Shown here: one piece after another, positions 1-64,000 of the stretch
How the letters are laid out: each line of letters opens with the position of its first letter
How positions within the stretch are numbered: position 1 is the first letter of the stretch
DNA from: Scatophagus argus
Lineage: Eukaryota; Chordata; Actinopteri; Scatophagidae
Direction of reading: 5' to 3'
Length of the DNA stretch: 64,000 bases
NCBI RefSeq assembly: GCF_020382885.2
Contig: NC_058501.1
Location: 15,266,501-15,330,500 of the forward strand
Notes under the pieces: generated by a model
Seen by the model: only the letters and a program-made list of their open reading frames with translations
Database searches by the model: none
What the model was told of the DNA's origin: nothing
Program-made: the position numbers and the translations under genes

Positions 1-344
1 ACTGCAAGTACACATGCAGTATGGCTTGTGCTGATGAAACTTTATGAGCTATAAACCACTGAATGACAATGTTGTGTTATGTATTTATTACAGGTCATGG
101 TAACATTAAAATGACTCATGGATTGTAATTGCTAAAAGTTGTTGGGTTGGTCAACAAATAATATAATGGATATAATGGATCGCATCAATTTAAATTAACA
201 AAATAATCCTTAAATTTAGTGACATAATATGACAATGGAATTGTTCAAGTTTATAATGAATGTTTTCGCATCTTTAAATTTTACTTTAATTGTCTCCACA
301 AAAGCTGCAAATAATCAAAAGTGAATTCAAACTGAGTCACTTAC

Positions 345-428
345 CAACAAGGTGAAGGTTCCCAAGAATTCAGCCATGCATTCTCGCACCAGAGCGTTCC
401 TCACTCGCAGAGCACGTCGCTTCAGCAT
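345..428 (-). CDS. aqp10: Aquaglyceroporin, first coding exon (probable aqp10), partial
   Basis: The 28-codon exon starts at an ATG whose first base is 428 and ends in a GTAAGT donor at 344-339, in phase 0. It reads MLKRRALRVRNALV then RECMAEFLGTFTLL. The block R-x-x-L-V-R-E-C-x-A-E-F-L-G-T-F is the start of transmembrane helix 1 in aquaglyceroporins (AQP3, 7, 9, 10), and these genes have a phase-0 intron at this place. AQP10 conducts water and glycerol across epithelial membranes such as gut. The NPA motifs are in later exons beyond the left edge, so the family is clear but the paralogue is not. AQP10 is preferred because human AQP10 is in 1q21.3 with C1orf43 and SHE. Bases 1-344 look like AT-rich intron 1. 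Confidence 0.75.
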
Positions 429-495
429 TTTTGGAGTTTAAATCTCTCTTCTCATCTCACACTGAACTCTGCTGCTGTTGTGACCAGATGACAGT

Positions 496-536
496 GTGTC
501 TGTCTGTCTGTCTGCCTGTCTGTCTGTCTGTCTGTC
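496..536. repeat. (TGTC)n microsatellite upstream of aqp10 exon
   Basis: About ten TGTC units with one interruption (TGCC) lie roughly 70 bp upstream of the aqp10 start codon, on the 5' side of that minus-strand gene. They fall in its 5' UTR or core promoter. Related degenerate CAGA/GACA runs occur at 710-750. Confidence 0.9.
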
Positions 537-539
537 CAG

Positions 540-1690
540 CAGCTGATGTGGTTGGTGGTGTTAGTGGAAGAGGTGCTGATGTCTTCTGTCACAATTTCCA
601 CCTGAGCATCTGAGGATCTGTGCACTGTATTGCACCTCCTCTGACCCCCCACCCCCAGCTGTTCACTCTTGCTTTTATTGTTCTTTTACTGACTTGGCAG
701 GTAACAACCGACAGACAGATGGACAGACAATTTACTGACAAACAGATAGAAATCACCCACAGAACATACGCAGAGCAGAAACACCGACTTTTTTTTTAGA
801 GAGTTACAGACATTTATGATGAAAAATAATCCATGGAAATGTTTTTCACCGTCTTCTTCATAAGTCATCAGTCTGTGTCGGGTCCAGATGAGAGACAACT
901 ACAACCAACACAACAGAACAATTGAATAAATAAGAATACACCACATCCATCAGCAATGATGTGGTGAAGCATTCCTGACAGTGATAGGAAAACTCCTCTC
1001 ACCATCCACAATATCACCATAACCTGTTTCACTGAACTCTGGACTCCTAATGGATTACGTAAGCCAAATACTTGCTGTGTAGGATACTAAATTATCGCTG
1101 ATAATTTTCAGAGGAGCACATGACTGCATGAAACAATGCGTAGACATCAGATAAGATACAGAGGACACAGAGAGTGTTTGACATGCGAAGTCAGTACTGC
1201 ATGAACACTAATACTTTTTTTCTGTCATTTCACTGCTATTTCAAGTAAAAATACACAGACTAGTAGACTGTTATTGTGTGTTTGTGCATTTGAGTAAAAG
1301 TTAGGTGATGAATTTCTTCATAATTTGACAAGGTGTGGAGACTGTAAAAGCTAGAGAAGCTTTGTCTTATCAGATCTACTTTTGACAAGTATCACTATTT
1401 GGTAATGTATTAAAGGACGGATACCTTACTCAACTTTATGCCCAGAGATTTTTCCACAACCTAACTGAAAGGTAATCCTATCATGTCATGCTGTCTCCCT
1501 CTGCTGGACACAAGAATGAGAAGCATCACTTAAGGATCAGTTAAGGATTTATTAAAAAGCAACATAAACTCTGAATGCAGTTAGCTTCCATTCACAATAT
1601 GTTACAACATGTGTTTTCATTTACAGATCCCAAAGAGCTAGCTTTTAACTGATCGGACTGTCTGTTTCAGAGGTTGGTTCACTTGAAAAG
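540..1690. other. Intergenic region between aqp10 and il16-like
   Basis: I see no coding signal here. The two flanking genes both run on the minus strand, so this interval holds the aqp10 promoter and the end of the il16-like transcript. Besides the TGTC repeat and an inverted CTCF-like motif at 1492-1508, it is plain AT-rich sequence. Confidence 0.5.
1492..1508 (-). promoter_or_regulatory. CTCF-like motif
   Basis: The minus strand reads TCCAGCAGAGGGAGACA, a good match to the CTCF core CCAGCAGRKGGCR with A replacing C late in the core. It lies between the aqp10 start and the il16-like 3' end. Confidence 0.45.
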
Positions 1691-1710
1691 AGTATGAGCC
1701 ATCAGTGCAC

Positions 1711-1716
1711 TTTATT
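1711..1716 (-). terminator. Polyadenylation signal of il16-like gene
   Basis: TTTATT on the plus strand gives AATAAA on the minus strand, about 235 bp beyond the stop codon at 1951-1953. This would give a short 3' UTR ending near 1690-1700. Confidence 0.55.
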
Positions 1717-1950
1717 TATGGCTGGTACAGAAATATTCCAGGCCTTGAGGTAGATGTAATCTTGTACATAAAGTGAATAAATATACACAGTTTTGACCTG
1801 GTCTCCAAGATTATACTTCCTTTTGGTCTTTGTTATAAAAAAATAACCAAGATTAAGCCCAAATAGCTCATTCTATCCACGTGAAGTTCTCCGTCACTGC
1901 TTATGAATGGAACTGAAATTTACTGGGTGCAAAGCACCTCAATGTAATCC

Positions 1951-4900
1951 TCATGTTTCCGGGTGTTTAAGAGGGCGACGTAGCACCACGTCCACAGGCC
2001 CGGGGGGCAGTTTTCTGATCAAAGTCCAGGCCTCGAGGCGTCTCATGCCCACCATGCTCACACCGCCAATCTCTAGAACCTCATCACCAGGACACACCTT
2101 GTCCACAGGACCTCCTGAAAAGGAACATTCAGCAGATGGCTTTAATTAACCTTTCTGTGTAGCATTAACTCAAAGCAGATGGATATGTTATTTATACTTA
2201 CTAATTTATCCATTCTATTTGCCAGTACAAACAAGCAACATAAAGCCAACACAAAGATTTTACTTTATTTGAGAAGATACAGAGAAATGATAAAAGGTAT
2301 ACTGTATGTGGAAAATCTTAATGCCACAACAAAACGTGATATTTTAGACAAATATGTGCTTTTTTGATGAACATGACTGTGATTCTGTGCACAAATTGAT
2401 GTCTGTAAACATGTTTTTTCTGCTTTAGACATGGAACAGCTTGAATGGCCTGCAGGCAGACCTGACCTCAACCCCATCTAACACCTTTGGGATGAAGTGG
2501 AGCAGCAAGCAGCAAGCAAAGCATTAGCACCCAAAACCTTACTGTGGCTATAAGGGAGCAAATTCCTGCAGCCAGGCTCTTGTGGAAAGATTTCTCAAAC
2601 AGTGGAGGTGATTATAGTTGTTACATTCAGGATTTGTAATAAGATGTTCAACAAAAACGTATGAGAGTAAGGTTCAGTCTATGTCTGGATTTCTACATTA
2701 TTTTGGCCATCTAATATATTTTGTATTTAATTTTACATTAAATGACATTCACAGCGGCATTTCTCTCTGAAATACTGAGCTTGGGTTCTCACCCTGGAAG
2801 ATCTTCTGTACAGTGAGTGGTCTGTTCTCCGCACTGGAGCCCACGCCTCCCTGCAGGCTGAAGCCCAGATCCCTGCTGTTCTTCTCCAGATGCACGCACA
2901 CACTCTGACCTGAGACAGCAGCAAAAGCAGAAAAACACAGATAGAGTTTATCACTTCCAACTGCTGCATACTCGTGAACAATGTCTTTTTAGATTTCAGT
3001 TAAAGTATGACTTCTCACCTGTCTCACTGAACTCAGTCTGTGTTGGGCCAGGATTATTTGTCTGTGTACCTCCCTTACAGGTAGTGCAAACACCCCCCTT
3101 CCTCAGGACCACCACACTTAAATCCCGAGCCTTTGCTCTTCTCAGGACCCTCAGGGCCTCCCAGTGGACATAGCCACACAGTGATGTGCCATTGATTGAC
3201 AAGACCTGGTCCCCTTCCTGTATGGAGCCTTCCTGGGCTGCAACACCTGAGGGAAACACCTTGTGAACCTGTCAAGAAGACATCGAGAGACAAATTAAGA
3301 GACTGAGAACAATGCATTTAGAGACTTTTTTCAGGAGAAAGCAGATATTTTCTCACAGTGACTGGCTTGTTCTGGTCCACGCCTCCTGCCAGACTGAAGC
3401 CCAGTCCCGCTCCCACCTCCTTGTGGAGAACCACCACCTGCACATCATCATAGTTCTGCAAAGAGGATAGGCAGAGAGAAGTTTAAGAGTCTACATCTAC
3501 ATCAGTAGGAAAATCTATCGTAATATCAACAGCAGATGTAATCCTATTAAATCATATGTATATGTATGTTAATGCCAAAGAAAAATAGGGTCATTCAGAA
3601 TGATCAATGCAACTGCAGGTTCAAAGACAAGTTCAAACCACAACTAAGCCTGTTAAACATTTCTGAAGCCCAGCTGTTTTTACCTTCAGGTTATTGTCCC
3701 CCAGGCTCCTGACATCCTCCAGCAGCCTGTCGAGCTCCTCACTGGGCAGCACAGACACACAGGACAGGGCTGACATGTCAGAGCTCAGCGAGGCAGACCG
3801 GCCTGTAGATTGCCACTCATCGCTGTCATTCTCAGACTCGTAGTCAACTCCAGCAAAGTTACACAGATCTGAAAGACTACAGGGAGGAAACACGAAAGTT
3901 CCAGGGTTTAGAAAACTGACCAGTTGTTAGAAGGAATACCTCTATCATAGCAGAGATCTGAAACAGTACCCACCTGACGCAGAAGCTCCTGCGATCTGAC
4001 TGGCTCATGTTACTAGTAATGGTCACTGATGACTCTCCAGAGTCTGAATCATAGTTTGAATCGTCATCCTTCTGTGTACTTTCATCATCATCCTCAAAGT
4101 TATCTTCACCGTTGTTCCACTCCTTAAACTTTGTATTCAAGCCAGCTGACCAGGCATTCAGGTCCAACACACATTTCTTTCTATTCGGACAGGCTGCATT
4201 AACCTCTGATAACATGAGTTCCAGGGGGTTACTGTGGGATGAAGTGGAGAGGGGATAAGGCAGAGGTGGGGAATCTTGTTTGGATGTTCTGGCTGCTTGT
4301 GTGAGGACAGAGATGCTTTTATTTTCACTGTCTGCAGTGGGAGTTGCATTTTCTGGCTGTGTGGAAGGTGAAAGAAAAGGTGAGTCATTTGGAGTGTTTG
4401 TAGGAGTCTTGTCTTCATTAAAAGACGATGAAAGTGTTGTTTTCTGCGCGCCAATGGAAGCGTCACCAGAGTTGACCAGTAGCAAGGATGGTGGTCTCTT
4501 GTTTGGCTCCTCAGGGCTTGAGATTTTGCAGAAGTCGGTTTCATCTATGTGAACACTCCTAAGCTGTCTTTGAGCTCCTCCATTTAGAGGGATTTCCAGT
4601 GTGCTCTTGAGGCTGGAATATTTATAAAAATCTTGGGCAGAATTGTTGCTACTATCTGTTTCTATTCTTTCATTCTCAACCAAAGCATCCCCTTGTTGAC
4701 CTTTCCTCCCTAATCTCAGTCCAACCTCATCCACTGATAAAGATCTTCCTGACCCCAGCGTCTTTCCTGATGATGTCGCTTTCTCCTCAGTTTTCTCACC
4801 TCCCTCCACGCCCTCTTTCAGTCCGTCCCACTTGTCTCTCAGTCCACCTATTGCTTTTGCTGACCCACTCTTTTTCACTCCGTCATGAACCCTGTTGTGT

Positions 4901-6606
4901 TGTGCTGGCACAGAAAAGGCGCGTCTGGGCTTTAGGTACTGTCCTGTGGCCAAAGCCTGGGATCTCTGTGTAAGAGCTTCAAACTGACTGATCTTATTTT
5001 TCACACTGGCTGCACAGGGGAATGACAACACCTCAGGGAATTTCTTCCTTTCAATTGTATTCATTTTGATTTTTTGCAAGTTTGACTCAAACACATCTTC
5101 ATCTATGCCACTACTCCTCAATTCATTTTTTTCTTTTCCGACAACAGCTGTCTCTTTCTCTTCCTCTTTTTCTTTGAACCACCTAGTTCTTTCTCTCTGT
5201 GTCTTATTTATTCCATTAGTCTCACCCTTTTCCTCTTCATGATTCACCCTGCCCTGATCCTCACTCCCACTTGCCCCTCTATCTCTTGATCTCTCTTCTT
5301 CTAAGAAAGTGTTTGTCGACTGTGGAGGTGCAGTGATTCCTGCTGCTGCCCTTGCAGATCTTATCTGATGTGCTGAAGTGCACCTGCTCTTTAATCTATC
5401 AAGAGACCTTGTACCAAGTTCCTCTGATCCCCTACTCCAGTTAACCTCCCTTTCTTCTGAATACTTGCCGTAGGTCAGTCTTTGCCATTGTCCACTTGAC
5501 AAAATCTCCCTGGTTCTTCTTGTCTCTGGAGAAAGAGAAGCGCCAGAATCTGAAGCGTCTTTCTGTGTCCAGGTGAATGATGACCTGCTTTGCACTGGAT
5601 TAAGGCTACTTTTCTGTTCCGATGAGAAACGCCTGGGGAAAGTTCCCCCTGCTGCCTTCTCATACGACCTCTGCTGTGGCGATGTGAGGGTGTCTGTGGT
5701 TATTTCTTTGTGACAGGATGATACAGGGGTGGAGAAGTCCCTAATTTTGTTGCAGTCCTCCGTTTTACCAAAACTAGCTGACTCATAGAGTTTCTTTATT
5801 CGCTCCAGTATACTCTGACCTCCTTTGGACCCAAACGAAGTAGCTTCCTCTCTGAAAACAGTGCGGTCCCTAAACCTGGAAGGGAGAGAATGACCCCTGC
5901 TGGCCCTGCTCAAAGCCTGGCTCAGTGGGTTTCTCTCTTGAACATCATTACTTGTACTGGCAGTATTGTAGGCCTGTACCGAAGACATCACCCTGCCTCT
6001 CACGCCTTCAGATCTGGTCCTTCTCTCTTCCAAGCAGCCAGCCTCTTTGCTGATGCCCCCTCCAGTTTTGGTTGACAGCACGAACAAGTCAGCCTTTTTT
6101 CCCCGATCAGGACTTCTTTTCCCTGTTCTCCAATCTAAACTTTTACTTCTATTTGGCAGGTTGTATCTCCTCCATTCTGTCCTGCCACGGCTTTCAGATG
6201 CAGGGTTACAGTTTTCACTTGTGTCAGTGCCAAACTCTGTCATTGTTTTGCTTGCAATGGAATTCTGGATCAGCTTGGTAGACATTTTATGGCCTGAGGT
6301 TTCTTTCTCCTCACACTGACCTTTGACACCGCTGTGACTCCTACTCTTAGCTTGATAATCAGCGACTGTGCGATCCTCCACCTCTTCGTTTGTACCGCTT
6401 GTGCGAGTGCATGTCGCATATCCTTGTCTTTCTCTGACTTCCTCAGTGCTCTCCTTCGCCTTCTCTGAAAATCCTCTGGGTTTCCTAACACCTGGCCTGC
6501 GATTTAGACTGTAAGACGGAGAGTTAGCTGAGCGGACAGTGAAGCGTACTCCTGTTCTCTGCTTGTCGCACTCTCCCGCTGAAGTAGGGAACAAGGACAA
6601 GTCCAT
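1951..6606 (-). CDS. il16: Pro-interleukin-16-like protein with two C-terminal PDZ domains
   Basis: Coding exons are 6606-3974, 3876-3684, 3455-3357, 3268-3019, 2909-2793 and 2114-1951. They sum to 3,456 bp and join in frame (1,151 aa). Residues 1 to about 940 are low-complexity, Ser/Arg/Glu-rich and charged, with an acidic patch (DDDESTQKDDD) and no clear domain. PDZ-A (about 946-1030) contains VVVLHKEVGAGLGFSLAGG, then VHKVFPSG and GDQVLSING. PDZ-B (about 1060-1147) contains DLGFSLQGG and CPGDEVLEIGG. This order, the VVVLHKE and TVxKIF blocks and the intron inside each PDZ match the C-terminus of pro-IL16; PDZD2 is the next-best relative. In mammals the C-terminal PDZ is released by caspase-3 as a CD4-binding chemoattractant, while the precursor acts as an intracellular scaffold. 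Here the linker between the PDZ domains has no Asp and the end reads RRPLKHPET, not RRKS. The start MDLSLFPTSAG follows a good acceptor ending in CAG, immediately before ACAATG. An upstream coding exon is possible. The N-terminal PDZ domains of long human IL16 are not seen. Confidence 0.85.
2395..2722 (+). mobile_element. Degraded Tc1/mariner-like transposon, 3' end
   Basis: The plus strand encodes the end of a Tc1-like transposase: WPAGRPDLNPI, an in-frame stop, then HLWDEVE. This is the family's catalytic-region signature (SPDLNPIEHLWD) with the Glu codon turned into TAA. The 3' tail, with CTTGTGGAAAGA and ending TTTTGGCCATCTAATATATT, is also typical of teleost Tc1-like elements. The 5' half and its inverted repeat are absent or unrecognisable. 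It lies in the last intron of the il16-like gene, opposite to its transcription, and is dead. Confidence 0.8.
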
Positions 6607-8298
6607 TGTCTGTGAGTAAACAAAGTTAATGACCACCTGTCAAGTGCCAAATCCCAAAAAGAGAGTGGAAGGGTGAGCTTGATATTTAAGTGATTTCCGA
6701 GCAACTGTCTTTGAGACTGCAACCAAGAAGCAGTATCTCTGAATACTGAGTAGAAACTAGTGAAACAGTGGCACAGTCACAGTCTTTTCATTATACTCTT
6801 GCACGGAAAAAAAAATCCATTAAAAAGTTTGATTATTTAGTGATGCTCCTGATAATTTTCCACTTTGTGGTCTAGAAGAGATGACTCCGCTGGGCTCCTC
6901 TCTTGTCGTTCTGTCCCTTGGATTCTTCAGTTCCCAAACACGGCTTCAGGGAACAGCTCCCATTGCCTGCCAAGCATAAAAAAAGTTCAAATTTCCATCC
7001 TTGGAAAGGATTGGGCTGGAATGTTGTGATATGTGGATTGTGGTCGCCCTGGCTCCTCGAAATGGTCAAAAAGAATCACAGAGTGGTTGAGGACAATGAA
7101 CACAGCATGTTGCAGAGAAGCACATAGTGGACAGAAAATTGAGATATGAAAATGATAGAAGGAAAAAAATAAGAACAAAAGACAGAGCACAAGAGCCAGA
7201 GAAGCAAAAACACTCTACTCACGTCAAACCCCTGTGACTTATATCATTTTCATGTCATGTCATTCAAGTGTCCCTGCCCTCCTAACACTCCCCTCACGTT
7301 GACTCAGTGAGCTCATTCACAGAAGTTGTACACACATATCAGAAAAACTGTTTACACAAGCAACATACTCGTGACTACTTCTCAGTGTCAGCTAAACCCA
7401 AACCAAAAACTGGAAAAACTCACCTAACAGCAATCCATTCCACAAAAACAATGTATTAAAGCGGGACAATAAGTCTCTGTGCAACACACATCGATCTCAT
7501 AGAGTCAAAGAAAGACAACGAGTGACTGAGAAGACGTTACAGTCGATTCAGGTGAAAAAATCAGATAAGATGGACAAAGATGAGGACAAAGTCAGTTTGA
7601 TTTACATACAGCCTGCTGAGAGAAAGATACTGATCATCATGGCTCATCAGGGATATCTGAGTTTACAACCACACACACACAACAGCCACCGAGAGTGAGA
7701 CAGTGAAACAATCCTTGATCGTTAATCTGGTCAGAATTAGGATCCAATCAACTCTACTGACATTCAAAACAAACACAGTATGCTGCTGCTTTACTGTATA
7801 AAAACAACAGGAAAAGTGAATTGGATAAGTGCTGCCTATATAATTATATGAACTATTTTATTAAGTCTAGACTGCAGCGTGTAACTTTGGCAAACACTCT
7901 CTGTGGTGCTTCCCAGTGCAGGTGAGTCTGAGTGTCAGTTTACAGAAACACCTGTTCTGCTAGGTCTCAAAGCCTCCCATCTGCGTAACCCGGGTAACAC
8001 TGCATGGTTTACTTTAAACTCCAATTTAACCGCAGGAAAAACACTAAAATGCACACACTTACTTACTCACAACAAGTTAACTTATTTATCCACTTGCATA
8101 TGATCCTTACCTTCTTTAAGCAGGCCTTCTGTACTTGGAACACAATGTTGACCCGGGTTCACACTGAAGGCAACGCTTAGCAATGACCTCAGCTCCTAAC
8201 TCCTCTCTCTCTCCCCGTCCTCTTCTCTTTTCCATCAGCTTTGCATGATGGACTGTGTACAGTGACGCTAACCTGCCACACTGGTTTATCCTCTTGTC

Positions 8299-8342
8299 TT
8301 CTCTCTCTTTCTTTCTGTCTCTCTCTCTCTGCCTCTCTCTCT
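8299..8342. repeat. CT-rich simple repeat
   Basis: An imperfect polypyrimidine run, mostly CT dinucleotides with TTTC and TGTC interruptions. It is noncoding, and ORFs across it are artefacts of the repeat. Confidence 0.85.
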
Positions 8343-9027
8343 CGTCTATCTCCTCCCCCTCCAATTGTTGTTTTCTCGCTCTTTTCCTCTTCTCACAGGG
8401 TAACATTCCTGACTACAGTTCCATATGTCACCCACTAAATGGTTCAACAGGGAGTGTGCGCGCGCGCACACACACACCCTACAGAATATTCAAACGCCAT
8501 CTCACATCAGCATTTCATAGCTTAAGGGAGAAGAGATACTGTTCAGATAATTGTGTGAAACAGAAAACAGCCAACACAGGCTTACAGTATCACCCTCCTC
8601 ACCTCAGGCAAACCTGAGTCTAATCATCCGGGCTGAGCAGATATCAAAATACATAATAACAGAGCACCTTTAATTGGGACCAGAGACCACAAAGAGCTCA
8701 TGTAGACCCACGAATACCAGCAGGGAAAAATATTGTTAAAAGTATACCTCTTGTGTGACATATATTCAAAAAACAGAGATTCATTGCAGACAGACTTGTT
8801 GAGAGTTTGCAGCACTGTAATGTCAACTCAAGGAGAAAAGTATCAGAGATTGCTGATTAGTTTTAGTTTCCATACAGAAGAGGTATTGTTTGGTGGGATT
8901 CTGGATTCTGCAGAGTGGGAAGGTGAACAAACAGCCTTTGAATCACAAATGTACAAGGAGCAAGCAGGATAGCAATCAGATATAGATAAGAATATAAAGT
9001 AAAGGAAAAGACTATGGCGGTACTTAC

Positions 9028-9078
9028 AGGTTTGGTTGACATGTAGAGGCTCATCTTACTGCTGCTTTTTTCATGCAC
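9028..9078 (-). other. Candidate upstream exon of il16-like gene
   Basis: The minus strand has an ATG at 9078 opening 17 codons (MHEKSSSKMSLYMSTKP) that end exactly at a strong donor (CCT|GTAAGTACC). Spliced to the acceptor before ACAATG at 6609, the frame continues as TKP-T-MDLSLF. This would add an 18-residue N-terminal extension, or the exon may simply be 5' UTR. There is no homology support, and other leader exons could lie between. Confidence 0.3.
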
Positions 9079-9764
9079 CTGCTACTGTCTTCCGTTGAGA
9101 CAGAGGAAACTGTGGTCAACAAGTCAGCAAACTGCAAAGCTGTATGACGATGTCTTAATGCCTCTCTGCACATATCACAACTCAAAACAGACTGAGTCAG
9201 AGACATTGATCCTAGGCCAAGTCTCGGGACCCTAATGATCCAATCGATGATTAACCATACAGACAGAGGGCTGGTAGGTTGCATGATCATCTCAGGACAG
9301 AGATAACTCTGTGAGTAGGGTTGAATGGCTCCAGTACGACTCCACAGACACCCACCCTTGTTGTGTCAGAAGAATGGCACCCAGTGTCTCTGCAGGATGG
9401 ATGCAAATCACTGTCTTGCTCACACAGACACGCTGGTTTTTCAAATTCATTCTTCAGGGTGTAGGTTAAAGGAGTGTGGTTTATGGGGTTTTTTTACCAT
9501 TAGATTACAGTGGGTAAAAATACTCTACATTGACAAAAATACTGGGATGGGGCTGTTTTTCAGAGGTTCTCGGCCCCTTACTTCCAGTGAAGGGTAGTTA
9601 TAGTTGGGGAATTGAGGAATTTACTGGCGTGTATGTATTTCTTAATGACACTGGTAGAGCTGGAAACAGGATTCACTGGCTGTTGGTTTCTGTCACTGTA
9701 CAGTTTCTTTGTCATTTGTGTTTGTTAATCCGTTTGTTGGGTGGGTCGTCTTGAAGTCACCTTA

Positions 9765-9780
9765 AGCAGCAGATGGCAGA
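9765..9780 (+). promoter_or_regulatory. Weak CTCF-like motif
   Basis: AGCAGCAGATGGCAGA resembles the CTCF core CCAGCAGATGGCA, with the first C of CC changed. It lies just upstream of the c1orf43 promoter elements. Confidence 0.3.
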
Positions 9781-9799
9781 AGAGGACAGAGAAACGTCA

Positions 9800-10062
9800 G
9801 ACCAGACGTCACCCCAGTCTTTACTGGTCACGTGATTAACGCGGAAGTCAACAAGGCGGACAGCAGTAGCGCGGCGTAACACTAGCCAAAAGCACTTTAG
9901 TTCCTTGTTTTGTTTCTCTGTTTAATGTTAGGTTAATGTGTTTTAAAAACGACCACTTAAATGAAACCGTCCGCGTTTCAATGGCCAACCGTTGGACGTA
10001 GTTGTCATTTGGCTGGCCTTAACATCAGTTAGTGAGCATTTTCATTTTCAGCCGTTTTAAAA
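9800..10062 (+). promoter_or_regulatory. c1orf43 promoter and 5' UTR
   Basis: This short segment has more CpG than its surroundings and contains a CRE-like GACGTCAC (9805-9812), a palindromic E-box TCACGTGA (9828-9835, USF/MITF-TFE type), an ETS-like GCGGAAGT (9841-9848) and GGCGGAC nearby. There is no TATA box. The set fits a housekeeping promoter, as expected for broadly expressed C1orf43. The transcription start is probably near 9,860-10,000. Confidence 0.55.
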
Positions 10063-12372
10063 ATGGGGAGCGATTCTCTTCTGTCCAGCATTAATGTGGT
10101 GCTTGTTATGGCCTACGGAAGTCTGGTATGTCTGTTTAACGTTGTAACAGTGTTAGCTGAAGTTTAAACTCGCTATGTTAGCAGTGTAAAAGATGACCTC
10201 CGAAGCATAGAGACTGTCAAATCAACACTTACAGTATTTTACAGCCGCTTTAGAATGAGTATGTTCCAGCGTTTAAAACTTATCAGACGTTATTTTCTAG
10301 AGCCAAACTGACTCTTATAAGTGTGCACATTAGAAGACAGGATCACCATATCAATGCATTGGGGTTTTTGAAACTTTTCTCCTTATTTTAGCTGCTTAAT
10401 CCAAGTGATCATCACTAACGGTTGATCCCTTCACCTCCATCATTATGCATTTATCTCATTTGTTTTCTGTCAATACGTTGTGGTATTGCCAATTTCAGTC
10501 GAACTATTGATATTACTACTTTTAACTAACAAGTGATTGAAATATCTGGTGTGTGCTGTCTTCCAAACAAATACAGAGTTTGTGGTGAATATTGTACAAA
10601 AACAAAGTTGAGTCACAAACATAATTTTGCCTTGTTTATATCTAACATATAAACATTTTAGAAAAGCAAACCCAACAATATGTGAAAACAATTTTTACTT
10701 CAAATCATGAAAGAAATCAGTATGATTTTTTTTTCTCTTTTAATATATTAACCTGATTACTTACATGTTTAAGAATGTATGTATATTTTATTTTGTTATT
10801 TGGCTCTGTTTATCATTTACTAGCCTGTTCTTCATTACACTTAAGAAAACTCAAAAGAGTCTTTGACCTGAGTGGAAGCTGGCTCTTGACTGCCCTCTAG
10901 GTGTTTGTCTTGCTGTTCATCTTTGTCAAAAGACAAATTATGCGATTTGCTATGAAGTCTCGGAGAGGTCCGCATGTTCCCCTTGGCCACAATGCTCCTA
11001 AGGTAACACACACTATAATGAACCAGAAATATGAAGCTGTTCATTGTTTTGCTGATTAACTTTTAATAAAGCCAAGTGTTTTTGTGTGTGTTTGTGTGTG
11101 CATGTGATGTAGGAGCTGAGACAAGAAATTGAAGCCAAACTATGCCAGGTCCAGAAAATCCACTTTGAGCCTCGTCTGCTGTCCCCAGATGATGACCGAC
11201 TAAACCAGTCTGGTACACAATCATATACATATACTCCCACACATTTGCACAGCAGTTCTGAAACGACCTTCTTGAGTGTGTGTGCATGTTGCAGGTTCCT
11301 ATGACTACCTGTACAGGATGAGAGCACTGGATGCCATCAGAGACTCTGGTAAGCTTTGCTGTCGCTCATCCTAACTGTTCTAATTCTCATGATGGACTAT
11401 GAATCCTTCCCCACTGTCACAATACCATATGCTCTGCTTCCTGCCACTAGATCTTCCTTTCCATGAGCTGGGTGGGTCTTCCTCAGCTGTGACAGGTAGA
11501 AGACTTCGGACCTGGCTTCTAAACCTAAGAAATTCCCAGTGCATGTTCCGAGACAGTCTAAAGACCCTCATCGACACGGTGCTGGATGGCTACAATAAAG
11601 CACGGCATGGGGCAGAGGTCAGTGTCTTTGTGTCCGTCTGAGACTTATTATCTCCTCAAACGGTTCATGACGATGTTGTCCTACACGGTGCCTTGTCTAA
11701 ATTAATAACAAGAAAATTGAATTCATGGAACGTTATTTATAAAAGTCGAACAACACCAGTACCTTGTAGTTCATTACTGTAAACATCCATTTCTTATATG
11801 TATTCTAGCCTGCTGTAAATTGTTATCCTTATGATTGACATGATTTTTGTTTTAGCCATAGTTCATCCTGTTGTGTTGCTCTTATCTTGTGATTGCTTGA
11901 AAAGCTGACTGAAGTGTACTGATGTCTTGTTTGGCTCCTGTTATATTTATATATATATGTTGTTATATGTAGGCATTTGGTGAGGCAGAGTTTTTGAAAT
12001 ACCAGGAAGCTCTGACTGAACTGGCCTCCATGTGAGTAAACACAACCTTTCCCCGCAGTGCTCCCTTACAGCTTTCCGTTTATGCTAATCCCGTCATGGA
12101 ATGTTAATTATGCACTGGGAAAAATCCATTCTCCCTTCGTTGTTTTTAGCATCAAGTCTCACAGCAGCAGCGGCAGCTCTCCGAGCCAGCACCACCAGTC
12201 TGCAGCCAAAGACCTGACCAGCACCACGGAGCCTGCGAGCTCCTCCTCCTCCTCCCCCACCCAAACCACCTACCTCACATCTACAATGCAGCAGCGCAGC
12301 AAGCGGCCCAGACACTTCCTGGAGCTGAAGAACTTCAAAGACAACTACAATACTCTGGACAGTTCGTTCTGA
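10063..12372 (+). CDS. c1orf43: C1orf43 (NICE-3) homologue, single-pass membrane protein
   Basis: Seven coding exons are 10063-10125, 10901-11002, 11113-11212, 11295-11348, 11451-11617, 11973-12031 and 12150-12372. All junctions are GT-AG, the total is 768 bp and the product is 255 aa, close to human C1orf43. The N-terminal membrane segment at about residues 10-33 (VVLVMAYGSLVFVLLFIF) runs into VKRQIMRFAMKSRRGPH. The family signatures DYLYRMRALDAIRDS, FGEAEFLKYQEALTELAS, HHQSAAKDLT and the C-terminus HFLELKNFKDNYNTLDSSF are all present. C1orf43/NICE-3 is reported at the Golgi and mitochondria and linked to phagocytosis and keratinocyte differentiation; its biochemical role is unknown. The start is fixed by the family N-terminus (SSINVVLVMAYGSL). 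A fish-specific Ser-rich stretch precedes the conserved tail. Confidence 0.97.
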
Positions 12373-13172
12373 AACTCGGTGATGTTTGTCCAAAAGAAAA
12401 GGTCAAGAACAAGGTAGTGCTGCCGGTGATTAAAGTGCCTATGCACGGCGATGGGTCACCATCACCAGATAGTTTAGAGTACAGTGATAAAAACACTGCC
12501 TTTATATACTAACACGTATTGCCTGGTTTATAGTAAAATGCATATCAGACTACTAGCACAGTGCTCTTTAACTAAGTGTAGCTTATGTGTACATCCTGTG
12601 TTAATGCATGTGCAAGTGCCATGATTGGTTAGAGAAACAATGACAGTACTTGTGTGTACGGTTGATTTGACCAAAACAAAACCAGAGCTATGGAGCTATG
12701 CAATGGCATAAGACAATCAGTATCAGTATTTATTGCACAATGTAAAGGCCTATGCAGACTTGTTACAATTACCCAGATGTATTTAAACATGCTAATAGTT
12801 AACAGTGTTTATAGAGTAAACCAGTGTTAGTGGTTGCCTCACACTGAGAAAAACACACTGTTTATGTTTACGTCTATCTATGTCTCTGTCAGCCTGTTTC
12901 GCTGAGCCTCAAACTTTTGTTTTACAGAAGCCATACTTGATTTAACGAATTTTGATTGTTAAGTGCTCTTTTGATTTCTTTCAGTGCAATGTAGCTTAAA
13001 TGTATTTCAATAAGTGAATGTAAGGTATTGCATCAGGTAAGTCTCTTTCTTGACTGGCCCTCAGATGTCTAATCTGTGTGGTTCTATTGGAATTCAGGGA
13101 GTCCCAGGGAGGCATTTTCATGCCTGAATAATTTTAGTTTCTGTGATGCTTATTGTTACAAGTTGCCATTCA

Positions 13173-13178
13173 AATAAA
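13173..13178 (+). terminator. c1orf43 polyadenylation signal
   Basis: AATAAA lies about 800 bp after the c1orf43 stop codon, giving a 3' UTR of about 12373-13200. No other coding signal lies between them. Confidence 0.75.
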
Positions 13179-13257
13179 ACAGAGACACAGAGTCAAAATA
13201 TTGTAAAGTGTTCTTACATGTGACCAGGATGAGATACTAATTTCTATTGTGTAGTGT

Positions 13258-13272
13258 CCAGCAGAGGGCGCT
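13258..13272 (+). promoter_or_regulatory. Strong CTCF consensus motif
   Basis: CCAGCAGAGGGCGCT is an essentially perfect CTCF core. It lies in the roughly 170 bp between the poly(A) signals of convergent c1orf43 and tuft1. Confidence 0.65.
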
Positions 13273-13372
13273 CACTTCATAGAAATTTATTTTAAAGTTC
13301 TTTAAGTATGGCTTAAATCCAGAAAAGAAAAAAAAAAAAGTCAGAAGAAACATTTTAATTAACTTTCAGTGA

Positions 13373-13378
13373 TTTATT
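13373..13378 (-). terminator. tuft1 polyadenylation signal
   Basis: TTTATT on the plus strand reads AATAAA on the minus strand, about 1 kb beyond the tuft1 stop. The 3' UTR would span about 13355-14401 and includes a (GT)n run at 14167-14191. Confidence 0.6.
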
Positions 13379-14166
13379 CTGAGAAGCACAAATACAGACA
13401 ACAGATCAGAATGTATCTCATAAAAAAATCTATCACACAATCTAGAGTTTTTATTTAATATAAATAAATACAAAGGAGAGAGTTGTTAGGCAGAAAATAA
13501 TACAACAAATCACATTCATTAATATTATGTACAAAACAAGCTGACTCTTTACATAAAGACGGGGACCTGAAATGCTTTACAAGAAACATTTGGAATAATG
13601 ACACTTTTGTGATTTTCACTGAAGTTCAACACTTTTCCTACTGTTTCCTCACAGTTTCATGAAGTGCCATATTGTTGTTTGGGGCTTAAAAACCAGCTTT
13701 TTAATTAATTTAAAGAATTATTTTCATCATTATATAGGATACAGTCAGTATTTACAAGTTTAAAGCATCATACCATTCACTTAGCAATGAACAGAGTCAT
13801 GAATGTGTGACTACAAAAGACAAAATGTAGATAACCTAGTTAACGCTTTTTTACATAAAACATTTAGCTTAGTTAGCTTCATTTGCTACATTACCGTTTA
13901 TGGACTTCATGATGTCACAACCCACTTTGGCAAAACACCTGCCATCCTGCACTTTGCTCAAGAGTTCTGTTTTGATACACAGCAATGCCATAAACACAAA
14001 GGTTAAAAATCAAAACAGGCCAGGACAAGGAAATACTTGCATACAGAATGCAGTATTAAAACTTCAAATGCACCGCAACTAGATCAGTATGCTCAATGTA
14101 TCTACATTAAAACTGACATGCACACTCATTCATTACTCACATACACAGACACACAGCAAGCCCCAA

Positions 14167-14191
14167 TGTGTGTGTGTGTGTGTGTGTGTGT
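14167..14191. repeat. (TG)n microsatellite in tuft1 3' UTR
   Basis: Twelve TG units lie in the predicted 3' UTR of tuft1, so they would be transcribed as (CA)n. Confidence 0.9.
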
Positions 14192-14401
14192 CATCAGAAC
14201 ATCACACGGTTTCCTTCAGGAGTGTTTGTGGTTCAAACGCAACAGTGGAAGTGTTCATGTAGGTGCAGTCAAGCTCAGCTACGAGATCTCAGATAATCGT
14301 GTCACCGTATGTGGTGCTGTTTGGTTTCAGTCTGCTTTGAAAGGTTCGCTGTTTCGGCGCCTTTCTAAGCATTAGCTGTGTCTTTCTTCTGCACATTCGC
14401 T

Positions 14402-17400
14402 TCACGACTTGATCTCGATGACTTTGATGAAAGGGAGTGGTTTGTTTGATGAGGTGGATGGCTTGATTGGTTTACTGAAGGGACAAGAGCAACAGAAAAT
14501 GGATGTTTTTTTAAATATATTGTAACAGCATAGAAACAAAGATAAGTATGCATCTTGTCTAGATGTACAACTAAAATAAGTAAATATTTGAGTGTGGGCT
14601 GTATTTACTGTATTTTTAATTTGCAACATCAGATCATTTGATCTTGTTTGGAAAAAATAAACTGACAAGGAAAATAAGTTACCTGTAGACAATCTGGGGG
14701 TTGCGCTCAGAAGACAGGTAGGAATTTGACTTTTGTCCTCCCAGGTAGTAGTCCATCTGGTCACGCATCTCTCGGTTCTGCACGCACAGGAGGTCAGGGG
14801 TCAGTCTACATAATACCAATTAATGCTACCAAATCTCCTTCCCTTCCACATCTCCTCTCTTTCTCTCTCTCTCTGCCCAAATCAGACTGAGCAGGAACAG
14901 TTTCCTCTTTCTCCTGCCCCTCACTTCAATTCAACCCTGACCTTTCATCCTAAATCCCACTGAAATGTCACATGAACACTTGTTATAGGAGAAAACAATG
15001 AACAGTCCTCACCTCAGCCTCCAAGAAAGCCACTTTCTCCTCCAGCTCTTTAATCACGCGGTCCCTCTCCTGGATCACCATGCGAGAGTTCTGGAGCTGC
15101 AGACAATCGAATACAGAGTCAAACAGTGAGCGAATCCTGCTCAAATAAGAACGCAGAGAGCTGAAAGTTGTTTGCTTTACTGAGTCTCGCACATGTGCGT
15201 CTCACCTGTTCAATCATGTGTCTGACTTTCCTTTGCTGGCTTTTCAGCATGTCATCCAGATGGTGGATCTTTTCTTTGAGGATGGCCACCTCCCTCTCCA
15301 ACTGCTCAGCCCTACAAGTCAAACACAGAGAGTTGGCACACGCGACTCCTAATTTGACTGTCACTCACGCAAAAGAAATCATTTATCCATTTACTGTGTG
15401 TGTGTGTGTGTGTGAGCGCTGACCTCTGCTCCCCCTTCTGGCCCTCCTCTCTGATCTTGCGCAGCTCACGGAGTTCCTCCTCCCGGTTGCGGATCGTCTC
15501 CCGCAGGGTGGAGCTCTCCTGCTCCATCCCTGCCAGTAACCTATGGAGCTCCTCTATGCGCTTGTCTTTCCTCTCACTGGCTTCCTCTGCAGTCTCCAAC
15601 TTCTCCTGCTGTTCGCTCAGATGCTCCCTCAGCCTGCTGCCTTCAGCCTGGAAGAGACGGGACAAAAAAAGAGGGGACGCTTTATCCCTTTGGTTTGTTT
15701 AAAATGTGGGGTACATTATTTGTCATGCCGCATGTAAAAATAAGCTCTCTGTGAGTTTGTTACCTGCAGCCGCTCTTTCTCCTCTTGGTGTTTCTTTTCT
15801 GCTTCCTGGAGCTGTGCATACAAGCGCTTACTGACCTCCCTCAGCTTGGTTCTCTCTGCTTCTTCATCTGCTTCCTAACAGGGAAAGAATAAAGTTTTAG
15901 ATTAGGAGATGATTACTGTAATGTCCTGTCGTGGTCAACTCGGAGTGAGGATCTTCCAATTGAGAATGTGTGATTGAATCTCTGCTCAACCTGACTGAGT
16001 TTAAGTAGTTTTCAGGGGAGAAAGTGTGTCCAGACGCTCAAAGCTGAGTCAAGGACGTAATGAGTGCCAAACATGCATCTGCTAAATACTGGGCACTGAT
16101 TGTGCCAAAAAAGATCACATTAAATCCTCTCTGATTTTGTAAATGATTCTGTAAAATAATGAAACATAAAGAGACACAAATCCAGACAGATCTTTTATGA
16201 TGATATTGTAAAATCTTGTTTTTGTTTCAGTCAAGCTCAGTGGGTTCGGCTGTGATAAACAGGCGTGTCAGCGTGCGTCACTGAAGCAACACTTGTATTG
16301 CTAAGCCGTAGCGTGACTCACAGATAAATGCTATAATTGGTGCAAAACAATTCAGCCAAACACAGCAGTATCAGCTCTGGTGTACTTGTCCAAAACATCA
16401 GTGTAAGACTGTAGTGGATACTTGAAGTGCGTGGCTCGAAGACAACAAAACTGTTAAAGGAGAGGTATCTGTGGAATGCTGGAACAATGAGGAGGGCCTG
16501 AATACAATAACAGATGCAGGGAGAGGAACAGTGTGTGCCGGAACGCCTCTCTCACACGTTTTCATACACCCCAGGGTGCTGTAAGTAATTGTCTTTTTGA
16601 TCCCGTCTCACTGCTTGTCTCTGTTTAACTTTACGCCTCTTTGTACTCATGTGCCTCTGGTAGGAGACGGCTTTACAGGCATCACACACCAGCATGCACT
16701 GCCCACAGGAAAATACAGACTGCACTTATGGTATGCACATGAGATTTGATATGTGCACTGCCTCAACTGAAAGAGCTCACATATACTTCATAAACAGAAC
16801 CCTGAATGGACTAACTAAAAACTAAACTGCTAACCTGTCCGTCAGCTTTAGATCCTGCCTTGGGTGCAGATGAGGAGCTCTTTCTGAAGGGAACACCAAC
16901 TTTCCACCCGTTTGTGAGAGGCTGGAAAGAAAAAAGGAGGAAGTCAGCAAGGAAAGGGTGAGAGATGGAGAGGTGGAGGAAATGCCATTAAGCACATGGG
17001 ATGTTAGGTTAACAATGGTGAGGTCACGACAAAGCAGCTCAAAATAGGCCTACCTTGTTTTTGGCTGCCATCTGCTCCCTCAGTGTCTTCAGGCAATACC
17101 TCACCTGTGTAAAACACACAAATATCCTAAGCTAGTACAACATCATCATCTGCCTTTGACATAACATAACATAACAAGTTTTTGTTTCAGGCTCTACCAA
17201 ATGACTAACAAGATTTTGTCATCAAGAGAGACAACACGCCTGAAAGAAAAGCAGGCGGATGACGTAAACATGCACTATGTTACATAATCCAGAAACAGCA
17301 GCGGGAGTGCAGCGCGTTTGCGTGTTGTGAGACGCTCAGAGCCGGTCTGGATTCTGTCTAAAAACTGACCTCCTGTATCTGTGAAACTTCATCCGACAGC

Positions 17401-20400
17401 ATTTTCAAGCTCTGCTGGTGCTTCTGCTGCTCTTGTTTGCGTGCCTCCAGATAAACCTGGGATACGGGAAGAGACGAGACCATGAGGCTAATGCACCCGT
17501 TCACCATTTATGTCTTCAAAAGTATCATCCAGTGTGTCGCACCCACCTTGATAACCTCCACTTGCTCCTCTGTAGATTTGACCGGTTCAGGGGTCAGCGT
17601 TGTCTTGTCATTCGGCTGCACCAGCGCAAACGCTCGTCCGATTGGCTGGAGATTAAAGAGCAGAGGACTTAACAATGCAGCGCGTGCCAGGGTGCGTAAA
17701 ATGAGCATGGGCGGATGGGTGTGAAACGTTTCCAAACACCCAAAAGCTAATGTGAACATGAGTGAAGTCATTGTGCTTTGCTAATATTAGAGGAGGAGTT
17801 GGAGCTTGTTTCTGAACAATATTGCAACACAACATATGGAAGGAACCAAGAGTACGTCAGTTTAACCATTAAAGTCAGTATGAAACGTCCATCAAGAACG
17901 TCCGACGCAGTTAAACTATTAAAGTGACGGCATTAAAAACATACTTATCGTCTCAGTCTTGACCTGAGCAAATTATTCGTGTGTGTGTGAGACTGACTGC
18001 ATATCTCTGTAATCAGAAGGCAAAAACATTTAGCCATAATCACTATGGAGGCTGACTCTAACCATGTGGTGCTTCTGTGGAAGCCGAGAGAGAGAAGGAG
18101 AGACATGCAGAAGAAGGTGGGGAATGTTATGTAACTCTGCTGCTCTGGTGGTCCCTTTTTTCAGTCAGTTTGGCGCTGGTTTTGGTAGAACAATGGTTGT
18201 CTTGAGACATTTGGCATTGATTTGTATGGGAACCACACTAATGAAAAGCTGATGGTCGCTATTGCATGTGTTTACAAGCCTTTTTGTGTGTGTAGGAATG
18301 TGGCGTGATAAGTGTGTATGTACATTGGCTTTAAGCTAATTCCTCAGGATCACTGACAAGATTAACCACCTGAACTTTCGGATCCAAATATGGCGATAAC
18401 GATGAGCACCTTCACCTCTAAAGGAAACAGTCGTATGGCGGAAAATACAAACCGCTCTCTCTCACATCTTAGAACAAATCTGACCCAATGTATCCGCTAA
18501 AGATGAGAAGTCGTTTTCAAATACAGCATATCTTACACCAGATACTTTACCCTTATGTATCCAAACCATGCTTTTAATTAGTGACAAATGTTTTTCAGTA
18601 CAACTTTCAAACGTTAGTCTCCTCTGTCTAGTACACCTCTGATTCCCACCTCTAAAGTCCCACCTCTGAAGTCGATCTGTTCTTCGCGCTGGTGTTACAA
18701 GTTAAGTTGTCAGGAAGTTCTTACCTTGTCCCTCTGCTGCTCTGAGCTCCGCGCTGCCTGGCTCTGGTTGTGCAGAGTGAGCCGCAGTCGCCTGCACCCC
18801 TCCTGAACAAAGGCAATGGAGAAAGGAGACGATGAAGTGCATCTACAAAGAGACCGTTATGTGATGGAGAGACTGATTGAGGACTATTTTGAGGGAGGAG
18901 AGGGGAAAAAAAAAACAGAGGAGGAGAGACTGAGTCATACTCTCTGAATGAAGCAGAGAAGGAGGGAGAGAGGGGGCAGGGCCCAGCGAGGGAGAGGGGT
19001 ACGAGCGTCAGAGAGAAAGAAAAAGTATTTCACAGCTGCACAGAGACAGACTGTTTGATTTAAATTGTGTGCTATGGACGTCAGAGGGACTTTAGGCGGA
19101 AACTCTCCAGGCGCTCTCAGCCAATTGGAACCAGAGGCTGCATTTCTGGGAAAGTGGGAAGAAACTGTAATGTCGAACAAGACGGAACATTTCCATGGCA
19201 ACAAAACCCCACAGTAGCCATAAGTCGCAATATGAGAAGGAGGAGACCAAACAGTGCTCTGATGCAACGTTTGAGGACCTTTTTTTAAAAAAAAAAAAAG
19301 TCCAAAACACACACGCAAACCTTCCCAGGTGCTTATTTTCAGTCACAGGAGAGAAGTCAATTTGACAGGAAAAATCTCGACAGGGACATAACCGGCTGTG
19401 TGTCCCCCAGCGCAGGGAACCCCCTTGTAAATGATACTCAGCGTGTGTGTGTGTGTGTGTGTGCATTTGTAAGTACGTGGATGTGAGGGCGGAGGTCAGA
19501 GATGCAGCCAACACATCTTGTTCTGTTTATTTTCCCGTGTGTGTTCACTGTGTTCCCCCTGGTGCCTGAACTCATGTCAGCACTGAAACACGAAACAGGC
19601 CAAGAAGAAATGACAACAATGTTCTCAACAGTGTGGGTAAATAAACACAAACAAACGCACACATGCAACCACTTACACGGAAGTGGGTGTGTATAATTTG
19701 TTTGTCCCTGTTTAACCTTTTGTACAGTAATACTTTTATTTCTTTTTTCTTTTGGCACATAACAATCAGCCTAAAATGTCCAGCTAGTACATGTCAAATG
19801 TCATGTCCTGTGTAGACTGCAGAGGACATCGCTGTAGCAGCAGACAAAACAATTTTACTTCAAGACACACTGTTATGGAGCTTTTGATCGTGTTGCATGA
19901 TATTCATCAGGAAATGTCCAGTTATTGTTGGGTGACATTAAGCTTTTTAAACTTAAAATAAGCTCAAGTTTAACTGCAACACGGACAAAAACTACAATAA
20001 GTGCTGGAAATGTGAACATCAGTTGTGAGACATGATTAAAATCTTCAGAACTGCTCCTAAAAGGACCTTGATAATCCATTGTTTTGTCACATGCTGATTC
20101 CAATATATATATATTTGCCAAGAAATAACTCATTTTAATAATCAGTTCATCATTTTAGTCTAACATTCTTGGTTGCTGCTTTTCTTTGTCTTATTTGATA
20201 ATAAAATGACAGCCTCGTTTTAGGCTGAGCTGTTTTTGCTGTTCATAGTTGGACAGACAATCAAAGTGAACAAAGCCACTTCTGTGGTATCTCACCCTGT
20301 GAAAGCAAGCCTTGTCTGGAGGCCTCTGGCCTTCATATCTGCGAGACGGGGGGAAATGAATGAGCTTCTATTGCATGACGCCATGATAAAAAGTGGTGAG

Positions 20401-21620
20401 AGGTTATAAAAGAAAAGCCATATGCTCCATATCCAACAGAAGTCCTTTATGATTGTCTGGTTATCTGTTCAGGGAGTACATTAAACGAGTAAAAAGCAGC
20501 GAGCGAGATGTGACTGAAAAAAACGCAGGAGAAATCAATAGAGTATAAACTGCTATCAAGAACAATAAAAAGGGCTGAGGAAATAGTTTCATAGCAGGGG
20601 GTTCCAAGTACGACAGAACAAAACAGAAAGCCAAAAGCTCCCCTTTTGTTCAGCATGCTTTCCTCTCAGATTACAAACACCTGAAAGCAGCTAATAAGGC
20701 ACAGCGATTAGTGAGAGGAGAGGGAGAGGGAGAGGAAATGGAGAGAACAGTGAGAGGGTTTGTTAAGAAGGAATCCATCATTATACAAGTCCTCCAGCTC
20801 TACATGGACAACCAAACAAAGACTCAGCTAATCCTTGCCCTGCCTTTGACTATTTACACGCTTGTCTCTCTCTCGCAAAAAATGTCGCCAATAGCGCCAC
20901 CAGAGACAACCTGTAATACTAGACTTCCTGGCACACAGACAAAGGGACCAGTTGGATGTGTCCATGGACGGTAACGAATGCATGCACACGTACACGGCCG
21001 CTCTCATGCAGGAAAATACGCACACAGATTCACACAGTAACACACACACAGTAAACCAACTGTGTGTATCTGTGTGACGTAACTATTCCATTTTGTTATT
21101 TTGACTACTTAGAAACAGCTAATTTATAACTCTTTTTATTTCTAAAACTGTTTTGCACACTTTTGCTTTTTGCACTCTTTTCTATTCTGTTATTGTGAGC
21201 TGCCATGACAAGTGAATTTCCCTGCTGTGGGATCAATAAAGTTCATCTATCTATCTATCTAAAGTAAACACTGCCTTTATACCAGGGCAGAAACCTGAAA
21301 CTAAGCACACACACACACATACACACACACAGAATCCACAATGCTGCGTACACTGACAATGGGCACAAAAGATCACGGGGGCATGGCCAGGCTGAAAGGC
21401 TTAATGAGTACGAGAACGCTTCTGGTTCGGACTTTGGCATCAAGAGGCCTGTGAATCATCTGAGCTAAATTAGCCGAGAAATAACTATCCAACTGGGAAG
21501 GTTGCCGAACAAAACGTCTGATATAAAACTGATTTGCGAGGGCATCGTGGCCGTAAACAGTAGCAGTAACATCCTTGTGTGCCTCGGGGTTTGGTAACTG
21601 CATTCCACAAAGAAACTATT

Positions 21621-21661
<41 letters not shown>

Positions 21662-24614
21662 GTGTCCTTCATCATTTATTAAATCACTCTATCCCTCTCT
21701 GGCACTGCTTCCTCATACCTGCTGCACAGGTGCTCACCTTTTGTTTTCTGTCCAGCTGCATTATAAACCTCAGCGATCTGAAGCAATGCAATGCAATGCT
21801 GCAAGCATCTTTCCCAGTTTCGGTACCTCACTTAAGAAAGGACTCAGGATACATAAACATGTTTTTGGAGTTTTTTTCCATTAGTCTAAGTAAACTCCTC
21901 ATACATCCGTCTTTAAAGTTGTTTTAGCATCCAGCGGCTGAACAAGAACTTCTACAGTCTAAAATTCAAAGTTATGACTAAGATGAGGAAATATTTGATA
22001 AAACAAAACAAAACAAAACAAAACACTATGAATTCAAGGATTTAATACTTAACTTATTGACACCCAATAGTACAGATGCTTTTTGTCCACAGGTCAACAA
22101 GGTTCAATATCTGACCTTAGCGGGTACAAGTGAGTTTTACTACCAGTGAACTGCAACGATTATATAACTGATCGATTGAAAGAAAAGGTTAATGGCATCT
22201 ATTTTTATAATCTTATAGTCTTATCTCCAGCAAAACTGTAAGTACTTTACTTACACTTTGTAAGAATCCATCTAGATGTGCTGCTTTCCTTTGTTTTTAA
22301 ATGATATCTAATGAAACACCATTGAGTTTGTTGGACAAAACAAGCAATCTGAAGATGTCACTTTATGCTCCGGGAAACTGTGATACATTTTCTCTACTTT
22401 TTGATCATTTCATAGGCTACATGATCAGTTATTTGATAAAGAAATGAATTAACAGATTAATCGAAAATGAAAGTGATTGCTAATGTTCTGCCTTGGGGTG
22501 GGGTGCAGATCTTTTCAAGCTGTAGCGAAGGCAGCCTGTCTGACTGTCGGGCTTGACCCTTCACGTCAGCAGTCTGTACAAACTCAAGGGTTAAGTTAAA
22601 GGTTAAGTACATTTTAAAAGGGAAGAGACAAGCTGACGTGTTGTTGAAGTGCCTGTGTGTGTTTTAACATCACGTGAGAACCTGAACGAGCCTGAGTCAC
22701 GAAGAGCGGGCAATAAAAATCCTGAATCTTGTCTCTGGCTCTGTGTGGCGTGCAAACCAGGTGTGCTCTGCATTTTCAACTACATACATGCCTTAATATG
22801 TCATGTTTCTCTCATTCCCAGCCAATAACGTCAGCCTCTCCTGACTGAGATGACGACTGGCGATGAGGGAAGACAAAGGGAATGTCACACCGCAACGCAG
22901 GGAAGTCACACTGTGTCAAACTGTGCGCTCACGGAAAACCTTCCCAAGGTTTTAAAGGAGAAGAAACTGTGTCACAAGTTTCGAACGATTTTCATTTAAC
23001 AGCTAAAAGAATCTGAATGTTTTTAGGCCTGGATGTTCCTCCTGTTACTTTTTCTTCAGATCATTATCACCTCAGCTCCAGAAAACACACATACCAGCAA
23101 AACATTAACAACACAACCAATGAAGGCCCTTCTCTGCCACATCAGGCACATTCCCTCTCCTCATGTTTCCTTATCGACCTGATAAACGCTTAAAATGAGG
23201 CTATCATTTTTTCAGTGAAATAATTTTCCTGCACAGTCATTTGGAAATGTTGCCTGCGAAGGTGAAATACCTCTCGTACTTTATTTAGTCTGACCTGAAT
23301 AACCATATCAGATATGTAAATACATTTGGTGGGGGGTGATATTTGACTACCGCATCCAACTTTGATAAAGACTACTTTGTCTTGTGTATGAAGCTGATGT
23401 AAATTTGCGATCACCAATGCAACATCTGAGTGTTCAGACGAGAAACAAATACGGAGTTTCATATATTGCTTCATGACACATTCCTCAGTGCAAATAATCA
23501 TTTTATTAGGTGTGTGTGTGTGTGTGTGTGTGGCTGAAGTCACCCTTTGTACTGTCTTGGCCGTTGTACAGTTACACAACATTAGCTGATACTTAAGTCA
23601 AGACCACTGACACAAATGCGCAATCTGGCTCTCAAATTCTGCTCTAATCACACTTTTATTTTCTATAACCACTGTTGGGACAGTTCTTTAGAGGGTATCG
23701 TCTGATATGAGTTCAGTGGATATGTCACTGCTGACAGGTACTGAACTCAGCAGGAGGTTGCTGATAAGGTGATAGTGTCATGTTGCTCTGCAGCCTCATA
23801 AACCTCAGCGCAGGTCAACAGTTTGCTTATTCAGGTGAGGTAAATGATTAAACCTTTGCTGACACAGACAGGAGGAAAAAGCCCATTTAATGTATGTGAC
23901 ATGAGCTGCTGATCGCTCACCTAACTAGCAGAATATGTGCTGCAAATCAAGTTAGTGTGATGTATAATCTTGTTTAAGAAAACTTCACATGCACAGGTGG
24001 TGTGCATACTGCACAAGCAAAGCTTTCACAGGTTTGTTTCCCAAGCTGCCTTCACTGTCTGTCACAACTGCCACTGTAAGCCCTTAGATGATGTGGGCAG
24101 AAGGCACCTGTGACAGGCACAGATGTTATTTGGACTAATTCTGATCTGCTGCCTTCATGTGTGCTGGGACTTGAGGGGGGAAGGGGCTAATACTTTAATT
24201 AAGCTACTACAAGACTAGAGACTTCACAGTTAGACTAATACACCACTTAGAGCAGATGAAGATCTGTGGCAGAAACACAAAATCACAGTCCAGTCCACAA
24301 AAACTGAGCAGAAAGTCGCGTAAAGAGACAGGAAAAAGAAACTGAACGATATTTCAAATGAAAAGGGAGCAACAGATCCAATCCCAGCAGATGGGAAAAC
24401 CACTTCCAGCAGGAAGAGTGGAAAGAGCGGTTCATTCATTATTTTACCATAAGGCTCCCACACAGGAAGTAAACACACAGAGAAAAGCACGTAGGCCCAC
24501 ATATCAGAAAATAAACAGAAAATCCTCCAAACACGCCAATAACACCGACAAACTTACGTTGTCTTGATTTCTGATGTCTTCAAACGTGCACAGACTTCTC
24601 GTCACTCCGTTCAT
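14402..24614 (-). CDS. tuft1: Tuftelin 1, coiled-coil protein
   Basis: Twelve coding exons are 24614-24558, 18802-18725, 17645-17547, 17456-17370, 17104-17054, 16921-16835, 15874-15764, 15647-15424, 15311-15206, 15096-15013, 14777-14683 and 14474-14402. They total 1,152 bp and 383 aa, against about 390 in human. The N-terminus MNGVTRSLCTFEDIRNQD, the block LRLTLHNQSQ and above all EKIHHLDDMLKSQQRKVR, MIEQLQNSRMVIQERD and the terminal PLPFIKVIEIKS match tuftelin. Residues from about 120 to 340 form a nearly continuous heptad coiled coil rich in Glu, Lys and Arg. Tuftelin was found in developing enamel but is broadly expressed, binds TFIP11 and is reported in cell-cell adhesion and keratin contexts. 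The first exon encodes only 19 residues and is followed by a 5.8 kb intron. The neighbouring cgn lies upstream on the same strand, the same tandem as human CGN-TUFT1. Confidence 0.95.
20105..20300. mobile_element. Decayed nonautonomous repeat, same family as 22150-22482
   Basis: Fragments such as GGTTGCTGCTTTTCTTTGTC, ATTTGATAATAAAATGA and TTGGACAGACAATCAAAG resemble, in diverged form, the interior of the teleost repeat bounded by ATTAATCG motifs. Boundaries are uncertain. Confidence 0.4.
21061..21261 (+). mobile_element. Retroelement 3' tail with (ATCT)n
   Basis: The segment ends GAATTTCCCTGCTGTGGGAT then CAATAAAGTTC and an (ATCT) run at 21244-21260. This end sequence followed by a tetranucleotide tail is common in teleost genomes and looks like the 3' end of a non-LTR element or SINE. 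No coding region accompanies it. Confidence 0.55.
21624..21659. repeat. (GT)18 microsatellite
   Basis: An uninterrupted GT run in tuft1 intron 1, one of the longest perfect dinucleotide tracts in the window and likely polymorphic. Confidence 0.95.
21998..22024. repeat. (AAAAC)n repeat
   Basis: About five AAAAC units in tuft1 intron 1. Confidence 0.85.
22150..22482. mobile_element. Nonautonomous element with ATTAATCG-type inverted ends
   Basis: The left end reads CTGCAACGATTATATAACTG and the right end GATTAATCGAAAATGAAAG then TGATTGC, roughly inverted copies. The interior has TTGGACAAAACAAGCAATCT, GAAGATGTCACTTTATGCTC and GGGAAACTGTGAT, the recognisable core of a very abundant teleost repeat. 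It has no coding capacity and is an old copy. Confidence 0.65.
23511..23531. repeat. (GT)n microsatellite
   Basis: About ten GT units in tuft1 intron 1. Confidence 0.9.
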
Positions 24615-27600
24615 CTTCGGTAGAAATACAATAAATACTCCACTCACAAACAAACAAATAAATAAATAATAAGTATGTGACGCTTGGTCCGTCAGATGAC
24701 CTCTGTCTCTCTGTCTGTCCCCCGCTAGCTGCTGCTGCTGCTGTTATCAGTCTCCAGGCCGGTGTGTGGACCTGTGTCTTCCAGCCCGTCTGTCCCCTCC
24801 CCTCTCGCTGCCTCTCAGCACATTGCAGGAACTTTTCTCATCACGTCATTATGGGAGTGAGCGACACAAGCAACCAAACCCGCCCACAGGCCGACCGAAA
24901 CGGCCAAATAGGGAACTGGGGGAGACCGGGAATAGCTGCGAGGGGAGGGTCACAGGAGCGATGGAGGTACCTGCTGCCTGCGGTATGACTTCTGGAATTT
25001 CTGGAACAATAACCTCCAGAAACTTTACGTCGTGATCGCTGCGTGACAGTGACAGTGCTATTATTAGACTGGGCTCAGTGAGTCAGTTTAAACGCTGAAG
25101 TTGACCGTCCCTTGTTGGACATCTACTCCTGCGCACTAACACTAAGTCCTGCTCAGTTTACCGATAAATTATTAATACCAAAGGTTTGACCCACGGCTGA
25201 ACCTGTTTATGTGTCAGCTATCAGTTTACAAAGCAATGGAAAGAAAGGTATAAAATTCAGTGATTTAAATCACTTTCTAAGGGTGTTTAATAGAAATCAT
25301 TTAGATTTTTTCTTTACCAGAATTGATTAACAGTTACTGACTAATCATAAATATTACATTTTATGTTATTACTCGATGTCCCAAAGCGTGCTCTTGAGTT
25401 TTTCCAGTGCTAAGATACATTTGCACAGACTTGGACATTGCTTGAGATAAGTCATCTACCACAGTGAACATCATGCTGCCCTGTTGTTGTCAAAAGTTGC
25501 ATTATTGTTGTGTGGTTAACACAGCACAGTTCAGTCTGTACAAACCACACACAGAACAATGCAAACGTAACAAAAAAATAAATTCAGACGTGCTCAATGT
25601 GACCTGTAAAGTCAAGTCAAGTTTACTGCATTCACACAACCCAAAATCACAAACTTAGCTCAAAGAGTTGAACTATGGGTAAGGAAAAAATACCCCCCAA
25701 AATCCTTAAAAGTCTCTGTAGGCAGTCTCTGATTTCTTTTTGTATCATAGGAAAATGAACGGAAACCACTTAAACCTGGACACAAAGTAGAACTTAACAG
25801 CAGTTAAAAATAACAAATAGGCTAAAACATGCTAAATTAATCAGTGATTTAGATGTTTTGTCCATTTATCTCAAAAGCGTTTATACAGCATGGATAAACA
25901 ACATCTTTTCAGAGTTGACCGAGGCCACACAGCAGGAACAGGATTATAAAACACAAGTAGCACAAAGAGAGTTTCTCTGCTGGCATTCAGCTGATTCAAG
26001 CAACAGTTGAGCCAGGCCAGCACGGTCCTCAGATTGGATAAAGACTTTAATGGCATTAATGGCTGTTGAGGAGCAAACAACAGCTCACGGTGGCATACAA
26101 AGGATGACACTAAGTGAATTCGAACTCAAATCGCAGAAACAAGCGCACGCAAACGATGAGGTTATCGGATGCTTCAAGGAAACTCTACCCTGCAATAGGT
26201 TACTAAGCAAGAATGTAGTGAGTGGGTGTTATTACTTTTAATGGTTAATTTAACATTTGGAATGAAGCACAAAATCAGAACACCTACGAACACGCCCGAA
26301 CCTTACTACTTTACGTCATCGTGTGTCCCATACTGAGCCACAACACGGGCCATAATGATGTGTTTACATACACACAGCTGACCTCACTCAGACAGACTGA
26401 TCCACAGATCAGACAGCAGACGTTATGAGAAGTCTGTGTGTTTATGCACCATTGTGCGAATCAAAACCCTGCTATTCAGATCTGTTCACACTCCACCCTC
26501 TTCAGGTGTGACTGTGGTCTTCGCAGTGGTCCTTTGTTAGACGCACTTTGAGTTATGATATCTTGCTGAAATCTCGGTTGTACTTGTGTTGAATGAGCCA
26601 GTATGCGATCGGGACTAAATATTCCCAGGATGCAGTGAAGTTTTCAGAAGTACAAAATAGGAAAAGAAGGAAAATAAATACTTTTTGTTTGTTGTGGTTG
26701 TGGTTGAATACAAGTCAGCACTGGTTTGTAGAATACAAAGAACATCCACTGGACAAAAAAACCTGTTTCATCACCACCCCAATGAGCAGAACCAGTTCTT
26801 TAAAAAAATACTAATAGTTATTTTCTTTAACATTTTATTTATTAGTCATTTAAATCAAGTCTTATGTCACTTGTAAAACTCTTTATGAGATTATTCTTGA
26901 CCATTGCGAAAGAGAACTTTGTTAATGCACAAACAAACAAAAACATTGTGACTTAAATGTTGCTTTAAAGTAAATTAAATTACATCAGTAATTTTTCTAC
27001 TGGTTTTTGTCAGAGTGGGAGCATTAAAAGATTCAAATTTTACTCAGATTACCTGAATAACAGCACAGACAGGAACAAATGAAACAGATGGGGAAAGCTC
27101 ATATTTTGGTTTTGTGTGAATGAACGGTCAAAGGTTAAAAGTGCACTTGGATGACAGAGTCAGTGTGTGATGATACAATGAGGCTGCTTTCTCAAAAACA
27201 GTGATAACACGATTAATGTAGTCATTTACTCTAATTTAGCAAAGTGAACATCTCAGGGAAGGTCATCCGTTACCACGATCAGAGCCCTGTGACGCTGGGG
27301 TCACCGAGGTCCTGTATTTTTATGTGAATTTGGGAGTTTTGACCACCTGAACTTAAAACTTAAAAAAGACATTTAATGTTGATTCCAGTATCTTTAGACT
27401 TAATAGATTTAAATTTGAATTTTTTTTTTTTTTTTAAACCAGAATTTAATTCCTGCCAACACTATTGACATCCATAGGGGGTAATACAGCACTATTGTCC
27501 TGTTTTTCTGTTTCCTGTTCCTGTTTTCTACCAAGTTTCTTGAAATGAACTATGTAATTTGGTAATTAAATGGAAAAAGGAGAAACCTCTGAGGATGTTC

Positions 27601-30600
27601 AATGAGTTTATGAGGTGTGAGGTTTTTCCAGATGAATTTCTCAAGGATTAAAAAGTAAAAATTGCACAAAATATAATTTTACCATTGAAATCCAAATATT
27701 CAAAGATTTAAGAGACTTTTTTGTGTTGTCCTGGCCTCAGCATTTCTAAAATCCTGGCCACAGCCCTGATTATCATGCACTGCTGAACACAAGGATATTT
27801 ATAGCACTGACGTATTAACATGACAGCAGCCTTTCTCCCATTTCTCTTATGGTCTTATTTCTTAAATTGTTATCAGTACAGAGCATTTGAAACATATTCG
27901 TCATAGTATCTGAGCTACTGGATCCACATGTGGAACACATGGAGAGAGGTGGAAATGTTTTTGCTGTGGGGCGGTGTTTCTGAGCAACATATGCAATAGC
28001 AAGCACGCCAGTATTTCAAAAAAACAACACACCCAGCTCTTGGCAAATACGTTCTCAGGTTTAAAGTTATGCATGGAAAGCTGGAATGATATGGAAACCC
28101 AGTCCCTCCCATGGAAAGTATGCTCGCTCATATTTTGCAGTCAAGCAAAACAGGTATTGTAGCCTACACAATATGTTGCCATTGTACGGGTTTGGTTACA
28201 CTGGACGGGAGGTGTGGTATCAGAGATGCTTCATCTGGTTCCACGGCAAATATTGAAGGTGTGACTTCAATTCCAAAGAATTTTTAAGTTCAGTTCCTAG
28301 CAATCAGAACAGGACAATGTCTATTTTCAGGCTCTATGTAGATCAATCACACAATAACACTGCAGGATCAGCAAGAGACCTGTAAACCTCTGAGAAACAG
28401 AGGCCCCTGTGGCATCTCAAAATAGTCAAACATTGTCTTGCTATGAGTGCCAATGTGCCAAATAGGATGCAAACACATAAATAACCAGAGGAGTTGGTAA
28501 AGTTTCTCTCCAGGGTGCTGACTTTCATCTTTTTTTTTCCCGAATACAGGAAAATCAAATGTCTGAAGTCACAAAAATGTTTTGGCAACAAGCACAAAGG
28601 CATGGGTGTTTTCCCTTTGCCTTTTTCTTGCCTTTCCTTTTTTTTAAGAGATGAATTGGGATTTTCTTCTAATGTAAAGATTTTACATTCTAAACATTTT
28701 GTAGACGTTTTCCTTCACCTCTTTCCATGCTGATCCCAGTTGACTGCACACATTCCTATCATGCCTCCTCCTGTGCTGCTCGTGGCAGCAGCAAACCAGC
28801 TATCATGGTGCCAACTATAAGAGACAGGTTTTGTGCACAATGTAAGCTCCAACAAACAGATATTTTTCATTTGTCTTTTTGTCTCAAGGATGTGGCAAAT
28901 GGTGCATTTCATATGGTGCATTTCATATTTACCAGACTCTCTCAGGGTGAAGAAAGAGGCTTGATTTCGCGTTTATAATTGTATATAGAAGCAAGATTAC
29001 AGTCCTGGACATTTAGCGGAGTTGTTTGTGAACATAATAATTGTTTTAATCTGTCATGTCCATAAATGCAAACACAGTACTCTTCCATCAACTCAGTTAT
29101 TTTCTGCCCTGCAGGATGCTTATCACAGAGTCAAAATCAATATTTCAATCTGTAAAGCATTAACATGGTGGATCACATTAACTCTGCGAAAAACAGCATT
29201 AGTGCTTCACTTGGTTTCTATTCGGCTTATTGCTGTCATCAGCTCACTTAATGTCAGATTTGGTTTGTTTTTCACTTATTAAACAGGGTTTGTGCACGGT
29301 GGCATACAGATTTTATTTGTGAGCTTTACTGTAGAATTTGTGAGTTTAATTAGTGGAAAGCTGACAGCCTGAACTATTTATCCAAGCTTGTGTTAGCACA
29401 GTAATCACATGTGAACATGTCTATAAAAAGAAATGCAGTCCTCTTGTATCAACACATTTCTGTCCTGCATGATGCTCATGACGAGTACGATGAACAAAAA
29501 CAATTCTGCAACAAGAGATAAGAGGAAAAAACAACAGTGGCATTCAGTCGTGAGTGCTGCAGCTTCAGTCTGTCAACACATGCTTCTCTGCTGAAACAGC
29601 TGACACAACAGTACTGATCACCAACAGTCTTAAAGCAGCGTGAGCCAGGTGGGAAAAGGCTTAATTTTTTTTACAGGGCCTGTACAGTACAGCTACAAAA
29701 TCGAGTCGAGGATGACCTATGTATAATCTATAATGTGGCAAACATTTGACAGTTGAAAAAGCATTTTCACAGTGGATATTTTGACGTAGCACAAAGCAAG
29801 AAGAGTAAACCATAATTGAAGGAAGTTGAAATTATTGTTATTAAGTTAGCTTACACCTGTGCTTTTCCTGTCTGCTGGCCTACAGCAAGTGGAAGAAGAC
29901 TAAACTGTTATCATGCACAGATAATGTGAATTAAAGTTTAGTACTGGACAAACACAATCCTCGATAATAATGACCTACTGAGCTCCTGTGGGTGTTACTG
30001 AATACCTCATTCAGCATCGCACTTCTGTATAACCTCTATAACCAAACCTTAAATGCCACAGAAGCACAGTCCTGCTGCAAAAACAAGAACGCAATCCAAC
30101 TCTATCATCTTGTTTCTTTGAATGAGTCACTTCAAACATGGGAATAATTGAATATACAGTATTTATCAAATGAGAATGTGTGTCTGCTTGAACCCTTGTC
30201 ATAACCAATAAAAGTTTGTTTGTTTGTAGTTTGTCTATCAAACAGATTAGTCTTAGAACTCACATGTTCTACATTTTACTTTCATTTAGAGTGGAGATGC
30301 TAGGAGCTACTGCCTATTTGTGTTTCCTCATGTCTGCACATAAATAAATTATCCACAACTAAACCTGCAGTAGTTAAATTTTTTTTGGCCTGTTGGAGGC
30401 AAAAGAAACACTTTGTGAACACAACACCGATAATATCATCATATTTTAAGTTGATATGATGAAGTTGTTCACAAACACTTGTTTACTTACTGACATCAAG
30501 CCAAAAACAAAATACAACTAGCACATTATAATTAAGAGGAAATTAAACAAATCCAGTATTACTCATTCTGACTATCAACTTGTTAAGGGTGAGTTCTTAA

Positions 30601-31000
30601 ATACATTTACTGAGGTAAAACTGGTGTGTTTATCACTGCCACTAACTTTTATCTTCCTCAAACAGCTGACTTTTCCAGTGAAGCCGACAGACCTTCTTAG
30701 GAAATTTAGTGTTATGTGCGGGGGTGGAGGCAGGGGGGAACAAGTTTTACCTGATGTAAATGCACAAAAAAAATGAGGAAATTGCATTGTGCAAAAACAA
30801 AACTAAAAAGCTGATTAACATTCTGGAATTATTACAAAGACAATGAACAGAAACAATTTAACTTTGCAGTTTTCTATTTTTGTGAAGTACAGCCAGTGTG
30901 AAAATATTTCCAGAAAAAAAAAAAAAATCAGAAATTACAATATGTAATATTAAAATCTAACAAATAATTAAGTACCATTTTTCAGTCTGACTGAAAAGAT
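24615..31000. other. Gene-poor interval between tuft1 and cgn
   Basis: The first few hundred bases (24615-25000) are the tuft1 5' UTR and promoter, with a GCTGCTGCTGCTGCTGTTATC run and GC-rich flank. From about 25.1 to 31 kb the sequence is AT-rich. I see no conserved coding segment, RNA gene or recognisable transposon, only poly(T) at 27421-27435 and scattered short ORFs without splice or homology support. The end of the cgn 3' UTR lies at the right side. Confidence 0.6.
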
Positions 31001-31089
31001 AGGGAGAAACATTACATTGCAGTCAAATGCAATACAATTACAGTGTTTGTTCGACTGTAAACAAAAATCAGTTAAAAAAAAAAAATCTA

Positions 31090-32313
31090 CAATTGTTTAA
31101 TACCAACACTTAACAAAAATCATTTAGGTAAGAATTATCATTACAAAATTATCTTTAACAATCTTAAGGCTTTGTAATGAAATGACGAGAATATATTTCA
31201 GTGACTTTCCATAAGGGAATGCATAGAAATTGTGCAGTTTCTACAATTAAACTTTTTACCTGAAAAGTTTTTACCAGACAGGACCATTATTCTACTTTAA
31301 AAGTGCAAAACCACTTTTATACAGTATGAGATATTTTGACAGGGGACAGTCATTTTTTGAGCAGCGACATCTCTGTCCACAAAGCTATAAAAGTCCGTTG
31401 AACCTGCTGGTTCCGATTCAACAAAGTCTTGAACAACAACTATGTCTAAACCCTTACAACATGAGGTTTTTAGCACATTTACATTTTATATTGTGTCTTT
31501 GTCCATGAGAGTCCATTTCAGATGGCATTAGTGCCATATATTCTTATAATTAGGAATTCCTCAGCTGTGTACTGTGTGACAATCCTTAAACACCAAAATG
31601 ACAGATTTCATACTTCAGTACATTTTGTTTGAAGTAAACAAACCAGTCATTTGCAGCACTTCAACTATTAGAAAACATTGTAAGAATTATATAGTGTAAT
31701 ATTCCTCATAGTTTCTCGTCAACCACTTGTGGCAATCATGAATGATCTCAGTGTTAGTGTTTGATCCTTGTTTTCCAGTAGTGCTACCTAAAATCTGTGC
31801 ATAATGGGGTACAGGATTTGTGGTTTCAGACTGTTAACGGCTGTGCTACAAAGAAAACTAAAGTTGAACAGGTGAAGAGTATTTCTCATTATTCAGTCAA
31901 AGCCAGACTTGGCATTGTAAGTGCTTGACCCAGAATCTCAAGCCCAAAATGGTTTGACACACTGAATCTGTACCAAAAAATACAAGAGGTATTTTCTATA
32001 TATGTTTGTCTCTGCTTCTAGAGTACCTTGTGTGGGGTGTTTACTAATGTACTACATGAACACAATGGAATACTTCCATCTAAACCATGGATTACATCTG
32101 TCTGCATTGTAGACCGAAAGTAATTCCATAAAATGCAGAGGATGTTTCATTTCCTGCCCTTCCCCTATTAGCCTCTACAGAATGTCATGTATCTCACAGG
32201 CCCTTGTGTCCCTTATTGTCTGTAGTGTGTACCTTTGTGCCTTTTGGCCTTAGTCCCATTCTGCAAATCAGTGTTACATTTTCCCACCCTCACCCTGTCC
32301 CTGAAGTGCTGTT
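31090..32313 (-). other. Probable cgn 3' UTR
   Basis: No coding signal follows the cgn stop. The first candidate poly(A) signal I find is a variant ATTAAA on the minus strand near 31096-31101, implying a UTR of about 1.2 kb. The exact end is not determined. Confidence 0.35.
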
Positions 32314-32846
32314 TTAACAGGAGCTGGTCTGGAGGTTGCTTTCAGTGAGGATGGAGGTGATAGTGGAGGGGTCATACAGGCTGTCGTCCTCATCTGAACT
32401 GAGGGCTGATGAATCCAAAACTGGGCGCATCGCTGCACTGGTTTTTCTCCTGCGACACATTATCATCATTGTCATCATTAATTGAGACTCACTGTCATGT
32501 GCTACTTATTTTACTCATAAATGCTGCCAGGTAGTCACAGTGCACCCTCTGCTGGCAATATAGGAAAACAACATGCATTTCCTTGATACTAGTAGGAGCA
32601 TGTCTGGAACTGAATTCCCCCTCTGGTACATGATTAATGTGCCATTTTAGTTTAATGCAATAACTTTTCTCATGTGGGTGATATCTGATACGTTTCACAC
32701 CCATCACATTATGAAACACTGCACCTCTGGGAATCTGTGTCAATCTCTACCAGGTGTGTGTAACAGTTTAAGAATCTGGGCTCACCAGTAATAACGTCAT
32801 TTACGTGCAGTTTTATTTGTTCTGTCACATAAGCAGGAGGAGATAA

Positions 32847-32881
<35 letters not shown>

Positions 32882-35800
32882 CACTCACACAAATTGCACT
32901 TGTAATATAGCTGCCAGGAGGTCTTTTATAAGCAAACTGCATGAGAAACACAACCAGAAACAAAGAAAAGGAAATGCTTACTTGAGTTCAGTCTCTAGTG
33001 CAGTGACTCTGGACTGCAAGGCCTCCTTAAGCTCCATCTGTTCCTCCATGTCTCTCTGAGCCTTTCTCCTCAGTCCATCTATCCTCTCCAGCTCCGTTTC
33101 GCCTTCATCCACCTGCCTCTTAAGAGCTTTCACTCTCAGAGTGAGCTGCCATAAAAGACAAGATTATATATTTGATATACTCCCATGTTCACATTCTGAC
33201 ATAGCAGGATGTGAATGTGTATACCTGGTCTCTCTGTTCAGTGTGTGTGTGTCTCTCCTCATCCAGCGTCATGTTGAGCTCTTTTAGTTTCCTCTCCAGA
33301 CGTCGCTGAGATGCCAACACAGAGTTCTTTTCCCTTTACAAATACAAGAGAAGAACAGAGCATAAGACAAAAATTCAGGCAGGCATGTTAATGATGAATA
33401 TTCTCCCTATCTCAGCTGCCAAAATGGCCTCGAGCAACACATTTGTTATCTCGCTGCTCTGATGAGAGTAGCCGGGTGTTGAAATCTGGCTTTACTGGGC
33501 TCTTGTCTGAGTATGCATAATTGAATTAATGTGAAGTGGAATGATCGCTTGATGTTAGATTGCAAAACATAGCTCCTGAAACTTTGAGATATTTGGTTGT
33601 CAAACAAACCAGGGTGAAAAAAGGAAGATCCACTGGACTGCAGTGTGTTTTCTTGCTGTTACACCGTACCTCTCCTCACTCCGTAGACGTTCTTCCAGAT
33701 CCTGAATCTTGTTCTCCATCTGGGACACTCCTGCTGAGGAGCGGGATTGGCCTTCCATGTCAGCCACACGACTCCTCAGTTCTTTCAGCTGCAGGGAGAG
33801 ACACGGACAAACAGCAGGTCAACAATATCCACCATATGCCCAAGTGGAGGGTCTAAAGGTACGTGTTCACCTAAATGCAGTATTTTGAATTTCAGCGAAG
33901 ATGCGAAAGTACAAAGAGTGAAAACTTTTTAGCAAACTGAATACTTCAGTTAAAGAGCACAGATGTCACAAACAGAGGTGTGTCGTGTGTTTGTACATGT
34001 CTCTCCATGGCGTTTTTATCCAGCTCCAGGTCTTGTTTGGAGGACCTCTCCTGCATGAGCTCAGAGCGCAGCTGATCGATCTGGTCTCTGCTCCTGGTCA
34101 CTCGGTCTGTCATCATCTCCACAGCGCTTTTCTCCTCCTCCAACTCCAACTCCACACGCTTCAGCTTGTCCTGAGAGAGACGAGATGAGATCAACTTTAT
34201 CAGATGCTTGAAAAGGAGACTGTAGTGGACCAGCCCCACTGACATTAGATTGTGCTGAGTTTGGACGTGTAAGCATGAAAATGTAATAATGGAGTATATG
34301 CATGTTAAGCACAACTACATCCTAATGTATTAACTGTATTTGTTTGACTTATGAATGAAACGTGTCCAGAAACATGCACCGACTGTTATACTAACAATGA
34401 ATGCTACTGACAGCAGAACGCCCTGTAATAGCCATTGTTTGTTTTCTCAAACCATCAGGCGAGTGGACGCACATATCTTACCTCCAGGATGCGAATCTCC
34501 CGGGTTTTCTCATTATAGCTGTTTTTGCTGGCCTCAAGCTCTCCCTCAAGGTGGCGCAGTCTGTTGGCGAGAAGCTCTTTATCCAGCTGGTGGTTGTCTC
34601 TCTCTTCGCATGCAAGCAGAAGCTCCTTCTTGTGTCGTGACATCTGGTCAGATTCATCATAATATTGGAGGCAATAATGCCAGACTGAATGTTCATCATT
34701 GTGCAGTTTTGCATGTTATATCACACAGGCACATAAATACAATCGGCCAAGCGTGCACCATGAATATTGTGTCAAAACTATTGGAAACAATCAGATCACA
34801 CATCATTTTCATAATAAAAACAACAGTCAGACCAAGCGGGTGAGTAAGCATGCAAACAAACACTTGACAAAATAAAAAACAAACAAACAAACAAACAAAA
34901 AACACGCACTTCTTCTTCCAGTCTCCTTAGATTTAGATGACTTCTTTCCAATTCACTTTGAGCGTCATTTCCATGACGATGCACCTCCTGCATTTCCTTG
35001 CGTGCCCTCTCTCTCTGCTCCTCCAGCTGAACCCTGAGAGCCTGCGCCTCTTCTCTTGAGGACATGATCAGAGACTCATACTGTCAGAAGACACCGGGAG
35101 GGAGAGGGGGCAAAAAAATAAAAAAGGGTGATTTTTTTTTGTGCTCTGAATCCTCTAATGAGCAGTTGGATGCTGCAGAAGCTTTCATTTGTATGCAAAG
35201 ATATAAAAAGAAGTTCTCCTTACCTCTTTGTTGAGTTTCTCCAGAGCTCTCTCCTGCTGGTGTTTGGTCTCTTCCAGCTGGTTGACGGTCTGTTTGAGTG
35301 CCTCCTTGTCTTTCTCTGCCTCTTCCAGCCGCAGGTTAATGTCATGGTGCTCCTGGCTCAGTCTGGAAGCCTTTCGTTTGGCCTCGTCTAGCTCAGATCT
35401 CAGCCCTCTCACCTCAGCATGCAGGGCGAGCTCTGCCTCTGAACTCTCTGTGGCATTGGTCTGCAGCTGAGCCTGAGGAAACCACAAAGGATATCCATTT
35501 ATGCTTAAATATATCTACTGCTTTCAGTGCATCCATGCCCCACTGTGGTGCGTGAGACGGGGTGACCTACCTCTAACCGTGAAAGTTTCTCTTTGAGACG
35601 TATATTGACCTCCTCCTGCTCCTGCTGGGCATCTTGGAGTGATTTAATGTCCATCTGAGCTCTACTGAGACGTGTTTTACTGGCTTCTAGTTCTTCCTCA
35701 GCTAATGAGAGTTTCTCTTTGAGCTGGTTAGCTTCCCTATGAGCCTCATCAAGCTTCTGCTCCAGCTCTGAGATGATGGCTGGGTTTGGAAGCTATCGGC

Positions 35801-38800
35801 AGGAAGACAGGGGAATGATATTAACAAGAGAGATGATGAAGAGTAAAGATGAGACTTTGGAATCTAAATAATCCCTTCAGGTTGCTTTAGCCCCTTGTTG
35901 TAAGATTTAACAAACCTGTTTGTTTTTCTGATGTGCCTTAGCGAAATCTTCTTTGGCCCTCTGTAACTGGTCCTTTAGCCTGTCGATCTCATACTTCAGT
36001 TCTGCCTCCTGTTCCTGGTGAGATTTTTTTAAGGAGATGATCTCCATGACCTTCTTGTCACACTCTGTCCTCTGCTTCTCCAACTCCAACTTCGCCTTCT
36101 GTAGATCAGCACTGTATCGCTCACGTTCCTGAACAGGGATATGAACAATATGATGGTTAAGTTGCTTCTATTTAGTGAAACAGGTCAGGTCATTGACCTG
36201 TGCGTTAGCGATCATGTGGGCCTGAGTTTATGTTTACTGCACCTGGTTGAGAGACTGAGCGTGGTTAGGGTCCGGTATCTTTTGTTTCATGGTGTTCACT
36301 TTATCCCGGAGGTCCTTTACTTCTTCCTCAAACTCTTCTTTTTCCAGACGAGCTTGAAGGAGTCTAAAAAATGTAGACCAAATATAGCTGAACTAAACAA
36401 ACTGATCCACATAAACAACCACAAAAAGCATTGACTGATTGTCTGATTAGCAGCTTTTGAATTGTATAGGTTTATTGGTTTGTATAGTCAGCTTAATATA
36501 TTTTTGATGAGTCATTATTTAATCTTCAAATAATAAAGAAATAAATCAGCATTTCCTGTTACTAATTAGAAGACAGACATTTTCACAAAGAACGAGTCTG
36601 GAACTTTTTCTTTTGTTACTAAACACAGAAACTTAAGGTCATCCACACAACTTCTTTGTATTCATACAGTCCCGATTCTAAAAAAGTTGGGGATACTGTG
36701 TAAAATGTAAATAAAAACAGAACGCAATCATCTGCAAACAAACTGTGTTCACTGACATCAGTTTTTCTTTGTATATTATCTTTGTAGTGTTTTCAATCAA
36801 GTCTATGTCAAAAAAGAAACAACAAGCAAATTATCACATTCCTACATTACATTCCAACTTTTTAGGAATGTGGGTTGTAGTTTCTGTTTGCATACAGTGT
36901 TACACTGCATGGACACAATGAAAAGGTAAACAGCCACGTAAAAATGTCATGCCCTGAAGTTCAAGACTGTGACTGGTGGTCAGCACAATTTCTGCTGCAA
37001 CCACAGCAACAAGTACTACCAATACTCCCATTAAGAAGCGTGTACATGAGGATCCATGGTACAAATATGAACTTCAGTCAGGAGTTTGAGGTTTTAAGTG
37101 TGGATGGCCTTGGAACTACAGTCAGACAGTTGTTAGTGCAGCTATTCATATCTATAAATCTGCAAATCTGTTCAACTAGTGACTCTCACGGTGCTTCGGG
37201 GCTGCTGGGAGGCTCTCTGACAGAGAGGGGGAGAAACATTGACCAGGTAGAATGGAAGAGAAGAGAGACACACATTAGTAGCACAGTAGGTGCAAAGAGA
37301 AACCATGAAAACAAGGTGACAAAACCCACGTCCAAGTAAACGCTGGAAATCCCAAACCCAGGTAGGTAATAATGAACACACATGTTGAACAATAAGAATA
37401 ATGGAATAAACTCACTCTTGTTTAGTTGTTCTGAGTTCGTCTCTGGTGGCATGAAACTGCTCCATCCAGTGGTTGCTTTCATCTCTACAGTCTTCCAGCT
37501 GCTGCTGTAGGGACCGAACTGACGCATTTACACGCAACCGCTCTGCCTCGATCCCTGCGTGAGACTAGAACAGGACAAAGAAGAATTTAGAGCATATGTG
37601 ACAGTGTCCTCTCCAGTTTCAACGACACCGATTAATATGTAGATAGACAGACTGCTGGGCAGAGCTTTATTTCGAGAGATCAGGTACAAAATGTTGTTTC
37701 TTTCCACTATACAAGAAAAGAATTTGCAGGGGAAGTGGGATAGTGCACCTACACTGAGCATGTTTAGTGCACCTGTGCATGCAGCTTCCCCTCTGCAGAC
37801 ACTCCTGTGTTCTTGTCCTCAGGCTTTCATCAGGGGAGTTCAAGCTTTCATCACAGTACTCAGAGAGGCAGTACACCTGAAGCCATTTTCGTTATATGTC
37901 TATGTACAAAAGATGTTACTGTAAATGTGGGTGCTGTAGAAATAACTTGGATGGAAACTGAAGTGAATATAAATTTAAGCACTAAAATAAGAGTGCTTTT
38001 ATCCAGATTCCAAAGCACAGTGCAGCACGGAATTATAATAGTAAAATATTTTTTTACAGAGATGGGGTGTTAAAGCTTGTATGTCAATATTCATAGTTAA
38101 TGTCAAGCTGGTTTGAAAAGCCTCCCTCTATCTGTGGGTTCGAAGAAGCCTGATCTGCATACACACTAAATACCAATTACAATGAAAGAACCTCTTCTCC
38201 AATTTATTTAATCATATATACAATCTGTAGGGCTCAGATTTGATCTCAGCAGCATGCAGGTAATCCTGTCAAAATATCCTTGAGTTTGAGTCATGGGTGA
38301 TCTACAAGTTAATTCTTGAAAATCACTCCAAACAAATCTACTAAAATCCAGAAAATTGTCATTGTAAAGGAAAAAACTGAGAAACATGAGGAGGTGGTTT
38401 TTCCTCATAGGGACTGTTGTTGAGGGACTGGTTTTCCAGTGTCTAATGGGACAATGAGCTGTATACTGTGTATGTGCACACACCTGGGACACCTGCTCCA
38501 TGCTGCTGCGGAGCTTCTCCATGTCAGCGCTGTACTGCTCTCGGAGCGTCTCCATCTCTTTGTCATGGCCGGCCACCTCTTCCTTCAGAGCTCCTTTGAG
38601 GGCCGTTAGTTCTCTCTCTCTCTGCCTTAAGGTCTCCTCCAGCTTCTGTTTCAGTTGGCACACCTCCATCAGCTGTGCCTGACAAGACATCAGGTCCTGC
38701 AAACACAGAGAACATATAGCATTAACTCCATACTTTTCATCTCTCAGCCCACAGTTTGTACAGGTTTGCTCATTTATAGAAACAAAAATGCTTTCTTAAG

Positions 38801-41621
38801 AAGTAATTTAGTCTTGATTTGAGTCTGAAGTTGTTTTTAAAAATCCATTAGTGGGGTGAGATACTTTCTCTTTATGTATCTGTGTGGGTGTATTTATTTG
38901 AATATGTTTCTGCGATACCGTCTTGTTTCCGTTCTCTCTTCTCAGTTCATCCTGAAACTCAGCCAGCTGGTCCTCCATTTCTCTGACCCGAGCCTCTGCG
39001 TTCTCCCTGTCCATACGCAGCTGAGTCAGCCTGTGAAAAGAGGACGGTCACACGCACACACAACTGAATGATTTGAATTCAACTGACTATGGCACACTTG
39101 TTTGTCTTGTGAATAAGTTACAGTAACTGCTTGTCTTATGAAACTGTTGAGAGCACATCCTTGAAAACAAAATGGGCTTGTTATGCTCCCGTATCACTAT
39201 ACACTATGGTACCCTGGCCCTCCGTCTATGTGTGTGTGTGTGTGTGTGTGTTTGCTGTTGAGTCCTCACTCTGATTGTGTTTCATTTAATTCTTTCTTCT
39301 TCCGGTCCAGCATCTCTCCGAGCTGCAGATTTTCATCCAGACAGGACTCCAGCTCAGCTTTCAGAGCGGGATCAGAATTGCTAACAGAGTCCTACACACG
39401 AGCAGACATGATGAATAAATGAGAACAGTGAAACATTAGACATCAGGCAGCTCTGGTGACATAAACAATGTGCTTTTAGGAAATGTTAAAGCTGGCTTGA
39501 ATTTGCCCACCAATCAATATGCATAAGGGATTAAGTTCTTAGGAGCTATTAGAGATTAAGACCTGCCCACCTTCCTTAAGACAACATATAATGAGTCATT
39601 ATTGGAGTTAGATTATAGTGTGTGTGTGCACCTTTGACTAGCTCAGAGGGCTTTAAGGATTAATCCTCAGATTAATCTGAAGCACACTCCAAGGAACCGA
39701 CCCAGCACTCCTGGTTAGATTATTTAAAAAGACATAAAAAGTCCAAGTACTGTTTCCTGCTCTCGAGCAACCAATGGCTATTTCCTTCACTTTTTTAAGT
39801 TGGTGCTCTCATTTCAAGGAGACTTTGGATGAGTGTTTGTGTGGCACTGGACGTGCAGCATGTAATTAGAGCTGATTTAAAGTGGCAGGTTGCTCTCTGA
39901 ATGTTAACAGGCTCTGCTGGCAGCCAGTTCCAATCAGCCGAGAGAACTGAAGGAAGTTTGGTGGGTCATCCAAGGGAACTACAGTAACAACCAAAAACTC
40001 TAAAATAACTCTAAAATAAAATTGTGTCTTGAATCAAATATTTCACTGCACCTAATAAACTCTTCTAAATTTCTGTATTATCCTGTATTTGTAGTATTTT
40101 TTCTTTTCTCACCCTTCTTTCCTCTTGCAGGGCACTTTGTAGTTCAGCCACCTTTCTTTCAAGCACCCTCTTTTCTCTCATCCACTCTTCCTGGTGTCTT
40201 TCTTTGGGCTGCTCAAAAAAAGGCATATAGGCACATACATGTAAGCAGTACGCTCTTGCCATTTCTTTACCTGACATATGAGTCATATGAGTGTAAGTGC
40301 AAGAACACACGTTTAAGAGATTTCCAAACCTTTAGATTCTGAATCTTCTGAGAGATGACCTTGACTTTGTGCCTGATGATAACATCACTCTCAGTGCTCC
40401 TGAGGGAAGGAAAACAACAAATTTATATGAACCTAATCCTGGATAACCACTGTATTGTGACAAGTCAATAAAATCTCTATGTGTTTGCCAGGACAACATG
40501 TAGGTCCATACCCTTGTCTCAGGATGTTGTATATGGTCTGCATGGCCTGCTCCTCCTCACTGTTCATCTCTGCACTCGGACCCTGGTCCAGCAAAAGGTC
40601 AGGAGTCACCTTGAGACATAGATCAGAAAACTACTCTTGCAATGTCCCATATTATGTGGTGTTCTAAACTCACTGCAAGTGTATGTCCAGCCAAAAAACA
40701 TTTCATTCTCACCTGTGCCTCAGTCAGATTGGCCTGTGGCATCTCCACAGCAGCATGCCACTGATTAGAGGAGTGTCCTGGAAATTTCGTGACAGCACCC
40801 TGGCTGCGTCCCAAGCTGCTGTGAGTTGAAGATGGAGGAGAGGTGTAGGCAATGGGGGTGAGGAGAGGAGGTGTAGCCCTGGGGTCTTGTTGCACAGGAG
40901 GGTGTCCTCTCTGTTGGACTCCAGTGTTACCACCATCAAATCTGTTTATCAGTCTGTTGACAGGAGTCTGCCTCTGATTAGAGGGTTGCTCATTTGTTTG
41001 TCGAGATGAGTCAGAGTAGTCCTGACTGCTCCTCAGTGGCCCGTTGAGCCGTGCTTTGTACGAACCATCCCACATATTCCTCTCCACATCCCTCTCTCCA
41101 CCCCTAACATGCCAGACCTCTTCTCTCTCTGCCCTTTGTCCAATTCCCCCATCCAGATTCCCATAACTACCAGACTTCCCATCCCCTGGTGGCCGAGACA
41201 GCTTAAAATCCTCTTTGCCTGCCCCTCCTTCTCCATCTCTGTCCAGCAGCGAGCCATGAGACTGGGCCCTGCGTAGTGCGCCTCCCTGCCCTCCTCCTCC
41301 TCCCGCTCCTCCTACATCTCCCCCTTCTGTTCCTGGCTCTGCCTTCTCTCTCCTCCGAGGAAGGCTATTATAACCGGAAGGGTACTGGGTCCGGAGCTGG
41401 ACCCCGTATGAGTCTCCTTTCTCTCCATCCTTGAGGAACACATATGGCTGACCAGCAATGCCCTGCACCCTGACTGCCACGCCGTATTTGGAGGGGGCCT
41501 GAGCCTTGGTCTTGGGCTGGGATCCGGGCTGCCCCCCACCAGCGTCACAGAGGTCATTGATGAAGCGGATCTGGACACCATAGTCCACTGGGATCTTCTG
41601 ACCTGAAGATGGTGTGCTCAT
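32314..41621 (-). CDS. cgn: Cingulin, tight-junction scaffold
   Basis: Nineteen coding exons are 41621-40713, 40609-40512, 40399-40330, 40211-40113, 39391-39270, 39030-38919, 38696-38484, 37564-37416, 36363-36243, 36128-35916, 35792-35571, 35472-35224, 35080-34910, 34643-34482, 34170-33997, 33788-33670, 33333-33225, 33145-32982 and 32449-32314. They total 3,612 bp and 1,203 aa, and every junction keeps frame. The head (1 to about 330) is disordered, with VDYGVQIRF at 12-20 and [14 protein letters not shown] at 46-59, the conserved N-terminal region tied to ZO-1 binding and junction recruitment. Residues from about 340 to 1150 form a myosin-like rod ([33 protein letters not shown]). The acidic tail ends [20 protein letters not shown], nearly identical to mammals. 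Cingulin links tight junctions to actin, microtubules and RhoA regulators (GEF-H1, p114RhoGEF). The start is the first Met after an acceptor (TTGCCAG|CATGAG); exon 1 is noncoding, near 46.4 kb. CGNL1 is excluded by the tail and synteny. Confidence 0.97.
32541..32557 (-). promoter_or_regulatory. CTCF-like motif in last cgn intron
   Basis: The minus strand reads TGCCAGCAGAGGGTGCA, matching the CTCF core CCAGCAGRGGGYRC. It lies about 100 bp upstream of the last cgn coding exon. Confidence 0.55.
32850..32877. repeat. (CT)14 microsatellite in last cgn intron
   Basis: A perfect CT run in the intron between the last two cgn coding exons; on the transcribed strand it is (GA)n. Confidence 0.92.
34879..34901. 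repeat. (CAAA)n run next to a cgn donor
   Basis: About five CAAA units lie immediately downstream of the cgn exon 13 donor (GTGCGTGTTT at 34909-34900 on the minus strand), so the start of this intron is T/G-rich in the transcript. Confidence 0.8.
36665..36879. mobile_element. Internally deleted Tc1/mariner-like MITE
   Basis: The left end after a TA dinucleotide reads CAGTCCCGATTCTAAAAAAG then TTGGGGATACTGTGTAAAAT. The right end reads CATTCCAACTTTTTAGGAAT then GTGGGTTGTA. These are diverged inverted repeats of a widespread teleost Tc1-like family whose full copies carry a transposase. Here only about 215 bp remain, flanked by TA as expected for this superfamily. It lies in cgn intron 8. Confidence 0.8.
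39228..39251. repeat. (TG)n microsatellite
   Basis: About twelve TG units in cgn intron 5, within 25 bp of the donor of the exon ending at 39270. Confidence 0.88.
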
Positions 41622-41622
41622 G

Positions 41623-44600
41623 CTGGCAACAGAGCAGAGAGCAGGATAAAGAAAAGAAGGAAGCAAGAACATGGTTAGATTTTGGCTCGTTTTCTGTACC
41701 TGATCAAAAGACTAGCTCTTTGCTTGGCTCTAGTATTTTCATACCTCAAACTGTATTCATTTGGCGAATGCTTTATCTACAGAGTAACAGTTAATCCTAC
41801 ACATACACTTCAAGAACACTTCAACATGTGGTCAACCAACCCTACAAATAATCTGCTCTACCACCCGTGTATAAATGAGCCAATAAGAAACAAAAAAAAT
41901 GCTCCTTATTGTTCCATAAATATGCCAAACAAGGTTTGAGGTAACTCAAAAACTACATCACCATTATTTAGTTAGCCCACCAAGAAGCAGCAGCAAGTTT
42001 ATTTTTTTAGTGAAAAGTCATGCTTAGTATCTCTGGGGAATCTGTACCAAGATTATTTGTTTGGTTTATGTGTACATTTTGCGTTGATATATTTTATCAT
42101 ATTCTTCTTCAATATCAGTATCGGCCCAATCAATCCACCATCAGTCTGGTTGTAAACCTGACTGCTACAGTACAATCAATAGCCAGGTTAACATACCACA
42201 GCTTGTCTGTCAAATTAGAGGATCAAACAAAAGATAAAGAGAAATTCATTAGCACACAACCCTGAAATGTCAAAGCCTTGTGAGACAAACGCAGCAATGC
42301 AACCTTGCTTTGAACAAATACAGATTTATAGGCTGTAACACTTAGTTTCTGGCTCTTGACTGCTTGCGTGGACTTTGACTTCAGTGCACTCCATTAGTCA
42401 TTAACCTGAAAGCACACACCCACATATCACTTTCCCCTTGTAAGGACCAGCTAAACCTTTCCCAACTTTTGGAAGTTTTCCCAGCCAGATACTAAACCTA
42501 TCAACCCTCAACAAAACTTAGACAACTTGAATATAGAGAGGTAGCACCGAAACTATTAAGGATCATTTCATTCTTTTAAACTGTAATTTCTCCACTAGTT
42601 TTGTTTTGCTTGACTACCTAATCCTCCCTTTTCTATACTCTGATAGCCCTTGTTGAGTAATTCTGAAACTATGCCCCTTCAACTGATCACACCTACTGTA
42701 TGTCAAAGTAAGTGATAAGTCACTGCCAACCTTATTTGGCAACAACCCAAAGTACTGAACATTTTGGTTATAATGTGGAATGAGTGATCATTGCCTTGGG
42801 TTAGGTTACATTGCGAGATCTTATCTGTCCATTACACAGGCATGGTTCGGTAAATAACTTCACTCCCTCCTGACCTCTGCACCTTCTACTTCCTCTCCAC
42901 AGCTTTCCAAGGTGAGAGACAGAAGGTGGGACGAAAGACTGAAAGAAAAGGTGAAGTGAGAGAGAAAGAGAGAAGAAAATACACTCAGCTTTTCTTCTCT
43001 TATCAGTGCCTTGTGTGATAAAATCTAAAGTCAAGCTGTTCCTGTGAACAACCCTCACCCCCAATCCCAATGCACACAAAAAAGCACCGACTGCAAAAGT
43101 AACCATCAAATAGGGAACTCTGTTTTGCACTGACACATGCACCCATACATTATTGAATGCCTACACACGTTTTTACATTTCTATACAGATTTTGGAAGTT
43201 GTTATGACGCAGCCCAAAAAAAGCCAAGCCATTGTGAAGAAGAGCAGTCAGCAAAGTGAGCCAAAGTGAGTGTGCCTGCTGTGGAATTTTCCAGAAAAGG
43301 TGAATTAAAATGTCTGGACTGGCAGTGAGCAAAGTACCATGACATGAATGACCTTCTGAGGGTATCTGTGCGCTTGTGGTGCGTAAGCATCGTCTGCAGA
43401 CAGACCTGCTCATCACACGAGCACAGTTAGTTGATTTTTTCCCACCCTTTGGGAACCACAGAGGAAGCACTATGTCACAACACATTTGTGCAGTCTAGCA
43501 TGAAGTCTGCAGCCAACTGCCTTCACAGCAAGGACAAGCAAATATGTCATGCACTGACAAACGGGCTACAGACACACCATATGACGAGTGCAGCCCATTG
43601 ATTTAATGTGAAATGCCGATAAACGATCTGTAGCATCTAAGTGTGGCCAACAGACCTATAGATAAGATAAGTAAATGTAAAGTAGTAACAAAACATTTCT
43701 TAATATCTGTTCATCTGCATCCCTTCATCAGTTTAATTTTTCTATGTCACTGAGGAAGAATGCCGTCCCGAGTCCAAAAGGGGACAGGGGTGAGGGGAAA
43801 CCCATCCTATTGTTCGGTTGATGTGGGGCAGAAAATGAGGGCAGCAATTCTGAAATTGCCAAAAGGATCCCCTTGCTTGTTCATTTACACTGTTTACCTG
43901 ATTATGACTGATTATAAGTCTATTTCAGCCCTGGAATTTTTGTCCTCATACACCTTCATATTTAAAGAAAGATATCAAACAAGTTCTTCTGTAAATCCAT
44001 TTGGTCATATGCCGTCTGTGTTGTGATATTAACCTGTCAGTCGCACTTGCTTGCTTTATTTCCTTCAGAGATCTCAGATAGTTGATTAATTAATTAGTGA
44101 GTAAATGGTGATGGCTCTCTGGATTTTTATTATGTTGGAGCATTTTGTAAATCGAAGGAATAACGGAATAAATAATGTGAAGGTTTATCAATAATTTAAA
44201 AAACTGTTGCAGGCCCAACCTTTAAGTGGACTCAAACCACTTGTGTGATTAATAGGACGGACTTTAACAACAGACCAACACACAACAGACTTTTGCAGGC
44301 TTGCTTTCCCAGCTAAGAGTCCTTTTGGGATTCTGTTGCCAGTCATGTTAGCCTGAAGTTATGCTGACAGGCTCTGTGCCTCTGGCCTCAAATTGAATAC
44401 TCGCACAGTAAATTGAATTGGAGCTGCTTCTCTGTTAAGATCCGAGATGGAATGGAAAATATAATTAGGAGATTACAGCATCTGTAGAGAGAAATGCAAC
44501 AACAGCAATGTGCGGAGTCATGAAAGTGCCTCTGCTGACTCAACAAGGTTCATATGACCCAAACATCTCCGGCCTAAAACTGATACAGCTGCAGAGAGCA

Positions 44601-45445
44601 GCTCAGGCTATCTTAGTCAAAACTTATGATAATGACTACACAAGGCCTGAAAATTTTGTATTTGCTGTGCTTCATATGCAAATCTATCCATCTGTAATAT
44701 TGAATTATAACAACAGCAAATTAACTATCTGGCATGACAGATTAGAAGTTTGTGCCAACTATGTTTAATGCAATATCGTGTGTGAGTGGAGAGATTCACA
44801 AGCTATTTCAAGTCTGGCTATAGTCTAGAGGGCAAATTGAGAAAAAAGCTCGCAATTTAGATTGTGGATAATGATTGCAATTAAATAGATCATGTTATTA
44901 TTTTTTGGCCAGATTGTCCACCCCCAGATAGAACTTTGGAAGTGCTGAGAGATAAATCTCTTTAGAAACATGTAAAAGAGTAGTTTGCCCCTTTTCCTTC
45001 AGGTAAATGATTAAGTTTTACAGGCTTGACCTGGAAAACAGAAACATGGACGTACAAGTAACAGCGATGGGCAAAATAGTAGCTCACAGCACACCTTATG
45101 TGTCCTTTAAGGACAGGAAACCTCTTAGTCCTCAGGGTGTTCTCCCCCTCCATTGCATTCTTGACATAAAACCTGACTCTCTCTCCCTCTCCAGCAGTCA
45201 ATCGCTCTCCAAACCTGCCACTGCTCCTCTTTCACACTCAAAACAAACAGCCATTTATTCCTCCTTTCAAATCCAAAGAACTTCATTGGCATGACAAAGG
45301 GAGACGTCAGTGTTACCAAATAGTACACAAATGACACCATATTAGGAACACATAATTACGCTCCTCCCTTTTCCCACATTCCAGACACTTGTTTCTCTCT
45401 GTCCTCTTCACTTACACAGGCGAGGGTGTATCTGTGAGCGAGTGT

Positions 45446-45480
<35 letters not shown>

Positions 45481-46362
45481 TGTGAGACAGACAGACAGAG
45501 AGAGAGAGAGAAACTGATTTATGGCATTTTAAGTCAATTCATGGGATTCGTACCTGTAACATTGGGGAAGTCCAATCACTCTGTGCAGAATTAAGAATTG
45601 CTACCAGCTTAAACTTTTTTTTTGCCACATTCATTCTGCTTTAAAACGAAACTGTGTCACCATGGTCAACACTTCTTTCTCGCCTGCATCATCAGTTTCA
45701 TCTGACTCAAGCTTAATCTTTAAAAGCATCTCCGCTTTATAGACCAGCTACTCAGTATGTCAGGCTATGTTATTATTATCTTGCAGAGATTCAAAGTGAG
45801 GGTTTTAAATGTGATTACATATAGCATACGAGTCTTAAACAACGTCTCAGGCGCGTTGTTTGTTCTTCTTTGTTTGTTTCTAAGGGCACAATTTTTCCAG
45901 TGACAAATCCCCCTGGTGCACAAGGCAGAGACACAGCTTACGCATAGAAATCGTACCTGTTTTGGAATGAAACAACTTTTAAATACGAAAGTCTTCACTT
46001 GCAGAAACTTATAGTCACCCAGAGAGCACTTTTAACATTAACATCTGAAGACATCGCTCATATACTGTATATTTCATACTACATTAATGGGCGTATTCAA
46101 AAGTTGTTATGGAGTAACGTTAGCTGGGAGCACCGGTCCCTAACGTTACTTTATCCATCCAACTAATGTTAGCAAACAAGCTAAACAGGCTAATGTAAAA
46201 AATTTCAGTAACACAAGACTGAAAGAAATTATTACACAACCAACTTAACCGAAGAAATATGCGTCACACAGCATCAAAAACTCCCACAAAGAGCTTAACT
46301 GATCGTGTCAGTCTGGTTTAGCTGTCTGGCTATAAGAAGTCCAAAACCAAGAGTAAAGTTAC
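41623..46362 (-). other. cgn intron 1 (5'-UTR intron)
   Basis: No coding sequence is supported. It holds a (GT)15 run at 45448-45478 followed by a (GA)n run near 45497-45510, and otherwise unremarkable AT-rich sequence. A segment at about 44080-44220 may be a much decayed ATTAATCG-type repeat. Confidence 0.65.
45448..45510. repeat. Compound (GT)n-(GACA)n-(GA)n microsatellite
   Basis: About fifteen GT units, a short GACA run and then GA units, in cgn intron 1. Confidence 0.93.
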
Positions 46363-46520
46363 CTCCTTCCCTGAAGTTATTCCTCCGCTTCCTCTGAGAA
46401 TACTCGCTTCCTTTATGTCGATGATAATTCAAATACTTTCGCAGACATTCATAAAAGTCCACGCAGATAACGTGGGTGGCAAAACAACTAAACGCAACAA
46501 GTTCATCATACTGCGACTGC
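46363..46520 (-). other. Probable noncoding first exon and promoter of cgn
   Basis: The minus strand has a good donor (GGAG|GTAACTTTACTC) ending an exon at 46363. The start of the exon is not defined; a more GC-rich stretch at about 46520-46640 is the likely core promoter. There is no ATG-headed frame joining to the cgn coding exon, so it would be 5' UTR. Confidence 0.45.
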
Positions 46521-46841
46521 AACCTGTTACCTTTGTCGGGGATGTAACCGTCCCGCCCAGCCTCTCCGGACAGAGAGCTGTGATTGGACTAGGGAGCTGA
46601 TGTAGGCGGGACTATAGATGGTGGCCACGTTCGCTATTGGTGGAATTTTTAGGTCAGTCATTTGTTATGCTGAACCTTTTTATTACCTTTTCGCTGAAAT
46701 ACGGAAGCCAGTATATTCAGTCCAGATGAAACAAACAAAAACACCAACGGTACGAGCGTGAGAAGCGACGCTTTTTCAGGATCAGTGACGGAGCAAAGTG
46801 AATACAGATTGGTTCCCCATTATGTTTGTTTGTCCAATTTA

Positions 46842-46856
46842 CCAATAGATGGCGCA
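46842..46856 (+). promoter_or_regulatory. CTCF-like motif between cgn and she
   Basis: CCAATAGATGGCGCA matches the CTCF core CCANNAGRTGGCRC. It lies between the divergent cgn and she 5' ends, where an insulator would separate an epithelial gene from a signalling adaptor. Confidence 0.5.
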
Positions 46857-46859
46857 CCC

Positions 46860-47999
46860 ATCTGCTGGTGGTTCAGCAGCATCTTCAAGGGTCAGTCTGT
46901 TACAAGTGCATGACCCACAGTATTATCATACGGTTATTATTATTAAACTATTTTATACAAATGTCTCTTGGATTGGTTTAATATACAAGTTGGCTTGTTT
47001 GCTTCTTGTTGCCTTCTTTCATATAATTTTACATCGATTATGTTAAGGATTTTAGAATTGAATTTGATTTTTGTTTGTTAGTTTGATTCTGATTTTGCAG
47101 CATGCTTAGTTTTGGCTTTAGTTATTGTCGCGTATTTTGACCAGGACACTTTGGAAAAGGTTGATCTAACTAACCTTTTCTTTGTTAAATATGGACTAAA
47201 ATATACAATAAAAACAACAATTTAATTCAATTTTCATTTACTCATTTACTCATCTTAAAATTAATTCTTGTAGGCAGACTTGTGCATTGAAAATAACAAA
47301 AACTAAGTACACAAACAAAACTCCAAATTCTTAAATAATTGTGCAATACCTTGTAAATGTCAGATAATGACCTACATGTTTCTTATTGTCAGGCGTCTTG
47401 GCAGGAGACCGACTACAGTTAAACTTTTGAGATTTTCAGAAGGATGTTGTTGTGTGTCCATTGAAATTGTTACAGTAAAACTCCTTCCCTGTCCCGTACA
47501 CACAGCCCCTCCCCAAACTCCAGCGACATCCCACAGTCTGCGCACACAACTTTCCTCTCCATCTCTTCACTTGATCTGGTCGACAGACTGGACGAATCAT
47601 CTCACGCTCCGGGAATGGGATCTCTACTGGGTGCAAAGAAAAACTTCGATTTCTTTCGAGTTTACGCTCTCCAGAAGCTACTTTTCAAACTGCAGGGATA
47701 GTTGTTACTACAGGTGCAGGGTGACAGCAACAAAGAGTCACTGGCCAGTGACCTCCAAGACGCACCAGAAGTTTCAGATGCTAGAAATCAGTTCAGCACC
47801 ATGAAGTGCTGAATTTGTTGACCAGGCGACTCTTCGCACTTGAAACCACAGTAACTTCAACCGCGGCGTGCGTAAATATCTGTGCGTAAAGTCGGAGCTG
47901 CTGAGTTGTAGTGAGGTAGCTAATGAGGGATAAAAAGTATAAAAAACAGCTGGTTTGTTAACTTTAAAATTGGTGAAAATTGTTAATATCTTGACAGCC
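46860..47999 (+). other. she 5' flank and 5' UTR
   Basis: About 1.1 kb with no supported gene. The she start codon is preceded by a plausible 5' UTR with an upstream in-frame ATG at 47955. No TATA box is obvious. Confidence 0.5.
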
Positions 48000-54257
<6,258 letters not shown>

Positions 54258-55118
54258 ACACACATAAAGGACAAACAAACACACTGAGACATAAATACAG
54301 ATGTACAGAGATGTGTATTACACTTGTAGGCACAAAGACTCCCACATTAACTTGTTAATACTATGTGTGAACACACATACCCAAGGATATGCTACTTTGG
54401 ATTTGTCCTGTGTATTACCCTAATGAGTTTATGGTTGTATCTCTTCCATGCATTATCTAGTGGTGAAAGTCAAACACTAAAATAACCACTGATCACATTG
54501 TTATACTGTTAATTTTCACTAAATGGGAATCCACAAGACACACACATCCTACCAAATTTACACAAGATTATACACAAGCCTGGTGTATTTGCTCTACTGC
54601 CTTTACAGAGCAGAATCATATAAACCAAACTGATTTCTGTGATACCTGAAACAATGCACATGCAGCACTGCACTTAGAATAATCAATCAGACATCTGAAG
54701 GAAGTGGAGAGGATTATAATGACCTCATGGGATGCCCTTACAGCGAGCTGCTGACATAATCAATTATCACCATGCAATCTAGTTAGGCGTGGCCTGTGAG
54801 ATCAATACACCTGTTCAGAGTATATTCATTCATCCATCTGACCTGCCAATCAGCCTATTGATCTATCCTGAAAATCAGACTCATTTGCCAACCACTCTGT
54901 CTGTCAAGAAAAAAAGCTTTATTGATTAGATAATTAGAGCTAGTGTAATGGGAGGGCTTACTTTATTGTGAATGAACTGACCTGCTTTTCCCTAAAATTT
55001 ACCTATGCATAAATGATGTATGTATGAAGCAATTGATTGATATTGTCAGATCTTGTCTCAGACCAACCACACAATGATGTGGCCTGTGTGTTATTTGTTG
55101 CAAGACTTTTATTCAGTA

Positions 55119-55124
55119 AATAAA
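55119..55124 (+). terminator. she polyadenylation signal
   Basis: AATAAA about 860 bp after the she stop codon, near a T-rich stretch, giving a 3' UTR of about 54258-55145. Confidence 0.65.
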
Positions 55125-56607
55125 ATCAAATTCATATTAACTGTGGACACAGGGTGTTATTAATAGACATGCTGGCGGCAAAAATCCAGATCAGGGTTCA
55201 GGGAGAAAAAGGCAGTGAAACAGAGATGGGAAACTAACCCGATTGAATCTGTGTGCTTTTCTCTTGTAGCCATAAAACCACTGACCTGAGTGTGAAATCA
55301 ATTACAGTTAAACACACACACACACACATACACATTCAGCCTGCATGCACTTGCACTCACCTATTTGTAGTCAACAAATACAGACAAACATGAGCACACA
55401 TGCATGTATACACACAAACAGCGTTTACACACACAACCTAAAAGGTGGTGTATTTAAATCCTCTCCAACACACACATGAAGCATCTCACAAAATGCAAAG
55501 GCTTTATCCACACAATGATGCACTGAAACATGTGTTTGCTGTAAGATATGTCTTACCAGTAAACACCAGTGTATTGCTTCGCATGAGTATCTCTGAGTGT
55601 GTATGCATGTATGAGTGTGTACCCATGTGTGCATATATGTGTGTGCATGCAGTTCTGGTGTGTGTGTACATGTCTGTGTATGAGGGAGTCAGAATTTTCT
55701 GTTCAGGGATTACCAGGTTGCCATGGTGATTAGTTAGAGTGAGGTAGGGCCATCTCTGTGGGGAAGGAGGAAAGGGAGGAGAGACAGGCTGCAATATGAA
55801 AAGAGCTATGAATAACTGAGGCCATAGTAGCATTGCAGCTCCCCCAAAGAAGCTTGGTTTGTGAATGGAGAGCAGCAACATGTAATGTCATAGTAGGAGC
55901 AGGAAATTAGTAACTAAAAAGTGACTCACTCCCATTACTGTCAGCTCACAGAGCAGATTTTGCAGATTTGGTACAGATCTTGTTACACCTCCTCAAACGG
56001 GTCCAGGGTCCAGTAAGAGTCTCGCTCACAGACTCTTCAGGAAGGTAGATGTTAAGGCCTGCTTTTGCATGGTCTTGAACCCAGGCATTTCCAGTTGAGA
56101 AGTCATCCCTGTTCTTGGTCATCATGCTACCCAGCAGTGTGTCACAAATGTCATGTTATACAACAACAGACACCACTAACTACCACCCTCCCTCCATCCA
56201 TGTGATCTGTTGTGGTTAGTCTTCTATATTCTCTTAATTAACTCACAAAGTAGGTCAAAACAAACAAGAGGCCCGGGGTGCTGGACACATGATTCTTGCA
56301 GTGCTTGTCAGTCTTTTTATTTTTTTTATTTTTTTGGAACCGTTGCATTTGGTAACCATCTATCCTAAAACTTAAATGCTTGTTTGAGTTTAGATAATAA
56401 TAAGAATTATGTCTTCTTTTATGGGCTAAGAAAGTGATCCTAGTTGTTAAGATAAATGAACCAGTTAAAAACCCATCGGGGTTCTGAAAGCTGCATCATT
56501 ACATGAACACTGGGTTCATAGCTGAACATCTAATAACATATAACATATGATATACATAATTTCACTACAAAATCTCTTACATTCTGGATACAAATGTATA
56601 ATGTATA

Positions 56608-57060
56608 AGTGGTGGAAGAATTTAGCTCTTTTGTTAATAGTAAGCAATAGCAATACCAGCTTTGCATTCAAAGTTACAAAAGCATTAAAATACTTACTCA
56701 TATCAAAATACTTAAAGTTCCAAAAGTACAAATGTTTGTTATCTGGAATGGCTTGCAGATATTGAATCAGAACTACTGACGCATTAATGTGTTCATATTG
56801 AAACTGTTAAAGGTGATATAAATGTCTTCTGATGTCTTATTCTGTAATATTATCATAGTTATATGATCATAGTTTGTACTATTAAAATATACCTCCAAAG
56901 TGACTAATAAATAAATGAAGTCAAATAAATGAAGTAAAAAAGTAGAATATATAGAGAAATTTAGAGATATAGTAGAGTAGAAGTAAGAATTAGCGGAAAA
57001 TGGAAATACTCAAGTGAAGGACAAGTACTCAAAACTGTACTTAAGTACAGTACTTGAAAG
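56608..57060. mobile_element. Decayed teleost MITE with AAGTACTT-rich interior
   Basis: The left end AGTGGTGGAAGAATTTAGCT and the right end CAAAACTGTACTTAAGTACA then GTACTTGAAAG are characteristic of a high-copy teleost element dense in short AGTAC/AAGTA words. It contains GACGCATTAATGTGTTCATA, another family landmark. It encodes nothing. Confidence 0.7.
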
Positions 57061-57235
57061 ATTAATAGCAATATGAAAACACAGACTTCAGGGTGCTACA
57101 TAAATACATATAATTACAGAGAGATTTTCAGCAAAATGTCAAAATTATGCTACAAAACAGCAAGTGTTGCCACTGACCTGGTTCATATTAAACTGTACCT
57201 AAATGAAGTATGTATGAAGTCATTGTTTGACATGT

Positions 57236-57490
57236 CAGTGATGGTTAGCTGGTTATTATTGCTGTGGTCATTACTTGTAAGCAGCATTTTGATGTTGCAT
57301 CAAGCTGAGGCAGTCCATTAGTGTGAGAGCCTAACATCATATTTTATAAGATGATCATGTGTTTGGTATGAAACATCTCAGTTTGCAATTTACTTTCGGT
57401 TCTCTAAAAAATATTACAGTATAAAAATATACTACAATATTTACCTCTGAAATGTAGTGAAGAAGTATAAAGAAACAAAATGCAAATTAA
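57236..57490. mobile_element. Second partial copy of the same MITE family
   Basis: Matching landmarks are CATCATATTTTATAAGATGA then TCATGTGTTTG, and TATTTACCTCTGAAATGTAG then TGAAGAAGTATAAAG. It lacks the terminal sequences and lies about 175 bp after the first copy, in the same orientation. Confidence 0.55.
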
Positions 57491-57645
57491 AGAAATCATT
57501 TCATACGTTTTGTCTTGCACTATTTAACAGTCTGTGATTCCTGGCTCAAACGTGGATGTTTTTAATCAAAGTGTTTCCTTGATATGACAGAACATTGCAA
57601 CCACCAAAAGACAGAATGACAACCAAAGAAGACGGGACAGAGGAA

Positions 57646-57647
<2 letters not shown>

Positions 57648-57676
<29 letters not shown>
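57648..57676. repeat. (GA)n microsatellite
   Basis: About fourteen GA units, perfect. Confidence 0.93.
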
Positions 57677-57684
<8 letters not shown>

Positions 57685-59039
57685 AGCGTGAAGGGGTGTT
57701 AGGGGAAGACAAGCACTTGTGGGGGTCCCAGCTTTTAAATAATTCAGAGAGAGACTCACAGCACTCAGTGCAGAGGAGGAGCACTGTCAGGTCAGCTCAT
57801 TCACTGCAGAGGTAGAAAGGACTGTGCTGAGAGAGGGAGAGAGAAAGAGTGTATAAAGATAGCACGAGAGAGGAAGACATTACAGTGGAAGAGTTTGCCT
57901 GTGTGTGCATGCATATTCGCATTTGTGTGTCAAGCATTGTGTGCATTTATGCATGAGTGTGTGTGTGTGTGTGTGCGTCTCTGCCGTGAGCCAGCTGCGC
58001 ATGTGTATTCTTTTTGTGTGTCGTGATGAAAATAGACAAAATGAAGGAGAAACAGGTCGTTTCCTGCTGGAGCTTTCTGGTTTCTCTTAGTCACCACAGC
58101 AACCGCCTCCTCCCCCCATCACGCATTCCTGTTTACTTAGTTTACTCTTTCCCCATCCCTCTCTCCTTGCCTCCCACGTTCTTTTGACTCCACTCCCCTC
58201 CCTCCCTCATGCATTTTGAGTCCTGCACCCCTCTTTATTTGCTGCATTCCCCCCACCCTTCATCATCCAAATCAGTTGCTGTATTGCTCTCTTCATCAGG
58301 TACCCAACTCTAAGCATGAACCTCGGTAAACAGGCTGCAAAACGAGCAGACAGCATCTATACGTTCATCCCAACTTACTTCTACCTGGCTGCATTTCCTT
58401 CTTAACTCCTTCCGCCCTGCCTGACATGTCTTCCCCCTCCATCTTCCAATCCAACTCTGTCGTGTTTGACTTTGTGGTTGGGGATTAGAGGTTACTTCTA
58501 TGGCCTAGAGAAACAAAAATGAAATAATTAATGAAAGATATCTGACAGGAAAGGAAAAACAGAAAGAGGAAGAGATCACATAAGGGAAGGCAAGACATAC
58601 CCTTCCAGCTTTTAGAGGGTGAAGATTATTCACAGAATGATGACTGCATAAGACCCAGGCGATCCTGGAGAGAAAGGTGGTGTGAGGTTACTTTAATGGA
58701 CAAAGATATGATGGGCCTTTACACATACACAATAAATGTATATGCATATATTCATGTAATTTCATTCAGTAGATGAAATGAAAAAAATGCCTTAGCGCAG
58801 ATGTTATCACATTTCTTTTTCCTCGCGGCTGCTTAATGAAAAATAAATATTCTAAGATATGAAATGCAACTGCTGCCACAACCATTTGGCCTGAGGCTCA
58901 TATTAAAGATGAAGCAGATAAAGACGAAGGATGTCATTAAGTTTGACAAGGTCGCTATGAAATCACTATTAGCGCCACAAACACGCTGTAGGTGCCTAAG
59001 AGCGCAGAATATTATACGGTGATGTGTGACTTTGAGAAG

Positions 59040-59386
59040 ACACTGGCCTCGTTAGCCGAGCTGTGGAGCCTCTGAGGTATGCCCCCCCCTCCCCTCCTCA
59101 GGTCCGTGCGCCCCGCCCCCGCCTCTCCAGCGCGTCGCATCGCTGAGCGGTGTTCAGCACGGATAGCCAGCGCAGAGCTCACCTGGCTCCGCCGAGATAT
59201 TTATATTTTTATTTTTGTTTGTGTGTTTGGACCGACGGAGAGCCCCGACGTCACTATGCCAGGTAGAGACTGAAGGGAGGTTTGGGTCGTGAGGAGGAGG
59301 GGTGTAACGCTGCGGGTGTGTTTGGGGTGGCCTCTCCATCGCAGTGAACACCTTTCGGGCTTGGAGCGCTCTCGGACGCACCAAAG
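59040..59386 (+). promoter_or_regulatory. GC-rich promoter/5' UTR with REST-like half sites
   Basis: This CpG-rich segment precedes the signal-peptide exon. At 59153-59166 it reads TTCAGCACGGATAG, which carries both halves of the RE1/NRSE (TTCAGCACC and GGACAG) but with about three bases missing between them and a C-to-T change. It would be a degenerate or inactive site. RE1 elements control mammalian CHRNB2, so this is a mild hint to the gene's identity. Confidence 0.4.
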
Positions 59387-59447
59387 ATGATGGAAGGCTG
59401 GCCGCCGCTGCTGTTGCTGTTGCTGGCTCTCCTCGCCATTGCGGGAG
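59387..59447 (+). CDS. Signal-peptide exon of a secreted or membrane protein (chrnb2 candidate), partial
   Basis: A double ATG opens 20 codons: MMEGWPP, then a run of Leu/Ala (LLLLLLALLAIAG), ending at a phase-1 donor (GGAG|GTGAGT). This is a typical signal peptide cut off by an intron, so the rest of the gene must be further right. Nicotinic receptor subunits have a phase-1 first intron just after the signal peptide. In human 1q21.3, CHRNB2 lies close to SHE, and a degenerate RE1-like element is present upstream. Many immunoglobulin-type receptors (IL6R, also near SHE) have the same architecture, so the identity is not proven. I found no second exon before the right edge. Confidence 0.5.
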
Positions 59448-60291
59448 GTGAGTAACTTGTCCGTCGATAATGGCTCCATCGATGCGCGTATGTTGTGCAT
59501 CGTCACCTTTACACGGCCGAAACCACCGTGCGTTCATGCATTCAGGGGGGTCTGAATAGGTTTCTGCAAAGTAAAAGGCAGTATAAACAAACAAAAATAA
59601 AAAAAAACAGTGGTTGTATGCTGAGGAGAGGCAGAGGTGGAGAAAATGATTCTTTCATTGCTTTGTCACCATCTTTTTCATACGAGCAGCGAGCGCGACG
59701 GAATGATGTAGTGGAGAAACACACTCCATGCAGCCTATTACACAAGTGTAGAAACACAAGCGACTGTAATGGCTAACATGATGTGATGTCCTTTAAATCC
59801 TTTAAATGTGCGTATCTCTTGTACTGGTAGCGGTGGTGCGTTTAGAGGCCTGACTTCACAAAGTAAAACCGTGTAGGATTGTGTCATCTTAATATTATTG
59901 CATGGAGTTACCGTTGAGCCCACTTTTGTGTTTATTTGGGGGTTTTATTTGGGGTTAAGTCACACTTTAAATAGAATTAAATAGAATATGGCACATTTAG
60001 ACTTGAGGCATGTCTCACTTGAGGCATTTTTCAGTGCTTGCTTTAAATGTGGCGGACACGTTGCTTTTGCTGCTTATTGGCTGAAAGATAATAAGTTACA
60101 TGAAATAACAGACATAGTAGGCGTAGAAGTCTCAGTTAGTTAGCATGCAACCTACAGAACATTTACCCACCTTTAAGAAAAAAATCTTGCATCAGGTATG
60201 CCTTTCGCTCTTCAATTAGGCCACATTGAGAGAGAAACAGAGAGAGAGAGGAAGAAGATTATGTTATTTATCACCCACTTACCCCACCCCC

Positions 60292-60327
<36 letters not shown>

Positions 60328-60342
60328 CTCTCTCTCTCTCTC
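60292..60342. repeat. Compound (AC)n(TC)n microsatellite
   Basis: About sixteen AC units running directly into about nine TC units. Confidence 0.95.
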
Positions 60343-60865
60343 ATTAACACTGAGGTCCTGCATTGAGTGGGCAGGTTAATGAGAGGCACTTTGAGCTAAA
60401 ACAACTTCTACATCCTGTCATCAAAAGGACAAATGATGTGTCATCCAGCAGTACAGGAAAAGCCTTGTGCTTCTGTATGACAGTATAGACAGATTAAAGG
60501 TCTTTTTGTTTCAATGAAGCACATGCATTAAGCAAATGAGTGTTATTTATGACGCCGTTGCTGCGGTGCATTCAGAGCAAATGAGATATGTGTAAAGTGT
60601 AAAGCTATTATCGTGTTTAGACATATTTTACCTCCATAAGTTGGCTCTAATTTGGTGTTAATTTCCACTCAGGGAGGGTTTGACCCCAAGCAGAGTGAAA
60701 AAAAACCCCAACATCAGCTGATTGGCTGAATTATGGCTACCTTAATATATGCAACCAATCCATAGTAGTGGTAGTGCAGAGGCCAGCTCAGTGCCTCCAA
60801 GCCAAAAGACTGTTTGTCACTGCCTGTGTAGCAGCACACACATATGCCAACACCTTAACAAACCT

Positions 60866-60866
<1 letters not shown>

Positions 60867-60908
<42 letters not shown>
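60867..60908. repeat. (CA)21 microsatellite
   Basis: A perfect CA run and the longest clean dinucleotide repeat in the window. Confidence 0.95.
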
Positions 60909-60910
<2 letters not shown>

Positions 60911-62922
60911 CCTGGCCATCTGCCTCACACTGACTAACTGTTCATCATCACCCATGGCGACAACATGCTCTTGCTCTCTCTCTGTCACACATACACTCTT
61001 ATTCTTTCTGTCAGAGACACACGCAGAACGATAGCTTTACACCGCAAGGACATACAGTAACAGATGAAAAGCTCTGACCTCTTTTAACCTGCCAGTTATC
61101 ATGTCAAGCACAGACACACACACACACACACACACACACTCTCACACACGCACATACAAAGCAAAGACATGTAATATTTGAACAGTAGAATCAGGTTTGA
61201 CTTTAATTGCAAAAATGTTTTGTTGGTTATATTGCACTTTTCAACCAACAATATGTTTAACAGATACAAGATCATACAGATATTAAAGTAATTTCACATT
61301 CAGTTGCAGGTCCAGGATGCATATGCACTCACTTAATATTTTAAGAGTAGAGTTGAATTACTGTTTGATTTGGAAATTACAAAAATGTTTTATGAAGATG
61401 AAAGAAGATAAGAATAAACATTAATTACTCATTAGAATGCTTAAAATATATGAAAAATCTAAATCGTTAATAGTTAAAAATGCAGCAGTGGCTTCTTTGT
61501 ATTACAAGACAAATTATTAAAAAAAATAAAAATAAAATAATGCCAGAAAAAATAAAAGACTATAATGTAAAAAAAATAGAACCAATCAATAGAGTATCAA
61601 ATGTGTTTTGTTATGAAACTGCTCGAAACCTGGTGCATAATGTTCAGATCCCCTGCGCCGTCAGTTCTGTTGGTTGATCATTCCTGAGTTCAAACAGAGC
61701 TATGAGCACTAAAGCCGAAATGCTACCAACATGAAATATCACTTTAAGGAGCTTCACAAGCGGTGGAGTACTAATGAGTCATCTTCCCTTAAGGGAAGAA
61801 AATCTGATTAGCATCATCCTCGGAGACTATAAACTCAATCCACACACAAACACACATAAATACACACATTTGATGAAAAGCTCGCGGTGGTGCACGCTCA
61901 CGTGGTCGCGCACACGTCTGGAGCTTCAGCTTCGACAACACATTTTAGAGACTCCCCGCCAAGAAGCAACACAACACGTAGCATTTAATGAGAAACGACA
62001 ACACGTGCACGGACTCAGACTTTATGTTATATCCTTATGCATTCTCACATCGATATCGGAACAAATACTGGTGAAGATGGAATTAGAGAGAAAGTCTTAA
62101 CTTCACACCTCCGGATGTACGACAGCACTTTGTTACATAAGACTTTAACATACACAGATACACAGACATGCACAAAGGGACTCAGTGGCTGCGCAAGGAC
62201 GCTCAAGGACACTTCACCACCTGTCTTAGACACTGCCGTGAGGATGTGGCCGTCCTGTGGTGTGAGGAGGATGTCTCCTGTCATTTCCCCTGCAGGCCAT
62301 GCATAATAAACACATCTGAGTCGGCCTTATGCAGGGGGTTACTGGATTTGGAGCACAGTGTGCGACCGTCTCGTCAACCGAGGATGCGAGGTGTACGTGG
62401 ATTAGCTTTTATCAGCTGCATCTTAAACCGTAACGTGTTTGATGCACTGCCAAGTCATCATCTCTGCGTGTGTGACTGTGTGAGTGTACGCATGCGCCGT
62501 AATCTTTGTCTTCATATGAATGCACTTTGTGAATATCAACTACCAATTTCCTTGGCAGTCCTTCAGTCTAGAAAGTTCTGCTCAGTCAGTTGAGTCTGTC
62601 ATCACTTTCCTGCTGCACCGTTCCAGCCCACTGATCTCTGCAGCATCTCAACCTGCACATTACAACAGCCCTCCTATTCTCTCTCTCTCTATCTCTCTCT
62701 GTCACTTTCTGTCTTCATCTCGCTCTCTCATTCTCCTCTGTCTCCATCTCTTTGGACTGACTCCCATTACACAGCAGCAACAGGATCGCATCGTCGTGGT
62801 GGGGCTGCATCTGCGATTAGAAAGGCACAGCAGTCACACGACAGAGGCCCGCATTTGTATGTGAGAATGTGTGTGATTCCGTGTGTAAAACTGTGTGCTC
62901 TCATGTGTGATTTGTGCAAGAT

Positions 62923-62953
<31 letters not shown>

Positions 62954-64000
62954 CTCAGTGTGTTTGCGTGAATGAATGTGCAGCAGCAGTAGTAGCAGTG
63001 CACAGCAGTATGTGGCCCTGGAGATTAGAGGGAAGCAGAGGGAAAGCGCAGAGGTTTAATAGAAACTTAAGTAGTGGAGAGGAAGAAGAAGATAAGAGAC
63101 GTTTGGACAGTCAAGAGTTTTATTAAGAATTTTTTAAGAAAGAAAAAGGCTCGTGCTCGTGCTTGTGCACAGGTGCACGTGAGAGATAGGATAATGCTTT
63201 CTCTGGTGACAACACGTATGACAGATAAAACAGTTTTATCTTGACCTTAGCATCTAAAGACAGTGGCCTGGAGAAGTGTGATAAAGCTGGAGAAAAATAT
63301 GCTTGTAAAAAAGAAATTGGTTCTGTTCCAGAGAGAGAGAAAGAGTACATGTATGTTATCATTTTGATCAGGACTTCAACAGGATGCTCAGATGTGATCT
63401 AGACAGACGTATTTCTGTCACACAGGCAGCACGTATTATTCCCAGGCAGCAGGCTTTGACTCGGCGATAACACGGCCACACGATTTATGGGTATCCAAAT
63501 AATAGCTCAAATAATAGCTGTTATGAGAGAGAGATTATGCAGTTCCAATGATGTATTTTATTGCAATCCCTGAAATATGCATCACCATAATTAGAAAGTC
63601 ATAGTGCCCTCATCCACCAGCTGAGCTCTTTGGGCTGTAAATAATACAAATACACCACACTTTATATCCCCAGTGCAAGGATTTCTGTGCGTTTGAAATC
63701 AAAGCCTCTGACGGTGTTGCTTGCAACTGATTCTTCAGTCGTCACTTTAACGTCTCCCCCTGATGTGGCACAGGCACAGAATATATACCAGTTTTACATA
63801 TCAAACATATTCAACCCTAACATGCCATTTTTTGACTGCAGTATGCTAATAATACATTTTCCATTTATTATTGTATTTAACGCGTACATTGCTAATCTTA
63901 TTTCTGTGGTTGGTGTCTTGTTTAGCTATGATGTACACACTACAGAGCAATATGACATACAGCATGTTGGTCAACAAATGAAGCAGTTACTGTACTGATC

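Follow-up and report, generated by a model that had tools for sequence, protein, structure and literature searches.

Scatophagus argus carries a genuine and intact second IL16-like gene besides its ordinary il16. The gene occupies positions 1951-6606, on the minus strand, of a 64,000-nucleotide stretch of DNA that we refer to as the window (contig C9:15266501-15330500; C-numbers denote contigs of the S. argus assembly, which has 570.7 Mb in 48 contigs). The best reading, and in our view a probable one, sees it as the third member of the IL16/PDZD2 family (il16-like), a survivor of the two-round genome duplication (2R) in a block of the human 1q21.3 type. The other members would be the canonical il16, on a chromosome of the 15q type, and pdzd2, which occupies a third arm. 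Of the two copies of the block made by the teleost duplication (3R), only the one on C9 would have retained il16-like.

The gene model has six exons and five introns, all GT-AG, and its open reading frame is uninterrupted over 1151 codons (Table 1). An acceptor CAG was seen immediately 5' of the ATG in exon 1, so that one more 5' exon, coding or non-coding, is likely.

Table 1. Exons of the IL16-like gene and identified neighbours, in window positions.
Feature	Position	Strand	Content or basis
Exon 1	3974..6606	-	ATG and ~877 codons of charged, low-complexity linker
Exon 2	3684..3876	-	Conserved LPSEELDRLLEDVRSLGDNNLK block, which precedes PDZ3 in IL16
Exon 3	3357..3455	-	PDZ-A, N-terminal half (IL16 PDZ3 type)
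Exon 4	3019..3268	-	PDZ-A, C-terminal half, and most of the PDZ-A/PDZ-B linker; 0 Asp in linker
Exon 5	2793..2909	-	PDZ-B, N-terminal half (mature-IL16/PDZ4 type)
Exon 6	1951..2114	-	PDZ-B, C-terminal half; C-terminus RRPLKHPET; stop codon 1953-1951
Aquaglyceroporin, first coding exon (read as aqp10)	345..428	-	PDB best match AQP10 6f7h, E=0.002
tuft1 exons (tuftelin coiled coil)	14998..15844	-	Approximate human TUFT1 query; marker search
cgn (cingulin) exons	32317..41591	-	Approximate human CGN query; marker search
she (SH2 adapter) exons	48003..54242	+	Approximate human SHE query; marker search

The window protein ends in two PDZ domains, PDZ-A and PDZ-B (Pfam PDZ, E=7e-23, two stretches). 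In phmmer searches, the best PDB match of PDZ-A was human IL16 PDZ3 (1x6d, E=3e-28) and that of PDZ-B was human IL16 PDZ4 (1i16, E=1e-22), which bears out the earlier naming of the gene. The next PDB family was DLG4 at 7e-22, a sum over three domains; its best single domain reached 2e-5. A PDZ model run against the 2172 six-frame ORFs of the window gave four matches, all of them PDZ-A/PDZ-B exons, with the next at E=1.2, and the N-terminal PDZs (PDZ1/PDZ2 of long IL16) were not found among these ORFs. Three introns (A, B and D) of the window gene coincide in position and phase with introns of fish il16, indicating that the duplication occurred at the DNA level and excluding a retrocopy. Intron B is also present in pdzd2; the donor of il16 intron C was not located. 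The linker intron count was dropped as a rare change because il16 too has a large linker exon. By its C-terminal PDZ pair and the common intron positions, the window gene belongs to the IL16/PDZD2 family.

Whole-genome searches with PDZ-A, PDZ-B and human IL16 PDZ3+PDZ4 agreed on two loci, an IL16 locus on C1 (about 1.924-1.944 Mb) and, on C9, the window gene. At E<=0.001, PDZ-B matched on C9 and C1 only, and the other two queries additionally gave a more distant locus on C4. Other PDZ genes also surfaced in the PDZ-A and human IL16 searches, mostly with weaker scores. A weak C2 match to human IL16 PDZ4 (53%, E=7.6e-4) lies amid several other PDZ exons and also resembles the PDZ1 and PDZ3 types of IL16; we discounted it as belonging to a different PDZ protein. 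The weak PDZ matches on C18 and C6 from the PDZ-A search were also set aside. Scans of viral contigs and genome contigs gave no stray vertebrate relatives.

The C1 gene is the canonical il16. It carries all four IL16 PDZs and is the best match to human IL16, with exon identities of 64, 58, 69 and 76% to the human query. Compared with human IL16 domain by domain, the identities were 80-83% for PDZ1, 64-67% for PDZ2, 67% for PDZ3 and 61-73% for PDZ4, and the linker is homologous to the human one (2e-14 with default statistics, 1e-23 uncorrected). On one side the gene is adjoined by stard5, and on the other tlnrd1 (76%), which matches C1 alone in the whole genome, lies ~40 kb off. This arrangement is that of human 15q25.1. 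The second IL16 locus that the earlier note had proposed to seek by 15q25 markers is thus the one on C1, and the refuting case named there, a sole il16 in the genome, does not apply; the marker MESD gave no match in the loci searched with it. None of stard5, tlnrd1 and mesd was found in the window. From its sequence we identify the C4 gene as pdzd2, with 82/148 residues identical to human PDZD2 versus 66/148 to human IL16.

The window gene sits between an aqp10-like gene and tuft1-cgn-she. These neighbours were named with approximate human CGN, TUFT1, SHE and AQP sequences as queries, and all four fit human 1q21.3. The earlier note had stated that all other genes match 1q21.3. This holds for the four identified genes and not for every gene, as the window has stretches without gene names at about 6.7-15.0, 15.9-32.3, 41.8-48.0 and 54.3-64 kb. 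Pfam searches of six unexplained window ORFs gave nothing convincing. An aquaporin stretch directly beyond the window edge scored higher with human AQP3 (244 bits) than with human AQP10 (221), so the name aqp10 in this block rests on the exon 1 match and synteny. A ROR-type DNA-binding domain lies on C9, 97 kb outside the window.

The order she-cgn-tuft1-aqp10 is repeated on C17 (7.65-7.74 Mb), and this same marker order identifies the C17 block as the 3R sister of the C9 block. The C17 aquaporin gave AQP10 as the top match (182 versus 153 bits). The tuft1-aqp10 interval on C17 holds two ORFs that we take to be hax1-like and ubap2l-like, and no other place was found for them at E<=0.001. No IL16-like relic was seen in the 30 kb read of this interval, about 8 kb by tuft1 lying outside it. 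The contents of the interval suggest that the IL16-like gene was kept on C9, and hax1 and ubap2l on C17. Together, C9 and C17 make up ~8.5% of the genome, and the probability that a gene would arrive on one of them by chance is therefore not negligible.

We compared further markers among the contigs. The earlier note had named CGN/CGNL1 as a pair of ancient duplicates, and in addition to cgn in the window, cgnl1 was found on C1 (72 and 66% to CGNL1 versus 51 and 49% to CGN). An aquaglyceroporin 88 kb from cgnl1 is ambiguous (AQP10 214.5 versus AQP9 207.5 bits), and the C7 aquaporin scores between AQP9 and AQP10. The C1 SH2 adapter is nearer SHF than SHB (82 versus 74 and 102 versus 97 bits); of the other copies, C15 stands between SHF and SHB and C6 leans to SHB. 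ROR-type domains were found on C9, C1, C7, C4, C13 and C6 (73, 96, 94, 86, 81 and 75% to RORA, respectively), and MEF2 boxes on C9, C17, C1, C7, C4, C20 and C6, the C1 match being joined across stops. The ROR and MEF2 matches are domain-level only and carry no paralogue names. A short tuft1 probe did not pick up MYZAP, the counterpart of TUFT1 on 15q. By these comparisons, the block around the window gene is paralogous to the blocks that hold its relatives, the C1 aquaporin and SH2-adapter assignments being the weaker ones. The family members are on three contigs: il16-like on C9 (1q21-type), il16 on C1 (15q-type) and pdzd2 on C4. Such positions match the prediction of a fourfold paralogon. 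The 2R origin already suggested in the earlier note is favoured by this block synteny, each of the three family members occupying a separate arm of a single ancient paralogon.

By identity, fish il16 groups with human IL16 (PDZ-A 65/93, PDZ-B 59/89) and the window gene is further off, at 56/92 (61%) and 39/87 (45%) to fish il16 and 53/92 (58%) and 44/87 (51%) to human IL16. In the three-way comparison, 80 sites were equal in all, 42 were common to fish il16 and human, 17 to the window gene and human, and 15 to the window gene and fish il16, so that the pattern is balanced. The four-taxon informative sites were divided into four for the 2R-type split, four for the window gene with fish il16 and two for the window gene with human, and a four-taxon run gave a bootstrap of 77 for the window gene with fish il16. 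Topology tests (IQ-TREE user trees) were performed on the window gene, fish il16 and human IL16 plus fish pdzd2, human PDZD2 or both. All three trees were accepted in 9/9 tests (delta lnL 0.002-1.45); the window gene with fish il16 was weakly preferred in eight and the 2R-type tree in the ninth. Therefore, the 2R claim rests on synteny and not on the tree.

The weak tree preference would speak for a fish il16 duplicate postdating the fish-tetrapod split, from 3R or a single-gene DNA duplication, that landed in the 1q21.3-type block, then evolved fast and lost its N-terminal PDZs. We consider this, the main rival reading, unlikely. PDZ-A is slightly nearer fish il16 than human IL16, but PDZ-B is nearer the human protein. 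The gene is missing from the 3R sister block on C17, as such a late arrival would be; however, C9 and C1 do not form a 3R pair of blocks, as the sister of C9 is on C17, and a late duplicate would require a chance move into an ohnologous block. The confinement of tlnrd1 to C1 and the lack of stard5, tlnrd1 and mesd in the window also speak against it. Furthermore, the window linker has no match to the fish il16 linker exon at E<=10 with default statistics (7.7e-4 uncorrected), whereas the human and fish il16 linkers are still recognisably homologous.

Much less probable is an origin as a pdzd2 copy or as a tandem duplicate older than 2R. PDZD2 on C4 resembles the window gene in its C-terminal PDZ pair, one common intron within PDZ-A and a large linker exon, and for the first half of PDZ-A the human IL16 query even scored C4 (65%, 7e-5) above the window gene (63%, 3e-4). 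In the other two exons, the same query favoured the window gene (56 versus 50% and 52 versus 36%). The two genes lie in different blocks, and the identity of the window gene to C4 pdzd2 (44/90 and 27/87 for PDZ-A and PDZ-B) is the lowest of all, below that to il16. Finally, the idea that this is the sole il16 of the fish, simply translocated into the 1q21.3 block, would account for the IL16-like PDZ-A and PDZ-B but is refuted in this assembly by the canonical four-PDZ il16 on C1 beside 15q25.1 neighbours. As il16 and pdzd2 have loci of their own, the window gene is not pdzd2, nor is it an il16 that was translocated, and the 2R ohnolog reading is retained.

IL-16 is unusual among cytokines in that cleavage of a PDZ scaffold releases a chemoattractant. 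The caspase-3 site lies between PDZ3 and PDZ4. Common to the window gene and IL16 are the last two PDZs with the SEEL block that precedes them, three introns matching in position and phase, the EAW-motif Trp of PDZ-B and an RR close to the C-terminus. The EAW Trp reportedly plugs the peptide groove of human IL-16. In contrast to IL16, the window gene shows no PDZ1/PDZ2 in the window, its linker is not recognisably related, its PDZ-B is three residues shorter than the human one, and it lies in a different chromosome block. IL-16 is described as made as a precursor from which a caspase-3 cut frees the C-terminal part (PMC12171437). The 38-residue stretch between PDZ-A and PDZ-B of the window protein contains 0 Asp, and the caspase-3 Asp site between PDZ3 and PDZ4 thus appears to be absent. 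Given this linker and the lack of N-terminal PDZ matches in the window, a secreted-cytokine role looks unlikely; no signal peptide was seen by eye in the window protein. Its likeliest role, which we favour with some reserve, would be that of an intracellular two-PDZ scaffold.

An il16-like gene is not known from human 1q21.3, and it appears to have been lost in mammals. Among the papers listed in a literature search, judged by title and the start of the abstract, none dealt with the window gene or with a 1q21.3 ohnolog of IL16. Retention of ohnologs in fish with loss in mammals is well known, which limits the surprise. Like the known 2R cases, the window gene is an additional member of its family, situated in the paralogous block where one would be expected, here with four block neighbours; unlike them, its tree accepts every timing, and the comparison covers one fish genome.

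We tentatively propose that 2R gave the IL16 family three members or more and that the lost 1q21.3 member is a two-PDZ intracellular protein from which no cytokine can be cut. Only the 15q copy would then release a cytokine, and studies of fish 'il16' may have mixed two genes. With the window gene, the 1q21/15q paralogon would gain a member, and a third ancient family member that lacks the cut site would be of use in dating the rise of the IL-16 cytokine role. For fish immunologists, the finding is a caution that two IL16-type genes exist.

Outside the window on its own contig, C9, lies a ROR-type nuclear receptor DNA-binding domain (73% to RORA). It would fit the rorc gene of the 1q21.3 block. 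Inside the window, the plus-strand open frames listed below terminate in a conserved-looking end, KNFKDNYNTLDSSF, and a Pfam search of these frames returned zero matches.

Coordinates of the features (L handles, stretches fetched from the same genome; C1 and C4, the contigs with the canonical four-PDZ il16 and with pdzd2)
Feature	Location	Strand	Remark
ROR-type DNA-binding domain	C9:15168012-15169173		97 kb outside the window
Open frames	window 12040-12509	+	between tuft1 and the IL16-like gene
pdzd2 PDZ6 first-half exon	C4:27.358-27.363 Mb (L016/L017)		
Further gene with several PDZ exons	C2:14826801-14830300 (L039)		
Tc1/mariner transposase-like ORF pieces	L009 9110-9433 and L014 1257-1637 (C1)		near il16; by-eye reading
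Non-LTR reverse transcriptase-like ORF	L017 about 8280-9590 (C4)		near pdzd2; by-eye reading
hax1-like and ubap2l-like ORFs	C17:7708001-7738000 (L038, L037, L028)		between tuft1 and aqp10

In pdzd2, the PDZ6 domain is strongly diverged, and its first-half exon has no GT donor where il16 and the window gene have theirs; this may reflect decay or different splicing. One PDZ exon of the further gene on contig C2 is similar to IL16 PDZ1/PDZ4.

The hax1-like and ubap2l-like ORFs occupy the sister block on C17, and neither had a second location in the same genome at E<=0.001. Both are retained on C17, whereas the IL16-like gene is retained on C9, a pattern that looks like reciprocal loss following the teleost duplication.
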